DNA of 64,000 nt from Isosphaera pallida ATCC 43644 (lineage in GTDB: Bacteria; Planctomycetota; Planctomycetia; Isosphaerales; Isosphaeraceae): contig NC_014962.1 of the NCBI RefSeq assembly GCF_000186345.1, positions 1,488,001 to 1,552,000 on the forward strand, written 5' to 3'. The notes below the pieces were generated by a model, which saw nothing but the letters and a program-made list of their open reading frames with translations, ran no database searches and had not been told where the DNA came from. How positions within the stretch are numbered: position 1 is the first letter of the stretch; each line of letters opens with the position of its first letter. Below, piece by piece: positions 1 to 64,000 of the stretch. Made by a program: the position numbers and the translations under genes.

Positions 1-2197
1 ATTGGACGCTGCTGTCATCCTTCTTAGTGGATGGGCCCATCATGCCCATGCCAGGCATCATGCCGCCCATCATGCCGGGTCGTCCGCCTCCCATGCCGCC
101 CATGCTTTCCATCATGCTCTCCATGTCCATGCCGCCCATGCCCATCCCGGGACCACCCATCATGCCGGCGGAACCCATCATGCCGGCGGAACCCATCATG
201 CCCATCCCGGGACCGCCGCCCATCGCGGCCATCATGCCGCGTCCGCCGTCCTCGCCCATCATGCCGACCATGCCGGTGGTGGGAGCCGAAGCGCGTGGCA
301 ACAGGAATTGGGCCACGTTCATGTTGGACAAGCCGTTATTGGCGATTGACTTGTCGCCGGTCCATTTGAGGTCGCGGTTGAACCAGGCGAGGACGTAGTG
401 GGAAAAACCGAACTGCCGCAGGTCGGGATCTTCGGCCACCTTGTCGAGTCGCACCTTGAGGTACTCCAGCGGGCCGTACATCATCCGCTTGCCGGGCGGC
501 TGTTTGCGTTCTTCGGCATCGGGGTAGGGGTTGTAGTGGTGGCCGACGATCTGGACCACCCAGCCGGGGGTGTCTTCCAATTCGTTGACCTTGTCCACGG
601 GATGCATCAGCCGTTTGAAGTTGGGTTTGACCAGGTCGAACCATTCGGTTTTGATCGTCTCCCGCCAGACCGGGTGGACCTCGTCGATGTGGAGGCGGGT
701 CATAGCGATCTTGCGTTGGTCGTTGGGGTTGTTGGGGTTGAGACCATACTCGGCCACTGGGTCGGGCAGCATCCGATTGAGTTTTTCAAGGAAGCGTGGC
801 CAGAGGTCGATGTCGGTGGTCTCGGCGGTCAACAGTTCGCCTTGCCCCTTAACCGCTTTCCAGGCAGCGACCGCCTGATCAAACTCGCTTTGCAGCGTGT
901 TGCCGGTTTGGGCCACCGACTTGGCCTGCGCCACGGCGTCCTTGAAAGGTTGAGCCGTCACCGTCCGCCAGTCGTTCCAATCCCCTAGAAAGAGCACGAA
1001 GAAGCCCATTGTCAGCAGCGACGCGGCCGCCAGCATCCAGGGCTTTTTGCGCCGGATTTGCTTAGCTTGCTGGATTTCGGTGGGCAACAGGTTGGTTCTG
1101 AGCAGGGCCGCGTCGAGACCCTGGACCGCCAAGCCGTAGGCCACCGCGAATGACGGCACGTTTTCGACGAATAGCGGTTCGTTCACCACATTGGCGCCGG
1201 CGAGCCGCGAAAACCGTTCGACCTTCTCGATCTCCAGTTGCAAGTTCTGTTGGAGGAACTTCTGGAGGCCCGGCAGCTTGAAGCCGTTGCCCAGCCCTAG
1301 CACTTTGACGATCTTCGAGCCGCGGTTGACGCTCGAATAGAACGCAATGGAGCGGTTGATATCGTTGGCGAACGCCTGGAAGGTGTCGCGCATCGCGGTG
1401 AAGACCGCCTTGGGGTCAGGCGCTTTAGTGGCGTTCTTCTTGGTATGTTCCGCCTTGGCGAAGGTGAGTTTCATCTCCTTGGTCAGCGCCCGGGTGAAGG
1501 TGTTGCCACCAATCGGCAGGGCGCGTTGCCAGATTTTCTGGCCGTCAGAGATGATGAGGTCGGTGTGGTCGGCCCCCATGTCGATGACCAGGATCGCCCC
1601 CTCTAATGCCGGGCTTTCCATTATGGAGCCGGTTTCGCCCACTGCGCCGATGCCCAGACGGTCAAAGGCGAGGAAATTGAACAGGGCAATCGGGTTCATC
1701 TGAACGATGTCGGCCTCGATCCCGGCCAATTTGAGCGGGGTGAGGACTTTGTGAACTTGCTCGCGCTTCATGGCGAACAAGCCGACTTCGGCGGTGGTGT
1801 AATCCTCGGTGTCTTGACGATCGCCGATTTGCTGGTAATCCCAGACAACTTCTTCCAGCGCGAAGGGAATTTGTTGCCGGGCCTCGAACTTGACGATGTC
1901 GGGAATGCGTTTGGGCTCGACCGGCGGCAGCTTGATGAATTTAACGAGGCCCGCCTGACCCGTAACGCCTAGGACGATCTTGCATCCTTTGAGGTCGTTG
2001 CGTTCCAGAAAGGTCTTGAGGGCGTCGTTGAGAAGCTCGTCGGCGTCGGCGTCGGGCTGGCTGAGGATTTTGGGATACTCAATGTAATCGAACGCCTCGG
2101 CCTCGATGGTTTCCGGCGTTTCGCCCGGAACCACCTTCAGCGCTTTGAGGGCGGCCTGGCCCAGATCGAGTGCCCAGACCGGTTGAATCTTGGCCAT
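1..2197 (-). CDS. pilM: Type IV pilus assembly protein PilM with Gly/Met-rich C-terminal tail (3' end cut by the window)
   Basis: The frame is open from an ATG at 2197 to the window edge (732 residues seen, no stop). The N-terminus (MAKIQPVWALDLGQAALKAL) and the stretch around residues 85-130 with LPPVEPKRIPDIV and EARQQIPF are typical of PilM, the actin-like ATPase that forms the cytoplasmic ring of the type IV pilus or type II secretion inner-membrane platform. A second nucleotide-binding motif, LVIDMGADHTDLIISDG, lies near residues 205-220. Unlike classical PilM of about 350 residues, a transmembrane helix follows at about residues 383-402, then a PilN/PilO-like periplasmic-type region, and finally a Gly/Met/Pro-rich low-complexity tail from about residue 640. 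This suggests a PilM-PilN-like fusion. GGAG lies 9-12 bases before the ATG. The start is well supported; the true C-terminus is outside the window. Confidence 0.85.
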   Translation of the reverse strand, partial: MAKIQPVWALDLGQAALKALKVVPGETPETIEAEAFDYIEYPKILSQPDADADELLNDALKTFLERNDLKGCKIVLGVTGQAGLVKFIKLPPVEPKRIPDIVKFEARQQIPFALEEVVWDYQQIGDRQDTEDYTTAEVGLFAMKREQVHKVLTPLKLAGIEADIVQMNPIALFNFLAFDRLGIGAVGETGSIMESPALEGAILVIDMGADHTDLIISDGQKIWQRALPIGGNTFTRALTKEMKLTFAKAEHTKKNATKAPDPKAVFTAMRDTFQAFANDINRSIAFYSSVNRGSKIVKVLGLGNGFKLPGLQKFLQQNLQLEIEKVERFSRLAGANVVNEPLFVENVPSFAVAYGLAVQGLDAALLRTNLLPTEIQQAKQIRRKKPWMLAAASLLTMGFFVLFLGDWNDWRTVTAQPFKDAVAQAKSVAQTGNTLQSEFDQAVAAWKAVKGQGELLTAETTDIDLWPRFLEKLNRMLPDPVAEYGLNPNNPNDQRKIAMTRLHIDEVHPVWRETIKTEWFDLVKPNFKRLMHPVDKVNELEDTPGWVVQIVGHHYNPYPDAEERKQPPGKRMMYGPLEYLKVRLDKVAEDPDLRQFGFSHYVLAWFNRDLKWTGDKSIANNGLSNMNVAQFLLPRASAPTTGMVGMMGEDGGRGMMAAMGGGPGMGMMGSAGMMGSAGMMGGPGMGMGGMDMESMMESMGGMGGGRPGMMGGMMPGMGMMGPSTKKDDSSVQ
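165..200. repeat. 18-bp tandem repeat inside the pilM Gly/Met tail
   Basis: Two exact head-to-tail copies of ccggcggaacccatcatg (165-182 and 183-200). They are flanked by a second repeated block, cccatcccgggacc, at 141-154 and 201-214. The unit keeps frame and encodes the repeating GSAGMM-type residues, so tail length can change by slippage without a frameshift. Confidence 0.9.
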
Positions 2198-3002
2198 GCG
2201 AACGCGCTCCGAAGAGGAATGCCAGGGATCGGACGAGATCGATACGGATCGGAGAAGAAGGTCAACGCCACGACGCAGTCGCTTTACCACGACGAAATCG
2301 CGGGCCGGATCCTTCACCTTCGGAGCCAGCCGAACAGGGCGAAGGAACACGTCGAGCGGAAAGCCCGCGGGGCAATGCGAACGCCGAGAGGGAACGAATC
2401 AGGCAAACAGGGAGGACGCGGAGAACCGGTAAACTCGGCTCCACGAAAACACCAACCCCGCTTCGCCCGAACAGGCGGTGAGTGGTGGGTTGGTGGAGGA
2501 GGGGAGAGAAGAGGTGGACGGGTTCCCATTCCTAAGGAATCAATGGATTCGCCATCCGGGACCGCCGGACGCAAAGCGCCCCCGGCGAAACCTCAAACGC
2601 GAACCACACACCAGATAGACGTACCATACCGCCACTCGGTTCCCAAATTTCCTCACCACTCGGTTCCCAAATTTCCTTTCCTTAAGACCTCGACTAGGGC
2701 CGTTCGGCGGGGACTCCTACGCTGGGACGCATGTTTCGTCGCAACGTCCGTTTTATCCCAACGCTTCGTCGAAACGAGCCAAGGCGAATCCGCGGTTTAG
2801 TCTGTGTCACCCCTCTGTCTCCCTGAAGCCCAGTCGTGTAAAATGCGAGCAGAATCAAGCGGGGGCGATCAAAGCAGCACTGGGATGGACCGGGTCCGCA
2901 TGCCCGCTGGCGCAAGGTGATCTGTTCCGTGCCCGATGTGTCGAGGCTCGTCGATCTTCTCTTAGAGCGACGGAGTGGTTTGCGAGTGGAGACGACTCAG
3001 CG
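2198..3002. other. 805-bp gene-free gap between divergent pilM and the hybrid kinase
   Basis: Open frames here are Arg/Pro-rich, lack a convincing ribosome site and resemble no family I know, so I do not call a gene. It must hold the promoters of both divergent neighbours. A short direct repeat lies at 2632-2677. A TAAAAT hexamer at 2839-2844 could be a -10 element for the kinase, but no good -35 stands at the right distance. Confidence 0.6.
2632..2677. repeat. Two direct copies of a 22-bp element
   Basis: ccactcggttcccaaatttcct occurs at 2632-2653 and again at 2656-2677, a 24-bp period of slightly over two helical turns. The AAATTT cores stand out in a G+C-rich gap. It could be a paired regulator site or a slippage duplication; the sequence does not decide. 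Confidence 0.85.
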
Positions 3003-6000
3003 ATGACCGCGTCCGATCTCCCGGCTGCTCCGTTGGGTTCCTCCTCGCAACGCGGACGTCACGGCGCATCAAACAACCTCACCTCCCGCCGTTCGTTCGA
3101 TCCGTCCCCTCCTGTCCGATCGCCCCGTCCCGATCCGTCGTTGGCGATGCCAATGCTCCTCCGCGCCCGCTGGCTGCGACCCGCATGGGTGGTGGTCGCA
3201 ATCGAGGCGGTGGTCGAATCGCTCCGCTGGGGATTGACCAGTGCGGGATGGCTGGCGACTGGACTCGGCTCGGCTCATGCCTGGCTCAGCATCCTCGGAC
3301 ACCTAACAGCTGCCGGGGCTGCCGCTCTCCTTGTCCGCGGCGAGCTCAATCGGCTCGAGGCTCTCAAGGAACGTCAACGGCGGGGCTATCGCGTCGTGGT
3401 TGACGAAATGGACGAGGCGGTGCTGATCCTGGACAATCAGGAACGGATTATCGAAATCAACCGACGCGCCATTGAAGTCTTCGCTGCTCAAAGCGAAACC
3501 GACCTGGTGGGCCGTGAGGTCGCCGATCTGATCTCGCCCGAATCGCGGGATGATCACGACCTGTCTCAACGACGCGCCGGAGCGGTTTGCCGAGCGAGCC
3601 GAGGCGCTTCGCGGATGCTGGTTCGATCCAACGCCACCTATCTCCGGGGACGCCGCCTGAACGGGGAGGGGTTCTCGATGGATTTGGTGGTTTTGTTGCT
3701 CGATCCCCAAGCGCAAACCACCGCCTACGTCGTCCGCGACCTGACGACGCGCCGCAAGACCGAACTTGATCTGGTGCGGGTCAACAAAGCGGTTTTGGGC
3801 ACCAGCGACGCGGTGCTCATCGGAGATGGCCAGGGCCGCACCGTCTTCGTCAACCCAGCTGCCGAACGTGTGTTTGGTTACACGTTGGAGGACTACGCCC
3901 AGCACGGCGGCCCCACGCTCTTGTTCTGCGACCGGGTCGAAGGAGTCAACATTCTCGGTCGAGCGGCTCAAGGACACAGCTGGCAAGGGGCGTTCGAGGC
4001 GATGACCCGCACCGGCGAGCCGCTTGCGGTCACCGCGCGGCTCGACGGCCTCACCGACGATCAAGGCGAGCCGATCGGTTGGATCTTGATCGCAACCCCC
4101 GTCGAGGAGCGTCAACGCGCTCAACAAGCGCTCCAGTGCCAAAAACGACTCACCCAGCTGATCCTGGAGACCGTGGCCGTGGGGATCGTCCTGCTCGACG
4201 ATCAACTGCGGATCGTTCAAGCGAACCGCACCTTCGAGGCGATGGTGGGTGTGTCGCTGGCCGACCTGGAGGGTCGAAACTGGCTGGACGTTCTCAAGCC
4301 CAACCCACCCGGCGATCTCGCCCACCGTCTGCACGCGGCGCTTGAGGGTCGCAGCCTGGCGATTCCCGGCGAATTGAGCTTTCAGCGGCCCGACGGACAG
4401 TCGCTGGTCGCTACTTTAACCTTGGGACGCCTCGTCGTCGAAGAGGGACGACCTAGCCTGGTCGTGACGCTTGAGGATGCCTCAGACCGCATCCGCGACC
4501 GCCGCAACTTGGAGGCCGCCCACCGTCTGCTCGAATCCATCCAGTTGGCCCAGCTTCAATTCATCGCTGGCGAAGAGGATGAGCCAATTCTAGAGGAACT
4601 CCTCTCCCGCTTGGTGGAATTGACCGACTCGGAGTTCGGCCTGCTCTGCGAACTCGTTCCACCATTGGATGGTCCCGCCTCTGGCATTCCCAGGCTCCGT
4701 CCCCTCGTCGCGTTGGATCGATTCACCATCCACGCCCGCAAAGGCGGAGAGATTGACCAGACGACCTCGACCCTGGGCGGACGTTTTCTCGAACTGGAAC
4801 GCTTGTTCCGCGATGTTCTCACCCAACGACAAGGTGTCGCCGTTCACGACCCGTTAGGTGAAATCGCCGCCCAACGCGGCTCAAAACCTCCCCGCAGTCA
4901 GCGCTCCGAGATTCGATCCGGTTCGTTGGCCTCGCGTGTTGGCTTGTCCGCTCCCGACCATCCCCCGATCATCGAATTCCTGGGCATGCCCTTGATGCTG
5001 GGCAACGACCTGGTGGGCACGGTGGGCGTTGCCAATCGGCCCGGCGGCTATCCTCCGGACCTTCTCAACTATCTACAACCGTTGCTCCACACCGCCGCCG
5101 GCATCCTCAAAGCGCTTCGGCAACGCCAAAGTCAGCAAATGGCCGAGGTCGAACTCCGGGTCGCCAAGCTCCAGGCCGAGGAGGCCAACCGTGCCAAGAG
5201 CGTGTTTCTGGCCACCATGAGCCACGAAATCCGTACCCCGATGAACGCGGTGGTGGGGATGACCGAACTCCTTTTGGACACTCCACTCACCCCGGAACAA
5301 CGGGAGTTCACTGAGACGATTCGGGCTTCCGGCAATCAACTGTTGGGACTCATCAACGACATCCTGGACCTCTCGAAAATCGAAAGTGGTCGCGTCGAAC
5401 TGGAGGAGGGACCCGTTCGCCTCCGCCTGGTGATTGAACGCTGTCTGGAACTGGTGGCCGCTCGGGCCCATGCCAAAGGGTTGGAACTGGCAGCGCGTCT
5501 GGACGGGACGTTGCCCGAGGTCATTCGCGGCGACGATCTGCGGTTGCGTCAAATTCTCACCAACCTGTTGAGCAACGCGGTGAAGTACACGGACACTGGC
5601 GAGGTGGTGCTGACGGCCTCGTGGCATGCGGGTGATCTCTCCGCGCCTTTGGACTCCCCCAAACGTTCGCCTCGGTTGGAGATTGCCGTTGAAGACAGCG
5701 GCATCGGCATTCCGGACGCCCAGAAGCCGCGGCTGTTCCAGGCATTCCAACAACTGGACGCCGCCGGGCACCGGCGCACCGGTGGGACTGGTCTAGGGCT
5801 GGCGATCACCCGCAAACTGGTGGAGAAGATGGGCGGGACCATCCACGTTGAAAACCGACCCGGCGGTGGTTCGCGGTTCGTCTTCAACATCATCGCCCCG
5901 TTGGAGTTCCAGGCTCCCAGCGACCCAAAGACCATCGCCACCGCCTCAACAGGTGGGGACCGAGCCGGGACCGAGTTCCGAACTGCCGCCACTGCGGCAT

Positions 6001-6884
6001 TGCTCGGACGCCGGGTTCTCGCCTATGAACCTCATGAAGCCGGCCGGGCAATGCTCGGCAACCTCGCCGACTCGCTGGGTCTGAGCTATGTGGGAGTTGA
6101 TCAAGCGGACGACCTCCTCGCCCAGTCACGCCGCGAGGACTACGACGTGATCCTCATTTCGACCGGTCCCAAGGCCCGCGACGGCCTGGAACTCGCTCAC
6201 CGCCTGCGCGGCGAACTGAACGACCGTCCCCGGGTACAGCCGCCTCACCTCGTGGCGTTGGCTCCGGTTCAAGGCGAGGACAGCTTCACCAACGACCCGT
6301 TCGATGCCCGCTTGGTCAAACCGCTGCGCCGTGACGCGATGATCCGAGTTCTCACGGCGCTCCTCCTGGACCGTTCCGCTTCCTCCCGACGCATGGGGAC
6401 ACCCACTCCTTTAACCTCGCCGACAATCTCCACCGACATCGTTCCAGCCACCGCAAGCTCTGCCGCCACCTCCGAATTCCGCTTCGACCCCACTCTGGGC
6501 CAACGCCGTCCCCTTAAGGTGTTGATCGCCGAAGACAACGCCGTCAACCGCGTGGTGATGTCCCGCATGTTAGAACGCTTGGGCTACCAGCCGCACTTAG
6601 CCAACGACGGTCCCGAAACCCTAGAGGCCATTCTGAACCAACCCTTCGACTTGGTTCTCATGGATGTTCAGATGCCTAAGCTTGATGGTCTTGAAGTCAC
6701 ACGGGCCGTGAGGCGTCGTTTGCCCCTTGGGCAGCAACCGATCATCGTAGCGCTGACCGCCAACGCCACCCGCGAGGATCGCACCGCGTGTCTCGAGGCC
6801 GGCATGGACGATTTCCTTTCCAAACCGATCCGCCCCGGCGATCTGGTTCATCTTCTGGAACGAGTCGCCGCCCAAACCGATTGA
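3003..6884 (+). CDS. Hybrid sensor histidine kinase/response regulator (multi-PAS, GAF, HisKA, HATPase, pseudo-REC, REC)
   Basis: The 1293-residue protein starts at ATG 3003 (GGAG upstream). A start at 3147 or 3153 is also possible because the first 48 residues are low complexity. Two short membrane segments lie at about 58-75 and 88-115. They are followed by PAS domains at about 125-235, 255-370 and 380-490, a GAF-like domain at 510-690, and a HisKA box with SHEIRTPMN and phosphoacceptor His741. The ATPase domain shows an N-box near 855, DSGIGIP near 898 and GTGLGLAI near 930. A receiver-like domain at about 1005-1125 lacks the aspartate (VILISTG). A complete C-terminal receiver has phosphoacceptor Asp1221 in [13 protein letters not shown]. 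It autophosphorylates and relays to its own receiver. No cognate output gene is adjacent, so the signal and target are unknown. Confidence 0.93.
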
Positions 6885-7201
6885 TTGAATGAAAATTTTT
6901 GAGACATGATTGGACGAATCGAGCCGGCCGAGTTGGTTCCGCGACCAGACAGGGATCGTCTTAGTATTTTGGGCTAAGACATGCTGGCTTGTCCAAAACT
7001 GGATCATGATTTGGATCATTTGATATTGCGGACGGGCTTAGCGGCGTGGCGCGTCCCTATAGGTGCCAATGGTTCCGCTCCCCAATGCTTCACCCAAGGC
7101 TCGCTCGACCGTTTCCCGGGGGGAGTCCACCGAGGGCCAAGGTTCGGTAAGCGACCGACTCACTTTCCCATGTTCAAGCCCGTCGGGAGAATCCTCCTCA
7201 C
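6885..7201. other. 317-bp gap between the kinase and the uvrA paralogue
   Basis: No credible gene. A small direct repeat tggatcat occurs twice at about 7000-7018. The gap probably carries the kinase transcript end and the promoter of the next gene, but neither a clear hairpin-T-tract nor a clear promoter pair is visible. Confidence 0.5.
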
Positions 7202-9949
7202 ATGAGTTGCCATTCCCTCCCCGACCCGCCCGCGTTCATCGAGGTTCGAGGCGCACGGACTCATAATCTTCAATCATTGGACGTTTCAATCCCGCGTGAC
7301 CGTCTGGTCGTAATCACTGGGGTTTCCGGGTCGGGCAAAAGCTCGCTGGCTTTCGACACGATCCACGCCGAGGGGCGCCGGAGGTTCGTCGAGACCTTGG
7401 GGGCCTCAGCGCGTCGGGTGGTCGAGCGTCTGCCCGAGCCGGCCGTGGACGCCATCGACGGTCTGCCGCCCACCGTGGCGGTCGATCAAACACGCGGAAG
7501 CGCCCACGCCGGGGCACGCTCAACGGTGGGGACGCTCACCGATCTTTGGGACCATTTGCGCGTCCTTTATGCCCGTCTGGGAACGCCGCACTGTCCGCGT
7601 TGCGGTCGGGAGGTGCGGGCTACGACCCCCGAGCGGATCGTTCGTGCGGTGCTGGGCCAGGGTGAGGGCCGCAAGGTCATCGTGCTGGCTCCATTGCGTC
7701 CCGACCCTTCGGGCAGTTGGACCTCCGCGCTGGAGACGATCCGTCGGGCCGGTTTGCCCCGCTTGCGGCTCAACGGCGAACTCCGCGAGACCAGCGACTT
7801 CGACGACAGCGGATGGCCAGGCGATCCACCCCCCCAACGCTTGGAAGCGGTGGTCGATCGTTTGGTGATTCGTGAGGGTATCCTGGCGCGGGTTGCTGAA
7901 GGGGTTGATCTCGCCTTGAAACTCACCGGCGGGGTGGTGGCGCTGCTGACACAGAACGACGAAGGCGAATGGGTCGAGTCGATTTACCCAACCCGGCCGC
8001 GTTGTCCCGCCTGCGACCTCGATCTGGGGGCAATCGACCCCCGCACCTTCTCGTTCAACCATCCTCAAGGAGCCTGTCCCGCCTGCCAGGGTTTGGGACA
8101 TCACCCCCTCCCACTGGCAAACGCCGTCCCGCTAGGCGAAACGGGACGCGGACGACCTGCCCAGACCACCTCTGGCAAGTCTGATCTCCCGGGCGACGCC
8201 GACGACCCGGACCTTGTTCACGCTCCGCCTTGTCCCGATTGCCACGGCGCGCGGTTGCAACCCGTGGCCCGCGCGGTGCGGTTCCAGGGTTGGACGTTGC
8301 CCGAGTTGGCGCGATTGACGATCGACCAAGCCGCCGAGGTGGTGGCAGGTTGGCGGTTCGCCGAAACCGAAGCCGAAGGCCGCGCTGCCCGTCGGCTCGC
8401 CCAGGCAGTCGCCGCCCGCTTGGCCTACCTTCAACGGGTCGGGCTGGGTTATTTGTCGATCGATCGACCAATCACCACCCTCTCGGGAGGCGAATTGCAA
8501 CGGGTTCGTCTGGCCTCGGTGGCCGCCTCGGGATTTGTTGGGGTCTGCTGCGTTCTAGACGAACCGACCTCGGGACTCCATCCCGCCGACGCTTCGCGGC
8601 TGCTTGAAGTCGTCCGCGACCTGCGCGATCAGGGCAACACCGTCCTCGTCGTCGAACACGACCCAATCTTCCTCCGGGGAGCCGACTGGATCATCGACCT
8701 GGGGCCCGGTGCCGGTCCCGAAGGCGGACGGCTCGTCGCCCAGGGATCACCCCGCGGGTTGACGCCTGTTGGACCCCACTTATTAGAATCCGCCACCATG
8801 TCGCTGTTGCGCGACGCCTCCAAAACCACCATGAGGCCCGCCTCGACACGTTTGAAGCGATCCCCTCGCGCGATCACCGTTCGCCACGCCCGCGCCCGCA
8901 ACCTCAAGGGAGTCGAAGCGCAGTTTCCGTTGGGATGCCTCACAGCGGTCACTGGGGTTTCGGGATCGGGCAAGTCCACCCTGGTCTTCGAGGTTCTAGC
9001 CCGCGCGGCGAAACGTCATCTCCAAACCGTTTCCGGTTCCCGCCCTCATCTTGTTCAGGACAACGCCGAACCACCGATCGAAGCAGAGGTGAGCGGGTTG
9101 GGTGCACTGAGCGCGCTGAAGGTAGTGGACCAGCGCCCGTTGGGACGCAACGCTCGCTCGACCCCGGCCACCCACCTGGGGATCTTCGACGCACTGCGCG
9201 AGGTTTTTGCCGAGACCAAAACCGCCAAGCTGCGCGGTTTCAAACCCAACCGCTTCAGCTTCAATCATCCCTCGGGACGTTGTCCCGAATGCCGTGGGCT
9301 GGGGGGACGCAAGGTCGCCACCGCCTGGCTCCCCGAGTTCGAGGAGGTTTGTCCTGCCTGTCGAGGGACGCGGTTCAACCCGGCAACCCTGGAGGTTCGT
9401 TTCAAGGGCATGACGATTGCTGACGTGTTGGCACTTCGGGTCGTGGAAGCCCGCGAGTGTTTTGCCGAGTTCCCATCAATCACCCCTGGCCTGGACGCCT
9501 TGATCGCGCTAGGGCTGGGGTATTTGACCCTGGGTCAACCAGCTCCCACCTTGTCGGGAGGCGAAGCGCGGCGGATCAGACTGGCGGCCGAGCTGGCTGG
9601 TCCGCGTCCCGGTTCGTCAGAGCCGTTGGCCTCCTCCGCGATCGGGGAGTCCTCAGGCAACCGTCGTTTGTACTTGCTCGACGAACCGACCTCCGGGTTG
9701 CACGCCGCCGACGTGGACCGTTTGGCCCGGGCGTTGGAGCAACTGGCGGACCAAGGTCACGCCGTCGTGGTGGTCGAACACCGTCCCGAATTGATCGCAC
9801 GGGCTGATTGGATCATTGACCTGGGACCCGGCGGTGGGCCCCAAGGCGGTCGAGTGGTCGTGGCCGGTCCGCCCGGGTTGGTGCGTTCGCATCAAGAAAG
9901 TCAGACAGGGCGTTATCTCAACATCCTCATTCCCGAGGACGAAACCTAA
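7202..9949 (+). CDS. UvrA-family excinuclease ATPase, paralogue with reduced insertion domain
   Basis: The 915-residue protein has both ABC cassettes of UvrA. The first has Walker [10 protein letters not shown] at residues 40-48, signature [13 protein letters not shown] and [10 protein letters not shown]-type Walker B (here [10 protein letters not shown]). The second has Walker A near residue 585, [13 protein letters not shown] and [12 protein letters not shown]. Zinc-binding pairs are present: CPRCG, CPACD...[17 protein letters not shown], and CPECRGLGG...CPACRGTRF. Only about 49 residues separate CPACQGLG from CPDCHGARL, far fewer than in classical UvrA, so the DNA-contacting insertion domain appears largely lost. 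The UvrB-binding region is present but divergent. Its likely role is damaged-DNA recognition or a UvrA2-like tolerance function. Its stop codon overlaps that of the convergent acyltransferase gene. Confidence 0.9.
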
Positions 9950-10638
9950 AGCCGCTCAACCCAGGCTTCGGCCTCCTCGGTGGCCTCGTTCATGCTGCGC
10001 TCGACGTGACGACGGTAATCCTCCAGGGTATCGCGGTCCGCGTCGGGGGGGACGCGCAGCGGTTCCAGACCGATCCCGGCCGCGGGGGTAAAGGGGCGAG
10101 GCACCGCGAATCGGTCCCAGCTCCGCGCTCTCCAAGGATTCTGGAACGCCAAGCCCGCCCCGACAATCGGCAATCCGGTCCGGCTGGCCAGGTAAATCAT
10201 CCCCGTCTGCACCGAGCGTCTCGGACCCCGCGGGCCGTCGGGCGTGAAACAGAGATTGCCGCCGCGATTGGACAATTCCTTGAGTTCCAGCAACGCCCGC
10301 ACGCCGCCCCGCGTGGTCGAACCCCGCACCACGTTGAACCCCAGACCCCGCACCACCCGGGTGATTAACTCGCCATCGCGGTGGTCCGAAATCAGAATCG
10401 TCATGCTCGGCCAGGCCCAATAATAAGCGGGAAAGAGCATCACTTCATGAAAGAATGCATAAATATAAGGTTGGCCCAAACGCCGGGCCACCTCTGGGTT
10501 GACGAGGGGATCGCGGTATCGAAAATGAAAGTCGAGGGTGGAAACCCAGCTCCTCACTAGGCGGGAGCCTACCAGACCGACCGTTCGATACCAAAGGGGA
10601 TGGTCGAGTTTGATCCTGCGGCGCTGGCGTTTGATCAT
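9946..10638 (-). CDS. DUF374 / lysophospholipid acyltransferase-like membrane protein
   Basis: The protein shows the DUF374 pattern: YIYAFFHEVMLFPAYY, ISDHRDGELITRVVRGLGF, a GSTTRGGVRAL block, and FTPDGPRGPRRSVQTGMIYLA. It probably transfers an acyl chain to a lipid A-like or glycerophospholipid acceptor at the inner membrane; the substrate is not known. I prefer ATG 10638 (230 residues, gagg upstream). A start at ATG 10698 gives 250 residues but has no ribosome site and would overlap the start codon of divergent cutC. The 3' end overlaps the upstream uvrA-like stop by four bases (9946-9949), a tail-to-tail arrangement with no room for separate terminators. Confidence 0.82.
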   Translation of the reverse strand: MIKRQRRRIKLDHPLWYRTVGLVGSRLVRSWVSTLDFHFRYRDPLVNPEVARRLGQPYIYAFFHEVMLFPAYYWAWPSMTILISDHRDGELITRVVRGLGFNVVRGSTTRGGVRALLELKELSNRGGNLCFTPDGPRGPRRSVQTGMIYLASRTGLPIVGAGLAFQNPWRARSWDRFAVPRPFTPAAGIGLEPLRVPPDADRDTLEDYRRHVERSMNEATEEAEAWVERL

Positions 10639-10696
10639 GGGTCGCCTCGTCTGGCTGGTGACTTGGAACCGGGGGGGAATTACCGCGGGATTGCTC

Positions 10697-11560
10697 ATGG
10701 GTCAAGACGAATCGCCCGGATCGAACCCAACCCAAGCCAACACCCAGGCCAACGGTAGGGCCAGGAGGCTTCTGTTGGAAGTCTGCGTCGAGACGGTGGA
10801 GGACGGCCTCACCGCGGCGCGTCATGGGGCTGACCGCCTGGAGCTTTGTTGCGGATTGGAGACTGGCGGCTTAACCCCCAGCGTCGGCCTTTTCCGCGAG
10901 ACGCGGGCGGCGGTCGGTCCTCAAATGCCGATCAACGTCCTGATCTGTCCCCGCGTAGGCGATTTCGTCTGGTCGCACGGCGTGGGGGCGGTCATGCGCC
11001 GTGATCTGGACACCCTGCTGGCCGAGGGAGCCGACGGCGCAGCGGTCAGCGCGCTTCGGCCTGATGGTTCAATCGACCGCGACCTCTCCGGAACGTTGGG
11101 ACGGATCATCGGTGTGGGGAGTCGAGCAGTCTTCCATCGCGCCTTTGACCATGTCGAGGAGAAGCCGGGGGAATTCGACCAATCGCTTGAAGATCTCGTT
11201 GATCTTGGATTGAGTCGGGTGTTGACCACGGGCCAACGGGCTGTGGCGGCGTGGGGGGTGGCGAATCTGGCGCGTTGGGTGGTTCAAGCGCGGGGCCGGA
11301 TCGAAATTGGGGCCGCTGGGGGGATCGGCCCTGCGAATCTGGCCGGGATTGTGCGACAATCCGGTTGTTGTCGAGTCCACGCCTCGCGGCGGGCACGGTC
11401 GGAACCGCCGTTGCTGGTTCGGGCCGCCCGGGTCGCGCGGGTTCCGCTAGCCGTGGGGGAGGCCCAATCTCTCTCGTCGGGACCACGCGGGGTCCATCCC
11501 GGCGTGGTGGCACGATGTCGTGTGATGCTGGACGAGCGGGCCGGGGAGTTGAACGATTGA
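10697..11560 (+). CDS. cutC: CutC-family protein (copper homeostasis family TIM barrel)
   Basis: Family hallmarks run in order: LLLEVCVETVEDGLTAARHGADRLELC at the first strand, ETGGLTPSVGL, ICPRVGDFVWS, VFHRAFDH, and SRVLTTGQ near the C-terminal third. The length of about 287 residues is slightly above the usual 240-250 because of about 25 N-terminal residues without similarity. The real start could therefore lie downstream of 10697, for example at a non-ATG codon near LLLEVCVE. CutC was linked to copper tolerance in enterobacteria, but its biochemistry is still unsettled. The stop lies 84 bases before the ATG of the Hsp70-VWA gene, same strand. Confidence 0.88.
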   Translation: MGQDESPGSNPTQANTQANGRARRLLLEVCVETVEDGLTAARHGADRLELCCGLETGGLTPSVGLFRETRAAVGPQMPINVLICPRVGDFVWSHGVGAVMRRDLDTLLAEGADGAAVSALRPDGSIDRDLSGTLGRIIGVGSRAVFHRAFDHVEEKPGEFDQSLEDLVDLGLSRVLTTGQRAVAAWGVANLARWVVQARGRIEIGAAGGIGPANLAGIVRQSGCCRVHASRRARSEPPLLVRAARVARVPLAVGEAQSLSSGPRGVHPGVVARCRVMLDERAGELND

Positions 11561-11644
11561 ATCGAATCCGAGGCGCGGTTGCCCAGGGTTCGGGTCCAAG
11601 AGAAACCGGCGGGGGTCGTCGGTCGGGAAGGAGGAAGCGCAACG

Positions 11645-13711
11645 ATGGGCGCGTTCGTGGGGATCGACCTGGGGACGACCAACTCGCTGGTCGCCGCGCT
11701 GAACGCCTACGGGCGTCCCGAAGTCCTGCCCAACCCGGAAGGAGCACGGTTGACCCCCTCGGTCATCTCGTTCGCCGGGCCGACTCCGGTGGTCGGCCAG
11801 GAAGCCAAGGAACTTGCCAAGCTCGGTCAAGAGGAAATCGCCTCGTTCTTCAAACCTTTCATGGGCAATCCCCAGTTTCGCTTGACGTTCCACGGCAAAT
11901 GTTACGACGCGACCGACCTGTCAGCCTTGATCCTACGCAAACTCAAGGAGGACGCCGAGGCGTTTTTAGGGGAGACGGTTGATCGCGCTGTCATCACCGT
12001 GCCGGCCTATTTCGCTGAACCCCAACGCGCTGCCACCCTGGCCGCTGGCCGCGCCGCGGGTCTGGAGGTCCTCAGAATCATCAACGAACCGACCGCCGCC
12101 GCGTTGGCGTATGGACTTCAAAAGACGCAGGCAGATGAGACGGTGTTGATTTACGACCTAGGCGGCGGTACCTTCGACGTGACCGTGGCCCGAATCACCC
12201 CGCGCGAGATCGCGGTGCTTTCCACCGCTGGCGACCATGACCTGGGCGGTAAGAATTGGGACGACCGCATCGCCAACCACCTTTGCGAGAAGTTCGCGGC
12301 CGACACCGGCATCGACCCGTTGGACGATCCGCTCATGCTCAATGAGGTGCTGGTCCGCGCTGAACAGGCCAAATGGGCCCTCTCCGAACGCAACGCCACC
12401 CGAGTCACCCTCCAAATCGGCAGTCAACGCAGAACCTACGAGTTGACCCGCCAAGAGTTCGAGGAGTTGACCTTCCCCCTCATGGAGCGAACCCGCAGGC
12501 TCACCGAGGAGGCGCTGGAGCAGGCTGGTTTGGACTGGAAACGTCTGGGAGGCGTACTGCTCGTGGGCGGCTCGACCCGGATGCCGATGGTGCGGGGCTA
12601 CGTCTCGGATATGTGCGGCAAACCGCCCCGCATGGGTGTCAATGTTGATGAGGCCGTGGCGCTGGGGGCAGCCATCCAGGCAGCGCTGGAAACCGGCACG
12701 CACGCGGAGGACGCTATGCCCCGGTTCACCCTGAGCGGAGCGCGGGTGATCCGGGACGTGATGTCGCACAGTTTGGGAACCGTGGCGGTCTCCGCCGACG
12801 GCACGCGGTACGTCAACGACGTGGTGGTGCCCCGCAACCAGCCTATTCCCGCGGCCAACACCCGCAGCTATCTCCACGCGACCCACGAAGGCCGAAACAC
12901 CCGTCTCGAAGTTTACCTCACCCAGGGTGAAAGCGAACGGCCGTTGGATTGTCAAATTCTGGGTAAGTACGTCTTCAATGGTATCCAACCGACCCAGGCC
13001 GAAGTCATGGTCGATGTCTCGATCTCCTACGACGAGAACGGCATGGTCCAGGTCGAAGCCCGGCAACGCGACTGCGACACGCCTCTGGCCATGACAATCG
13101 AGCCGGTGCCGGAGGACCTCTCTTGGCTGGACCGTCCGCCCATCGACGTGACCGAGCGTCACCAAGTCGAACCCCTGGCGATTCTCTTGTTGATCGACGT
13201 CTCCAGCAGCATGGCTGGCCCCCCCTTAGACGAGGCCCGGGAGGCCGCCCGCTCGTTTCTCGATCAATGCGACTTTACCACGACTCGCGTGGGTCTGATC
13301 TCCTACTCCGATCAAGTCGTGTTGCAAACCGACCTCACCGACAACGTGCGCAAGGTCGAGGCCGGCTTGGCCCGCCTGGAGGCCGACGGTACCACCAACC
13401 TCGCCGGGGCGCTGGAATTGGGACGGCGCAAACTAGCAACAGTGCCTACCGGCCATGTCAAATATCTCGTGGTGTTGACCGACGGCTATCCCGACGATCC
13501 CGACAACGCGCTCCTGGAGGCTGCCCACGCCAAGGGATCGGGGATCGAGATCGTGGCGATCGGCACCGGTGAGGCCGACCAAGCCTACCTCGACCGGATC
13601 GCCAGCACCCAGGCTGGTTCAATCTTCGCCCGCAAGGGAGAGTTGGTTCGCGCCTTTGGGCACATCGCCCGCGTGATCGCCGAGGGCGGTCGCTCGCTTC
13701 GCAAGCTCTGA
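11645..13711 (+). CDS. Hsp70 (DnaK-like) chaperone fused to a C-terminal von Willebrand factor A domain
   Basis: ATG 11645 follows a strong AGGAGG, giving 688 residues. Residues 1-375 are an actin/Hsp70 ATPase: GIDLGTTNS at the phosphate-1 loop, INEPTAAALAYG, YDLGGGTFDVT, and LVGGSTRMP before the last helix. A DnaK-type beta substrate-binding part follows to about 500, without the usual helical lid. Residues 513-680 form a VWA domain with an intact MIDAS: DVSSS with Asp518, Ser520 and Ser522, then DGTTNLAGAL and VVLTDGYPDD. The fusion probably couples chaperone binding to a metal-dependent protein contact. DnaJ and GrpE are not adjacent, so this is a dedicated side chaperone, not the housekeeping DnaK. 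Confidence 0.92.
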   Translation: MGAFVGIDLGTTNSLVAALNAYGRPEVLPNPEGARLTPSVISFAGPTPVVGQEAKELAKLGQEEIASFFKPFMGNPQFRLTFHGKCYDATDLSALILRKLKEDAEAFLGETVDRAVITVPAYFAEPQRAATLAAGRAAGLEVLRIINEPTAAALAYGLQKTQADETVLIYDLGGGTFDVTVARITPREIAVLSTAGDHDLGGKNWDDRIANHLCEKFAADTGIDPLDDPLMLNEVLVRAEQAKWALSERNATRVTLQIGSQRRTYELTRQEFEELTFPLMERTRRLTEEALEQAGLDWKRLGGVLLVGGSTRMPMVRGYVSDMCGKPPRMGVNVDEAVALGAAIQAALETGTHAEDAMPRFTLSGARVIRDVMSHSLGTVAVSADGTRYVNDVVVPRNQPIPAANTRSYLHATHEGRNTRLEVYLTQGESERPLDCQILGKYVFNGIQPTQAEVMVDVSISYDENGMVQVEARQRDCDTPLAMTIEPVPEDLSWLDRPPIDVTERHQVEPLAILLLIDVSSSMAGPPLDEAREAARSFLDQCDFTTTRVGLISYSDQVVLQTDLTDNVRKVEAGLARLEADGTTNLAGALELGRRKLATVPTGHVKYLVVLTDGYPDDPDNALLEAAHAKGSGIEIVAIGTGEADQAYLDRIASTQAGSIFARKGELVRAFGHIARVIAEGGRSLRKL

Positions 13712-13743
13712 CTCGTTTTGGAAGTGAACTCCTGCCCTGTCGT

Positions 13744-14052
13744 TTGGACCGACGCCAGCGGGATGTTGTGATTCGCCGTTTGGCTTCCTCCCGCGCCTCC
13801 CGCTCACCCCTCTCTTGGTTCAAGGCATTCTTACTGATGATGGTCTTGGCAACGGCATGGTTCATGGGACGGGCGAGCGTGGCGATGCGCGCCTTCTCAA
13901 CTCCGTCGCTCTTGTCCTCGGAATGGCACCACTGCGAAAAAGGGCGTTATGGGTTTGGTCTGGACAGCGACGATCCCACGCTCTCGACCTGGCCCAACCT
14001 GTACGCGAAATGGTTCAAGAAGCAGGGATTCCTGGGACGGCACCACCCATGA
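13744..14052 (+). CDS. Small hypothetical membrane protein upstream of the SMR exporter
   Basis: A 102-residue frame from TTG 13744 (a later ATG is possible) ends in TGA that overlaps the ATG of the next gene as ATGA, a classic translational coupling. Codon third positions are G/C-rich like the neighbours. An Arg-rich N-terminus is followed by one transmembrane helix (WFKAFLLMMVLATAWFMG) and a polar tail rich in Trp, Lys and Gly. I recognise no family. The frame of the exporter also stays open upstream, which lowers confidence. Confidence 0.45.
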   Translation: MDRRQRDVVIRRLASSRASRSPLSWFKAFLLMMVLATAWFMGRASVAMRAFSTPSLLSSEWHHCEKGRYGFGLDSDDPTLSTWPNLYAKWFKKQGFLGRHHP

Positions 14053-14405
14053 GCCTCCTCAACCCCCATCTCCCCCTCACCACTGGCACCGCCTGGCTCA
14101 TCCTGATCTTGGCGGGTGGCTTTGAGGTCGGCTTCGCCGTCTGCCTGAAGCTCTCCGAGGGCTTCTCAAAACCACTGCCGACCCTGGGCTTCGCGGTCTT
14201 CGCGGCGCTGAGCTTTTACCTGCTGACCGTCGCTGCGCGGGTCTTACCAATCGGCACCGCCTATGCGGTCTGGACCGGAATTGGGGCGTTCGGCACGGCG
14301 GTGGTCGGCATCCTCTTGTTCAAGGACTCCGCCGCTCCCGCCCGGTTGGCGTTGCTAGTTCTGCTGATCGGTTCGGTGATCGGTCTGAAACTCGTCGGTG
14401 ATTAA
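14049..14405 (+). CDS. gdx: Small multidrug resistance family exporter, SugE/Gdx type
   Basis: The 118-residue protein has four membrane helices. It carries the SMR glutamate in the first helix (GGFEVGFAVCLKLSEGF) and the SugE/Gdx signature LPIGTAYAVWTGIGAFGTAVVG in the third, ending IGSVIGLKL. Members with this signature are guanidinium exporters rather than broad drug pumps; that assignment comes from family knowledge. No guanidine riboswitch could be recognised in the 330 bases upstream. ATG 14049 overlaps the stop of the preceding small frame. Confidence 0.88.
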   Translation: MSLLNPHLPLTTGTAWLILILAGGFEVGFAVCLKLSEGFSKPLPTLGFAVFAALSFYLLTVAARVLPIGTAYAVWTGIGAFGTAVVGILLFKDSAAPARLALLVLLIGSVIGLKLVGD

Positions 14406-14452
14406 GCAATCAAAGATCTCTGATTTGAAAACCGGATCGGAGTTGACGACGC

Positions 14453-14935
14453 ATGGAACCTTCGTCTTCATCCCACCCGCGGAGCGAAGCGTCTTCTCGA
14501 GGTGGTTCGGAGCCGGACTGGGAGGAGCGTCTCGTCGCCGAAGCGCGACGCGCATCGGAACGGGCCTACTGTCCGTACAGTCAGTTCGCGGTCGGGGCGG
14601 CGGTGCTAACGGAGGCAGGTGCCATCTATACCGGTTGCAACGTTGAGAACGCTTCGTATGGTCTAACCATTTGCGCGGAACGGGCGGCGCTGGCCCGGAC
14701 GGTGGTTGAGCATCAAGGACCCGATGCGCTTCCCAAGATTGTGGCCGTCGCGGTCTACACGCCGACCGATCAACCCACGCCGCCCTGTGGCGCGTGCCGT
14801 CAGGTGATCTTCGAGTTCGGTTCCCAGGTGCGAATCCTTGCCGTCTGTCGAGGACCCCAACGGATCCGAACTACCATCGACCAGTTACTCCCCGGCGCGT
14901 TTGGACCCAACACCCTGCGCGACAACCAGAGTTGA
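14453..14935 (+). CDS. cdd: Cytidine deaminase
   Basis: It deaminates cytidine and deoxycytidine in pyrimidine salvage. The zinc and active-site motifs are complete: YCPYSQFAVGAA, then CNVENASYGLTICAERAA with the His-replacing Cys and catalytic Glu, and PPCGACRQV with the two other zinc cysteines. Length is 160 residues; about 22 Ser-rich residues precede the conserved domain, so a later start is conceivable. It is a tetrameric-type (short) enzyme. It lies 47 bases after the SMR gene on the same strand. Confidence 0.95.
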   Translation: MEPSSSSHPRSEASSRGGSEPDWEERLVAEARRASERAYCPYSQFAVGAAVLTEAGAIYTGCNVENASYGLTICAERAALARTVVEHQGPDALPKIVAVAVYTPTDQPTPPCGACRQVIFEFGSQVRILAVCRGPQRIRTTIDQLLPGAFGPNTLRDNQS

Positions 14936-15204
14936 CTTGACGCGCAACCCATTTCCGATTGCAATCCGCCATTCCCTCCTCATGAGAATCGGTGTCTCCT
15001 ATCCCAAATCAAATCCTGTCGATCCTCTTCGGTTTTTGGAACGGCAGGGGCGAGATGATTGGGGGGGTTGGTCCCATGAGGATGAATTCTCGATGATTGG
15101 ACACGGCAATCGGCCATAAGTGGGTTGTGTTGGTGAGGAGTCGGAGCTCGTTACGAGTTGACAACTCCCGCTCATCTCGTCGTCACCAATGGAGCGCTGG
15201 TCCT

Positions 15205-16902
15205 ATGAATGTCATCCTCGCCTCGAATCGGCCAACGGTCTCGACTGGGTCGATTTCCACGGATCCGTTGGTCGCGCTGCCGGATTTTCCTGCGAGCTGG
15301 AATTCGCTTGGCGGGGCGCTGTGGAGCGTGTCGAAACGAGCCGCTACGCGGGTGGCGATGTGGGACAGCACGGGAGCTTCGCTCACGTATTCGGAACTGT
15401 TGGTTCGGGCTTGCGTTCTATGGCGAGCGCTATCGCGTCGTCTCACCGCCGCGGAGAATGTCGGGATATTGATGCCTCCGTTGGTGCCCTCGGCTGTGGC
15501 GAACTTGGCGTTGAACCTGGGCGGTCGGGTACCGGTCAACCTGAACTACACCGCCGGGGCCGAAGCGGTGAACTCGGCGATCCGTCAGGCGGGCATCACC
15601 CACGTGGTCACCGCCCGCAAAGCGACCGACCGGCTTGGATTCGTACCCGATGCCGAACCCATTTGGTTGGAGGATCTTCCCGCGACCATCACCACGATCG
15701 ACAAGGCGTGGGGATTCTTCGTCTCCAAGCTAGGCGCGGGTTTGGCGTCGTGGTTCTTGCCTGGCCTTCGCGGCAACCGGCTCGATCGGTTGGCCACGAT
15801 CATCTTCACCTCGGGCTCGACCGGCGACCCCAAGGGGGTTATGCTCTCACATCGCAACATCCTCTCCAACGTAATGGCGGTAGGGTGTCATCTTGACTTC
15901 CACGATGACGACAAGCTGCTGGGGGTCTTGCCGTTCTTCCACTCGATGGGCACGACGATCTGCCTTTGGATGGCCCTGGTGCTGGGGATTCCGGTCGTAT
16001 TCCACTCCGACCCCCGCGACGCCCGCGTCATCGGCGACCTGATCGAACGCCACGAGCTGACGATTTTGCTCGGCACCCCGACGTTTATGCGGATGTACTT
16101 GACCCGTTGCAAGCCGCCACAGTTAAAATCCTTGCGCTATCTGATCCTTGGGGCCGAAAAGCTCAAGCCAGAACTTGAGCGCGACATTCGGGAAAAACTC
16201 GGAATTACCCCGTTGGAGGGGTACGGCTGCACCGAGTTGTCGCCGGTGGTGTCGGTCAATACACCTTTCGAGGTGACCGCGCCGGATGGCCGAACGATTC
16301 CAGGCAACCGAGTGGGTACCGTGGGGCGTCCAATTCCCGGCACTGCCGTGAGGACAATTCACCCGGAAACGGGCGAGCCGTTGCCGCCGGGGACTGAAGG
16401 TCTGGTGTTGGTCAAAGGGCCACAGGTGATGATGGGGTATCTCAACAAGCCCGAGGAAACCGCCGCGGTCCTCAAAGAGGGTTGGTACAACACCGGCGAC
16501 CTTGGCTTGCTCGACGCCGACGGCTTCCTCAAGATCAACGACCGTCTCAGCCGATTTTCCAAAATTGCTGGTGAAATGGTGCCGCACGTCAAGGTCGAGT
16601 CCGCGATCATGGCGGTCACCGGACGCAACGAGCAGCAGGTGGCGGTCACGGGGGTCCTCGACCACAAGCGAGGCGAGAAACTCGTGGTGTTGTACGTGCC
16701 CGCCAGCGACGACGCCGAGCATCCCGTGCCGCCTTTGGAACCCGAGGTGGTGGTCAAGGCGATCCGCGAGGCGGGCCTGCCCAACCTTTGGGTTCCTGAC
16801 CCAGCCGACTTCTTCGAGATCGACCACCTGCCCACTTTGGGCAGCGGCAAGATCGACCTCAAAGCGCTCAAGCAAATCGCCCGCTCCAAAGCGGGCATCT
16901 AA
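15205..16902 (+). CDS. AMP-binding long-chain acyl-ACP/acyl-CoA synthetase
   Basis: The 565-residue adenylate-forming enzyme has P-loop TIIFTSGSTGDPKGVMLSH, GYGCTELSPVVSVN as the aromatic/acyl pocket motif, WYNTGDLGLLDADGFLKI, and a C-terminal lysine motif LPTLGSGKIDLKAL. The pattern (FFHSMGTTICLWMAL, ILGAEKLKPEL) resembles the synthetase half of Aas, the acyl-ACP synthetase/lysophospholipid acyltransferase. Here the acyltransferase half is absent, but a DUF374 acyltransferase lies about 5 kb upstream. It probably activates free fatty acids for lipid recycling. ATG 15205 has GGAG 11-14 bases upstream. Confidence 0.88.
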   Translation: MNVILASNRPTVSTGSISTDPLVALPDFPASWNSLGGALWSVSKRAATRVAMWDSTGASLTYSELLVRACVLWRALSRRLTAAENVGILMPPLVPSAVANLALNLGGRVPVNLNYTAGAEAVNSAIRQAGITHVVTARKATDRLGFVPDAEPIWLEDLPATITTIDKAWGFFVSKLGAGLASWFLPGLRGNRLDRLATIIFTSGSTGDPKGVMLSHRNILSNVMAVGCHLDFHDDDKLLGVLPFFHSMGTTICLWMALVLGIPVVFHSDPRDARVIGDLIERHELTILLGTPTFMRMYLTRCKPPQLKSLRYLILGAEKLKPELERDIREKLGITPLEGYGCTELSPVVSVNTPFEVTAPDGRTIPGNRVGTVGRPIPGTAVRTIHPETGEPLPPGTEGLVLVKGPQVMMGYLNKPEETAAVLKEGWYNTGDLGLLDADGFLKINDRLSRFSKIAGEMVPHVKVESAIMAVTGRNEQQVAVTGVLDHKRGEKLVVLYVPASDDAEHPVPPLEPEVVVKAIREAGLPNLWVPDPADFFEIDHLPTLGSGKIDLKALKQIARSKAGI

Positions 16903-16922
16903 AACCCAACACAGAACGCTCG

Positions 16923-16965
16923 CCCGATCCGTAGCGAGTCCGATAGGATTGGAGGTCGGATCGGG
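16923..16965. terminator. Inverted repeat between convergent synthetase and cupin genes
   Basis: Nine-base arms cccgatccg (16923-16931) and cggatcggg (16957-16965) enclose a 25-base loop in the 78-bp convergent gap. No T-run follows on either strand. It may serve as a bidirectional transcription end or barrier. Confidence 0.45.
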
Positions 16966-16980
16966 TGGGATTGGATTGGA

Positions 16981-17355
16981 TCAGGCGAGATAATCCTCGC
17001 GCGGTGGCGTAAATACGTCCACAGCCACGGCGGGGCCGCCGATGGCGCGGACGCGATGAGGTGTTCCGCCGGGGATCAACCATTGGTCGCCGGGCTTGAG
17101 CAGCCGGGTTTCGTTGCCGATGGTGAACTCCAGTTGGCCCGAGACCAAGTAGCCACCCTGTTCGTGGGGGTGGCTATGGGTCGGCACGACGGCGTCGGCC
17201 TCAAAGGTGACGACCGACAGCATCAGGCGTTCCCCGGCGTTAATCGTCAGTTCGACGCCGGGAAACAACGGGCGCTTGAGTCCCGAGCCAGCGGTGATGA
17301 ACATCGGGCGGGTTGGCGAATCTGGTGAGGCTCGGAGTTCAGGATCTCGCTTCAT
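16981..17355 (-). CDS. Single-domain cupin protein
   Basis: The 124-residue beta-barrel protein has the two cupin motifs: VVPTHSHPHEQGGYLVSGQLEF (three His and Glu metal ligands) and PGDQWLIPGGTPHRVRAI. The function cannot be told from sequence; such cupins act as metal-binding sensors, isomerases or dioxygenases. ATG 17355 lies only five bases after the stop of the upstream cytochrome gene, so both are likely one transcript with the cupin second. Confidence 0.85.
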   Translation of the reverse strand: MKRDPELRASPDSPTRPMFITAGSGLKRPLFPGVELTINAGERLMLSVVTFEADAVVPTHSHPHEQGGYLVSGQLEFTIGNETRLLKPGDQWLIPGGTPHRVRAIGGPAVAVDVFTPPREDYLA

Positions 17356-17360
17356 GAGTG

Positions 17361-18785
17361 TCAGCGGCCTCCGACCAAACCGCGATAGGCCGTGCCCACC
17401 CACTGACCCCACATCCCAATAAATTGCTCGCGGGACTTGGTGTAATAGATACGCTCGAGCGCCTCATCCAACTTGTTGCCGCCGTCGGCGATGAGAACCT
17501 GAGCGAAGAGCGGAAAACGCGGGCGGGTCGGTGGCGCGGTGGACAGCCATTCGACCAAGGAAAAGCCCATCGCGCGGAGATCCTGGGGATCACCCTGATC
17601 GCCGAGGGTTTCGTTCGCTTTGGTGGCCCAACCGATGCGAAGCTGGTTGAAGGCGTCGCGTCGAAGCGTGTTGTAATAGGGGCTGGCCGGTTCGACCCGC
17701 TGCGCGAACGAGCACCCCAAACCCATCGCCAGGAAGCGGGGCGACTTGCCCACTTTGCCGACAAGACCTTCGACGAGATCCTGCGTGGCCAGGCCGACTA
17801 GGGTGCGCTCTGGTCCAGCAGGGGAGTCGGCAGCGCGGTTTCGGGTCGAGCCACGTTTCTTCTTGGCGGCCAAGGCGTCCCGATCCGAGTCGGGTTCGTC
17901 GCTGCCTTTGAGCGGATCGACCACCGCCACATAGGAGCTGGCAGCCGTGAACTTGTGGACGGAAGCGCTAGTTCGTTCCAGGCGGCGGTTCTGGTCGGAC
18001 TGAACAAACTCGGAGAAGGGCGTCTTTTCGGTGAAGACCAACACCACCACTTTGTCCTGGGCTTCGATCAAGGGGGCACCCACGGGGCGTCCGAGGAACC
18101 GGGTCAGTTCGACCAAGACCTTTTCCATCTCTTTGGTCAAGTGCTGAAGGCGGGCTTGAGGCAGGGGGCCCACCGCGACGAAGTGGGTCGAGACTGCGGT
18201 CTGAGGCGCGTCCTTGAGGCCGGACTTACGGTAAAGTTCCAGCGCACGTGTGAGGAAAACCTTGTCGCGCTCCTCAGCGGAAAGTTTGCCGAGGGCTTCC
18301 CGCTCCAACGACTCGGCGGACGCGGCGAACTTCTGAATCTCCTCCCGTGGCGAGCGGCCTTCGTCAAGCAGAGCTCCGGCGTTGATCCAACGTTCGATCC
18401 GTTCAATGGCTTGGGGGCCCAGATTGTTTTGCCCACCCGGAGGCATTTTGGCGAAGCCATTTTCACCCTTGATGTGGTGGACCATGAGGCTTTCGGCCGC
18501 GTTGCGCGGGGTCACCGGCGACCCGGCGTTGCCCCCTTTGAGGAACGACTCGAAGGTGGTCATGTCGAACCCGTGGGTTCGATAGGTGGTCGAGCGGGGA
18601 TTATGACAGCGTTGACAGACGTTCACCAGAATTGGAGCAACATCCCGGGCGAAAGAGGGTTGTTGGACCATCGCGCGGGTCGAGTCCTCCGGAGTCGGTT
18701 CATCCTGGGCGCGGGCCGAGATGGCGGTTCCGACCATCATCAAGGTCAGGGCCAAACCGGGCAAGACGCGAACCAAACTACGCAT
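17361..18785 (-). CDS. Secreted planctomycete-type cytochrome c domain protein
   Basis: The 474-residue protein from ATG 18785 starts with a Sec signal peptide (hydrophobic stretch around LPGLALTLMMVGTAISARA). It then has FARDVAPILVNVCQRCHN, whose CxxCH binds heme c, and FAKMPPGG with the distal Met, followed by IERIERWINAGA. This is the short cytochrome module common in planctomycetes. The remaining 300 residues, with a charged KKKRGS patch, resemble no family I can name; VVLVFTEKTPFSEFVQ suggests a possible peptidase-like or peptide-binding fold, unproven. It probably acts in the periplasm, in one operon with the cupin. Confidence 0.82.
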   Translation of the reverse strand: MRSLVRVLPGLALTLMMVGTAISARAQDEPTPEDSTRAMVQQPSFARDVAPILVNVCQRCHNPRSTTYRTHGFDMTTFESFLKGGNAGSPVTPRNAAESLMVHHIKGENGFAKMPPGGQNNLGPQAIERIERWINAGALLDEGRSPREEIQKFAASAESLEREALGKLSAEERDKVFLTRALELYRKSGLKDAPQTAVSTHFVAVGPLPQARLQHLTKEMEKVLVELTRFLGRPVGAPLIEAQDKVVVLVFTEKTPFSEFVQSDQNRRLERTSASVHKFTAASSYVAVVDPLKGSDEPDSDRDALAAKKKRGSTRNRAADSPAGPERTLVGLATQDLVEGLVGKVGKSPRFLAMGLGCSFAQRVEPASPYYNTLRRDAFNQLRIGWATKANETLGDQGDPQDLRAMGFSLVEWLSTAPPTRPRFPLFAQVLIADGGNKLDEALERIYYTKSREQFIGMWGQWVGTAYRGLVGGR

Positions 18786-19330
18786 GGGAGAACCTCGCTG
18801 GGAGAGAGGGAGGAGGGAAACCCCGCGCCGGAACCCACCCTTCCCGGGAACTCGGGCGGAACCATCCGTTGAATCCATCCATTGTGGCATCGCGACGGCG
18901 GTTGGACAAGAGATCGTCGTGGCGTGGTTGCGCGAAACCCGGAGTCCGCCAACAAGCGACGATGAATCAATCCGCCGTACCGGATCTGCTCTCCAAACCG
19001 GCCATTGGCGAAACGACCGCTTCAGGCTACAATTGAACGGCTGAAGTCTCTTTGCGCTCCCGCCCCGCTTATCCCGCCGACCCTCAACGCGGTCGCGGCT
19101 GGATTGGTTCCACCGCGAGTTCGCGGTCGAGTTTCCACGACGTTGTCGCAGGCTGACTTTAGGTCGCCTCCGGGTGATTGATCCCTCCTTGGTCAACCCC
19201 AGAGGCGGATCCACCCTCGACGAGGTTGTGGCGTGACCTCGCCGCTCGGCGTGAGCCGCGATTGGTTCGATTTCAGTTCCGTTTCACGATTCCTAACTAC
19301 CCTGGGTCGGATGAGAGGAGACCAAGTCCC
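18786..19330. other. 545-bp divergent gap between the cytochrome gene and infA
   Basis: No gene seen. A plausible infA promoter sits at 19005-19033, which would leave a 5' leader of about 290 bases. I could not recognise a riboswitch or leader peptide in that leader. Confidence 0.5.
19005..19033 (+). promoter_or_regulatory. Candidate promoter of infA
   Basis: TTGGCG (19005-19010), a 17-base spacer and TACAAT (19028-19033) match sigma-70-type boxes at 4/6 and 5/6 positions. Confidence 0.4.
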
Positions 19331-19549
19331 TTGGCTAAAGAAGACGCGATTCGTATCGAGGGCCGCATTATTGAGGCCCTACCCAACACGCAGTTTACCG
19401 TCGAGTTGCAGAACGGTCATAAGGTCCTGGCCCACATCGCCGGACGGATGCGGAAAAACTTCATCAAGATCGTGCCAGGTGACAAGGTCACCGTCGAAAT
19501 CACTCCCTACGATGTCACCAAAGGACGGATTGTTTATCGAGAACGTTGA
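19331..19549 (+). CDS. infA: Translation initiation factor IF-1, TTG start
   Basis: IF-1 binds the ribosomal A site during initiation. The 72-residue S1-like OB-fold is complete and of standard length: [59 protein letters not shown]. The family's usual N-terminus begins exactly at TTG 19331; no ATG lies near in frame, and GAGGAGA precedes it at good distance. It is not embedded in a ribosomal protein operon, unlike in many bacteria. Confidence 0.95.
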
Positions 19550-19745
19550 TCAGATCACCACGATTCCAACGGCGTTTCACGTCACCTCACGTCACCCTAC
19601 TCGACACCAAGGTTCACCGCAAAACATTCGATCTCACTTGATAAACATGATGAGTTCCGACGCGCTTTGGTCCGTCGTGAACTCATTTCGTTCTCGTCGC
19701 GGTCGTGAGGGCCGGATCAACCGCTGCGTTCGGAAGCTAGACCAA

Positions 19746-20882
19746 CTACGACGCGCTGGCTTGGTCGGCGAGGTGATGCACATCACCTAATCGAAGGGGG
19801 GGATTGCCCTCAGCTCGACAACGGTTTGTCTCGGCGGCGTGAATGGACGATTCCAAGGGAAGGTCGAATCGAGCCGACGCACGAGTCGATTCGCAGCGCG
19901 CCGCGCGTAGCCGTTCCAACCCTTGATCGAGGGTCACGATGGGCTTGTAACCCAGATCGCGGCGAGCAGCGGTGAGGTCAAACCAGTGCGCCGTGGCAAG
20001 TTGGTGGACCACGAACCGAGTCAACGGTGGTTCGCTTTTGAATCCAGGGAGCTTGTAGACGGTTTCCAGAAGAGTCGCCAGTGTCAGCGCGGCACGGTAA
20101 CCAATCATCTTGGTCTGATCCAACCGGGGCGCGCCGGCAGATTCCAAGAACCGATCGATCAGTGACCAAAGTGGGGTCGGTTCCCCTTGAGCAATGAAGT
20201 AAGCTCGCCCGGCGGGAGGAGAGTCATAATTGCTCAAGCGTTCCAGGGCGAGCCAATGAGCATACGCGGCGTTGTCGATGTAAGTGGAATCTACCAGTTT
20301 GTCGTCATGTCCGATTCGCCTGAGCGTGCCGCGTAAGCGTCCCTGGACCAAGCGAGGGATCAAATGGGGGTCGTTAGCACCCCAAACGAGGTGGGGCCGG
20401 AGCGCCACGACGGCCAAACCGGGGCCGTTGGCCGCCAACGCCAGTTGTTCCGCCTCCGCTTTGGTTTTGGGGTAGGGGGCGAGAAAGCGGCGCGGGTAGG
20501 GAATCGACTCATTTACGCCATCGAGGTCGCCGCCGTGGTGCACCACGCTGGGTGAGCTGGTGACGATCAGACGCGTGACCCCAGCGGCGCGGCAGGCCGC
20601 GACAACCTGAGCGGTGCCCAGGACGTTGACTCGATAATAATCGCACTCCGCCCCCCAGATGCCGGTCTTGGCGGCGGTGTGGATGACCGCGTCGCAGCCG
20701 TGAAAAACGGCGGTGAGGCGGTCGCGGTCGCTCAAGTCGACGGCATACGGCTCGATCCCGCGGCCACGCAACTCGGATCCGGCCGAGCGGGAGAGTCCTC
20801 GAACGCGGTACCCGCGCATCCTTAACAAATCGGCGATCGCCGAACCCAAAAAGCCGGTGACGCCAGTGACTGCCACATTCAT
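19746..20882 (-). CDS. oleD: OleD-like 2-alkyl-3-oxoalkanoate reductase (extended SDR)
   Basis: The 378-residue extended short-chain dehydrogenase has Rossmann motif GVTGFLGSAI at the N-terminus, VIHTAAKTGIWG, and catalytic Tyr-x-x-x-Lys in PYPKTKAEAE. The 3-beta-hydroxysteroid dehydrogenase-like C-terminal part (VDSTYIDNAAYAHWLAL) fits OleD. It lies 21 bases downstream of an OleC-type ligase on the same strand, the normal oleC-oleD order. In head-to-head hydrocarbon synthesis OleD reduces the OleA product to a beta-hydroxy acid, which OleC then closes to a beta-lactone. A 45-residue tail after LERLRAARCES is not conserved as far as I can tell. Confidence 0.82.
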   Translation of the reverse strand: MNVAVTGVTGFLGSAIADLLRMRGYRVRGLSRSAGSELRGRGIEPYAVDLSDRDRLTAVFHGCDAVIHTAAKTGIWGAECDYYRVNVLGTAQVVAACRAAGVTRLIVTSSPSVVHHGGDLDGVNESIPYPRRFLAPYPKTKAEAEQLALAANGPGLAVVALRPHLVWGANDPHLIPRLVQGRLRGTLRRIGHDDKLVDSTYIDNAAYAHWLALERLSNYDSPPAGRAYFIAQGEPTPLWSLIDRFLESAGAPRLDQTKMIGYRAALTLATLLETVYKLPGFKSEPPLTRFVVHQLATAHWFDLTAARRDLGYKPIVTLDQGLERLRAARCESTRASARFDLPLESSIHAAETNRCRAEGNPPLRLGDVHHLADQASAS

Positions 20883-20903
20883 CCTTGGAACTCCGCGTTC
20901 GGA

Positions 20904-22694
20904 TCATTCCGTCCGATTGATTCCCTGGACGCCAATGGCTCGGGTTCGCAAGCCGCGCTCATCCTCGAAACTCACTCGATCGCCACGGCGACGAGCTGCC
21001 CGCGCCGTTAACTCTTCGTAACCGATCTTGGCGTTGTGTCGAATGTCTACAGGGAACCGCTTCAGCGCCCAGACCTGATCAACCGGAGTCTCCGGCAATC
21101 GCTCGGCCAACAACCCAGCGACTTCGCGGGTCAACGTTGGCCAATCCCGCGGGCGAATCGACGGCTTGGGTTCGATCCAGACCACCAATTCGAGACGAGT
21201 TGTCCCGGGAATTCCCACGAGCGCTGCGCGAGCGACCCCAGGGTGGGAACAGGCCACGCCCTCGACTGGAGCTGTGTCGCGGGGGCCTTGGGCGGTGACA
21301 AGCCGATGTGCTTTGCGACCTTGGAACCAGAGGCGGCCTTGTTCGTCGAAACAGCCCAAATCCCCCATGCGATGGCGCACGCCTTCGGTTGCGGAGGGAT
21401 CGGCAATTTTGGCGAGTCGGGTCGCCTCATCGTTGTTATGGTACGCACGCGTCACCGTCGGCCCGGCCACCACGATCTCCCCGACTTGGCCCTGGGGAAG
21501 CCGAAGCGAATCGGACCAGACGGCGATCGGGTCGTGGGACACCGCGATCACGTCCACCGTTACTCCCGGTATCGGGGAACCCACGCAGACTCCCCGTCCA
21601 CGCTCCGTACCGCCGCGGGTCTCCGACAAGATCGTGCGATGATCCAGCACCGCCACCGGCAGAGCTTCGGTCGCGCCGTAGGGAGTCAAAATCACCGCGT
21701 CAGGGGCAATCAAGCGGTCGAATTCCTCCAGGATCGCCGGAGCGATCGGCGCCCCCGCGGTGGCGATCCGCTTGAGCGATGTGGGTGGACGTGTCCCCTG
21801 GGCCAACCAGGAGGTCGCAACCCGCCTCAAGAGCGCGGGAGAGGCGAACATCGAGACGGCCTGGTGACGACGCAGCGCATCCAGAATCTCCTCGGGGTCA
21901 ACTCGGGCTGGTCGCGTGTAATCCATTCGGGGAAGCACCAGCGTCATCCCCAACGCCGGGCCGAACAGTGCGAAGAGGGGAAAGGTCGCCAGTTCGACCT
22001 GGCCCGGTTCGATGCCCAGAGCCTTCCGCACCAGTTCAAGCTGCGCCTGGAATTGTCCATGAGTGTACTCGACCCCCTTGGGAGGTCCGGTGCTGCCACT
22101 GGTGAACAGGATTGCGGCGAGATCCTGCTCGTTCACAGCCACCGGACTCACAGACTCAAAGTCACAAGGGGCTTGATGTGGTTCCACGGTTCGGCTCACG
22201 GTCGCCGTGATCCGAATTGAATCCCGCGCCCACCCCAACAATCGTCGCGCCCACTGGGCGCGAGCCACTCCGAGAAAAGCTTGGGGGCGAGCCTCGCTCA
22301 AACACCGTCCCAGCGAGCGGACCCCCATGCCTGGATCGATCAGAACTGGCACCGCTCCCAGTTTGAACAGGCCGAACAGGGTGGCGAACAATCGCCTGCC
22401 CGGTGGAACCATCACCACCGTTTTCGTGCCTTGACCAATCCCCAAAGCCCTCCACCTCACGGCAGCCCGGCTGGCCAGCGTTTCCAATTCGGCGAAGGTG
22501 GAGACAACGATGCCGACCCGCTCGCCCGTGCGCGTGGACCTTGATTGCGTGCGGTCGATCACAGCGATCGCCTCGGGACACTCACGGGCACGCGCCGCTA
22601 GCGTCTCGGCAATGTTGTGGGATGGGTAGGAAAACGGAGCGGACGTTGTGGGCGTCCCGGTTCGCGGAACGTCAAGGATCATTGCACACATCAT
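20904..22694 (-). CDS. oleC: OleC-like beta-lactone synthetase (AMP-binding superfamily)
   Basis: The protein of about 596 residues shows OleC-specific stretches: VMVPPGRRLFATLFGLFKLG, VLIDPGMGVRSLGRCLSEA, LFTSGSTGPPKGVEYTHGQF, TFPLFALFGPALGMTLVLP, TPYGATEALPVA and HRMGDLGCFDEQGRLWFQGRKAHRLVT. OleC adenylates a beta-hydroxy acid and closes it to a cis-beta-lactone, the precursor of long-chain olefins. The start is uncertain: ATG 22694, ATG 22682 or GTG 22709 are in frame and none has a strong ribosome site. OleA (thiolase) and OleB (hydrolase) are not next to it in this window. Confidence 0.85.
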   Translation of the reverse strand: MMCAMILDVPRTGTPTTSAPFSYPSHNIAETLAARARECPEAIAVIDRTQSRSTRTGERVGIVVSTFAELETLASRAAVRWRALGIGQGTKTVVMVPPGRRLFATLFGLFKLGAVPVLIDPGMGVRSLGRCLSEARPQAFLGVARAQWARRLLGWARDSIRITATVSRTVEPHQAPCDFESVSPVAVNEQDLAAILFTSGSTGPPKGVEYTHGQFQAQLELVRKALGIEPGQVELATFPLFALFGPALGMTLVLPRMDYTRPARVDPEEILDALRRHQAVSMFASPALLRRVATSWLAQGTRPPTSLKRIATAGAPIAPAILEEFDRLIAPDAVILTPYGATEALPVAVLDHRTILSETRGGTERGRGVCVGSPIPGVTVDVIAVSHDPIAVWSDSLRLPQGQVGEIVVAGPTVTRAYHNNDEATRLAKIADPSATEGVRHRMGDLGCFDEQGRLWFQGRKAHRLVTAQGPRDTAPVEGVACSHPGVARAALVGIPGTTRLELVVWIEPKPSIRPRDWPTLTREVAGLLAERLPETPVDQVWALKRFPVDIRHNAKIGYEELTARAARRRGDRVSFEDERGLRTRAIGVQGINRTE

Positions 22695-23205
22695 TCGGAA
22701 TCGAAACACGCGACGTTGGGTCCAGCAATCGACCCGGGTGATCCGGGCACCCGACCCTCCGCCACTCTAACGCGGAGTCACCACCACGACACCACGCCAA
22801 ATTTGGGATTCCCACCTTGCCGAGTTCCCTCCGCGATTGCAAGCCCCACGACCCGCATCCCGAACCATCGTCATGATCCAGCCCACGAAGCAGTTGCGAT
22901 CTTGCAACTCCAACACGGTTCGACCAGACTGAAAGCCAAAACCGCCGCCAACAGCGTGGAGGGCCGAAGCGTCCGCCAACCACGACTCCACACGGCGGGA
23001 GCTTCAACATCATTGCCTCGTCGTTGCCCCGACACTCCAGCCCTCACCCTGCGTCTGAAACCTCTTGCCGTTGCGCTCGAGTCCAAAACACGGGTGGCGT
23101 ACCGTACAAAAGAACACGTCTCGGGTCAAGATTGGGGTCGGAATGGTTTCTTGGTCAGATGAAAAGCGGTCTAGGTTTGAACAAGCGTTTCGTGGAGGGA
23201 TGACG
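22695..23205. other. About 500-bp divergent gap between oleC and the beta-lactamase-fold gene
   Basis: Frames on both strands here are low-complexity and lack ribosome sites; no gene called. It should contain promoters for both directions, but I could not pick a convincing pair of boxes. Confidence 0.45.
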
Positions 23206-24342
23206 ATGAGGGGAATGGGTCGCGGATGGTTGGGTGGATTACGTGGGAGAGGTTCGTGTTTGGGGTTGGTGTTGGGGTTGGTGGTGTGGGTAGGGATGTT
23301 GGAGGGAGGTCGGCTGGATGGTGCGGAGCAGTGGATGGATGATCCCAAGGCGGCGATAGTGGCGGAGTTGGAGCGGATTGTGACCAATGGCGAGGCGGCG
23401 GGGATCGCGGCGCTGGTGATTCGAAACGGGCATGTGGAGCTGAAGGAGGGGCGAGGCGATTTCTCGCCGGACGAGGTTTTTCAGGCCGCGTCGAGTTCCA
23501 AACCGATCACGGCCGCCGTGGTGATGGCCTTGGTTGATCGCCGGCGGTTGAGTCTGGACGACCCGATCGCCCAGTTCGTCCCCGAGTTTCGCAACATGAT
23601 CCTCAAGGGAGGAAAACCAGCAAGCCGGCCTATGACCTTGCGTCATGTGTTGACCAACACCAGCGGCCTGCCGGGCGACTTCAGCGCCGAAGGGGGGACG
23701 CCTCCGCTGTTCGGTGTGTCGTTGGCCGCCTCCTGCCGCGACCTGGCCAAGCAAGAACTGCTCAGCGAGCCCGGCACGACCTTTCGGTACTGCACAGTCG
23801 GGTTCAACCTGGCTGCGCGCGCCGTTGAGGTCGTCGAAGGGCAACCCTTCGAGACCGTGGCGCGGCGGCTGGTGCTGGATCCTCTGAGAATGACCCGCAC
23901 CGAGTATCTTGGACCCACCATCCCGTTCAAACGTGAGCCGGGGGAAGGGAGGTTTGTGCTGGCCGGAGGAGCGATGACGACCACTCTGGAGGATTTAGGA
24001 CGGTTCTACGAGATGCTGGCCGAGGATGGGATGTTCGAGGGCCGCCGGGTACTCTCGATTGACTCCGTGCGGGTGATGACTACCCGACAAGCCGCCCTCA
24101 GTCCCAACCTCGTTGGCGATCTGGGTCAGGCTTATGGAATCGCTCTTTTCCTCGATCGGCTCGACGAACAGGGACGCGGCCGCTCGTTTGGACACCCAGG
24201 CATTCTCGGCAGTTTGCCCTGGTGCGATCGCGACCGCGACCTCGTGGGCGTTTTGGTCATCCGGGGGCGTTTCCCTGACGTCTTTCCCCCGGTTTTCGCC
24301 GCCCAGCGACTCATTCGTGCTCGTTACGCCGAGTTGAAATAA
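23206..24342 (+). CDS. Secreted serine hydrolase of the beta-lactamase class C/penicillin-binding fold
   Basis: ATG 23206 follows GGAGGG at optimal spacing; ATG 23200 is an alternative. The protein has 378 residues. An N-terminal signal segment (LGLVLGLVVWVGM) is followed by the serine beta-lactamase-related domain: AASSSKPITAAVVM with the Ser-x-x-Lys pair, LTNTSGLPGDF, RYCTVGFNLAA in place of the usual Tyr-x-Asn, and FGHPGILGSLPWCDR near the end. Such proteins are often esterases or peptidases rather than antibiotic-degrading enzymes. The catalytic Tyr is kept, but the Asn two positions on is Thr. It converges with the exporter operon across only seven bases. Confidence 0.85.
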   Translation: MRGMGRGWLGGLRGRGSCLGLVLGLVVWVGMLEGGRLDGAEQWMDDPKAAIVAELERIVTNGEAAGIAALVIRNGHVELKEGRGDFSPDEVFQAASSSKPITAAVVMALVDRRRLSLDDPIAQFVPEFRNMILKGGKPASRPMTLRHVLTNTSGLPGDFSAEGGTPPLFGVSLAASCRDLAKQELLSEPGTTFRYCTVGFNLAARAVEVVEGQPFETVARRLVLDPLRMTRTEYLGPTIPFKREPGEGRFVLAGGAMTTTLEDLGRFYEMLAEDGMFEGRRVLSIDSVRVMTTRQAALSPNLVGDLGQAYGIALFLDRLDEQGRGRSFGHPGILGSLPWCDRDRDLVGVLVIRGRFPDVFPPVFAAQRLIRARYAELK

Positions 24343-24349
24343 GCCCATC

Positions 24350-25399
24350 TCACGGCAAGACGACAGTGTCTCCGCGGCGATTGGACAGGTAGTCGTTGAC
24401 GACTTGAGCAATCGGACCGTCGGCGACGATCCGACCATGATCAATCCAAATGCCGCGGGTACAGGTCTCCATCAGTGTATTCATATCGTGAGAAACGATC
24501 ATAACAATATGAGAGCGGATATAAAGTTGCTTGAGGCGGATTTTGGCTCGGGTGGCGAACGAGGCATCGCCGGGTGCCAGCGCTTCGTCGATCAGGAGAA
24601 TGTCGGGGTCGAGTTCGGTCGCCACGGTGAAGGCCAGACGGGCTTGCATTCCCAACGAGTAGTATTTAATCGGTTGGTCGGCGAAGTCACGGAGTTCGGC
24701 GAAGTCGAGGATCGAGTCAATTCGCTCGCGGACCTGGCTGGGCGACATGCCCAACATAGCTCCGTTGAGTTGGATGTTTTCCACGCCCGTGAGTTCAGGA
24801 TGAAACCCGGCTCCCATTTCAATCAACGGCACGACCGAACCGCGCACCAGACGACGGCCCACGGTTGGCGGATAGATACCAGCGATCAAACGCAAGAGGG
24901 TGCTTTTGCCCGCGCCGTTAGGGCCGACGATGCCCACCCGTTCGCCCTGGCGGACCGTCAGATTAATCTCCTTGAGTGCTTCAAAGCGAGTGGCGTGGTG
25001 ACGGGAAGGCCGCCGCAGGATCAGGTCCAGCGCAGTGGTCTTGAAGGAGAGTTGCTTGTCGTGATAGTGAACGAACTCTAGGCCAATCCGCTCCAGCTGA
25101 ATCAAGGAGCCAGAATGCCGGTTGGGATGGTCGCGGCGTTGGCGGGCGTCTCGTGGAGAGGCGAACAACCGAGACTGACGGGGAGAAAACAGTCGGCTAA
25201 GTCGTCGCAGGTGAGGAGCCGTGATGGTCTCCTTGCGATGAGTGACGGAGGGGGTCGGACTCTGCCCCATGACTACGACTCCCCGCCCAAATGGGCCCAG
25301 TGTTTTGGTGGGACGGACCGGGTTGTTCCGCTCCAATTGGACCATGGCTTGATGAACTGGATCCTCGGGTTCTAATCCGACCGGACTGGCTTGAGACAT
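24350..25399 (-). CDS. Polysaccharide/teichoic acid-type ABC exporter ATPase (Wzt/TagH-like)
   Basis: The 349-residue ATPase has Walker [13 protein letters not shown] near residue 158, the family-specific signature YYSLGMQARLAF instead of LSGGQ, Walker B ILLIDEALAPGD and an SHDMN H-loop. It energises export of an O-antigen-like or capsular polysaccharide with the preceding permease. About 95 N-terminal residues before LIQLERIGLEF are unrelated to the ABC fold; a shorter start at ATG 25270 is possible. It lacks the C-terminal carbohydrate-binding domain of true Wzt, so export is probably coupled to synthesis or to a lipid-linked terminus. Confidence 0.9.
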   Translation of the reverse strand: MSQASPVGLEPEDPVHQAMVQLERNNPVRPTKTLGPFGRGVVVMGQSPTPSVTHRKETITAPHLRRLSRLFSPRQSRLFASPRDARQRRDHPNRHSGSLIQLERIGLEFVHYHDKQLSFKTTALDLILRRPSRHHATRFEALKEINLTVRQGERVGIVGPNGAGKSTLLRLIAGIYPPTVGRRLVRGSVVPLIEMGAGFHPELTGVENIQLNGAMLGMSPSQVRERIDSILDFAELRDFADQPIKYYSLGMQARLAFTVATELDPDILLIDEALAPGDASFATRAKIRLKQLYIRSHIVMIVSHDMNTLMETCTRGIWIDHGRIVADGPIAQVVNDYLSNRRGDTVVLP

Positions 25400-25422
25400 G
25401 GTTCAGCTCGGTTTGGTTCAGT

Positions 25423-26355
25423 TCAGAGACGGAACACCACCTTGGCTTCGTTGGTCTTGAAGATGAGGTAACCCAGCACCAAGCTTGCCATTGCCAGGAT
25501 TGCACCGACCAAAAGTTCAGGAATTCCCGGCCACTGACCGTCGTGTAAGATCTGCTGACACGATGTGATGTAGGAATAGAGCGGGTTGAGCCAAAACTTC
25601 CAGCGGGACGACTCCGGAAGCATTGCAGGTGTATATAAGATCGGCGTTAGAAAATAGAGCGCCTGGAGGAGGACCCCAATGATATGGCCGAAATCTCGGA
25701 AAAAGGTGTTGAGGATTGCCGCCGTCAATCCCATACCCAGGGTGAACAGCGTCAAGAGAGCCAGCACGAGCGGTAAGCTGAGAATTGCCCAAGACGGACG
25801 TGCTCCCAAAGCAAGGAACAAAACGGAAAAGGCGGTCAGCGACAGCAATAAGGTGGTCAGGTTGATCAACACCCGCGCGAGGGGAAAGACTGCCTTGGGT
25901 AGGGGCACCTTGCGAATCAGACACTCGTTTGCAATCAAGCTGGTCGAGGATTCGTTAATTGACAATGAAAAAAAGGTCCAGGGCAACATACCCGCAAAGA
26001 GATATAGAGCATAGTCGGTGACACGCAGTTGAAAAACTTGAGAAAACACCAACGACATCATACTCATGAGCATGAGTGGATTAAGAAGGCTCCAAAGGAA
26101 GCCCAGGGAGGAGCGCTGGTAACGAACCCGTAGTTCTTGACGGACTAGGTTGGAAACCACGTAACGTGCCTTCCAAAGGTTCTCGAGATCGTCCAGCAAT
26201 TGTCCGAAGCGTCCGGTCCGGGGGTCGGTCCAGGGCTCGAATTGCGGTTCAGCGGAAATGGGCGACATAGAGGGGGACATCTCGGCGAGTCCAACTGGTG
26301 TTGGTTTCGTCAGACCGTCACCGGACGGATGGGATCGCGAACCCATCGAACTCAT
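25423..26355 (-). CDS. Polysaccharide-type ABC exporter permease (Wzm/TagG-like)
   Basis: The 310-residue ABC-2 permease has six predicted membrane segments and begins with the typical amphipathic region (LVRQELRVRYQRSSLGFLWSLLNPL). ALYLFAGMLPWTFF and FLTPILYTPAMLP follow. ATG 26355 has an excellent AGGGAGGA ribosome site; an upstream GTG at 26388 has none. It is the first gene of a two-gene operon, with the ATPase gene 23 bases on. No glycosyltransferase genes are beside it, so the exported glycan is unknown. Confidence 0.9.
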   Translation of the reverse strand: MSSMGSRSHPSGDGLTKPTPVGLAEMSPSMSPISAEPQFEPWTDPRTGRFGQLLDDLENLWKARYVVSNLVRQELRVRYQRSSLGFLWSLLNPLMLMSMMSLVFSQVFQLRVTDYALYLFAGMLPWTFFSLSINESSTSLIANECLIRKVPLPKAVFPLARVLINLTTLLLSLTAFSVLFLALGARPSWAILSLPLVLALLTLFTLGMGLTAAILNTFFRDFGHIIGVLLQALYFLTPILYTPAMLPESSRWKFWLNPLYSYITSCQQILHDGQWPGIPELLVGAILAMASLVLGYLIFKTNEAKVVFRL

Positions 26356-26782
26356 GTATCGATCCTCCCTCCCTGGCGATTGGCCCACAGCTCAACCATG
26401 TCTGAACGAGGCGTGATGATGCCTCTCTATCCCACACTCTTGGCCCGACCAAGGTAAGTTTGTGGTGGGCGGGCGCGACTCATGCCTGACTCCAAGCCGT
26501 AGATGGCATCGGTTGCATCCGCGACTTCTCTTGAGGGACTCGTCTTCCCGCCGCGTTTCTGGACAACTCGGATCGGTCGACGTGAAATGGACTTCCAACT
26601 CATGCCGGGTCCCAGACCACCCGTGACGCACCCGGATTTTCAATCCTCGCCGGCCAAGCTAGAGCAACTCGCCCGATTCGTCAATCTCTAGCGGACATGC
26701 GCGGGGTGGGTTACCTTGCCCACGGTGTTCTTCCTCGCCCATCGTTTCTTTCGACAGGTTCGACCAACTCGGAATACCCGCT
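26356..26782. other. 427-bp divergent gap between the exporter operon and the aldolase gene
   Basis: No gene or clear hairpin seen. It must carry the two divergent promoters; none is distinct enough to mark. Confidence 0.45.
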
Positions 26783-27586
26783 ATGCGAACCAACGCTGTC
26801 AAAGCCGCGCTCAAACAGGGGATGCCTCAAGTCGGAACCTGGCTTTCGTTGGGGAACGTGGTCGCCGCGCGGTTCCTGGCGCGGGCGGGGTTCCCTTGGT
26901 TGACGGTCGACCTGGAGCACTCCCACACCGACATTCAAACCGCCGCCCATATGTTCGCTGCCATCGCCGACGCCCACACCGACTGCTTACCCCTAGCACG
27001 CGTCCCGTCGGCTCGTCACGACCACATCAAACGGGCGCTGGATTGCGGCGCGATGGGGGTGGTGGTACCGATGGTCATGAATGGTGGAGAAGCCCGTATG
27101 ATGGTAGCCGCCACCCGCTATCCTCCCCAGGGCGACCGTTCGGTGGGAGGAAATCTCCACGCCCTCAACGCCGATGCGTCACCTTCGGTCTACTACCAAC
27201 GCGCCAACAACGAAATCCTGACCGTCCTCCAAATCGAACATATCAAGGCGGTCGAAGTCGCCGACGACATCACCTCTGTGCCCGGTGTGGACGCCATCTT
27301 CGTCGGCCCCAACGATCTCGCCGCCTCGATGCGCGCCGCGGACGGTACCCCACCGACCACCGACGAATTCGAGGCCGCATTAGCAGCGATCCGTCAGTCC
27401 TGCGAACGTCACGGAGTCGCTCCCGGGCTCCACGTCTTCTCGGTCGAGGAGGCCCAACAGCGCATCGATCAGGGTTGGCGCTTCCTCGCCCTCAACAGCG
27501 ACCTCAAGTTCCTGCTCGACGCCGCATCGGCGGCTTCGCGGGTCTTCCACCCCGATCGCGTTTCCGGCGATCTGGCTAAGTATTGA
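26783..27586 (+). CDS. HpcH/HpaI-family class II pyruvate aldolase
   Basis: The 267-residue TIM barrel has GTWLSLGNVVAARFLARAGFPWLTVDLEHSHTD at the start, PLARVPS, the metal-binding Glu in LQIEHIKAVE, and VDAIFVGPNDLAASM. The family cleaves 2-keto-3-deoxy acid diols (for example 4-hydroxy-2-ketoheptanedioate) to pyruvate and an aldehyde with a divalent metal. Family members of this kind often act on sugar-derived 2-keto-3-deoxy acids; no catabolic neighbours narrow the choice. It stands alone before tRNA-Asp. Confidence 0.88.
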   Translation: MRTNAVKAALKQGMPQVGTWLSLGNVVAARFLARAGFPWLTVDLEHSHTDIQTAAHMFAAIADAHTDCLPLARVPSARHDHIKRALDCGAMGVVVPMVMNGGEARMMVAATRYPPQGDRSVGGNLHALNADASPSVYYQRANNEILTVLQIEHIKAVEVADDITSVPGVDAIFVGPNDLAASMRAADGTPPTTDEFEAALAAIRQSCERHGVAPGLHVFSVEEAQQRIDQGWRFLALNSDLKFLLDAASAASRVFHPDRVSGDLAKY

Positions 27587-27694
27587 CCCCTTCAACGACA
27601 CAACGAACCAAAGATCCGACCGCCTGAACCTTGACCCATGCTCAGCCCCTCCACTTGCGACCCGAAATTCCAGCTCACCCAACCCGCCGCCCGC

Positions 27695-27724
27695 TTGACA
27701 TTCTCTCCGACGACCGAGTATGAT
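27695..27724 (+). promoter_or_regulatory. Strong promoter of tRNA-Asp
   Basis: TTGACA (27695-27700), an 18-base spacer and TATGAT (27719-27724) are 6/6 and 5/6 matches to sigma-70 consensus. The predicted start site is only about six bases before the mature tRNA 5' end at 27737. Confidence 0.82.
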
Positions 27725-27736
27725 CACAGGTGTTCC

Positions 27737-27810
27737 GGGGATGTAGCTCAATTGGTTAGAGCACCGGCCTGTCACGCCGGAGGTTGCGGGTTCGAGCCCC
27801 GTCATCCTCG
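27737..27810 (+). tRNA. tRNA-Asp (GTC)
   Basis: A 74-nt cloverleaf: acceptor GGGGATG/CATCCTC with one G-T pair, D arm gctcaattggttagagc, anticodon stem CCGGC/GCCGG with anticodon GTC at 27771-27773, T arm GCGGG/CCCGT-type with ttcgagc loop, and discriminator G as usual for Asp. CCA is not encoded. Its last nine bases overlap the 3' end of the opposite-strand maf gene. Confidence 0.97.
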
Positions 27811-28386
27811 CTGACTGAGAGCGTTTGCCCAAGCCCAGAGCGTTTGGAACCGTTCGAGGGGAAGTCCTACCACGTTGGACCAACTTCCACTCACCAACGA
27901 GACGATCGGATCGTTATCCTGCAGGCCATACGCGCCGGCCTTACCCCGCCAGGCCAGCGAGTCCAAATACGCTGTTCGTTCCGAATCGCTCAAGGTCCGG
28001 AACCGACACCAACTCCTCTCGACCGCGCCTAGCCATTGATGGGTCTCGGCGTGGTAGAGGCAAATGCCGGTCATCACCGGCACTTCCCGCCCCTCCTGGA
28101 GCCGGATCATCCGCTCCGCATCAGCGCGATCAACCGGCTTGTTGAGACACACCCCATCCACCGTGCAGGTGGTGTCGGCTCCCAAAATCCACCCTCGACC
28201 CCGTCGCAATGCCACCGCCCGCGCTTTGCGCCAGGCCAACGTCGTCACGTACTCCTCGGCTGGAACACCAGGTTCCGGCTCCGGTTCGGGAACGTCCGAG
28301 ACTTCCACCTGAAACGTATAACCTGCTTGCTCTAACAACATCTTCCGCCGTGGCGAGCCACTCGCCAAAATCAACTCGAACGCCAT
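27802..28386 (-). CDS. maf: Maf-like nucleoside triphosphate pyrophosphatase
   Basis: The 194-residue protein starts at ATG 28386 with the Maf signature (ELILASGSPRRKMLLEQAG). It continues with the YVTTLAWRKARAVA helix, ILGADTTCTVDG with catalytic acidic residues, KPVDRADAERMIRLQEG and YLDSLAWRGKAGAYGLQ. Maf proteins hydrolyse dTTP/UTP or modified nucleotides and in some bacteria affect septum formation. The last codons and stop lie inside the tRNA-Asp acceptor region on the other strand. Confidence 0.9.
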   Translation of the reverse strand: MAFELILASGSPRRKMLLEQAGYTFQVEVSDVPEPEPEPGVPAEEYVTTLAWRKARAVALRRGRGWILGADTTCTVDGVCLNKPVDRADAERMIRLQEGREVPVMTGICLYHAETHQWLGAVERSWCRFRTLSDSERTAYLDSLAWRGKAGAYGLQDNDPIVSLVSGSWSNVVGLPLERFQTLWAWANALSQRG

Positions 28387-28440
28387 GAGACCCGATCCCC
28401 CCACTCCAATAATCCTCACTAAACGACGTCAACCCAAGGT

Positions 28441-28469
28441 TGCCGATTTCCAAGGGGAACTCTACAATA
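28441..28469 (+). promoter_or_regulatory. Candidate promoter of the sulfite reductase gene
   Basis: TTGCCG (28441-28446), a 17-base spacer and TACAAT (28464-28469), matching 4/6 and 5/6. The leader would be about 110 bases. No regulator site is recognised. Confidence 0.42.
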
Positions 28470-28588
28470 TGTCGGAATCCTGACCATCTTGACCAACAAA
28501 CTGATGATTTACGATTGGGTCGCCGACCCGATGGGATGGAATGACCGCTAGTCGAACCGAACTCCGGACCCGATGAGACGAGACGACA

Positions 28589-30391
28589 ATGAGCGCGAAG
28601 GATCAACCGAGCAAGGTGGAGGAAGTCAAGGAGGCCAGCAACTACCTCCGCGGGTTTGTGGCCGAGGAGGCGTTCAACGGTCTGCCGAATTACAGCGAGG
28701 AAGCCTACAACATCCTGAAGTTTCATGGGTCGTATCAGCAGGACGACCGGGATGTGCGGGTCGAGCGTAAGAAGGCCGGCCTGGACAAGGCCTACTCGAT
28801 GATGATTCGGTCGCGGATTCCCGGCGGCAAGATCACTGCCGAGCAATACCTCGAACACGACCGCCTGGCGATGGAGTTGGGCAACCGAACGCTTCGTATC
28901 ACCACCCGGCAATCGTTTCAGCTTCACGGGGTGCTCAAAAACGACCTCCCCACGGTCATCCGTCGCATCAATGAGGTTCTGCTTTCCACCCTGGCGGCCT
29001 GCGGCGACGTGGAACGGAACGTGTTGAGCTGTCCGGCGCCGATTCGGGACGACATCCGGGATCGAATGCAAGCCGACGCGGATCTGTTCGCGTCCCACTT
29101 CGCGCCCCGCACCAACTCGTACTGGGAGTTGTGGCTGGATGGCGAGAAAATCGACAATCCCCTCCTTCCCCAACCCCGGCCCACCTTGATCCCCACCCCG
29201 GCGGATACCGAGGTCGAACCCATCTATGGCCGTCATTACCTACCGCGTAAGTTCAAAACCGCCTTCTCACTGCCATTCGATAATTGTACAGATGTTTATG
29301 CAAATGACCTCGGCTTTTTGGCGGTGATTGAGGCTGGCCAACTTGTCGGTTACAACGTTCTGGTCGGCGGCGGTCTGGGCACGACCCCGAGCAACAAAAA
29401 CACCTTCCCCCACTTGGGCAAAGATCTCTGTTTTGTGACCCGCGAGGGGGTGCTGGAGATTGGCGAGGCGGTCATCAAGGCGTACCGCGACCTGGGCAAC
29501 CGCGCCGATCGCAAGCGTGCGCGGATCAAGTATCTGGTGGCCGACCTAGGCATCGACGCCTTCCGGTCCAAAGTCGAGGAGTACCTCGGACATCCAACGG
29601 AACCGCCGCGTCCCAACCCCGTCACGGGGGTGGACGACCACATGGGTTGGCACGAACAGGGGGACGGCAAGCTGTTCTTGGGGATTCCAATTGAGAACGG
29701 CCGAGTGCGTGATGTCGGTGCGCTGCGTTTAGCCACAGCGCTTCGGACTTTATTCCAAACCTACAAGATGCCTGCACGGTTGACCTGTCAGCAGTCGATC
29801 CTGCTTTGCGACCTCGACCCTGCATGGCGGGACGAGATCAATCAACTCCTCGCGGATCACGGGGTAGCGAGGGTTGAGACGATTTCGACGGTTCGGCGTT
29901 GGGCGATGGCTTGTCCGGCGATGCCGACCTGTGGCTTGGCCGTTACCGAGAGTGAGCGGGTGCTACCCCGCTTGCTGGACCAGTTGGAACAGCGTCTGGC
30001 CGAGTTGGGCTTGGCCGACGAAGTGTTTACCGTGCGGATGACCGGCTGCCCCAACGGTTGCGCTCGGCCCTACAACGCTGATATCGGCTTGGTGGGACGC
30101 TCTGCTGGCAAAGCCAAGCCGGGTGACGAAGGCCCGGTGGCCGGCACCTACACGCTGTTCCTGGGCGGCAGCCTCGTTGGCCATCGTTTGGCCAGTCTCT
30201 ACAAGGATTACGTGCCGTTCGATCGCCTGGTAGACGAGTTGACCCCGATCTTCGCCCGCTTCAAAACCGATCGGCAACCCAACGAGACCTTCGGCGACTT
30301 CTGCGATCGCCTGGGAGTCGAACGCTTGGCCGCGATTGTCGCGGAGGCTGAAGCCAACGGGAGCGCCAACGGAACGGCCCGGACCTCGTAA
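28589..30391 (+). CDS. cysI: Assimilatory sulfite reductase hemoprotein (siroheme/4Fe-4S)
   Basis: The 600-residue protein belongs to the nitrite/sulfite reductase family: two ferredoxin-like half domains, RTLRITTRQSFQLHGVLK in the first, and GYNVLVGGGLG. The coupled siroheme and [4Fe-4S] cysteines are all present: MACPAMPTCGLA (Cys-x5-Cys) and MTGCPNGCARPYNADIG (Cys-x3-Cys). It reduces sulfite to sulfide with six electrons for cysteine synthesis. No flavoprotein CysJ is adjacent, so ferredoxin or a distant partner may donate electrons. A ferredoxin-nitrite reductase role cannot be fully excluded. Confidence 0.88.
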   Translation: MSAKDQPSKVEEVKEASNYLRGFVAEEAFNGLPNYSEEAYNILKFHGSYQQDDRDVRVERKKAGLDKAYSMMIRSRIPGGKITAEQYLEHDRLAMELGNRTLRITTRQSFQLHGVLKNDLPTVIRRINEVLLSTLAACGDVERNVLSCPAPIRDDIRDRMQADADLFASHFAPRTNSYWELWLDGEKIDNPLLPQPRPTLIPTPADTEVEPIYGRHYLPRKFKTAFSLPFDNCTDVYANDLGFLAVIEAGQLVGYNVLVGGGLGTTPSNKNTFPHLGKDLCFVTREGVLEIGEAVIKAYRDLGNRADRKRARIKYLVADLGIDAFRSKVEEYLGHPTEPPRPNPVTGVDDHMGWHEQGDGKLFLGIPIENGRVRDVGALRLATALRTLFQTYKMPARLTCQQSILLCDLDPAWRDEINQLLADHGVARVETISTVRRWAMACPAMPTCGLAVTESERVLPRLLDQLEQRLAELGLADEVFTVRMTGCPNGCARPYNADIGLVGRSAGKAKPGDEGPVAGTYTLFLGGSLVGHRLASLYKDYVPFDRLVDELTPIFARFKTDRQPNETFGDFCDRLGVERLAAIVAEAEANGSANGTARTS

Positions 30392-30695
30392 GCGTGGAGT
30401 CGCCTCCACCTTACCTTGAGCCGCCCGGAATGGACGGGAGCAACCGTGTCCACCTCCCCTTGTGGACGATGAAACCCACCCATTCCGGCACGGCCTCAAC
30501 CCCGTGGCGTTACGGTCACGTGATCCAGCATCACTTGATCTTGATCGATTAATTCATTCGCTCTAGCGGAACCGTTTCTTCGAACGCCGCGGTGGTCAAA
30601 CGGGTCCAGTTCGACCGAGGGACGCAACGGCTCCCGCCAACCACCCGGAGCTTCCCTTTCAGATCTTCATTCAATCGCTCTCTCGGTCGATATCA
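30392..30695. other. 304-bp convergent gap between cysI and fhs with small hairpins
   Basis: Immediately after the cysI stop, gtggag (30394-30399), loop tcgc and ctccac (30404-30409) form a perfect six-pair hairpin. A second, gtccac/gtggac, lies at 30448-30467. Neither has a T-run, so termination is only a guess. No gene seen. Confidence 0.45.
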
Positions 30696-32345
30696 TCATG
30701 TCAAACCAGTGATTCGACCATGTTCGTCCACGTCGATTCGTTCGGCGGCAGGTCGGGCGGGTAGTCCTGGCATCCGCAGCAGGTCGCCCGTGAGAGCGAC
30801 GAGAAAGCCCGCCCCGCGGGCGAATTCGATGTCGCGCACTGTGATGGTAAACCCCTTGGGGCGACCACGCAGTTTGGGGTTGTCCGACAGCGAATCCTGA
30901 GTCTTGGCCATGCAGATTGGCAAATGAGCATCGCCCAGTTGCCGCGCTTTGGCGAGTTTCGCCGCAGCGGCCGGAGTGATCGTGACGCCGTCCGCTCCGT
31001 AAATCGCCCTGGCGATTGTTTCAATTTTGGCCACCGGGTCGGCATCCACCGGGTAAAGCGTGCGCAATGCGGTCTCAAAGGTGGCGGCTTCGACCACCTT
31101 CTCCGCGAGTTCGATCGCACCCGCGCCGCCTTGGCCGAACACATCGGCCACAGCAATGGGAACGCCACGCGACTCGACGCGACGAATCACCGCGTCGAAC
31201 TCCTTTTGGGTATCGGAGGGGAACCGATTGATCGACACCACGACCGGTTTACCGAAGTGAGCGGCTGCGTCGAGATGGGCTTCGAGGTTGTCCAAACCAC
31301 GCTCGACCGCCTCGACGTCGGGGCGATCGAGGTCATCCAGCGCTTGGCCACCGTGCATCTTCAACGCGCGAATGGTGGCGACCAGAACCACAGCAGCGGG
31401 ATTGAGCTTGGCCTGTCGGCACTTAAGGTTGAAGAATTTCTCAGCTCCTAGGTCAAAGGCGAATCCGGCCTCGGTGACGGCGTATTCACCCAAGGCCAGC
31501 GCCATGCGGGTAGCCAGCACCGAGTTGCAACCATGTGCGATATTGGCAAACGGGCCGCCGTGGACCAAGGCGGGAGTTCCTTCGCGCGATTGGACCAAGT
31601 TGGGCAGTATCGCCTCGTTGAGAATCGCTGTCATGGCTCCGACCACTCTGGTCTCGGCCGCCGTGACCGGCTCGCCTTCGGGGGTGAAGCCGATTAGGAT
31701 CCGCTCCAGACGCGCCCGCAGATCTGCCCGGCTTTCCGCCAGACAAAGGATCGCCATAATCTCACTTGCAGCGGTGATGTCGAAACCGCTTTCGCGGGGC
31801 ACCCCTTGCAATTTGCCGCCCAGACCCAGCACAATCGACCGCAACGCCCGATCATTGGTGTCCAGAGTTCGCTTCCAAAGCACTTGACGAGGATCGAGCG
31901 TGGTCTGGCGAAAATGCAAGCGATTGTCAATGGTCGCGGCCAGCAGGTTGTGCGCGGCGGCAATGGCGTGGAAGTCGCCGGTCAAACCCAAATTGATCGC
32001 GTCGGAGGGTTCCAAGCGACTTGCTCCTCCGCCGGTGGCCCCCCCCTTGCGGCCGAAGACCGGACCCATTGAGGGTTGCCGAAGCGCCAAAATCGAGCGT
32101 TTGCCGATTTTGCGCAACCCTTGAGCCAGACCGATCGAGGTGGTGGTTTTGCCTTCACCCGCTGGAGTCGGCGTGATGGCTGACACCAAAATCAGCTTGC
32201 CGCCGGCGGGACGTTGGGCCAACACCTCCAGTTTGACCTTGGCTTTATCCCGGCCATAGGGTTCCCAAAGTTCGGGCGCGAGGTCCAAATCACGTGCCAC
32301 CGCCTCAATCGGACGCAAACCCGGCGACAGTTCAACAGCAGGCAT
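30696..32345 (-). CDS. fhs: Formate-tetrahydrofolate ligase
   Basis: The 549-residue enzyme makes 10-formyl-THF from formate, THF and ATP. The motif ITPTPAGEGKTTTSIGLAQGL is the ATP-binding P-loop. KGGATGGGASRL, NLGLTGDFHAIAAAHNLLAA, GGPFANIAHGCNS and a C-terminal MPGLPARPAAERIDVD are all classic. Length matches the family (about 555). It supplies one-carbon units for purines and serine; no other folate gene is adjacent. The gene is monocistronic, with 203 bases to the GTPase gene upstream. Confidence 0.96.
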   Translation of the reverse strand: MPAVELSPGLRPIEAVARDLDLAPELWEPYGRDKAKVKLEVLAQRPAGGKLILVSAITPTPAGEGKTTTSIGLAQGLRKIGKRSILALRQPSMGPVFGRKGGATGGGASRLEPSDAINLGLTGDFHAIAAAHNLLAATIDNRLHFRQTTLDPRQVLWKRTLDTNDRALRSIVLGLGGKLQGVPRESGFDITAASEIMAILCLAESRADLRARLERILIGFTPEGEPVTAAETRVVGAMTAILNEAILPNLVQSREGTPALVHGGPFANIAHGCNSVLATRMALALGEYAVTEAGFAFDLGAEKFFNLKCRQAKLNPAAVVLVATIRALKMHGGQALDDLDRPDVEAVERGLDNLEAHLDAAAHFGKPVVVSINRFPSDTQKEFDAVIRRVESRGVPIAVADVFGQGGAGAIELAEKVVEAATFETALRTLYPVDADPVAKIETIARAIYGADGVTITPAAAAKLAKARQLGDAHLPICMAKTQDSLSDNPKLRGRPKGFTITVRDIEFARGAGFLVALTGDLLRMPGLPARPAAERIDVDEHGRITGLT

Positions 32346-32548
32346 CGGTCAGCTCGTTTTCTCAACCCGGCACCGCGATGGACACCAGGAACCTTGGTTT
32401 GAGAGACCAGGGGGCGATCGTTGCGGACTCGGCTTCAAATGGGGACTCGTCACCCGGACGATCGCCGCTTTGTCACTTGAACCGTCATCATAGCGATTCG
32501 ATTCCTCTGCGTCGAATCGCCTTCCCGACCGATCAGGTTCTTCGGAGA

Positions 32549-34258
32549 TTATGGCCGACGGTGTTTCAGCTGATCCAGCATCACCACGGGCGACGAGGCC
32601 AGCAGGGTTTGGAATGTTTTCCGCGCCTGCTGAGCGGCACTCAAGGCCGCGCTGGCCATCACCCGCCCTGCGTTGACGGTTTGCTCCCAGACCATTGACC
32701 ACTTGCGTTCGTCCTGGAAGGCTTCCATAACCCGACTCATCCGGTTGCTCCTACCCTCGGCGTCCAGAATGTGCCACACGGTCGGCCAAAGCGCTTCCCG
32801 AACATTGTAGGGTGGTCGAGTGTCCAAGCGAACCGGAACGATCCGCTCGGGTGGGAGGTCGAGGTCTTGAGAAACCGCCTCGACAACAGCGCGGATAGTT
32901 TGGGCTTTGGTTGTGTTGGGGAGGTTGAGGTCGTAAGGCGGATTCCATTCCCGGAAGGGTCGCACCAGATCGATCTTGGTCAGCGCGACCAAAATTGGGA
33001 TGGGATGACGCGCCGGATTGGCGGCGAGCTCAGCGCGGGCCGCATCGATCCAGCGGCGTTCCGCGGAGCGGTCGGCCATGTTGGCCGGGCAGACCAGAAT
33101 CACCGCGTCGGCCTGTCGAATCGCTTCCAACGTAGCCAGGAACGATTCGGAGCGTTCCTCCCCCAGTCCCTCGTTGAGTCCGGCGGTGTCGTAAATCAAC
33201 GCCGTCTCCTCGTTGGAAACCCGCTGCGATTCCGCGGGGTTGATGTTTGGCGAGTGGTTCTCGGGTTGGGTGAGGATCAAACGATAGGGAACCACGCCCT
33301 TGGTGCCACGCACTGGGTCGGCCACCGCTTTCAGTTCGCCCGCCAAGGCGTTAACTAGGCTGGACTTGCCCGCACCCCGGGTTCCTACCAGTACGATCCG
33401 GAACGGTTCGGCCAACGTCGCCCGCTCGCGCGCGGCGATGGTTTGAACCGCTTCGACTGTCGGACGCGATTGTGTTCCAACTAAGGCGGGATCCTCGGGG
33501 GCGACTCCGAAATCGAATCGGCCGCTGTAAAGATCAATCGCATATTGGCCTGTTTGCCGCACTACATATTTGAGTGCCGATTTTTTGGCTTCGCCGATCA
33601 ATGGCCACACCACCTGTTGACTGATCAGGTTGCCCGCCTCACGTACCAACGCGCGATAGGGATTCATGGCGAAGCTGCCCAGACGGTACAGGTCGTAAGC
33701 GTTTTTCCCGTGGGTGGCCAAACCGCCCAGTCCTTTGAGGTCGGCGATCGTCAACAGATGCGAGCCGGGCACGGTCGAAAGGATCATCGCGTTGACGTCG
33801 GCGGCCACCCGTTCAACGATCTTGAGCAGGGCGGGAATCGGCACCTCCAACTCGGGATGGGATGAGTCGGGGTGAAAGGTTTGCGCCACAGCCCGAATCG
33901 TCTCCAGCATCAACGGAGCAGCGTCGTTGGGTTCCACCACGTTGAGTTCGCCCCGATCGATTCGCTCTTCAATCCGTCGAATCGCTTCCCAGGCGGTTTT
34001 TCCTCGGGGACACCATTCGGGAGCCGGTTGGACCAGCTCGGCGGCCAAGCGCAATCGCCGTCCCGCCAACCAACGCAACCCCCACCAGCCCAGGGTCGTC
34101 AGCACCGCCGAACCAATCGCCCAGGGCCATATCCAATGATGTTCCACTAGCCAGAAGAAGCCAGCGGTTATCAGAATCGCCGTGGGCAACGCCAGCGGCA
34201 AACCCGCCAGCAACCAACGCCAGGGACTTCCAAGCAACTGCTTGACCGGATTGTTCAT
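32549..34258 (-). CDS. Membrane-anchored GTPase (first of a GTPase pair)
   Basis: The 569-residue protein has two N-terminal membrane helices at about 16-38 and 42-62. A helical linker of about 220 residues precedes a GTPase domain: G1 VGTRGAGKSSLVNAL at about 295, G3 YDTAGLNEG, and G4 LVALTKIDLVRP. The G domain resembles the Era/YcjX-like families of membrane stress GTPases, and the N-terminal arrangement is unlike any named family I can recall. It follows the DUF697 GTPase after 36 bases on the same strand, so they are one operon and may form a heteromeric complex at the membrane. Function unknown. Confidence 0.8.
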   Translation of the reverse strand: MNNPVKQLLGSPWRWLLAGLPLALPTAILITAGFFWLVEHHWIWPWAIGSAVLTTLGWWGLRWLAGRRLRLAAELVQPAPEWCPRGKTAWEAIRRIEERIDRGELNVVEPNDAAPLMLETIRAVAQTFHPDSSHPELEVPIPALLKIVERVAADVNAMILSTVPGSHLLTIADLKGLGGLATHGKNAYDLYRLGSFAMNPYRALVREAGNLISQQVVWPLIGEAKKSALKYVVRQTGQYAIDLYSGRFDFGVAPEDPALVGTQSRPTVEAVQTIAARERATLAEPFRIVLVGTRGAGKSSLVNALAGELKAVADPVRGTKGVVPYRLILTQPENHSPNINPAESQRVSNEETALIYDTAGLNEGLGEERSESFLATLEAIRQADAVILVCPANMADRSAERRWIDAARAELAANPARHPIPILVALTKIDLVRPFREWNPPYDLNLPNTTKAQTIRAVVEAVSQDLDLPPERIVPVRLDTRPPYNVREALWPTVWHILDAEGRSNRMSRVMEAFQDERKWSMVWEQTVNAGRVMASAALSAAQQARKTFQTLLASSPVVMLDQLKHRRP

Positions 34259-34294
34259 TGGTGGGTCTCGTCATGGATCAAGCCGCGAATCGGT

Positions 34295-35584
34295 TCAGCA
34301 TCTTCGGCTCGACTTGAGGTAGTCTGCCATTTTGACCTTGCCTCGTTCGAGTTCACGTCGATACAGTTCTCGAAACAGTTGAGAGTTGGGGAGTTCGCCT
34401 CGTTCCAATGCCTCGAAGTAAGCGCAAAGGGTGTAACCCAGCGCGAAGGTGACGGTGGCGGCCATCGTGGCGGAGACCGCCGAACCCAGGCCGGGGATGA
34501 CCTTGAGCAGTTCGCGCGCGCCAAGACGTCCCAAAAAGCCTACTCCCAATGCGGCGGCCAGTTCACCCAGACGAGCGGGGGTCATGGGGCGGTTGTAAAG
34601 CCGAGCCAGATCGTAAGCCAGACGGGTTTGGATCGACAACAACGCCGGAGTGCCCAGGTAGGGAATTGGCATGGCCGCGGCCGCTGCGGCCGCGGCCGCA
34701 TGCGCGATGATGCGGGGGTGGGCGCGGCGGCGGCGGTCATCCAAGCGCTCGTGGGCGTCCTGTTCCAGGATCGTCCGCAAGCCCATCGGCAGGGTCTCCT
34801 CGATCGCTTTCCACAGCGCGGGCAGACGGTAATCCACTGGCGTGAATCCATCCTCCTCCCGTGTCAGATCGACCGCGACGTAGGTCAAATCCGGGCCGAG
34901 TTCGGCGAACTCCGCGCGTTGGGCGGTGAGGCTTCGAGCCAGATCGCTTGGGATCTCGGAGGGCCAGGGAACCTGGTCGAAGACCTCTTGAGGAGGATGA
35001 TTCATGCCGTGGGGATAGCCTTCGTGGAGGTTGGTTTGAACCACCAGAATCGGCCAGTTGGGTCGCGCACGCCGGATCATCCGCGCGGCTTCAAGAACCG
35101 CGCGCTGGTTGGGATCCATCGCCTTGACCACAATCATCAAGAGGTGCGCTTGGTCCTGAAATTGTCGAAGATCGTCGGTAGGATCGTAGTGGATTTCGCC
35201 CAACCCCCGGGTGTCCAAAAACCGAATCAGCGGTGTTGTCTCATTGGGAAAGTGATAGATCGAGGCGGTGCGGGTGCAAGGTTGGAAGCCGTTGCCGATC
35301 TCGGCGCGTGTCGAGCCGGTCAACGCCCGCACGATCGAGGTCTTGCCCGATTGGGTTTTGCCTAGCAGCCAAACCACCGGGATGGCCATATGCGTCTGGG
35401 CTTGACGCAACGCCTCCAGAAAACGTTCTTCTTCTTGGACCTCGCTCGTGGTTCCCTCTTGATTGAGCGAACCCAGATGAGCTTCGGACCGGGCCGCGGC
35501 GTCGCCGGCCTCGACTTCGCGGTTTGTCAAACGCCCCGTCACGTTGTGCCACGCCGATTCAACCCACCCTTTGAAGTTGGTCAT
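34295..35584 (-). CDS. GTPase with C-terminal DUF697 domain (second of a GTPase pair)
   Basis: The 429-residue protein has G1 LLGKTQSGKTSIVRALTG near residue 80, G3 FLDTRGLGE and a weakened G4 (VVQTNLHEG instead of NKxD). The C-terminal half is a DUF697/YcjF-like module with hydrophobic hairpins (MPIPYLGTPALLSIQTRLA, ARELLKVIPGLGSAVSATMAA). A nine-alanine run bridges the two parts. DUF697 proteins associate with membranes and are often encoded beside YcjX-like GTPases, as here. It is the first gene of the pair. The degenerate G4 implies altered nucleotide specificity or a regulatory subunit role. Confidence 0.8.
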   Translation of the reverse strand: MTNFKGWVESAWHNVTGRLTNREVEAGDAAARSEAHLGSLNQEGTTSEVQEEERFLEALRQAQTHMAIPVVWLLGKTQSGKTSIVRALTGSTRAEIGNGFQPCTRTASIYHFPNETTPLIRFLDTRGLGEIHYDPTDDLRQFQDQAHLLMIVVKAMDPNQRAVLEAARMIRRARPNWPILVVQTNLHEGYPHGMNHPPQEVFDQVPWPSEIPSDLARSLTAQRAEFAELGPDLTYVAVDLTREEDGFTPVDYRLPALWKAIEETLPMGLRTILEQDAHERLDDRRRRAHPRIIAHAAAAAAAAAMPIPYLGTPALLSIQTRLAYDLARLYNRPMTPARLGELAAALGVGFLGRLGARELLKVIPGLGSAVSATMAATVTFALGYTLCAYFEALERGELPNSQLFRELYRRELERGKVKMADYLKSSRRC

Positions 35585-35676
35585 CGAGCCGCCCCTGTCT
35601 TGAGCTTCAAGTGCAACCCAACCCCGTTGGTTCCTCTCACCATCAACCGATCTGGTGTTCCCTTTTCGCTCCCAAA

Positions 35677-37161
35677 TTAGGGGGAGGAAGTTGCCTTCGG
35701 CAAGTTGCTCTCGTCCGGTAATTCGACCGAACTCGGTTCAGATTCTCCCGCAGACGATTGGAATTTTTGAGGGACTGTCGATCTCCGGTCGGGCTGCAAA
35801 CCGGGTTCCAGTGGAATGGTCGCGCCGTGGGGATCCGCGTCAATCGAGCCGGACCCCAATTCGGCCAAAATCTGCCGTTGGAGGTCGGGCCCCAGATAAT
35901 GCTCGGCCTCCTCGGCCGGGTCGTGAAGGTGATCCAGCGGCAGGTCGAAATGACGGTCGAGGTAGGACTCCCAAAGACGATGCGCCCGCACCTGAGCTTC
36001 GCCGGCCTCACGTCCGCCTTGGGTGAGATGGAGAGCGTCCCCTTCGCCGCGTCGCACCTGCCCCTGGCGAATCAGCCGCCCCAGCGCGTTGCGCAGAGCC
36101 GATCCGCCTGCTGTGGCCCGGTCGGGTAACTCCGAAACCCGCGCGATTCGGCCACGCTCGTCGGCTCGATAAAGCCAGGCCAGCACGTCCTCGTCGGCAA
36201 TCCGCGCGGCCAAACGCACTCGACGCCACACCCGCGCGACCACTCCCTGGGAAGGCGAACCCACCACCGCCAAGGCGAAGAACCCCCCCGCGACTCCGGC
36301 GGTCATTCCAGCCATGTTGGTGTCCAGCGCCGCGGCCAGCACAAAACCGCCCACCGCGCTGAAAGCCCCCACGAAACAAGCAAGGATTATCATCATCTCT
36401 AACCGAGATGTAAGTAATCGAGCGCACGCAGCTGGCACAATCAGCATCGCTACCACAAGGATTGACCCCACCGCCTCGAAGGAGGCGACCGTCGTGGCGG
36501 CGGTGACAACCAAAAACGCCCGATGGATACGTTCAACATTCAAGCCGGCGGCCGCGGCGTGGCCAGGATCGAACGAGGTCCAAACTAATTCGTTCCAGGC
36601 CCGCGACACCAGGATCAGTGTGGCGCAGAGCGCCAGCAGGGGGGCAAACAACGCGCGGGGAACACTCCAGGTTCCACCACCCGGCCAGGGTAGACTGATT
36701 CGTTCCAGCGAGGTTAATTCGATTGAACCATAAAGGACACATCCAGGGTCGAGATCGACGTTGTCGGCATAAGCATGGATGAGTACCACGCCGAGAGCGA
36801 ACATGGTCGTGAAGACGATTCCCAAGCTGGCGTCGTCCCGAACCCGTCCCGTGGAGGCGAGGGCGCGACTGGCCCAGGCGGTGAAGAGACCGGCTAGGGT
36901 CGCCCCAATGAACATCGGCCCCGAGGCGATGCGACCGGCCAAGAGGAAGGCGACCACCAGACCCGGCAGAACCGCGTGCGAGATCGCGTCTCCCAACAGA
37001 CTCATCCGCCTCACGACCAAAAAGCAACCCAGAATCGCGCAGGAGAGATTCACCGTCAACGCCACTGCTAAGGTCCAAGCGACGGTGATCGGATCGATGT
37101 CCCACCAATTGGTTCCATCCCCTTGCGCCAGCGCGGACCACGTCGCGTTTCCAAAGGTCAT
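35677..37161 (-). CDS. Metal ABC transporter permease fused to a DtxR/MntR-like regulator domain
   Basis: The 494-residue protein has residues 1-305 as an ABC-3 family permease for Mn/Zn/Fe (CAILGCFLVVRRMSLLGDAISHAVLPG, then the late block FEAVGSILVVAMLIVPAACARLL). Residues 315-450 match DtxR: a winged-helix part (LRNALGRLIRQGQVRRGEGDALHLTQGG), the dimerisation/metal helix HRLWESYLDRHFDLPLDHLHDPAEEAEHYL with His, His, Glu and His ligands, and DPHGATIP. The tail is unconserved. It is the last gene of a four-gene operon and overlaps the upstream permease by ATGA. The domain may sense the imported metal at the membrane or regulate the operon. An operator-like site precedes the operon. Confidence 0.88.
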   Translation of the reverse strand: MTFGNATWSALAQGDGTNWWDIDPITVAWTLAVALTVNLSCAILGCFLVVRRMSLLGDAISHAVLPGLVVAFLLAGRIASGPMFIGATLAGLFTAWASRALASTGRVRDDASLGIVFTTMFALGVVLIHAYADNVDLDPGCVLYGSIELTSLERISLPWPGGGTWSVPRALFAPLLALCATLILVSRAWNELVWTSFDPGHAAAAGLNVERIHRAFLVVTAATTVASFEAVGSILVVAMLIVPAACARLLTSRLEMMIILACFVGAFSAVGGFVLAAALDTNMAGMTAGVAGGFFALAVVGSPSQGVVARVWRRVRLAARIADEDVLAWLYRADERGRIARVSELPDRATAGGSALRNALGRLIRQGQVRRGEGDALHLTQGGREAGEAQVRAHRLWESYLDRHFDLPLDHLHDPAEEAEHYLGPDLQRQILAELGSGSIDADPHGATIPLEPGLQPDRRSTVPQKFQSSAGESEPSSVELPDESNLPKATSSP

Positions 37162-38315
37162 GATCGCGCCTCCTGAGTCTCCTCACGGACCAGATCGAGG
37201 CGAACTCGCTCCGCCAACGCGGCGAACTCCTCTGGTGAAAGGAGGCGTTCGAGACGTAGAGAGTTCAAATCCTCAAGGTCGTTTAGCATTTGGGGATGGC
37301 GTTCGAAGAACGCGCGTATCATCGCTCGGTTGAATCGGGGGTCGGTGATTTTAAGGGCTTGGGTTTGGCACCACGCGCGCCAGCGGGTCGTCAACAGCCC
37401 ACGGCGAGGCGCGAGGAGGAGCGAGAGCAGGAACAGACCAGCGCCGCTGAGGACAACCGTGGGGCCTGCGGGTAAATTCAACGCCGCGCTGGTCAACGCG
37501 CCGCTGGCCGAGGCGACCGCACCCAGGCTGGCGGCAACCAGCAACACGATTTCCAAGCGGTCCGACCAAAGGCGGGCCGAGGCGGCCGGAATAATCAGCA
37601 ACGCGGCCATCATGACCACGCCCACCGCCGGCAGCCCCACGATCACCGTCAACGCCGTCAAGCTCGTCATCGCTAGATCGAGCGTGGTGGTGGGCAAGCC
37701 CACCGCCCGAGCGAATCCCTCGTCGAACGCCACCATGAGGAACTCTTTGAACATCAATCCCACTAACAACGCGCTGATCAACGCGACCACCGCGATGACC
37801 AGAAGGTCAGACATCAAGATCCCAGCGGTTTTTCCCAGGATGTACGACTCCAACCCCGCCTTGGCTCCACCCGCGGCGTTGTTCTGGATGAGACGGCTCA
37901 TCACAATGCCCACTCCGAAGAACACGCTCAGGACCACACCAAGTCCCGCGTCGTCGGGCAATCGTGTCCAGCGTTTGAGGAACGCGAGAACCAGCAGACC
38001 CAGGCAACCGGTCAAGAGCGCCCCGAGCAGCATGGGGCCGACCGCGCGACCGCCCGCGACCCAAAACCCCAGGCAGACGCCGGGCAAAGCGGCGTGGGCC
38101 AGGGCGTCGCCCATGAGCGAGCGGCCCCGCAACACGGCAAACGTGCCTACCATGCCGGCGTTGGCTCCCAGCAAGCCCACTCCGCCCAGCACCACCCAGG
38201 TGTTGTAACTCGTCAACCAGTCGAGCGAGTTGGATGCGTTCATCGTGCTTGCGGAAACTCCGGTGACTGGTACGGGCCCAAGCAACATAGGGGGGGATGT
38301 GATGAGTCGCGTCAC
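37158..38315 (-). CDS. Metal ABC transporter permease
   Basis: The 385-residue ABC-3 permease (ZnuB/MntB/TroC type) has [24 protein letters not shown], a run of eight or nine membrane helices and [25 protein letters not shown]. The C-terminal 80 residues are cytosolic and helical. The first in-frame start is GTG 38315, overlapping the ATPase stop; ATG 38243 is an alternative closer to the conserved part. It forms the translocation pore with the fused permease encoded downstream. Confidence 0.9.
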
Positions 38316-39166
38316 TCGGTCCGCTGCTTGGTCGAGACCGCCTGACCGAGACGTTCCAGAATCGTCAAACGACCACGATAAGTGTTTTCCAGGTTGGTCG
38401 AATTGAAAACTAAGGCGGTGGGACCATACGCCACCACCCGAAGATTGAGCATCACCACGTCGTCGAAGATCTCCGGGACGCTACGGAGATCGTGATGCAC
38501 CACGACGACTGTTTTGCCTTGGTCGCGCAGGTCGCGCAGCAACTCGAAAATGGTTTTCTCGGTGGCGGCGTCTACCCCAGCCATCGGTTCGTCCATGATG
38601 TAGAGATCGGCCTCCTGAGCCAACGCTCGGGCCAGGAATACCCGTTGTTGCTGGCCACCGGACAGTTCACCGATTTGACGGTGCTCCAAGCCGGCCAATC
38701 CGACCCGCTCCAAACAGCGCGCCGCTCGCTCCTTCTCGGCGTGGCCTGGTCGAGCGAACCAGCCGAGCTTGGGGTAGGTTCCCATCAACGCCACGTCGCA
38801 TACGCGGATGGGAAAATCCCAATCCACGCTCTCGCGCTGAGGCACATACCCAATCCGACGTCTCACTTGGTTGACGGGACGACCGAACGCCTCGACCCAA
38901 CCGTTGACCTTCGGAATCAGCCCCAGCGCCGCTTTGATCAACGTGCTTTTGCCCGCTCCGTTAGGACCGATGATTCCCACCAGTCGTCCCGGTTGCAACT
39001 TCAAATCCACATTCCAGAGGACCGGGCGACGTTGATAGGCCACCGTCAGGTCGTGAATCTCGAACGCCGGAGGCTGATCCTGAGACGTGGACGAATCCAG
39101 TTGGCGCTTCGAGTCCACTTGCGACGGCGTGAACGGGGGTTCGGCGGATGAAGGGTGGGAACTCAC
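38312..39166 (-). CDS. Metal ABC transporter ATP-binding protein
   Basis: The 284-residue ATPase has Walker [13 protein letters not shown], the Q-loop in [15 protein letters not shown] typical of the Mn/Zn-type subfamily, [26 protein letters not shown] and VVHHDL. It drives uptake of a divalent metal through the two permeases. The start at GTG 39166 overlaps the stop of the binding-protein gene (GTGA). The first 30 residues are Ser/Pro-rich and not conserved. Confidence 0.93.
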
Positions 39167-40200
39167 GCCAGAGCCTCCGCGATCGTTCGCGCGTTGGCCC
39201 GCATCATGCCGGGATAGGTCGCTTCAGGAGTGCCGTCGGGTCCCATCGCGTCCGAGAACAGTTCGCCTCCAATCGCAAGACGATGCCCCCGCGCCCGACA
39301 TCCCTCCACCAGCGCCACCACGTTGCGGTTGGCGAGGGTCGATTCAATGAAAACGGCGGGTATCCGTCGGGCCACCAGGAAGTTCACCAGCGCGTTCACT
39401 TGACGAATGGAGGCTTCGGTTTCGGTACTCATTCCCTGAATCGCCTTGACCTCGAACGCGAAGGCGCGGCCGAAGTAGCCAAAGGCGTCGTGAGCGGTGA
39501 CCAACACCCGCCGGTTTCGAGGAACCGCCGCCAGAATCGCTCGGCATTCCGACTCTAGGTCGAGGAACTCGGCCTGGGTAGTCCGCGCCCGTTCACGATA
39601 CTCAGCCGCGTGGTTCGGGTCGAGTTCGGACAGCGTGTCGGCGACCACGAACGCACCTTGCGCCCAGGCAAAGGGATCGAACCAGACATGGGGATCGTAA
39701 CGCATGTGGTCGTTGGCCGCAGACCCTTCCAGCTTCAACAACTGGGAGGAGGACAACCGCTCGGTCACCGCCCGGACCCACTTGTGACCCGTCAATGCCC
39801 GCAATGCTTGACCCAACTTACCTTCTAGGTGCAGACCGTTGTAGAAGATCGCGTCGGCCCGGTTGAGTCGCGCCACGTCTCGAATCGACGCCTTGTACAA
39901 ATGCGGGTCCACGCCCGAACCCATGAGACGGATCACCTCCACCTTTGGCCCGGCCACTCGGCTTGCTAGATCGGCCACCAGACCCGTCGTCGCTGTGATC
40001 CGAAGCGGTCCGCGTCGCGCCGACGCAACCCGATCCCCGAAACGATGCGACGCCTCCGATACCAACGGCCCGCACCCCCACGCCAACCCACCCAATCCCA
40101 TCCCCGCCAACCGCGCTAAGACCGCGCGGCGGCTCCAGCTCGAATTGGTTTCCTCCAAAACTGCTTCTCGTGACCCCTCGCAATCAGCCATGACCGTCAT
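39163..40200 (-). CDS. Metal ABC transporter substrate-binding protein (TroA/MntA/ZnuA family), Tat-type lipoprotein
   Basis: ATG 40200 has AAGGA eight bases upstream, giving 345 residues. A twin-arginine signal ([13 protein letters not shown]) runs into a lipobox-like LAWGC with Cys43. The cluster A-1 metal ligands are visible: His in [10 protein letters not shown], His in DPHVWFDP, His in [14 protein letters not shown], and Asp in GELFSDAMG. The HDAFGYF block and GMSTETEAS are typical of Mn/Fe-type members, but metal choice cannot be read safely. It captures metal outside the membrane and is the first gene of the importer operon. Confidence 0.92.
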
Positions 40201-40223
40201 CCATCCTTTCCGACTCCAAGCAC

Positions 40224-40256
40224 AGACCAAAAAGCACTTTTTGGTCTACCAAAAAG
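40224..40256 (-). promoter_or_regulatory. Composite palindromic operator of the metal importer operon
   Basis: Three alternating half-sites, accaaaaag, ctttttggt and accaaaaag, are separated by two bases each. They make two overlapping perfect palindromes: 11-base arms agaccaaaaag/ctttttggtct (40224-40247) and 9-base arms ctttttggt/accaaaaag (40237-40256). It spans the predicted start site and touches the -10 box. The position is ideal for repression by a dimeric metalloregulator of DtxR/MntR or Fur/Zur type. Confidence 0.75.
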
Positions 40257-40282
40257 TTAGAGGTTGTCAGAGCTTTTGTCAA
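40254..40282 (-). promoter_or_regulatory. Promoter of the metal importer operon
   Basis: On the minus strand TTGACA (40277-40282, 6/6), a 17-base spacer and TAACTT (40254-40259, 3/6). The weak -10 behind a perfect -35, with the operator overlapping it, fits a repressible promoter. The rest of the 481-bp divergent gap up to 40681 shows no gene. It holds an aaaaggagg run at 40421-40429 with no suitable start codon at the right distance. Confidence 0.65.
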
Positions 40283-40681
40283 GCCGGTTTGAGCGGGAAG
40301 GAACCCAACGCATCGCTAAGCTGGCAAGGCAAGCGGTCGAGGTTGACGGTGTTTGGACCGATCCAGAGTGGATGGGGTGGGGGGGGAGTCCTCGAAATGA
40401 GTCGCCGCGCGGGGTAGAATAAAAGGAGGTTGGTCTTCTCGATCGGGTTTGCGAGTTCGACGTGGCCAGCCTCTCCCGCCCGCATTCCTCCGCCGGTCTG
40501 TCCCGCCCCTCCTTCGCTTGACGGAATCGTGGTGAAACGAAACGTTCCGACCGCCCGGCTCGATCACCGTCGTCCTGGCGTTGCTCGGCTCGTCAGGTTC
40601 GTCCCACCTTGCATTTGGACCGATTCGATCCGCCCGCGGACTCGATGGGCCACGCTCCATCCCGACAGGGAACTCCGCGCT

Positions 40682-41905
40682 ATGACCCGTTTGACCGTCG
40701 CTCCCTCCTGGTCGGCGTCGCTCGAACCCGCCCTTATTGACAAGGCCGCCGGGTCCACGTTTCCGGCTCATGCCTCGACGCGACGGTTCGAGGTTCCCTT
40801 TGTGCATCGTCTGTATTTCACTCAAGACATCTTCGGATGCGAGCGAACGGTTTTGGCCGAGTTGCTCGAACCTTCCGCCGATCGCTTGCCCAAGGTTCAA
40901 GTTTGGATCGACGACCAAGTGGCCGCCGCCCTGCCCAAGCTGATTGACACAGTAGCGAGGTTTCTCGACGAACAGGGCGAACGCCTGCGGCCAGCTGGCG
41001 TCGAAACCATCCCCGGTGGCGAAGTCGTTAAGAACGACTGGAAATATGTCGAACGATTGCTTCAGGCAATCCACGATGCCGACCTCGACCGCCGCAGTTA
41101 CCTTGTCGCGATCGGCGGTGGCGCGGTGTTGGACGCGGTGGGCTTCGCGGCCGCCACGGCGCACCGGGGGATTCGTCTGGTTCGTCTACCCACGACCACC
41201 TTGGCTCAAGCCGATTCGGGAGTGGGGGTCAAAAACGCGGTCAACAAGTTCGGCAAGAAGAACTGGCTGGGGACCTTCGCCGTTCCCTGGGCGATCGTCA
41301 ACGACTCCGGACTGCTCGCCGGGTTGCCCGACCGCGCGTTTGTGGCCGGTTTCAGCGAAGCGGTCAAGGTCGCGCTTTTGAAGTCGCCCGAGGAGTTCGC
41401 CCGGTTGCGTCGTCACGCCTCCCGCATCAAGGCCCGCGATCTGAGCGTCGCCCTCCCCGCCATCCGCGCTTCTGCTGAACTCCACCGCGCCCACATCACC
41501 CAGGGGGGCGACCCCTTCGAGGCGCTGGAGGCTCGCCCACTTGACTTCGGCCACTGGTCAGCGCATCGTATGGAGGCGCTTTCACACTTCGAATTACCGC
41601 ACGGTGAAGCCGTGGCGATCGGAGTGGCCATCGACACGCTCTATTCGTCGATGGTCCACGGCCTACCCGAGTCGTCGGCAGCGGCAGTCGTCGAAACCCT
41701 GCGTGCCCTAGGTCTGCCGCTCGATCATCCCACCCTGCGCGATCCGCATGCGTTGTTTGAGGGGTTGGAGGAGTTCCGTCAACATCTGGGCGGACGTCTT
41801 ACGCTAACCATGCTCCGCGACGTGGGCGATCCCATTGAGGTCCACGAAATCGACAAAACCGCGATGCGCGCTGCGATTGAGAAGGTGTCCCGAGGACTGA
41901 TTTAG
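40682..41905 (+). CDS. eboD: EboD-like sugar phosphate cyclase (3-dehydroquinate synthase superfamily)
   Basis: The 407-residue protein has NAD-binding AIGGGAVLDAVGFAAATAHRG and PTTTLAQADSGVGVKNAVNKFGKKNWLGTF. The zinc site lies in FGHWSAHRMEAL and LPHGEAVAIGVAID. The sequence matches the EboD branch rather than AroB: about 40 extra N-terminal residues before VHRLYFTQDIF and the GKKN loop are characteristic of that group. In other bacteria eboD sits in an eboABCDEF cluster linked to export or prenylation of a cyclitol-type product. Here no other ebo gene is beside it. I cannot rule out another sugar phosphate cyclase activity. Confidence 0.8.
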   Translation: MTRLTVAPSWSASLEPALIDKAAGSTFPAHASTRRFEVPFVHRLYFTQDIFGCERTVLAELLEPSADRLPKVQVWIDDQVAAALPKLIDTVARFLDEQGERLRPAGVETIPGGEVVKNDWKYVERLLQAIHDADLDRRSYLVAIGGGAVLDAVGFAAATAHRGIRLVRLPTTTLAQADSGVGVKNAVNKFGKKNWLGTFAVPWAIVNDSGLLAGLPDRAFVAGFSEAVKVALLKSPEEFARLRRHASRIKARDLSVALPAIRASAELHRAHITQGGDPFEALEARPLDFGHWSAHRMEALSHFELPHGEAVAIGVAIDTLYSSMVHGLPESSAAAVVETLRALGLPLDHPTLRDPHALFEGLEEFRQHLGGRLTLTMLRDVGDPIEVHEIDKTAMRAAIEKVSRGLI

Positions 41906-41961
41906 TGGGTTGAAAATGGAATGAAGGAAATGAGTTTCGGCGTTTGGTCGCGGTTCTGTCT

Positions 41962-43014
41962 TCAACCCAACAATCCCCGCGCAGCCCAGAGTTCCGGGAA
42001 GATCCGGATGCAAGCGGTGGCGTCCAGATAATCGACCCCCGACGAGCCGCCGGTTCCTGGCCGACGGCCGATGATCCGCTCGACCATGCGGGCGTGACGG
42101 GTGCGCCACAACACGAGATGTTCTTCCAACTCCACGATTCGGTCGATCAGCAACCGCGGCCAGGCAAAGAGCGGCCGATCCCGATAGGTTTCGATGTAGA
42201 GGAGACCGGCGACGATTCTCCGCCAGCGATCGCGGGGCGTTTCCTCCGGGTCCACGTCTGCCGGCGCGGCCAGAAGTTCGACCGCCTCCGCAAAGCGGTC
42301 GAACTCGGGAACCAATCGGGGATCGGCGGCGTGGAGCATGACGCGGTGGCTCGCAAGAAACGTCTCGCGCGCCTCGACGGCCTCTGGAGCCGACGCTTGG
42401 ATTCCGTTGATCGGCGTGCGGGCCAACCAACGTTGCAACGCTTGGCGTAACGAGACCTCGCGCGCTGCGCTGCGCAAGGTCTCGGCCACCCGCGCTCCTT
42501 GGGGATCATTTGACCCCGCCGCCTCCGCCTCGGCAATGAGCGTTGCGACCGGATCGACACCCCCGCCGCCGTTGCGACGATGCCAAAGTGCCCGCGTCGC
42601 GGCGTCCAACCCCAGTCGCAGTTCAAGGCACCGCAGTTGATACGACTGAAACCCGCTCGAGGTGCCCAGCTTGCGACGGAACTTGAGAAAATCTTGAGGC
42701 GTGATCGTTTCGGTGACGCGGAAATGATCGACCGCCACCTTGAGAATTTCATTGACCCGTCCCAGGTGATGCACCACGAATGGGATGCTCGACTCAGCTA
42801 CCCATTCGGCGTTGAGACAGTCGCGCGCCAGCGAAAGCTCTCGACCCATTAGCTTGAACCAAAGTTCAAAGACCTGATGGGTCACGATGAAGTTTAGCTC
42901 ATCGGGGTCGAGTTGAGACTCGTCCCCTTCGATCCCGCCTTGGAGGTTGAGCAATTCGGCGAGTTTGAGATAGTTCCAGTAAGTTACGCCAACAGAAACA
43001 TTTGATTGTTTCAT
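41962..43014 (-). CDS. kynA: Tryptophan 2,3-dioxygenase
   Basis: This heme enzyme opens the indole ring of L-Trp to N-formylkynurenine. The 350-residue protein shows VTYWNYLKLAELLNLQGG, LNFIVTHQVFELWFKLM with the substrate-side His, the loop GTSSGFQSYQLRCLELRLG, and the C-terminal heme region RTRHARMVERIIGRRPGTGGSSGVDYL. Length is slightly above the usual 280-ish of bacterial forms because of an insert near residues 165-220 rich in Ala/Arg. It lies 50 bases downstream of mfd; the gap is A+T-rich and may hold its own promoter. No kynureninase gene is nearby. Confidence 0.93.
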   Translation of the reverse strand: MKQSNVSVGVTYWNYLKLAELLNLQGGIEGDESQLDPDELNFIVTHQVFELWFKLMGRELSLARDCLNAEWVAESSIPFVVHHLGRVNEILKVAVDHFRVTETITPQDFLKFRRKLGTSSGFQSYQLRCLELRLGLDAATRALWHRRNGGGGVDPVATLIAEAEAAGSNDPQGARVAETLRSAAREVSLRQALQRWLARTPINGIQASAPEAVEARETFLASHRVMLHAADPRLVPEFDRFAEAVELLAAPADVDPEETPRDRWRRIVAGLLYIETYRDRPLFAWPRLLIDRIVELEEHLVLWRTRHARMVERIIGRRPGTGGSSGVDYLDATACIRIFPELWAARGLLG

Positions 43015-43064
43015 TGGATAGAAGTTCCAGAGAATAAGAATATTGATTTTAGAAAATGTTCCGA

Positions 43065-46000
43065 TCATCCCGGCACGCGGAAAATGTCAAGGGCCTTGCG
43101 GGCGACCTCCCGACCGGGGAGGCGACGGTCGCCCAGGGGGACGTAGGCGGAGGTTTCGTCGGCGATGCGGACCACGCCGGGAGAGTGAGCTTTGGCCAGC
43201 TTCTCGATGCGATGTCGTGCTTTGAGACGAAAGGAAAGGCTCAGGTAATCCTCCTCGGAGTCTGGCAACACCCCCACCCGCTCGACGCCCCAGTGGGCGG
43301 CGAGGATGCGAACCTCGGCCATGATGAGCAGATTCTCGACTGGCTCGGGAGCGGGGCCGAAGCGGTCGATCAGTTCCTGACGGAACTCGTTGAGTTGTCG
43401 AAGGTTGGCGATGCGCCCTAAACGGCGGTAGAGTTCGACCTTGAGCTTGGGGCCGGGGACGTATTGGGTAGGCAGATAGGCCTTCCAAGCCAGTTCCACC
43501 ACGCAATGCGCTGACTTGCGGGCTGGTTGGTGAGTCAGTTCCCGTACCGCTGTTTCCAGCAGCGAGCAATAAAGTTCATAACCGACCGCTTCGATATGGC
43601 CCGATTGTTCTGCGCCCAGGATATTGCCCGCGCCGCGGATTTCCAGGTCGCGCAGGGCGATCTTGAACCCGGCCCCCAGTTCGGTGAACTCCTCGATTGC
43701 CTTGAGACGACGGGCCGCCTCGGGCGTGACGGCGCGGGATTCGTGCAAAAGGAGATAGGCGTAAGCACGGTTGCGCGAGCGACCAACCCGACCGCGTAAC
43801 TGGTGGAGGTCGGCCAGACCATGACGATCGGCCTCGTTGATGAAGATGGTGTTGGCGTTGGGGATGTCCAGCCCGGACTCGATAATGGTGGTGGCCACGA
43901 GGATGTCGGCCTGATGGCGCACGAAGGCGAGCATCGCTTTTTCCAGCTGGTCACCTGGCATTTGTCCGTGGGCGGTGACGATCCGGGCTTCGGGCACGAT
44001 GCCGCGGAGGCGGTCGGCTATGGCGTCGAGGTCGTGGACTCGGTTATGGACGAAGTAGACCTGGCCGTTGCGGTTGAGTTCGCGGTGGATTGCCTGGCGG
44101 ATGATGGCCTCGTCGAACCGGCAAATCCGGGTTTCGATCGCCTTACGGCCCGGCGGCGGGGTCTCCAGGTTGGAGATATCCCGAATGCCGAGCAAACTCA
44201 TGTGCAAGGTCCGGGGAATTGGCGTCGCCGAAAGGGTCAGGACGTCCACCGTGGTTCGCAAACTCTTGAGCCATTCCTTGTCTTCAACGCCGAAGCGTTG
44301 CTCCTCGTCAATGATGACCAAACCAAGGTCTTTGAAGCGAACGTCTTTTTGAACGATCCGATGCGTCCCAATAAGGATGTCCACCTTGCCTTGAGCGGTT
44401 CGTTCCAACACGTCGCGGATCTGTTTCTTGGTACGGAAGCGATTGATCGACTCAATGACCACCGGATATTCGGCCATGCGTTCACGGAACGAGCGGGTGT
44501 GCTGTTCGCACAATACCGTGGTTGGCACCAGAACCGCGACCTGTTTGCCCGCGTCCACGGCGCGGAAGGCGGCACGCATCGCCACTTCAGTTTTGCCGAA
44601 GCCGACATCGCCGCAGACCAGCCGGTCCATGGGGCGGGGCTGAATTTGATCTTCACGGATCGCTTCAATGGCGGCGAGTTGGTCAGGCGTTTCCTCGTAG
44701 GGAAATGAGGCGGCGAACTCGCGCATCAGGTGAGAATCGACCGCGGGCAGGGCAATGCCGGGTCGTGCTTGACGTTGGGCTTGAAGGTCGATCAATTCGG
44801 CGGCGAGGTCGCGCACCGCGTCGGCCACCCGCTTCTTGCGTTTCTCCCAAGCTGACGAACCGATCTTGGAGAGCGGCGGGTTGGCGCGACCGCCCCCGAC
44901 GTATTTTTGGACCAAATCGACCTTGGAGATCGAAACATACAGTTTCGTGCCCTCGGCGAATTCGATCACCATGACCTCTTCGACCTGATCACCCGGCTTT
45001 TCGATCAACTTCAGGCCGCGATAGACACCAATGCCGTGGTTGAGATGAACGACCAGGTCGCCTTCGTTGAGGTCGAGAAAGCTGTCGATAGCCCGTCCCT
45101 GGTAGCGGCGGCGCGGACCGGCGGCGCGGTCGTCGCGGCGTCGGAACAACTCATGATCGCCCAGCACCAATCGGCCGGCGTCGATCAATCGAAACCCGGC
45201 GTGGATGTGGCCGATCGCCAGGTCGAGCCGGTTTTCGGCGTGAGCGCGGGTGTCTTGAAGCAGTTCATTGAGCCGGGTCGCCTCGCCAACGTTGTGACAG
45301 GCGATCAAAATCCGGTCGCCGCCGGCAAAGCCGTCCAGTTCCGCTTTGAGACGATTTAGGTCACCCGAGAAGCGTTCGACCGACTCAACCTTGAGGCGGC
45401 AGACGGTTCCCACCATCCCTGAGGCCAGGGTCGAGACCACCACCGAGGGCCGTCCCGACAGACGCTTGAAGGTCTCTTCAACCGGATAGAGACCTCGTGG
45501 GTCGTCGATCCGGCCAAAGTAGAGTCGGGCTTCCTCACGGAGATCCTGCGGTTCGACCAAAGCGATCCAGGTTTCGGGGGGAAGATCGTCGAGCGGGTGG
45601 CCCAGCAAGTCGGGACGGCTAAGGTCTAGACGGGGCGGGATGACCACCCGAGCTTCGGTCCACTTGCCCAAGGAGCGTTGGGTAGCCGGATCGAAGGGAC
45701 GGATCGACTCCAGTTGGTCGCCGAAGAACTCCAGACGGATCGGCTCGGCGGCGTCGGGGGGAAACAGGTCGATAAGTCCGCCCCGGCTGGAGAACTCGCC
45801 GGCGACTTCGACGACCTCCACGCGGGTCATGCCCAAGGAGGACATCCAGGCCATCAGGTCTTCCGGCTTGAGGGTTTGACCCACACTCAGGGTCTTGACG
45901 GCGGTTTGGAGGGCGTCGGCTCGGGGGACCGGTTGGACCAAGGCTTGAATCGGCGTGACGACCAGCTTGGGCGGGGCACTAGAACCGGCCCCGCGCCAGG

Positions 46001-46400
46001 TTTGGACCAAGTGGAGACGACGAGCGGCGATCTCGTCAGCGACGCCGGCGGCTGGGTCATTCAAGTCGGAGGTCACCACCGGCGGCTTGAGCCAGGCTGG
46101 AAAAACCTCGGGTCGCTCGCCAACGAAGGTCTTCAGATCTTCAACAAACTCGTCGATATCCCCGACATGGGCGATGACCACCAGGACCATCCCCGGCGCT
46201 TCGCAAGCCAAGGCGGCAATCGCCAACGCGGCGCTCGATCCCCAAGCGCCTTCGATGGTGGCTCCGCGTCCCTGGCGTAAGGCCGCAATCACACCGGCAA
46301 ACCCTTGAGCGCGGGCGATGGTGGGGACCAAGTCGCAGGGATTGGCCCAGGAGGTTGGCGAGGAGTCGGGCTGGACAGCGTGAAGCGACTCAACAGGCAT
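43065..46400 (-). CDS. mfd: Transcription-repair coupling factor Mfd
   Basis: The 1111-residue protein removes RNA polymerase stalled at lesions and recruits UvrA. N-terminal UvrB-like domains are followed by an RNA polymerase-interacting domain (GDLVVHLNHGIGVYRGL, EFAEGTKLYVSISKVDLVQKY). The motor has Walker A CGDVGFGKTEVAMRAAF near residue 600, VIIDEEQRFGV as the DExQ motif, LSATPIPRTLHMSL, and the TRG-like HQLRGRVGRSRNRAYAYLL. ATG 46400 has GAGG upstream and is preferred to TTG 46421. Its start overlaps the end of the preceding gene. Confidence 0.97.
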   Translation of the reverse strand: MPVESLHAVQPDSSPTSWANPCDLVPTIARAQGFAGVIAALRQGRGATIEGAWGSSAALAIAALACEAPGMVLVVIAHVGDIDEFVEDLKTFVGERPEVFPAWLKPPVVTSDLNDPAAGVADEIAARRLHLVQTWRGAGSSAPPKLVVTPIQALVQPVPRADALQTAVKTLSVGQTLKPEDLMAWMSSLGMTRVEVVEVAGEFSSRGGLIDLFPPDAAEPIRLEFFGDQLESIRPFDPATQRSLGKWTEARVVIPPRLDLSRPDLLGHPLDDLPPETWIALVEPQDLREEARLYFGRIDDPRGLYPVEETFKRLSGRPSVVVSTLASGMVGTVCRLKVESVERFSGDLNRLKAELDGFAGGDRILIACHNVGEATRLNELLQDTRAHAENRLDLAIGHIHAGFRLIDAGRLVLGDHELFRRRDDRAAGPRRRYQGRAIDSFLDLNEGDLVVHLNHGIGVYRGLKLIEKPGDQVEEVMVIEFAEGTKLYVSISKVDLVQKYVGGGRANPPLSKIGSSAWEKRKKRVADAVRDLAAELIDLQAQRQARPGIALPAVDSHLMREFAASFPYEETPDQLAAIEAIREDQIQPRPMDRLVCGDVGFGKTEVAMRAAFRAVDAGKQVAVLVPTTVLCEQHTRSFRERMAEYPVVIESINRFRTKKQIRDVLERTAQGKVDILIGTHRIVQKDVRFKDLGLVIIDEEQRFGVEDKEWLKSLRTTVDVLTLSATPIPRTLHMSLLGIRDISNLETPPPGRKAIETRICRFDEAIIRQAIHRELNRNGQVYFVHNRVHDLDAIADRLRGIVPEARIVTAHGQMPGDQLEKAMLAFVRHQADILVATTIIESGLDIPNANTIFINEADRHGLADLHQLRGRVGRSRNRAYAYLLLHESRAVTPEAARRLKAIEEFTELGAGFKIALRDLEIRGAGNILGAEQSGHIEAVGYELYCSLLETAVRELTHQPARKSAHCVVELAWKAYLPTQYVPGPKLKVELYRRLGRIANLRQLNEFRQELIDRFGPAPEPVENLLIMAEVRILAAHWGVERVGVLPDSEEDYLSLSFRLKARHRIEKLAKAHSPGVVRIADETSAYVPLGDRRLPGREVARKALDIFRVPG

Positions 46401-47352
46401 GGCCTCGGGACTCCCCGTCAACGTGGGAGGAGGTTGGAACGTTTGGATTTCCTGGCAAGGGTTGGCAGGCAGGCGGGCACGGCTTCGAACGAAGGTCCAG
46501 TTCCAAGCGGTCTAGCACGAACTCCAGGTCGCTGGGGTCGAACGGTAGGTCCAACACTGCCGCTGCCCCGCCACGACGAGCCTGGGCCACTTGGTCGCGA
46601 TTGGCCAACCCAATTAGCGCGACCACTGGTCCGCCCTGGTGGGTGAGACAGGACAGCGTGTCGGGCCAGGACGGATCCAACGCGGGGACTTCCCAGATTA
46701 GTCGGGTGGGGTTGGACTTGAGGGTCAACCACATCGAACGCGATCGGTCGAAAGTCGAGACGAGCGGGAATCGTGACGGAAGATCATCGATCACGTGTTC
46801 TCCACGGGCTTCGAGCCACTCGCGTAGCCAAAGACGCAGCTCGACGTCGTGGATCCACAAGCGGATTCCTGCGGCAAAGGTTGTGCCATGTTCGGGGGGA
46901 ACGGTTGGATGGGCCCTGGTTTGGGTGTTGGTGGGGGAAACCCGAGCGCGGCGGCGACGCGATTTAGACGGCGTCCAGCGACGTTCGAGAGCGGCCAAGG
47001 CGGTTGGCTCGTCAATCACCTCGTCGGCCAGGTCGCTCCAAGGTCTGAGGTCGGCGTAGCGCACATGAGGGCCGAGGATCAAGACGGTGGTCGGCCAGCG
47101 ACCCAGCATTAAACGCCAGCGGCGCAGTCGGATCAGTACCGAGCGGGAAAGTCCGGTGCGATGCAGAATCAACCAGTGGGCCCGTTCGAGTGATTCGGGA
47201 GGTTGTTCGGGCCAGTCGGATTCGGCGGGTTGGTTCCGCACCCAGGCGGACGCCGGCAATCGCTCGACCAGTTCCGCTGCCACCGGATCGCTCAGGTCGG
47301 CGATCATGCACACTCTCGGTTGGGCCGTCTCCGCCACGCTTTGGTCTCTCAC
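46390..47352 (-). CDS. Hypothetical protein with two degenerate receiver-like halves
   Basis: The 320-residue protein from GTG 47352 (ATG 47307 would cut the first strand). The first half (RVCMIADLSDPVAAELVERL to DEVIDEPTALAALERR) and the second half (GIRLWIHDVELRLWLREWL to GAAAVLDLPFDPSDLEFVL) each read like a CheY fold. The phosphoacceptor Asp and the conserved Lys are missing; LDLPFDPSDL mimics the usual LxKPF. An Arg-rich linker joins them. The 3' end overlaps mfd by 11 bases, so it is co-transcribed with the repair factor. Receiver similarity is inferred from pattern only. Confidence 0.6.
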   Translation of the reverse strand: MRDQSVAETAQPRVCMIADLSDPVAAELVERLPASAWVRNQPAESDWPEQPPESLERAHWLILHRTGLSRSVLIRLRRWRLMLGRWPTTVLILGPHVRYADLRPWSDLADEVIDEPTALAALERRWTPSKSRRRRARVSPTNTQTRAHPTVPPEHGTTFAAGIRLWIHDVELRLWLREWLEARGEHVIDDLPSRFPLVSTFDRSRSMWLTLKSNPTRLIWEVPALDPSWPDTLSCLTHQGGPVVALIGLANRDQVAQARRGGAAAVLDLPFDPSDLEFVLDRLELDLRSKPCPPACQPLPGNPNVPTSSHVDGESRGHAC

Positions 47353-47663
47353 GCGCTTGGGGCATCCAATCCCAAGCTCCCTCCGGTTGATCAGTCCGTT
47401 ATGGGGACGATGTCAAGCTATCACTTCGTCCACCCTTCGGCAATCCGACCTCTTGCGCTAACCCAACCAACCGGAACCACGCTTTGGAGAATCGGTTGAA
47501 TGGAGCGACCCTGGTTCATCGATTGGACCGATGAAACTATGGGTGAATCGAGCGACCATGATTCGATTCAGATTGTTGGTGGGTTCGGTGATGGCGTTTT
47601 CCAAGTGTTCTAGGTTGGCGTCCCACCCAACCGCTTCTCCCAACTCGGAATGGATGCCGAGTC

Positions 47664-49265
47664 ATGTCTCCTCCCACGACGCCCGCGCGTGACATCTGTC
47701 GGTTCAACCAACCGCCGCTTGAGCAGGGCTTGAGCCTGGCGAACGCCGCGCGCTTCGGAATCCCCAGCCGTCCTAAGCGATGGGCGTTGTTCGTGGTGTT
47801 CCTTGTAGTGGCGTCTCAGTGGGTTCGCCTGGTCTTTTCCCAGGAGGGCGACTTCCGCCTTCATTGGAATTTCGGCCAGCGGCTGCTCCACGGGGAATTC
47901 CTTTATCTCAATGGGGTTCACACGCCTTATCCACCGTTGTGGGGCCTGTGGTGCGTGCCGACCACGCTGTTGCCGCTTTGGACCTCGTGGTTGGTTTGGT
48001 ATCCGATCGGGTTGGTTTGGGGTGGCGCGCTGATCTGGGCGTTGGTAGAGGGGTTGCGTCGCGCTGGGTTGACCCCGGGTCGCAACGCGGCGTCGGATCA
48101 CACATTTTGGACGGTCATGCTGGGTCTGGCGTTGGGCAGCCGCTACGTGATTCGTGAGTTGCCCGAAAACGGCGTCAATTTGATGATTGTGGCCCTCACG
48201 TGGTTGGGATTGACGGCCTGGCGGCGGGGATGCGACCTGAAAGGAGGCGCGGCGCTGGGACTGGCGGTGGCTCTGAAATGCACCCCGTTGATCTTCGTAG
48301 TGTATCTGGCTTGGCGTCGTCAAGTTCGGGTCGCGGCCGTCGCTGTGGGAGTCGCCGTGTTGGCAAGTCTGGCTCCATTGCCGTTTCAGGGAGTGGCCTC
48401 GTATCTCGATCACTGGCGCACCTGGTCGCAGGTGAATCTTACCGGGATGTCGCGTTCCGATCCCAACCTGGGTCCCTTGGGCGAGGCGACGGTTCAGAAC
48501 CACGCGCTTCGTCCGACCCTGGGACGCTTGTTGACTCGTCTCCCCCAAGGCCACGCTGGACGGCTTGACCATCCCTGGGAACCGCGCGGGCTGGGTTTGG
48601 ATCCCCCCTTCGCCGGACGTTTGATCGACCTGACCGTGTTGGCGACTGGAATCGGCTTCCTGGTACGGTTCCGGGGACCGATCGCGCGACGTGACTCGGC
48701 CGCGGTTTTGGCTCAGCTAGCGGCATTGGGGGCGGCTGCGCTGTTGCTTTCGCCGATCACCTGGAAACAGCACGCGGTAGGGTTGCTGCCGGCGCTGTTT
48801 CTGGCCTCCGCGGTGATGCTCGACCCCGCGCGGCGATCGGCGTTGCGATTGGGCGTGGGGACAATTTTGGTGGTGGGGTTTCATGTAGCGGGGGTCCTGA
48901 TTCTGGATCGAGGCGTGATTGGTCGGACTTGGTCTTATGTGTTGGATAGCTGGGGGGTTGTCACCCTTTCCTGGGTGGGCTGGGCATTGCTGATGTGGGC
49001 TTGGGCCAGTCGTTTCGAGCGACTGGAGGCGTCTGACCGGAGCGTCGCGTTCGATGACACCGTGAGTTCGCGTCCACAGCGTCTTGACGCATGGCGGGTT
49101 CACCCTCCCAACGTGCCTCCAGTTCGACCGGGGCGCTTGACGATCGAGGGTAGGGAAGCAGATACTGCCAACGTGAGTTGGGGCCATCAAGCGGTTGTGG
49201 TCGCCTCCGACCCCAATCCCGGGGCAGCTGACTCGGTTTGGATCCCAACCCGCCCGCCTCAATGA
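47664..49265 (+). CDS. Polytopic membrane glycosyltransferase, GT87/DUF2029-like
   Basis: The 533-residue protein has about ten membrane helices. Early motifs are the aspartate-containing loop QEGDFRLHWNFGQRLLHGEFLYLNG followed by TPYPPLWG. Mid-protein has LPENGVNLMIVALTWLGL and LKCTPLIFVVYL, as in mannosyl- or arabinosyltransferases of the DUF2029 group that use polyprenyl-phosphate sugars. The last 80 residues are cytosolic, polar and unconserved. It may glycosylate a lipid or cell-surface glycan. No partner gene is adjacent. Confidence 0.75.
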   Translation: MSPPTTPARDICRFNQPPLEQGLSLANAARFGIPSRPKRWALFVVFLVVASQWVRLVFSQEGDFRLHWNFGQRLLHGEFLYLNGVHTPYPPLWGLWCVPTTLLPLWTSWLVWYPIGLVWGGALIWALVEGLRRAGLTPGRNAASDHTFWTVMLGLALGSRYVIRELPENGVNLMIVALTWLGLTAWRRGCDLKGGAALGLAVALKCTPLIFVVYLAWRRQVRVAAVAVGVAVLASLAPLPFQGVASYLDHWRTWSQVNLTGMSRSDPNLGPLGEATVQNHALRPTLGRLLTRLPQGHAGRLDHPWEPRGLGLDPPFAGRLIDLTVLATGIGFLVRFRGPIARRDSAAVLAQLAALGAAALLLSPITWKQHAVGLLPALFLASAVMLDPARRSALRLGVGTILVVGFHVAGVLILDRGVIGRTWSYVLDSWGVVTLSWVGWALLMWAWASRFERLEASDRSVAFDDTVSSRPQRLDAWRVHPPNVPPVRPGRLTIEGREADTANVSWGHQAVVVASDPNPGAADSVWIPTRPPQ

Positions 49266-49431
49266 GCTTGGCTTGCGCACCCTCGCCCGCCCTCGACGAG
49301 GTCACCGGTGGGTCCGGCCCCAAGAGGAGGTCCGCAAGGTCGGTTTGATCCCTTCTCGACGTAGATGATCCGCGCGGTGGAATCCACGACGGCGGGCCGG
49401 TCTCTCCGACCACGTTGGAGCTATTTCCAGG

Positions 49432-50562
49432 GTGATCCCGATTCGTGATTTCACTCCTCTGCCCACCGAGGTGCGAGGAGCCGTCCTCAGCATCGGCAAC
49501 TTCGACGGCGTGCATCGCGGCCATCGGGTGTTGTTAGAACGGGTCCGCGCCTTGGCCAATCAGCTTGGTGGACCTGCACTGGCTTTGACCTTCGATCCCC
49601 ATCCACTTGCCCTTCTCAAACCCGACCGGGTTCCCGCCACGCTGACCAGGTTGGCCCGACGGGTGCAACTGCTACGCCAGGCGGGCATGGACGAGGTGGC
49701 GGTGTTTCAAACTGGCCCCTGGTTGTTGAATCTGACCGCCCGCGAGTTCTTCGACCGCGTGCTGATTCGGCAATTCCAGGCGCGCGGGATCGTGGAAGGT
49801 CCCAACTTTATGTTCGGCAAGGATCGCGGCGGCGATCCCGAGCGGCTGGCGGGTTGGTGCAAGGAGTCCGGCGTGGTCTTCGAGGTGGTGGCCGCCGTTC
49901 GTGAAGGCACTGTTGGATTTGAGGCGTGGCGGCCCTCAGAGAACGATCCTCGCCTGTTGGAACCTTCTAAGCAGGCGGGGTCCCAAGGCGATCCATTCCA
50001 CGCGCCGGTATCCTCCTCGCGGATTCGCGGCCTGATCGACGCTGGACGGGTCGAAGAGGCGGCCCACTGGTTGGGCCGCCCCCACCGTTTGGAAGGCCGG
50101 GTGGTCGGAGGCGCACAACGAGGGCGGGAACTGGGTTTTCCCACGGCCAACCTTGAGGCCATCGTCGAGATGATCCCAGCCGATGGCGTTTACGCAGCCC
50201 TCGCTCACGTCGGTCCTCATCAACGCGACCTCGACGCCGATCCCACCGGACGTCTCGCCGAGGAATGGGAGTCTGGACGCCTCGCCCCCTCCCTCCTGCG
50301 CGCCGCGGCGGTCCATGTGGGACCCAACGCCACCTTCGGCGTCAATCAACGATCGGTCGAAGCCTTTTTGCTCGACTTCCAGGGGGACCTTTACGGCCAC
50401 CGTCTCGCGTTGGATCTGATCGCCCAACTCCGGCACTCCCAAAAGTTCGATTCGGTTGAGGGTTTGATTGCTCGTATGAATGTCGATGTCGAACTGACCC
50501 GCGCCTTGACGTTGCAACCGCTCGCTGAAGCGGCTTGGGAGCGGAGGACGAACCTCCAATAA
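49432..50562 (+). CDS. ribF: Bifunctional riboflavin kinase/FAD synthetase
   Basis: The 376-residue enzyme starts at GTG 49432. The N-terminal adenylyltransferase has LSIGNFDGVHRGHRVLLERV, LTFDPHPLALL, GPNFMFGKDRGGD and VSSSRIRGLIDAGRVEEA. The C-terminal kinase has GRELGFPTANLE, DGVYAALAHV and a distal VEAFLLDFQGDLYG. It makes FMN and then FAD. It is longer than the usual 310 by an insert near residues 160-180 in the first domain and a region at 260-285 in the kinase part. It is monocistronic, as far as can be seen. Confidence 0.93.
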   Translation: MIPIRDFTPLPTEVRGAVLSIGNFDGVHRGHRVLLERVRALANQLGGPALALTFDPHPLALLKPDRVPATLTRLARRVQLLRQAGMDEVAVFQTGPWLLNLTAREFFDRVLIRQFQARGIVEGPNFMFGKDRGGDPERLAGWCKESGVVFEVVAAVREGTVGFEAWRPSENDPRLLEPSKQAGSQGDPFHAPVSSSRIRGLIDAGRVEEAAHWLGRPHRLEGRVVGGAQRGRELGFPTANLEAIVEMIPADGVYAALAHVGPHQRDLDADPTGRLAEEWESGRLAPSLLRAAAVHVGPNATFGVNQRSVEAFLLDFQGDLYGHRLALDLIAQLRHSQKFDSVEGLIARMNVDVELTRALTLQPLAEAAWERRTNLQ

Positions 50563-50920
50563 GAGGTTTTCCGACATGGTGGGCATTGATTGGGTTCACC
50601 TTGGGGAGGATGCTGTTCCACATCCTTGGAACCATCACAAGCCGACGAGCCAAGCGGCTGGAGACCTCCTCTGAGAAACCTTTGCTCAAAACAGCGCTGT
50701 TTTCCGCGTTCTGGTGGGTCATCGCCTGAATGGTCAGCCTAACCCTGGCGGCTGTTCCCGGCCACGATTGGAACGCATTGGTGCAAACCTCGTTCCGTGG
50801 CTTTGGCCGAGGATGGTTCCCCTACGCCGATTGGACCACTGGATTGGTCACTGGCTACTGGTAAGGCCAAGCATGTCTGGAACCGCCCGCCGTTTGGTGG
50901 CAATCATGTTCATGGTTCGT
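50563..50920. other. 358-bp convergent gap between ribF and mnmM
   Basis: No gene accepted; short frames here have no ribosome site. The one clear structure is a 16-bp perfect palindrome at 50688-50703. Confidence 0.5.
50688..50703. repeat. Perfect 16-bp palindrome
   Basis: AAAACAGCGCTGTTTT is identical on both strands and stands in the ribF-mnmM convergent gap. As RNA it would give a six-pair A/U-rich stem with a GCGC loop, weak as a terminator. It could equally be a regulator site. Confidence 0.7.
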
Positions 50921-51598
50921 TCAGGACGAGGCGTTGCCGTTGGGGCGAGGCGTGGGGGCGACGATCACCAGGCGGGGTGGCGGGCGGCGGCTGTTGAGGA
51001 ACGCGCACGACCAGGCGATCGCGTCGCCTGAACTGGCCCGATCGGCTGCCCAGGACGCCACGGCGTGGGTCTCCTCCATCCCGCCTGGGTGGCCAGGGTA
51101 GCAAACGATCGTTACTAAGCCTGACCGGTCGAGACGACGCCAGACTGCCTCCAAGGCGATCAGGGTGGATTCGGCTCGGGTAGTCACCGTATGGTCAGAA
51201 CCGGGCAGATAGCCGAGGTTGAACATCGCCGCCTTGATGACCGCGCGGTTGTCCAGCGCGTCGTTCAATCGTTCATGGCCCAACCACTTGAGAGTCACAC
51301 GGTCTTGAAGACCACGTTGAACTAGCAGATCCCGAGCTCGTCGGATCGCTTCGTCTTGAATCTCAAAGCCAACGACCTGGCCGGTTGGTCCCACCAACTC
51401 GGCGAGAAACACGGTATCACGTCCCCATCCGACCGTGGCATCCACCGCAAGGTCGCCAGGTCTCAACACGGCGGCAATTCGACGTCGCGCCTCGTCAAGC
51501 GTCGGGACGAACCGAGGGTCGAAAGTTCCAGGATCGCTGCGGATTGGGGGCGGGTTCATCGGCGAACAATCCGTTTCATGAGCGTAAGGTTGCTTCAT
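50921..51598 (-). CDS. mnmM: MnmM/YtqB-like tRNA methyltransferase
   Basis: The 225-residue class I SAM-dependent methyltransferase. SAM-binding region LAVDATVGWGRDTVFLAELVG, then VVGFEIQDEAIRRAR, AAMFNLGYLPGSDHTVTT and VTIVCYPGHPGGMEE, the last two typical of the YtqB family. These enzymes make the final methylation of mnm5(s2)U in tRNA wobble positions. ATG 51598 overlaps the VanZ stop (TGATG); GTG 51601 is the only earlier start. It is the second gene of a vanZ-mnmM pair. Confidence 0.85.
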   Translation of the reverse strand: MKQPYAHETDCSPMNPPPIRSDPGTFDPRFVPTLDEARRRIAAVLRPGDLAVDATVGWGRDTVFLAELVGPTGQVVGFEIQDEAIRRARDLLVQRGLQDRVTLKWLGHERLNDALDNRAVIKAAMFNLGYLPGSDHTVTTRAESTLIALEAVWRRLDRSGLVTIVCYPGHPGGMEETHAVASWAADRASSGDAIAWSCAFLNSRRPPPRLVIVAPTPRPNGNASS

Positions 51599-52095
51599 CA
51601 CAGGAATTCAGACGTGGACGCCTTGGGTCGGGACCACCGGGTGGCCAGCTTCAAGACCAGTGAACGAGACGCATGGCCCAGGCCCGCCCCGGCGGTGTTG
51701 AGTAGCACGTCGTCGATGTCGGCCACCCGGGTTCCCAAACCCCATTGGCTCACCTCGATGATCATACTCAAAACGAACCCCACCATCAGGGTTCCCCACC
51801 AAGACGCCCACCGGGTTCCGCAAGCCAACAACGGCCAAAGCCAGCCCAACGGCACAAAGACCACCAAGTTCCCCCAAAGATTCACCACCGCCTGGAGCCC
51901 GCCGATTCTCCAAAAAAGGGTCATCATGTGACCAGGATTCAGATTGATTGGCCTAACCCCGCGGTTGCCGTGAGGGGTCAAGGTCAACTCGGCCAAGGCG
52001 AGAAGGTAGATCAAGGTGAGGAGGATGAGACTAAACCGAGTTGGAGACGAGGCCGCGTCGCATGACGGCGGGACGCGGGGGGACTCCCGATTCAT
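51598..52095 (-). CDS. VanZ-family membrane protein
   Basis: The 165-residue protein has four membrane helices and the VanZ features: LAELTLTP near the first helix, NLWGNLVVFVPLGWLWPLL, IIEVSQWGLGTRVADIDDVLLNTAGAGLG. VanZ proteins have been tied to low-level teicoplanin resistance in enterococci, but the role in Gram-negative-type cells is unknown. ATG 52095; its stop is shared with the mnmM start region. Confidence 0.85.
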   Translation of the reverse strand: MNRESPRVPPSCDAASSPTRFSLILLTLIYLLALAELTLTPHGNRGVRPINLNPGHMMTLFWRIGGLQAVVNLWGNLVVFVPLGWLWPLLACGTRWASWWGTLMVGFVLSMIIEVSQWGLGTRVADIDDVLLNTAGAGLGHASRSLVLKLATRWSRPKASTSEFL

Positions 52096-52206
52096 CGGGC
52101 CTCCTTGGGTTGCAAATCGAGCGGCCTAGTTCACCCAACGAAACGAACAAGAGCCGAGGCGGTGCGAGGAATCGGCCAATCACCCTTCCGAAATCGGGCC
52201 ATCCGA

Positions 52207-52235
52207 TTGCGAACCAATCTCGGACCGGCTATTCT
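52207..52235 (+). promoter_or_regulatory. Candidate promoter of the subtilase gene
   Basis: TTGCGA (52207-52212), a 17-base spacer and TATTCT (52230-52235), each 4/6. It lies in the 374-bp divergent gap 52096-52469, which otherwise holds no gene I can support. The leader would be about 230 bases. Confidence 0.3.
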
Positions 52236-52469
52236 TGATTTGCTATCTTCGTCTTTCGATCCCAGCTCTCCATCCATTCCGATGTGCGAGTTTGGGTGTA
52301 TAAGCTTGTTCGAGGCACTCGTGATGATCCCTTCCCGCGAGATCTCGGGCTCGCCGCAAACCATTCCAATGGTGGACTCCTGGTTGCCCGACTTCACCGT
52401 GGTTGCAGTCTGACCACGTCTCATCCGATCCTCGCATTCATCGCTTCGATTCTTTGAGAGACGCCGTCC

Positions 52470-55400
52470 ATGATGATCAAGTTCGCCCGTCTCGCGCGTT
52501 CGTATTATACAGGACATCTTCGCCGTCGTCGCAACGATCTTCGCTTGGAGAGCTTGGAGACGCGGACCCTCCTCAGCTTGGCCGCCGCCGAGGTGAGCGT
52601 TGGTTCCCAGGTCGTTTCTCCCAAAGCGCCGACGCCCCTCCCGCCGCCGATGATCGACCTGGGCGAGACCTATCGCGCCGACGGCCGTGACATCGGTTTG
52701 ACGCGGTTCGCCGATCGGTTGGCAGTCCATGTGCGACCGGACGTGGATGCCTCCGCGGTGTTCGAGACCCTGACAAGTCCTACCGGGCCGCTTTGGGGCT
52801 TTGAAGTCGTGGAAACCCTGGGACGGAGGGGAGCGATTTTGGCCACACCCGGTCAGCCGATGAGCCACCCCGACTTGCTGCGTGCGGCGACCTTGGCCAA
52901 TCCTAATGTGGCGCGGGTCGAGCCAGTCCACCTCAACGTGGAAACCCAAACCTATCTGGTCGCCACCGACGAAGTCATTGTGGGACTGCGTCCCGGCGTG
53001 ACGGCGGAGCAGTTCTTCGCCGGACGTCCCGAGTTCACCTCGTTCCGTCCTCTGGACGGCACCCCCGACCAGTTCATCGCCACCGTGGCGGAAGGGACCG
53101 GGTCGGCTGCGCTGGCGTTGGCCGACGCGCTTGAGAAGCTGGACCCACGCATCACCTATGCGACGGTCAACTTCTGGCAGGAAGTGGTGTTCCTCAGCGT
53201 CAACGACCCGCTGTTTCCCAGCCAGTGGCACCTGAACAACACCGGTCAAGGCGGCGGCACGCCAGGGGCCGACATCCGCGCGATCGACGCCTGGCAACTC
53301 TCGACCGGCCAGGGAATCATCATCGGCGTCCACGACTGGGGCATCGAGTGGGATCATCCCGACCTAATCGCCAACCTGGCTCCCTCCGCCGAGACCTTCG
53401 GCGTCAACAACGGCATCGACGAGGATGGCAACGGCTGGATCGACGACTACGCTGGGTGGGACTTCCAGGATGACGACAACGATACCCGCGGCACCCCCAA
53501 CAACAGCGCCAACAGTCACGGCACCGCCGTGGCTGGGGTCGCGGTGGCTTCGGGCAACAACAACCTCGGGGTAGCCGGGGCCGCCTACGGGGCCACCCTG
53601 CGCAACGCGCGGATCGATAGCAGCAGCACGCTGGACGCCGTGGTGTCGGCGATCTACTACCTGACCGGACGCACCCGCGACGGTCTGGGAACCTGGCGGG
53701 GCAGCGACATTACTAACCACAGCTACGCCACCGGCAACAACACGGCCATCACCAACGCCTTCTCCTGGGGCGGAACCAACGGCCGGGGTGGCTTGGGCAC
53801 GATCATGTTCGTAGCCGCCGGCAACAGCGGCACCGGGTCGCTTTCTTATCCGGCCAGCTTGGCCGGCACCGTGCCCGGCGTCATCGCGGTCGGGGCCAGT
53901 ACCAATTTCAACACCCGCTCCAGCTACAGCCAGTTCGGCCCGGAACTCGACTTCCTCTCGCCTAGCAGTGGCGGTTCGTTGGGGATCACCACCACCGACC
54001 GGGTCGGCACTAACGGCTACAACACCAATACCTCCGCCAACGGCGGCGACTATCACGGCGGCTTTGGCGGCACCTCCAGCGCCTCGCCGCTGGCCGCGGC
54101 GGTCGGGGCGCTGGTGCTGGCCCGCGACCCGAACCTCACCTGGCAACAGGTGCGCGGCCTGATGCGTAACACCACCGAATACATTGGTCCCAGCTCGATC
54201 GAATACAACGCCGCCACCGGCTTCAACCTCCAATACGGCTACGGTCGAATTAACGCCGCCACCGCCGTGCGCGGCGTCGGCATCGCTGAGATTCAGCTGC
54301 TCGACGGGCGAAACAACGTGCCCAACACCACCGGCGTCGTCACCCTGCCCAACACCTTCGTCGGCGACTCGGCGACCCGAACCCTCCGCATCCGCAACCA
54401 GGGGACCCAAACGCTTACGTTGTCAAATCTGACGATCAGTTCGGGTGACTTCACGATCGAGTCGGGATTTTCGGCGACCAGTCTGCCCGCCGGAGGCGTC
54501 GCCTCGTTCGTGATTCGCTTCACTCCCACCGCCGCGGGCAACCGCACCGCCACGGTCTCCTTCATCAACAACGACACCGACGAGGGGAATTTCTCCTTCA
54601 CCGTTCAGGGAGTCGGCCAAGTTCCCTCGTTGGTCGGCCAAGTCGTTGAGGATTGGGACGGCGACGGTCAACTCGACTCGTTCGACACCCCCCTCGCCAA
54701 CGCCCAGGTGTACCTCGACGCCAACTCCAACGGCGTCTTCGACGTCACCACCACCAACTTGAGTTCGGGCAACGTCAACATCGCCATCCCTGACAACAAC
54801 GCCACGGGAATCAGCTCCACCATCACGGTTTCGGGCGTCACTGGCCAGTTCATCGACCTCGACGTCACAATCAACATCACCCACCCCTTCGTCGGCGATT
54901 TGGTCGTTACCCTGACGGGTCCCAACAACGTTACCCGCACCTTGGTCAACCGTCGCGGTGGCAGCGGCGACAACTTCACCGGCACCATCTTCGACGACCA
55001 GGCGGCCACCGCCATCACGTCCGGCTCCGCTCCGTTCACCGGACGGTTCCGGCCCGAAGAGAGCCTTGACGTTTTCAACGGCATCAACCCCAACGGGACC
55101 TGGACCCTCAACGTCTCCGACCGCGCCGCTGCTGACCTCGGGACCTTGCTGAATTGGTCGTTGCATCTGCAATCCGGCGAAGTCTCGACCCTCACCAACG
55201 CCAATGGGGTGTATGTCTTCCCTAGCTTGCCCGATGGTAGCTACAACGTGGGTCAGGTGGTGCCCGCAGGGTGGAACGCGACGACGGGAACTCAATCTGT
55301 CACCGTCGCCGCGAACACCACCGCCACCGCCAACTTCGGACGGGCCCGGCAAAACGCCATCTACGGCCGCATGGTCAATGATCTCAACGGTAACGGGGCC

Positions 55401-57371
55401 GCCGATCCGAACGAGCCGGGACTAGGCAACTGGTTGACCTATCTCGACCTCAACGGCAACGGGATTTATGATCCCCCGGTCAGTCAAACGATTGGTTCGG
55501 GCAACGTCAACATCGCCATCCCTGACAACAACGCCACGGGAATCAGCTCCACCATCACGGTTTCGGGCGTCACTGGCCAGTTTATCGACCTCGACGTCAC
55601 AATCAACATCACCCACCCCTTCGTCGGCGATTTGGTCGTTACCCTGACGGGTCCCAACAACGTCACCCGCACCTTGGTCAACCGTCGCGGTGGCAGCGGC
55701 GACAACTTCACCGGCACCATCTTCGACGACCAGGCGGCCACCGCCATCACGTCCGGCTCCGCTCCGTTCACCGGACGGTTCCGGCCCGAAGAGAGCCTTG
55801 ACGTTTTCAACGGCATCAACCCCAACGGGACCTGGACCCTCAACGTCTCCGACCGCGCCGCTGCTGACCTCGGGACCTTGCTGAATTGGTCGTTGGATCT
55901 GCAATCCGGCGAAGTCTCGACCCTCACCAACGCCAATGGGTATTACCGCTTTGACAACTTGTCGGCCGGCAACCACAGTTGGCGTGGCGAGGACCGCGCC
56001 GGCTGGCGTCCCACCTTCCCCGGCGGAAATGATGGCTATGTCGTCAACCACACAGCCGGCCAGACCCACTTCAACCTGGATTTCGGACGCACGACCGACA
56101 CCACCGCGCCCACGGCGAGCTTCGCTGCGGTCACGCCCAACCCCCGCTCCACCCCGGTCGCCTCGATCGACCTAACCTTCTCCGAAGCGGTCACCGGGGT
56201 TGATCTGAGCGACTTCGCGTTGACCCGCAACGGTTCGCCCGTTTCGTTGGTCGGAGCGACTCTCACCGGCTCGGGGGCGACTTACACCATTGGCAACCTC
56301 GCGGGTCTCACCGGGATCGACGGCACGTATGTGTTGACCTTGATCGCCAGTGGCTCGGGGATTGTCGATTTGGCTCAGAATCCCCTGGATGGCGACGCCT
56401 CGACCAGCTTCGTGGTGGACACCACCGCGCCCCTGCCGACCCTGCAAATCGTCACGCCCAACCCGCGTTTGGAAGGGGTGCGATCGTTCGAGATTAGCTT
56501 CGATGAGCCGGTGACCGGCTTCGGACTGGGCAACCTGACGCTCACCCGCGACGGCAACCCGATCGACCTGACCGGCGTGCCGCTGACCACCAACGACAAC
56601 CAGACCTTCATCCTGGGTGACGGTCAGGCCGGCGGCCTGCTGGACGTGCTCACCACCCCATTCGGCGACTACGTTCTAACCCTCAACCGGGCTGGAATCG
56701 CCGACGCGCTGGGCAACCAAACCACCGGCACCCAATCCCGATCGTGGCGGACCAACGCGCCAATCAGCGTGATCCACGCCCCCACGGTCAACACCTTCCA
56801 AAACCTCAATTCGGGCATGGTGTTGGTGGCTGAGTTCTCGGACCCTCAAGCCCCCGGGACCTACGAGGCAACGATCGACTGGGGCGATGGCTCCAGCCCG
56901 CAAGCTGGGGTCGTCGAGGTGGATGGAACCACGGTGCGGGTGATGGGCCAGTTCACTCCGACGACCGCCGGGGTGTTCACCACCACCATCACTCTGGTGG
57001 AGACATTGACCAACCGCTCGCAAACCGCCCAGGGCACCTTGCGGGTCCGCCCCGACGTCACCTCGCGCGTGACCCAGCAACGCTCGGCGATCGTGTTCAA
57101 CCGGCAAACTGGGTTGTATCAACAGACGATCCACATCACCAACCTCGGCCCCTCCCCACTGAATGGTCCGCTGCGTCTCATGTTGAGCAACCTGGCTGTC
57201 GGCGTGACGCTGGCCAACGCCAACGGCACGATCAACGGCAACCCATTTGTTCAACTCGATCTGTCCGGGCCGCTGGGAGTCGGGCAGACCGTCAGCTTGA
57301 ACCTGCGGTTCCAGATCATCGGACCGCGGGTGCCCATCACCTACACCACACGCCTCTTCGCCGAGGTCTAA
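52470..57371 (+). CDS. Giant secreted S8 subtilisin-like protease with P-domains, Ig-like and PKD-like repeats
   Basis: The 1633-residue protein has an N-terminal planctomycete export motif LESLETRTLLS at about 26-36 after an Arg-rich stretch. The subtilase domain (about 255-610) has the full triad: Asp289 in GVHDWGIEWDHPDL, His350 in SHGTAVAG and Ser536 in GGTSSASPLAAA. A beta-sandwich of the choice-of-anchor type follows at about 620-720. Next come two SdrD B-like inserts, each carrying a proprotein convertase P-domain-like module (about 765-913 and 1009-1157). The two modules are almost identical at DNA level. Then follow two Ig-like domains starting with TAPTASF and TAPLPTL, and a PKD-like domain (IDWGDGSS). 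No sorting signal was found at the C-terminus. It likely acts outside the cell on proteins. Confidence 0.92.
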   Translation: MMIKFARLARSYYTGHLRRRRNDLRLESLETRTLLSLAAAEVSVGSQVVSPKAPTPLPPPMIDLGETYRADGRDIGLTRFADRLAVHVRPDVDASAVFETLTSPTGPLWGFEVVETLGRRGAILATPGQPMSHPDLLRAATLANPNVARVEPVHLNVETQTYLVATDEVIVGLRPGVTAEQFFAGRPEFTSFRPLDGTPDQFIATVAEGTGSAALALADALEKLDPRITYATVNFWQEVVFLSVNDPLFPSQWHLNNTGQGGGTPGADIRAIDAWQLSTGQGIIIGVHDWGIEWDHPDLIANLAPSAETFGVNNGIDEDGNGWIDDYAGWDFQDDDNDTRGTPNNSANSHGTAVAGVAVASGNNNLGVAGAAYGATLRNARIDSSSTLDAVVSAIYYLTGRTRDGLGTWRGSDITNHSYATGNNTAITNAFSWGGTNGRGGLGTIMFVAAGNSGTGSLSYPASLAGTVPGVIAVGASTNFNTRSSYSQFGPELDFLSPSSGGSLGITTTDRVGTNGYNTNTSANGGDYHGGFGGTSSASPLAAAVGALVLARDPNLTWQQVRGLMRNTTEYIGPSSIEYNAATGFNLQYGYGRINAATAVRGVGIAEIQLLDGRNNVPNTTGVVTLPNTFVGDSATRTLRIRNQGTQTLTLSNLTISSGDFTIESGFSATSLPAGGVASFVIRFTPTAAGNRTATVSFINNDTDEGNFSFTVQGVGQVPSLVGQVVEDWDGDGQLDSFDTPLANAQVYLDANSNGVFDVTTTNLSSGNVNIAIPDNNATGISSTITVSGVTGQFIDLDVTINITHPFVGDLVVTLTGPNNVTRTLVNRRGGSGDNFTGTIFDDQAATAITSGSAPFTGRFRPEESLDVFNGINPNGTWTLNVSDRAAADLGTLLNWSLHLQSGEVSTLTNANGVYVFPSLPDGSYNVGQVVPAGWNATTGTQSVTVAANTTATANFGRARQNAIYGRMVNDLNGNGAADPNEPGLGNWLTYLDLNGNGIYDPPVSQTIGSGNVNIAIPDNNATGISSTITVSGVTGQFIDLDVTINITHPFVGDLVVTLTGPNNVTRTLVNRRGGSGDNFTGTIFDDQAATAITSGSAPFTGRFRPEESLDVFNGINPNGTWTLNVSDRAAADLGTLLNWSLDLQSGEVSTLTNANGYYRFDNLSAGNHSWRGEDRAGWRPTFPGGNDGYVVNHTAGQTHFNLDFGRTTDTTAPTASFAAVTPNPRSTPVASIDLTFSEAVTGVDLSDFALTRNGSPVSLVGATLTGSGATYTIGNLAGLTGIDGTYVLTLIASGSGIVDLAQNPLDGDASTSFVVDTTAPLPTLQIVTPNPRLEGVRSFEISFDEPVTGFGLGNLTLTRDGNPIDLTGVPLTTNDNQTFILGDGQAGGLLDVLTTPFGDYVLTLNRAGIADALGNQTTGTQSRSWRTNAPISVIHAPTVNTFQNLNSGMVLVAEFSDPQAPGTYEATIDWGDGSSPQAGVVEVDGTTVRVMGQFTPTTAGVFTTTITLVETLTNRSQTAQGTLRVRPDVTSRVTQQRSAIVFNRQTGLYQQTIHITNLGPSPLNGPLRLMLSNLAVGVTLANANGTINGNPFVQLDLSGPLGVGQTVSLNLRFQIIGPRVPITYTTRLFAEV
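54763..55208 (+). repeat. 446-bp P-domain repeat, copy 1
   Basis: This copy is 732 bp before copy 2. By eye only three substitutions separate the two: ttc/ttt and gtt/gtc are silent, and one cat/gat changes His to Asp. Confidence 0.95.
55495..55940 (+). repeat. 446-bp P-domain repeat, copy 2
   Basis: Direct copy of 54763-55208 in the same frame, flanked by unrelated linker sequence. Homology ends sharply at both borders. Confidence 0.95.
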
Positions 57372-57411
57372 CACAGCACCATCAATCCGATCCGGGTTGG
57401 TCACGGCATCG

Positions 57412-57440
57412 TTGCCAAAGGTAGAAAGGTCGGCTAGGCT
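57412..57440 (+). promoter_or_regulatory. Candidate promoter of the phytanoyl-CoA dioxygenase gene
   Basis: TTGCCA (57412-57417, 5/6), a 17-base spacer and TAGGCT (57435-57440, 3/6), about 80 bases before the ATG. Confidence 0.35.
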
Positions 57441-57520
57441 GAGAGTCAATTCGATTCGATGACGCGGGCCGAATCCCACCCGTTCGATCCGTCCCGCGTC
57501 CGAACGCGGAGCCTTTGCCG

Positions 57521-58417
57521 ATGGCCACGCTGACCGACGAGGTTCCCGACCTGGCGGCGATTCATCAGCCCATCGGCGACCTGTTTCCTCGTCCCGACCC
57601 ATCCGATGCGTCAGCATGGATCAAGTGGCGTTTGAGCGAGGATCAGGTCGCCCATTTTCATGAACATGGGTATGTAGCGGGCATTCGCTTGCTCGACGAT
57701 GCCCAAGTGGACGCGCTGCGTGCCGAACTTCAGGAATGGTTCGACCCCAACCATCGCGGACGCCATCTTTGGTACGAGTATCACACCAACGAATCGAGCG
57801 ACCCGAACACCGTGCTGTTCCACGCTTTGGGAGCTTGGCGGATCAAGCCAGGCTTTCATGATTTGCTGTGGAATCCTGCGTTTGTGGTGCCTGCTGCTCA
57901 ACTTTTGGGCGGGCCGGTACGGTTCTGGCACGATCAACTTTTTTGCAAGCCTGCGCGGGATGGCGGCGTGGTGGCCTGGCATCAGGACTATTCCTATTGG
58001 ACCCGCACGGTGCCGATGGCTCACCTGACCTGCTGGATCGGCTTGGACGACTCGACCCAAGCCAACGGCTGTTTGCAATACATTCCCGGCTCGCATCGCT
58101 GGAATCTGCTGCCGATCACCGGACTGGCAGGCGACATGAACGCCATTCGCCAGGTGTTGACCGACGACCAGTGGCAACGCCTCAACCAGCCCGTTGCCAT
58201 TGAACTCCAAAAGGGCGAGGCGGCATTTCATCATCCTCTGCTGATTCATGGCTCGTTTGGCAACCGTTCGGATCGCCCTAGACGCGCGGTGGTGCTCAAC
58301 GTGGTGCGTGACGGCGTGACCTCGGCGACCGACCAACCGTTGCTGGAGGGAGTGCCGCCGGTACCCCGAGGCCAACCCCTGGGCGGCCGTTTTTTTCCCT
58401 TGCTGTACACGCCGTGA
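57521..58417 (+). CDS. Phytanoyl-CoA dioxygenase (PhyH) family Fe(II)/2-oxoglutarate enzyme
   Basis: The 298-residue protein from ATG 57521. The Fe(II) triad is visible: His-x-Asp in [10 protein letters not shown] and the distal His in [19 protein letters not shown], whose Arg should bind 2-oxoglutarate. [26 protein letters not shown] is typical of PhyH. It hydroxylates an unknown small molecule. The Gfo/Idh/MocA gene follows 52 bases later on the same strand, a pairing compatible with sugar or natural-product modification. Confidence 0.9.
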
Positions 58418-58469
58418 TTTCTGGCCGCCTCGTTCTCCTGCCCCCGTCTCGTTGGGATGGAGTTCCCCC

Positions 58470-59798
58470 ATGAGCGACGTTTGCCGTCGTCCTGACGGTT
58501 CCGAATCGTCCCGTCCGGTCAGCCGGCGATTCTTCCTAGGCACCGCCCTAGCCGTCACCGCCACGACTTGGGCTGCCCCGCGGGCCAAGGCGCGAAGTCT
58601 GCGCGCTCACGAGAAACTGAATATCGGGGTCGTCGGCACAGCCAACCGCGGTGCCGCGAACATCAACGGCGTTCAGAGTGAAAATATCGTCGCTATCTGC
58701 GACGTGGATTCCCGCTACCTTGCCCAGGCCCAGGAGCGTTTTCCCAAAGCGAAGGCGTACCGCGACTTTCGCAAGCTGCTTGAACAACACGACCTGGATG
58801 CGATCGTGGTCAGCACCACCGACCACACCCACGCCTCCCCCTCGGCAATCGCGCTGAACCTGGGCAAGCACGTTTATTGCGAAAAGCCGTTGACCCACTC
58901 GGTCCACGAAGCGCGCACCCTGGCCACCCTGGCCAAAGCCCATCCCGAGCTTGCCACCCAGATGGGCACTCAGATCCACGCGGGCGCGAATTACCGCCGG
59001 GTGGTCGAACTGATCCGCGCCGGCGCGATTGGGACCATCAAGGAAGTGCATACCTGGGTGGCCAAAAGCTGGGGTGGCGACCACCGTCCCCAGGGCGAGG
59101 CGGTGGTTCCAGACTACCTTGACTGGGACCTTTGGCTGGGACCGGCTCCCCAAACGGCGTTCAACCCTGGTTACCACCCGGCCGAATGGCGTCGCTACTG
59201 GGCGTTCGGCAATGGCTCGCTGGGCGATATGGGCTGCCATCACATCGACCTGCCGTTTTGGGCGCTGGACTTGACCGCACCGACGACCATCACAGCTGAC
59301 GGTCCGCCAGTCGATCCTGAAGTCGCTCCGAACCATCTTCAGGTCCGTTACGAGTTTCCCGCCGTGGGCGATCGGCCTGCGTTGAGCCTGACCTGGTACG
59401 ACGGCGGCTTGCGTCCTGCCCTGTTGAAGCAGCCAGGGATGCCCCGCTGGGGCGACGGCAACCTGTTCGTGGGCGACAAGGGGATGCTCTTGGCCGATTA
59501 CAGCGACCACCGCCTGCTGCCCGAGGCCGACTTCCGCGAGTTCCAACCGCCCGAACCAACCATCCCCGACAGCATCGGCCACTACAATGAGTGGATCGAA
59601 GCCTGCAAGACCGGACGCCCCACCACCTGCAACTTCGTCTACTCGGGGAACCTGACCGAAACCGTGTTGCTGGGAACAGTCGCCTACCGCTGCGGTCAAA
59701 CCCTGGAATGGGATCCCATCGGCCTGCGCGCTCCCAACTGCTCTAAGGCCGAGGAATTCCTCCGCCGCGATTACCGCGCCGGTTGGACCCTGGGATGA
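58470..59798 (+). CDS. Tat-exported Gfo/Idh/MocA-family oxidoreductase
   Basis: The 442-residue protein has a twin-arginine signal VSRRFFLGTALAVTATTWAA, then a Rossmann domain (KLNIGVVGTANRGAANI, VAICDVD), the EKPLTHSVHEAR motif with catalytic Lys, and GSLGDMGCHHIDLPFWALDL in the C-terminal domain. These enzymes oxidise or reduce sugars and cyclitols with NAD(P); Tat export of cofactor-loaded members is frequent in planctomycetes. ATG 58470 is preferred over TTG 58452. Substrate unknown. Confidence 0.92.
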   Translation: MSDVCRRPDGSESSRPVSRRFFLGTALAVTATTWAAPRAKARSLRAHEKLNIGVVGTANRGAANINGVQSENIVAICDVDSRYLAQAQERFPKAKAYRDFRKLLEQHDLDAIVVSTTDHTHASPSAIALNLGKHVYCEKPLTHSVHEARTLATLAKAHPELATQMGTQIHAGANYRRVVELIRAGAIGTIKEVHTWVAKSWGGDHRPQGEAVVPDYLDWDLWLGPAPQTAFNPGYHPAEWRRYWAFGNGSLGDMGCHHIDLPFWALDLTAPTTITADGPPVDPEVAPNHLQVRYEFPAVGDRPALSLTWYDGGLRPALLKQPGMPRWGDGNLFVGDKGMLLADYSDHRLLPEADFREFQPPEPTIPDSIGHYNEWIEACKTGRPTTCNFVYSGNLTETVLLGTVAYRCGQTLEWDPIGLRAPNCSKAEEFLRRDYRAGWTLG

Positions 59799-59847
59799 CG
59801 CCGACTCCTCGTTCCCCAAGACCCACACCGACTCAGTCGCTCCGGCC

Positions 59848-59875
59848 TTGACAGACTGGGGCGATTCCCTAGGAT
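59848..59875 (+). promoter_or_regulatory. Promoter of parB
   Basis: TTGACA (59848-59853, 6/6), a 16-base spacer and TAGGAT (59870-59875, 4/6). The predicted start near 59882 leaves a leader of about 37 bases if translation begins at 59919. Confidence 0.55.
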
Positions 59876-59918
59876 CCGAACGGTGAGCAAATCGTCCGGG
59901 TTTGGGGAGGATCGGCGC

Positions 59919-60830
59919 GTGAATCGTCGGCGATTGGGGAAGGGATTGGACGCCCTGCTGGGCCATGCCGACGGCGGCGCGGAGCCCGGTTCGATCGACC
60001 GTAGCGAACTGATCCGCATCGGGTTGGAACGCATCGGGCCCAACCCTTATCAACCCCGCCGTGACTTTCCTGAAGAGGAACTTCGAGCTCTGGCCGACTC
60101 GATCCGGGAACACGGCGTCCTCCAGCCGATCTTGGTACGTCCCGACCCCGACGATCCCGAACGCTATCAACTCATCGCCGGCGAACGGCGGTTGCGGGCT
60201 TGCGTCTTGGCCCAGGTCTTCGAAGTCCCCGCCCGCATCATGGCGCTGGACGACCGCAAGGTGGCCGAACTCGCGCTGGTGGAGAACCTCCAGCGCGAGG
60301 ATCTTGGACCGCTCGAGAAGGCAGTGGCCTTCCGCGATTACCTGGCCGCTCATGGTTGCACCCAGGAGGAACTGGCCAAACGTTTAGGACTGGACCGATC
60401 GACCGTCGCTAACCTCATCCGACTGCTGGACCTCCCCGATTCGGTCGCGGAATGGCTCCGACAACGCAAGCTGACCCAGGGACACGCTCGCGCTCTTTTG
60501 GCGCTGGGTGATGCCGAGGCGATCATCGCGGCGGCCGCACGGGTGGTCGAGGAAGGGCTGTCGGTTCGTCAGACTGAAACCCTCGTCTCCGGCGGCGATC
60601 CTTACGCCGCCCGTGCCACTAGCGGCAGCTCCTCGGCGTCGCGCCGGTCAAACGACCCGGCTGAGCGAGTGGTGCCCTCGCATTTCCGCGATCTTGAAAC
60701 CCACCTGCGTCAGAAGTTCGGCACCGCCGTGGCGGTCAAGCCCACGGGCCAAGGCAAAGGACGAATCGTCATCGAGTTCGCCAACGAAGAGGAATTTGCG
60801 CGGGTGTCGGCTCTGATCCGCGACTTTTGA
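59919..60830 (+). CDS. parB: Chromosome partitioning protein ParB/Spo0J
   Basis: The 303-residue protein. NRRRLGKGLDALLG at the N-terminus (ParA-stimulating region), GPNPYQPRRDFPEEELRALADSI, the CTPase/arginine motif in LIAGERRLRAC, the ENLQREDLGPLEKAVAF box, and the helix-turn-helix GCTQEELAKRLGLDRSTVANLIRLL. It binds parS and loads SMC. GTG 59919 has GGGGAGG at eight bases and gives the standard N-terminus. GTG 59883 would add 12 residues and sit almost on the predicted transcription start. No parA is adjacent, and I saw no parS site in the window. Confidence 0.95.
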   Translation: MNRRRLGKGLDALLGHADGGAEPGSIDRSELIRIGLERIGPNPYQPRRDFPEEELRALADSIREHGVLQPILVRPDPDDPERYQLIAGERRLRACVLAQVFEVPARIMALDDRKVAELALVENLQREDLGPLEKAVAFRDYLAAHGCTQEELAKRLGLDRSTVANLIRLLDLPDSVAEWLRQRKLTQGHARALLALGDAEAIIAAAARVVEEGLSVRQTETLVSGGDPYAARATSGSSSASRRSNDPAERVVPSHFRDLETHLRQKFGTAVAVKPTGQGKGRIVIEFANEEEFARVSALIRDF

Positions 60831-60864
60831 CCCGGCGCGTGGCCTCGTCCGATCTGGCACCCTT

Positions 60865-60911
60865 GCCTTGAGGGAAAGGCTCGGGAAAACCCCCGTGCGG
60901 GGATCGTCCCG
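60865..60911 (+). terminator. Two adjacent hairpins after parB
   Basis: GCCTT/AAGGC (60865-60880) is followed by a nested hairpin: outer CGGGA/TCCCG (60882-60886, 60907-60911) and inner CCCC-GTGC-GGGG (60891-60902). It lies 35-80 bases after the parB stop in the 314-bp gap to the PFK gene, with a short pyrimidine run after it. It may end parB transcription or structure the PFK leader. Confidence 0.4.
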
Positions 60912-61144
60912 TTGCTTTCCTTGAGATACACTGGGCTTGCTGCGATCGCGCGGGATGTGTCGCGCCGCCGTCGCTCGCGGGTGGAATCGCCTCCGCGCCT
61001 GCCGAGGCCACACGCCGCGTCGTCGCCGCCGGACGTTCGATCCGGTTCGCGCGCCCGCCATCCTCCGGGGTGGGCCGGGTCGTGGGCCTTCGAGTGAGTC
61101 CCCCCCGGTCCGCGATCGTTTCCCTGCCAAGGAGTCTCGCCGTG

Positions 61145-62461
61145 ATGTCCGCCTCGTCCCCGCCGGAGCCCTCCCCCACCACCAACCGCGTCATTCGCAA
61201 AGTGGCCATTCTCTTCGCCGGAGGACCGGCTCCGGCGGCCAACGCCGTCATTTCCACCGCCGCAGCCTCGTTCCTCCGCAACGGCATCGAAGTGGTGGGT
61301 ATTCTGCATGGATACTCCCATCTCGTCGAGTTTGGCCCGGATCATCCGATGCAGGAAGGCCGAGATGTGCTGACCATCACGAATCGGACCCTGCGGCGAA
61401 CCCGCAACAGCCGGGGGATTCTCATTGGCACCGCCCGTACCAACCCCGGCAAGTCGGTCAACTCGCCCGCGGATCTGGCCGACCCAGTCAAGACTGCCCC
61501 GCTCAAAACCATCCACGACGCCCTCAGTTCGCTCAACGTCGATGCCCTGGTCTCGATTGGCGGCGACGACACGCTCAAAACCGCCAACAAGTTTCAAAAG
61601 TTCCAACGCTATCTGCCGGCCGACGCTCGGCGGATCGCCGTAGTCCACGTCCCCAAAACCATCGACAACGACTACTCCGGCATCGACTTCACCTTCGGTT
61701 ACTTCACCGCCGTCGATACCCTCGCCCGCGAAATCCTCAACCTGTTGGCTGACGCCGAAGCCACTCGCTGCTACTACCTCGTTGAAACCATGGGACGCTC
61801 CGCCGGGTGGTTGGCCTACGGCGCGGCCATCGCCGGCGAAGCCTCGCTGGTCCTCTCGGTGGAGGACATCGTGGGCAAATATCGCGCCGAAGAAACCTAC
61901 GAAGACCCCAAGACCGGTGAAACCAAAACTCGCCCTGTGATGAATATCAACGAAGTCATCAAGTGGGTGGTCGCCGCTATGCGGACCCGCGACCGGGACG
62001 GGAAACCTTTTGGGGTGATCGTGCTGGCCGAAGGTCTGGCCGAACTTCTTCCCTCGGAGATGCTCAAAGGCATCCCCCGCGACGATCACGGCCACATCTC
62101 CATCTCCCAGGTCAACTTGGGCAAAACCTTCGCCAAGCTCGTCGCCAACGAATACCGAAGCCAGACCGGCAAAGATCGCAAAGTCAATGGCCTTCAGCTC
62201 GGTTACGAAGCCCGTTGCGCTCAACCTCACGCCTTCGACGTGATGCTGGGCAGCCAACTCGGAGTCGGCGCTTATCGCGCGTTGGTCGAACGAGGGTTGG
62301 ACGGCGTGATGGTTTCCGTCTCCGGCCAGCTTGATCTCACCTACGTCGATTTCGACAAGCTCGTCGATCCCGAGACCCTAGTGACCAAGGTTCGCTTCAT
62401 CGAGAAGGATTCCGACTTTCAAAAGCTGGCTCGCTTCCTCGAAACTCAAGTGCAGTACTGA
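61145..62461 (+). CDS. Pyrophosphate-type 6-phosphofructokinase
   Basis: The 438-residue enzyme phosphorylates fructose 6-phosphate. VAILFAGGPAPAANAVISTAA opens the phosphoryl-donor site. VSIGGDDTLKTAN has the second Asp, and PKTIDNDY has the Lys; both replace the Gly residues of ATP-dependent enzymes and are the accepted signature for PPi use. VETMGRSAGWLAYGAAIAG and GLQLGYEARCAQPHAFD form the sugar site. AAGGAG precedes ATG 61145. The enzyme should be reversible and not allosterically controlled like the ATP form. Confidence 0.92.
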   Translation: MSASSPPEPSPTTNRVIRKVAILFAGGPAPAANAVISTAAASFLRNGIEVVGILHGYSHLVEFGPDHPMQEGRDVLTITNRTLRRTRNSRGILIGTARTNPGKSVNSPADLADPVKTAPLKTIHDALSSLNVDALVSIGGDDTLKTANKFQKFQRYLPADARRIAVVHVPKTIDNDYSGIDFTFGYFTAVDTLAREILNLLADAEATRCYYLVETMGRSAGWLAYGAAIAGEASLVLSVEDIVGKYRAEETYEDPKTGETKTRPVMNINEVIKWVVAAMRTRDRDGKPFGVIVLAEGLAELLPSEMLKGIPRDDHGHISISQVNLGKTFAKLVANEYRSQTGKDRKVNGLQLGYEARCAQPHAFDVMLGSQLGVGAYRALVERGLDGVMVSVSGQLDLTYVDFDKLVDPETLVTKVRFIEKDSDFQKLARFLETQVQY

Positions 62462-62726
62462 GTTAAGTCAAGTGGAGGGGAGTGATCGTTGCTTGCGTGT
62501 CCAGTCGATCCAACCGATTCGTGACGGCCTGGTCACGGTCTTGGTTGTAACCCAGTCCAAGTCGGGTTGACTCAAATCGACTGGACGCCAACGATCCACT
62601 TCACCACCGGCGGGGCGGGGCAATCTCACTTCAACCCACGCCGCCCGCCGACGCGGAACTGTTCCGACGTCGTTCTGTCGGTCGCATCCATAACCTACGT
62701 TCCCATCCTCTCACGGCTTCTCACGA

Positions 62727-62981
62727 ATGAATCCACGGCTCACGCTCACCCTGCGTCTTCTGGGACCGGCGCTGCAAGTGATCGCGCTGTTGGCCCTGAT
62801 TGGATTCCGCCCACAGATGGCCCGCGAGGTGGTTGGGATTCCGCTTCAGTCCATCTTTTTGGCTCTCTTTGGGCTGGGATTCCTCATGGTGATGATCGCC
62901 CTGACGTTGGGACGCTCTTTCACCCCAACGCCGCGAGAACGCCCAGCGCCACGCGAGTCCGGCGACTTGGAACGCCCTTGA
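62727..62981 (+). CDS. Small hypothetical membrane protein
   Basis: The 84-residue protein has two clear membrane helices (LRLLGPALQVIALLALIGF and IFLALFGLGFLMVMIALTL) and a charged Pro/Arg tail. No known family. The start ATG follows a 265-bp gap after the PFK gene. Codon use resembles real genes here, but only length and hydrophobicity support it. Confidence 0.55.
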   Translation: MNPRLTLTLRLLGPALQVIALLALIGFRPQMAREVVGIPLQSIFLALFGLGFLMVMIALTLGRSFTPTPRERPAPRESGDLERP

Positions 62982-63092
62982 AGGAATCTCGAATCAGTCT
63001 TGATACCAATGCTGACTCGAAGCCAAGTGGACCGCGGCAAGCTCTGCAAAACGCTCTGATATTGAAATGTTGATTTTCTGAAAAGAGAGGGG

Positions 63093-63110
63093 CTCGGAGC
63101 AACTCCTGAG
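63093..63110 (-). terminator. Possible terminator of the S41 protease gene
   Basis: Directly after the minus-strand stop, ctcaggag, loop ttg and ctccgag form a seven-pair stem with one bulged A, followed by a pyrimidine-rich stretch ending in tttt. Confidence 0.4.
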
Positions 63111-63113
63111 TTT

Positions 63114-64000
63114 TTAGAGGCCCGGTTGTGTCCGTATGGCTCGACCCGGGCGGGGTCCGAGTTTGGGATAGTCATCCAAACGTCGGAGCGCTGCTTCGCG
63201 GATTGGATCGTAGGCTGGCGTTCCATCGGCCGCGCCAGCGGATTCGCCCGAGAGGGTTGGCTTGAGATTAGAGCGCACCATGAGATTGGGAACCACCCCG
63301 TGTCCTGAGTAGGGGTGATCGAGTGGCGAGTGGAACACGGCGGTGGTGAGTTTGAGACCGACTGGCACGGTTCGCAACGGCAGAATGCTTTGAATCGAAC
63401 CCTTGCCGTAGCTGGTTTCGCCAACCACCAACGCCCGCTCGTTCTCCTTTAAGGCTCCGGCCAGAACCTCCGCTGCGCTGGCGGAGTGACGGTCGATCAA
63501 GACCGCCAGCGGCAAGCGATAGACCGCTGGAGTTCGGTCGATGTAGTCGCTGGTTTGGTCCGCCGCCCGTCCCCGAGTGCGGACAATCCGACCCCGATCT
63601 AAAAAGAGGTCGGCCAGGTCGATTGAGACATTCAGCAATCCGCCGGGGTTGTCTCGAAGGTCCAAGACCAGCGCGGTCATTCCGTCCTGCTCCAACCGCC
63701 GCATCGCCCGCTGAAACTCCTCCAAGGTGGTCCGTTGGAAGCCGTTGAGGCGAATGTAACCCACGCCGCGTGAGCGGTCGATGATCTTGACTTCGGCCAC
63801 GCTTTCGATTTCGACATGACGACGCACCAAACGCACACGATGGATCGTGCCTGGAGCGCGACGAATCTCCAACTCGACCGAGGATCCTTCGGGACCCTCG
63901 AGAGTCCGGGCGGCGGTGTCCAGATCGAGCTTGGCCAAGGAGCGGCCGTCCACGGCAATGATCCAATCTCCCGGCCTCAGTCCCGCCTCGGCCGCGGGAC
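63114..64000 (-). CDS. C-terminal processing protease (S41, PDZ-containing), 5' part outside the window
   Basis: The frame is open from the window edge to a TAA at 63114; 295 residues are visible. The start falls in a PDZ domain (EAGLRPGDWIIAVDGRSLAKLD). The tail-specific protease core follows: GVGYIRLNGFQRTTLEEF, LVLDLRDNPGGLL, the catalytic Ser in DRHSASAAEVLAGAL and Lys in GETSYGKGSIQ. It cleaves C-terminal tails of periplasmic proteins. The missing N-terminus should hold a signal peptide. Confidence 0.93.
   Translation of the reverse strand, partial: PAAEAGLRPGDWIIAVDGRSLAKLDLDTAARTLEGPEGSSVELEIRRAPGTIHRVRLVRRHVEIESVAEVKIIDRSRGVGYIRLNGFQRTTLEEFQRAMRRLEQDGMTALVLDLRDNPGGLLNVSIDLADLFLDRGRIVRTRGRAADQTSDYIDRTPAVYRLPLAVLIDRHSASAAEVLAGALKENERALVVGETSYGKGSIQSILPLRTVPVGLKLTTAVFHSPLDHPYSGHGVVPNLMVRSNLKPTLSGESAGAADGTPAYDPIREAALRRLDDYPKLGPRPGRAIRTQPGL

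Follow-up and report, generated by a model that had tools for sequence, protein, structure and literature searches.

The window, i.e., the whole 64-kb stretch of DNA analyzed, carries on its minus strand a four-gene TroA/ZnuA-type metal ABC-transporter operon, and a block of overlapping palindromes is found 24-57 bp upstream of 40200, where the binding-protein gene probably starts. The features are listed in window coordinates, except for the regulator, which is located elsewhere and is given in chromosome coordinates.

40224-40257: block of overlapping palindromes, 34 bp
40277..40282, minus strand: TTGACA, -35-like hexamer, as read from the sequence
40254..40259, minus strand: TAACTT, -10-like hexamer, after a 17-bp spacer and overlapping the first half-site
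40236..40257, minus strand: primary palindrome of the putative operator, ACTTTTTGGT-AG-ACCAAAAAGT, perfect 10-bp arms, dyad at 40246.5
40238-40255, minus strand: primary core, TTTTTGG-TAGA-CCAAAAA
40224..40247: second perfect palindrome, AGACCAAAAAG-CA-CTTTTTGGTCT, 11-bp arms, half-sites 2 and 3 in reverse polarity, dyad at 40235.5
40227..40233, minus strand: third half-site, TTTTTGG, at the fixed +6 offset past the core
40217..40222, minus strand: position of the fourth half-site (YCAAAA in relatives), here TGCTTG, decayed and unmatched
35677-40200, minus strand: four-gene TroA/ZnuA-type metal ABC-transporter operon, with 4-bp gene overlaps
39163..40200, minus strand: TroA/ZnuA-family metal-binding protein (PF01297, E 2.5e-71; best solved relative TroA, 1.4e-74)
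38312..39166, minus strand: metal ABC transporter ATPase (PF00005; top NCBIfam match MntA, below its cut-off)
37158..38315, minus strand: metal ABC transporter permease 1 (PF00950, 8.5e-61), with a 4-bp gene overlap
35677..37161, minus strand: metal ABC transporter permease 2 (PF00950) with a fused DtxR-type metal-binding/dimerization domain (PF02742, 6.6e-16)
about 1978097-1978771 of the chromosome, about 450 kb away: stand-alone DtxR/MntR-like regulator, 224 aa

On the plus strand, the block reads ACCAAAAAG (40226-40234), CA, CTTTTTGGT (40237-40245), CT, and ACCAAAAAG (40248-40256), as the initial annotation had described. The two overlapping perfect palindromes that it reported are real and lie where it placed them, with perfect arms that are longer than it gave; on this strand the primary palindrome reads ACTTTTTGGT-CT-ACCAAAAAGT. 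Half-sites 1-3 are perfect within the block, and the fourth is decayed. The block is also set off in composition (65% A+T vs. 39.5% in the flanks), for which "sharply", the word used earlier, is slightly strong. Within the 64 kb, a single further repeat, at 34673, combines perfect arms of 10 bp or longer and a gap of 0-4. In shuffled windows with the same gaps, the mean number of repeats per 64 kb is 0.6 when the arms reach 10 bp or more and 0.15 when they reach 11 bp or more, so that a lone palindrome of such arms is just moderately unusual and weak evidence by itself. Taken together, the shared half-site, the promoter position, and the conservation in relatives are not due to chance.

The TTGACA-N17-TAACTT pair on the minus strand is promoter-like and was assigned by reading the sequence; a simple, strict promoter scan did not call this pair. 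In relatives, a cluster of TTGACA-like hexamers is seen 20-25 bp before the core, and TATNAT-like hexamers are found next to the core or overlapping it. Transcription would be expected to start near 40247. The binding protein probably starts at 40200 or 40191, and its signal region contains an RR motif and a Cys.

Phylogenetic footprinting covered 164 orthologous binding-protein genes of the class, each with at most 700 bp of upstream sequence, and recovered the core TTTTGR-N4-YCAAAA upstream of the orthologous operons, in which N4 is the sole conserved spacing. Shuffled upstream regions gave 0.0002 matches per locus, and reversed or respaced patterns gave 0-2. The core follows a single regulator: with DtxR orthologs defined by an E-value below 1e-55 to the stand-alone DtxR/MntR-like regulator, rather than by a tree, the exact core was found at 54 of 97 loci in genomes with an ortholog vs. 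0 of 66 in genomes whose DtxR is more distant or absent (Fisher 2e-16, which overstates independence since the compared genomes are related). Within one mismatch, the counts were 77 of 97 and 3 of 66, respectively, and the contrast recurs within four families (f2, f5, f11, and f15). Two draft genomes lacking the ortholog still carry the box (L208 and L264). Conservation upstream of orthologous operons, which the initial annotation had set as the test of its reading, is therefore borne out.

The same distribution bears on the possibility that the site is bound by a Fur-family regulator (Zur or Mur) or by some other transcription factor. TroA/ZnuA operons are often under Zur or Fur control, and three Fur-family genes are present in this genome. 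However, Fur-family genes were present in 59 of the 59 genomes tested, so Fur cannot explain the distribution of a box found almost solely with one DtxR ortholog. The site also has the half-site spacing of the DtxR family and lacks the 7-1-7 arrangement usual for Fur. We therefore regard control by a Fur-family or other factor as unlikely. An FNR box was rejected as well, because the TTGA..TCAA spacing is N4 here and N6 in FNR sites.

The loci that have the regulator but lack the core are concentrated in one genus: 14 of these 20 belong to genus g27, and all 14 carry ATGTAGCC-N2-GGCTACAT instead. At L017, L018, L188, L191, and other loci of this genus, an (A/T)TGTAGC-N4-GCTACA(A/T) palindrome fills the promoter region. 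TGTAGC-N4-GCTACA boxes also occur upstream of the orthologous operon in many genomes without the DtxR ortholog, i.e., in the same promoter region as the core but with a different sequence. We take these boxes of other Planctomycetia to resemble the E. coli MntR box, and a second MntR-type regulator probably binds them. A change in the recognition helix (SPGTVT to APGTVT) was considered as the cause of the missing core in g27 and set aside, because the TGTAGC box is common to genomes without the regulator; an equally or more likely explanation is that another MntR is used. In genomes with a more distant DtxR, the classic DtxR-type sequence TTAG-N6-CTAA was found within one mismatch at 18 of 19 loci.

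The genome encodes one stand-alone DtxR, the other DtxR-type metal-binding domain being that fused to permease 2. The stand-alone protein combines an HTH, a metal-binding, and a FeoA-like domain, and its top solved relatives are 5zr4 ("metal-dependent transcriptional regulator", 1.6e-38), 8pvt ("putative iron dependent repressor", 6.4e-37), which we take to be DR2539, and ScaR/SloR. It departs from the B. subtilis MntR type, a two-domain protein with Asp8/Glu11 and Glu99/Glu102/His103 ligands: the alignment places Asn and Lys at the Asp8 and Glu11 positions, Glu/Glu/His are kept, and there is an extra FeoA-like domain. The regulator thus appears closer to the DR2539/ScaR types than to B. subtilis MntR. 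DR2539 of Deinococcus radiodurans likewise has Lys in place of MntR Glu11 and binds an inverted repeat at mntH with Mn(II) or Fe(II) (Nramp gene as target, unlike the TroA-type ABC operon here) (PMC3327659). Because the regulator shares this Lys with a protein responsive to both metals, its own metal may be Mn or Fe.

The core itself has the geometry of a DtxR/MntR-family operator. A single IdeR dimer binds TTAGG-N4-CCTAA, with TTAGGNNNNCCTAA as a one-dimer target (PMC8464063), and TTTTTGG-TAGA-CCAAAAA keeps the same N4 spacing. As in IdeR/DtxR operators, the half-sites are inverted, the inner bases are GG..CC, and the site overlaps a metal-uptake promoter, here a putative one assigned by sequence, for a transporter that may carry Mn or Fe. 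The half-site is TTAGG in those operators vs. TTTTTGG here, with one base changed per half-site.

The operator architecture extends beyond one inverted repeat. Among the 78 relatives with the core, 38 have a third half-site at +6 (TTTTSR with at most one mismatch; next best offset: 12), and 18 have a fourth at +16 (YCAAAA, again with at most one mismatch). A whole second core lies at exactly +22 in 10 cases. The general design is thus two tandem inverted repeats with a 22-bp pitch, equal to two helical turns. When half-sites 2 and 3 stand in such a tandem, the second palindrome arises automatically. The fullest tandem form was observed in a distant family (L030, genome G040), with the four successive half-sites CTTTTTGATGAATCAAAAAGTACTTTCTGTGGACCAAAAAC.

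On these grounds, we consider it probable (roughly 0.8) that the block is the operator of a troABCD-like metal-uptake operon that is repressed by a metal-loaded dimer of the stand-alone DtxR/MntR-like regulator. The analysis establishes the sequence, position, conservation, and tandem layout of the block and its co-occurrence with one regulator; we infer binding, the metal, cooperativity, and repression along the following lines. With enough Mn(II), and possibly also Fe(II), the metal-loaded dimer would sit on 40238-40255, where it would overlap the -10 box as well as the probable start of transcription and block RNA polymerase. The half-site at 40227-40233, as part of a second site two turns on, would be weaker, and a neighboring dimer on the same face may use it cooperatively. 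Upon metal starvation, the repressor would be released and the operon transcribed.

Promoters that bind multiple adjacent dimers of a DtxR-family protein, as envisaged for this tandem, are known elsewhere. B. subtilis MntR binds mneP cooperatively as four dimers on four 18-bp sites within 84 bp, and three adjacent sites are cited in the same paper for SloR of Streptococcus mutans (PMC11275975). By our arithmetic, the mneP layout implies a pitch of about 22 bp. In contrast to the operon here, mneP is activated rather than repressed; the site sequences differ, and just one and a half sites remain here.

The second palindrome invites other readings. It might be a functional second register, such that, with increasing metal, one dimer toggles between a site that blocks the promoter and another farther downstream, and three half-sites would then make a graded two-state switch; we consider such toggling very doubtful. 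The half-sites of this palindrome are of reverse polarity (CC..AAAAA/TTTTT..GG). The exact reverse-polarity pattern of this genome showed no enrichment in relatives; the consensus of the class is instead an inward-facing core that has G/A as its inner base.

The initial annotation had instead read the two overlapping palindromes as two registers on which two dimers could bind opposite faces of the DNA, in the manner of DtxR-type proteins. Both palindromes are indeed perfect, and that at 40224-40247 has the longer arms. For comparison, two IdeR dimers on the 19-bp TTAGGTTAGSCTAACCTAA sit on opposite faces, and a 5-bp site offset can be derived from that sequence (PMC8464063). The block has no second site of the same polarity at an offset of about 5 bp. 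Instead, the dyads of its palindromes are 11 bp apart, i.e., about one turn, which places them on the same face with a shared half-site and reversed polarity, and same-polarity sites 22 bp apart are likewise neighbors on the same face. What relatives keep is the primary core and the 22-bp tandem, from which the palindrome of half-sites 2 and 3 follows. Because of the 11-bp and 22-bp spacings and the pitch of about 22 bp at mneP, the binding of neighboring dimers fits better, and the opposite-face arrangement is highly unlikely. The earlier identification of a DtxR-type operator is thus supported by its conservation, its tracking of the DtxR ortholog, and its site geometry, whereas the two-register and opposite-face binding proposed with it are not supported.

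That the 40224-40247 palindrome acts in RNA, as a 5'-terminal stem-loop of the transcript that affects stability or attenuation, is equally improbable. A 10-bp stem with a 4-nt loop would form at the predicted 5' end (leader -16.2 kcal/mol, z -1.65), and a terminator-like pattern is present at 40257-40236. Against this reading, the z-score of the fold is modest, the run of T is just five long and is itself the third half-site, and an Rfam search gave no match above cut-off. In addition, the palindrome with the best conservation has its first half-site over the -10 box, upstream of the transcript.

The suggested use of the site upstream of other metal genes found no convincing case in genome scans. 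The exact sequence ACCAAAAAGNNCTTTTTGGT, i.e., ACCAAAAAG-N2-CTTTTTGGT, occurs once in the 5.53-Mb genome. Three further exact cores were found, at 826351, 3144840, and 3681733, none at a clear metal gene. The core at 3144840 lies inside a CRISPR-like repeat array, which contains TTTTGGTCTGCCAAAA probably by chance, and at 3681733-3681748 a perfect TTTTTGG-N4-CCAAAAA stands between a DUF1559 prepilin-like gene and cas3. One site with a single mismatch (660481-660498), just upstream of a pxpB-like gene and with a divergent ArsP-like permease, is likewise not at a clear metal gene but is a possible second target. Allowing three mismatches, the pattern was rarer than its control, and neither of the genome's two Nramp-like genes had a core nearby. 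Since no core matches near the regulator gene and the genome offers no second convincing target, the regulon appears to be very small. Across 84,980 species, the three-half-site pattern gave one match, which stands in an unrelated context and is taken as chance.

Judged by sequence comparison, the block appears to be an ordinary type of metal-repressor operator that is conserved across the class, which we read as Planctomycetia, where the DtxR ortholog is present. Full-text literature searches gave no mention of its commonest form in relatives, TTTTGATTAATCAAAA, and nothing related for the phylum combined with two regulator names. TTTTGR-N4-YCAAAA in a 22-bp tandem would provide a class-wide, testable operator code for metal homeostasis that is paired with a specific regulator. 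With at least two other types of operator among relatives, namely TTAG-N6-CTAA and TGTAGC-N4-GCTACA, the class would also lend itself naturally to the study of joint change in DtxR proteins and their sites.

It is also worth noting that the DtxR-type domain of permease 2 shares 33% identity over 81 aa with the stand-alone regulator. This C-terminal domain keeps the His/Glu..His..Glu/Glu/His pattern and has no HTH match in Pfam, and it might serve as a cytoplasmic metal sensor that gates the transporter directly. Similar fusions are present in many genomes of the class.
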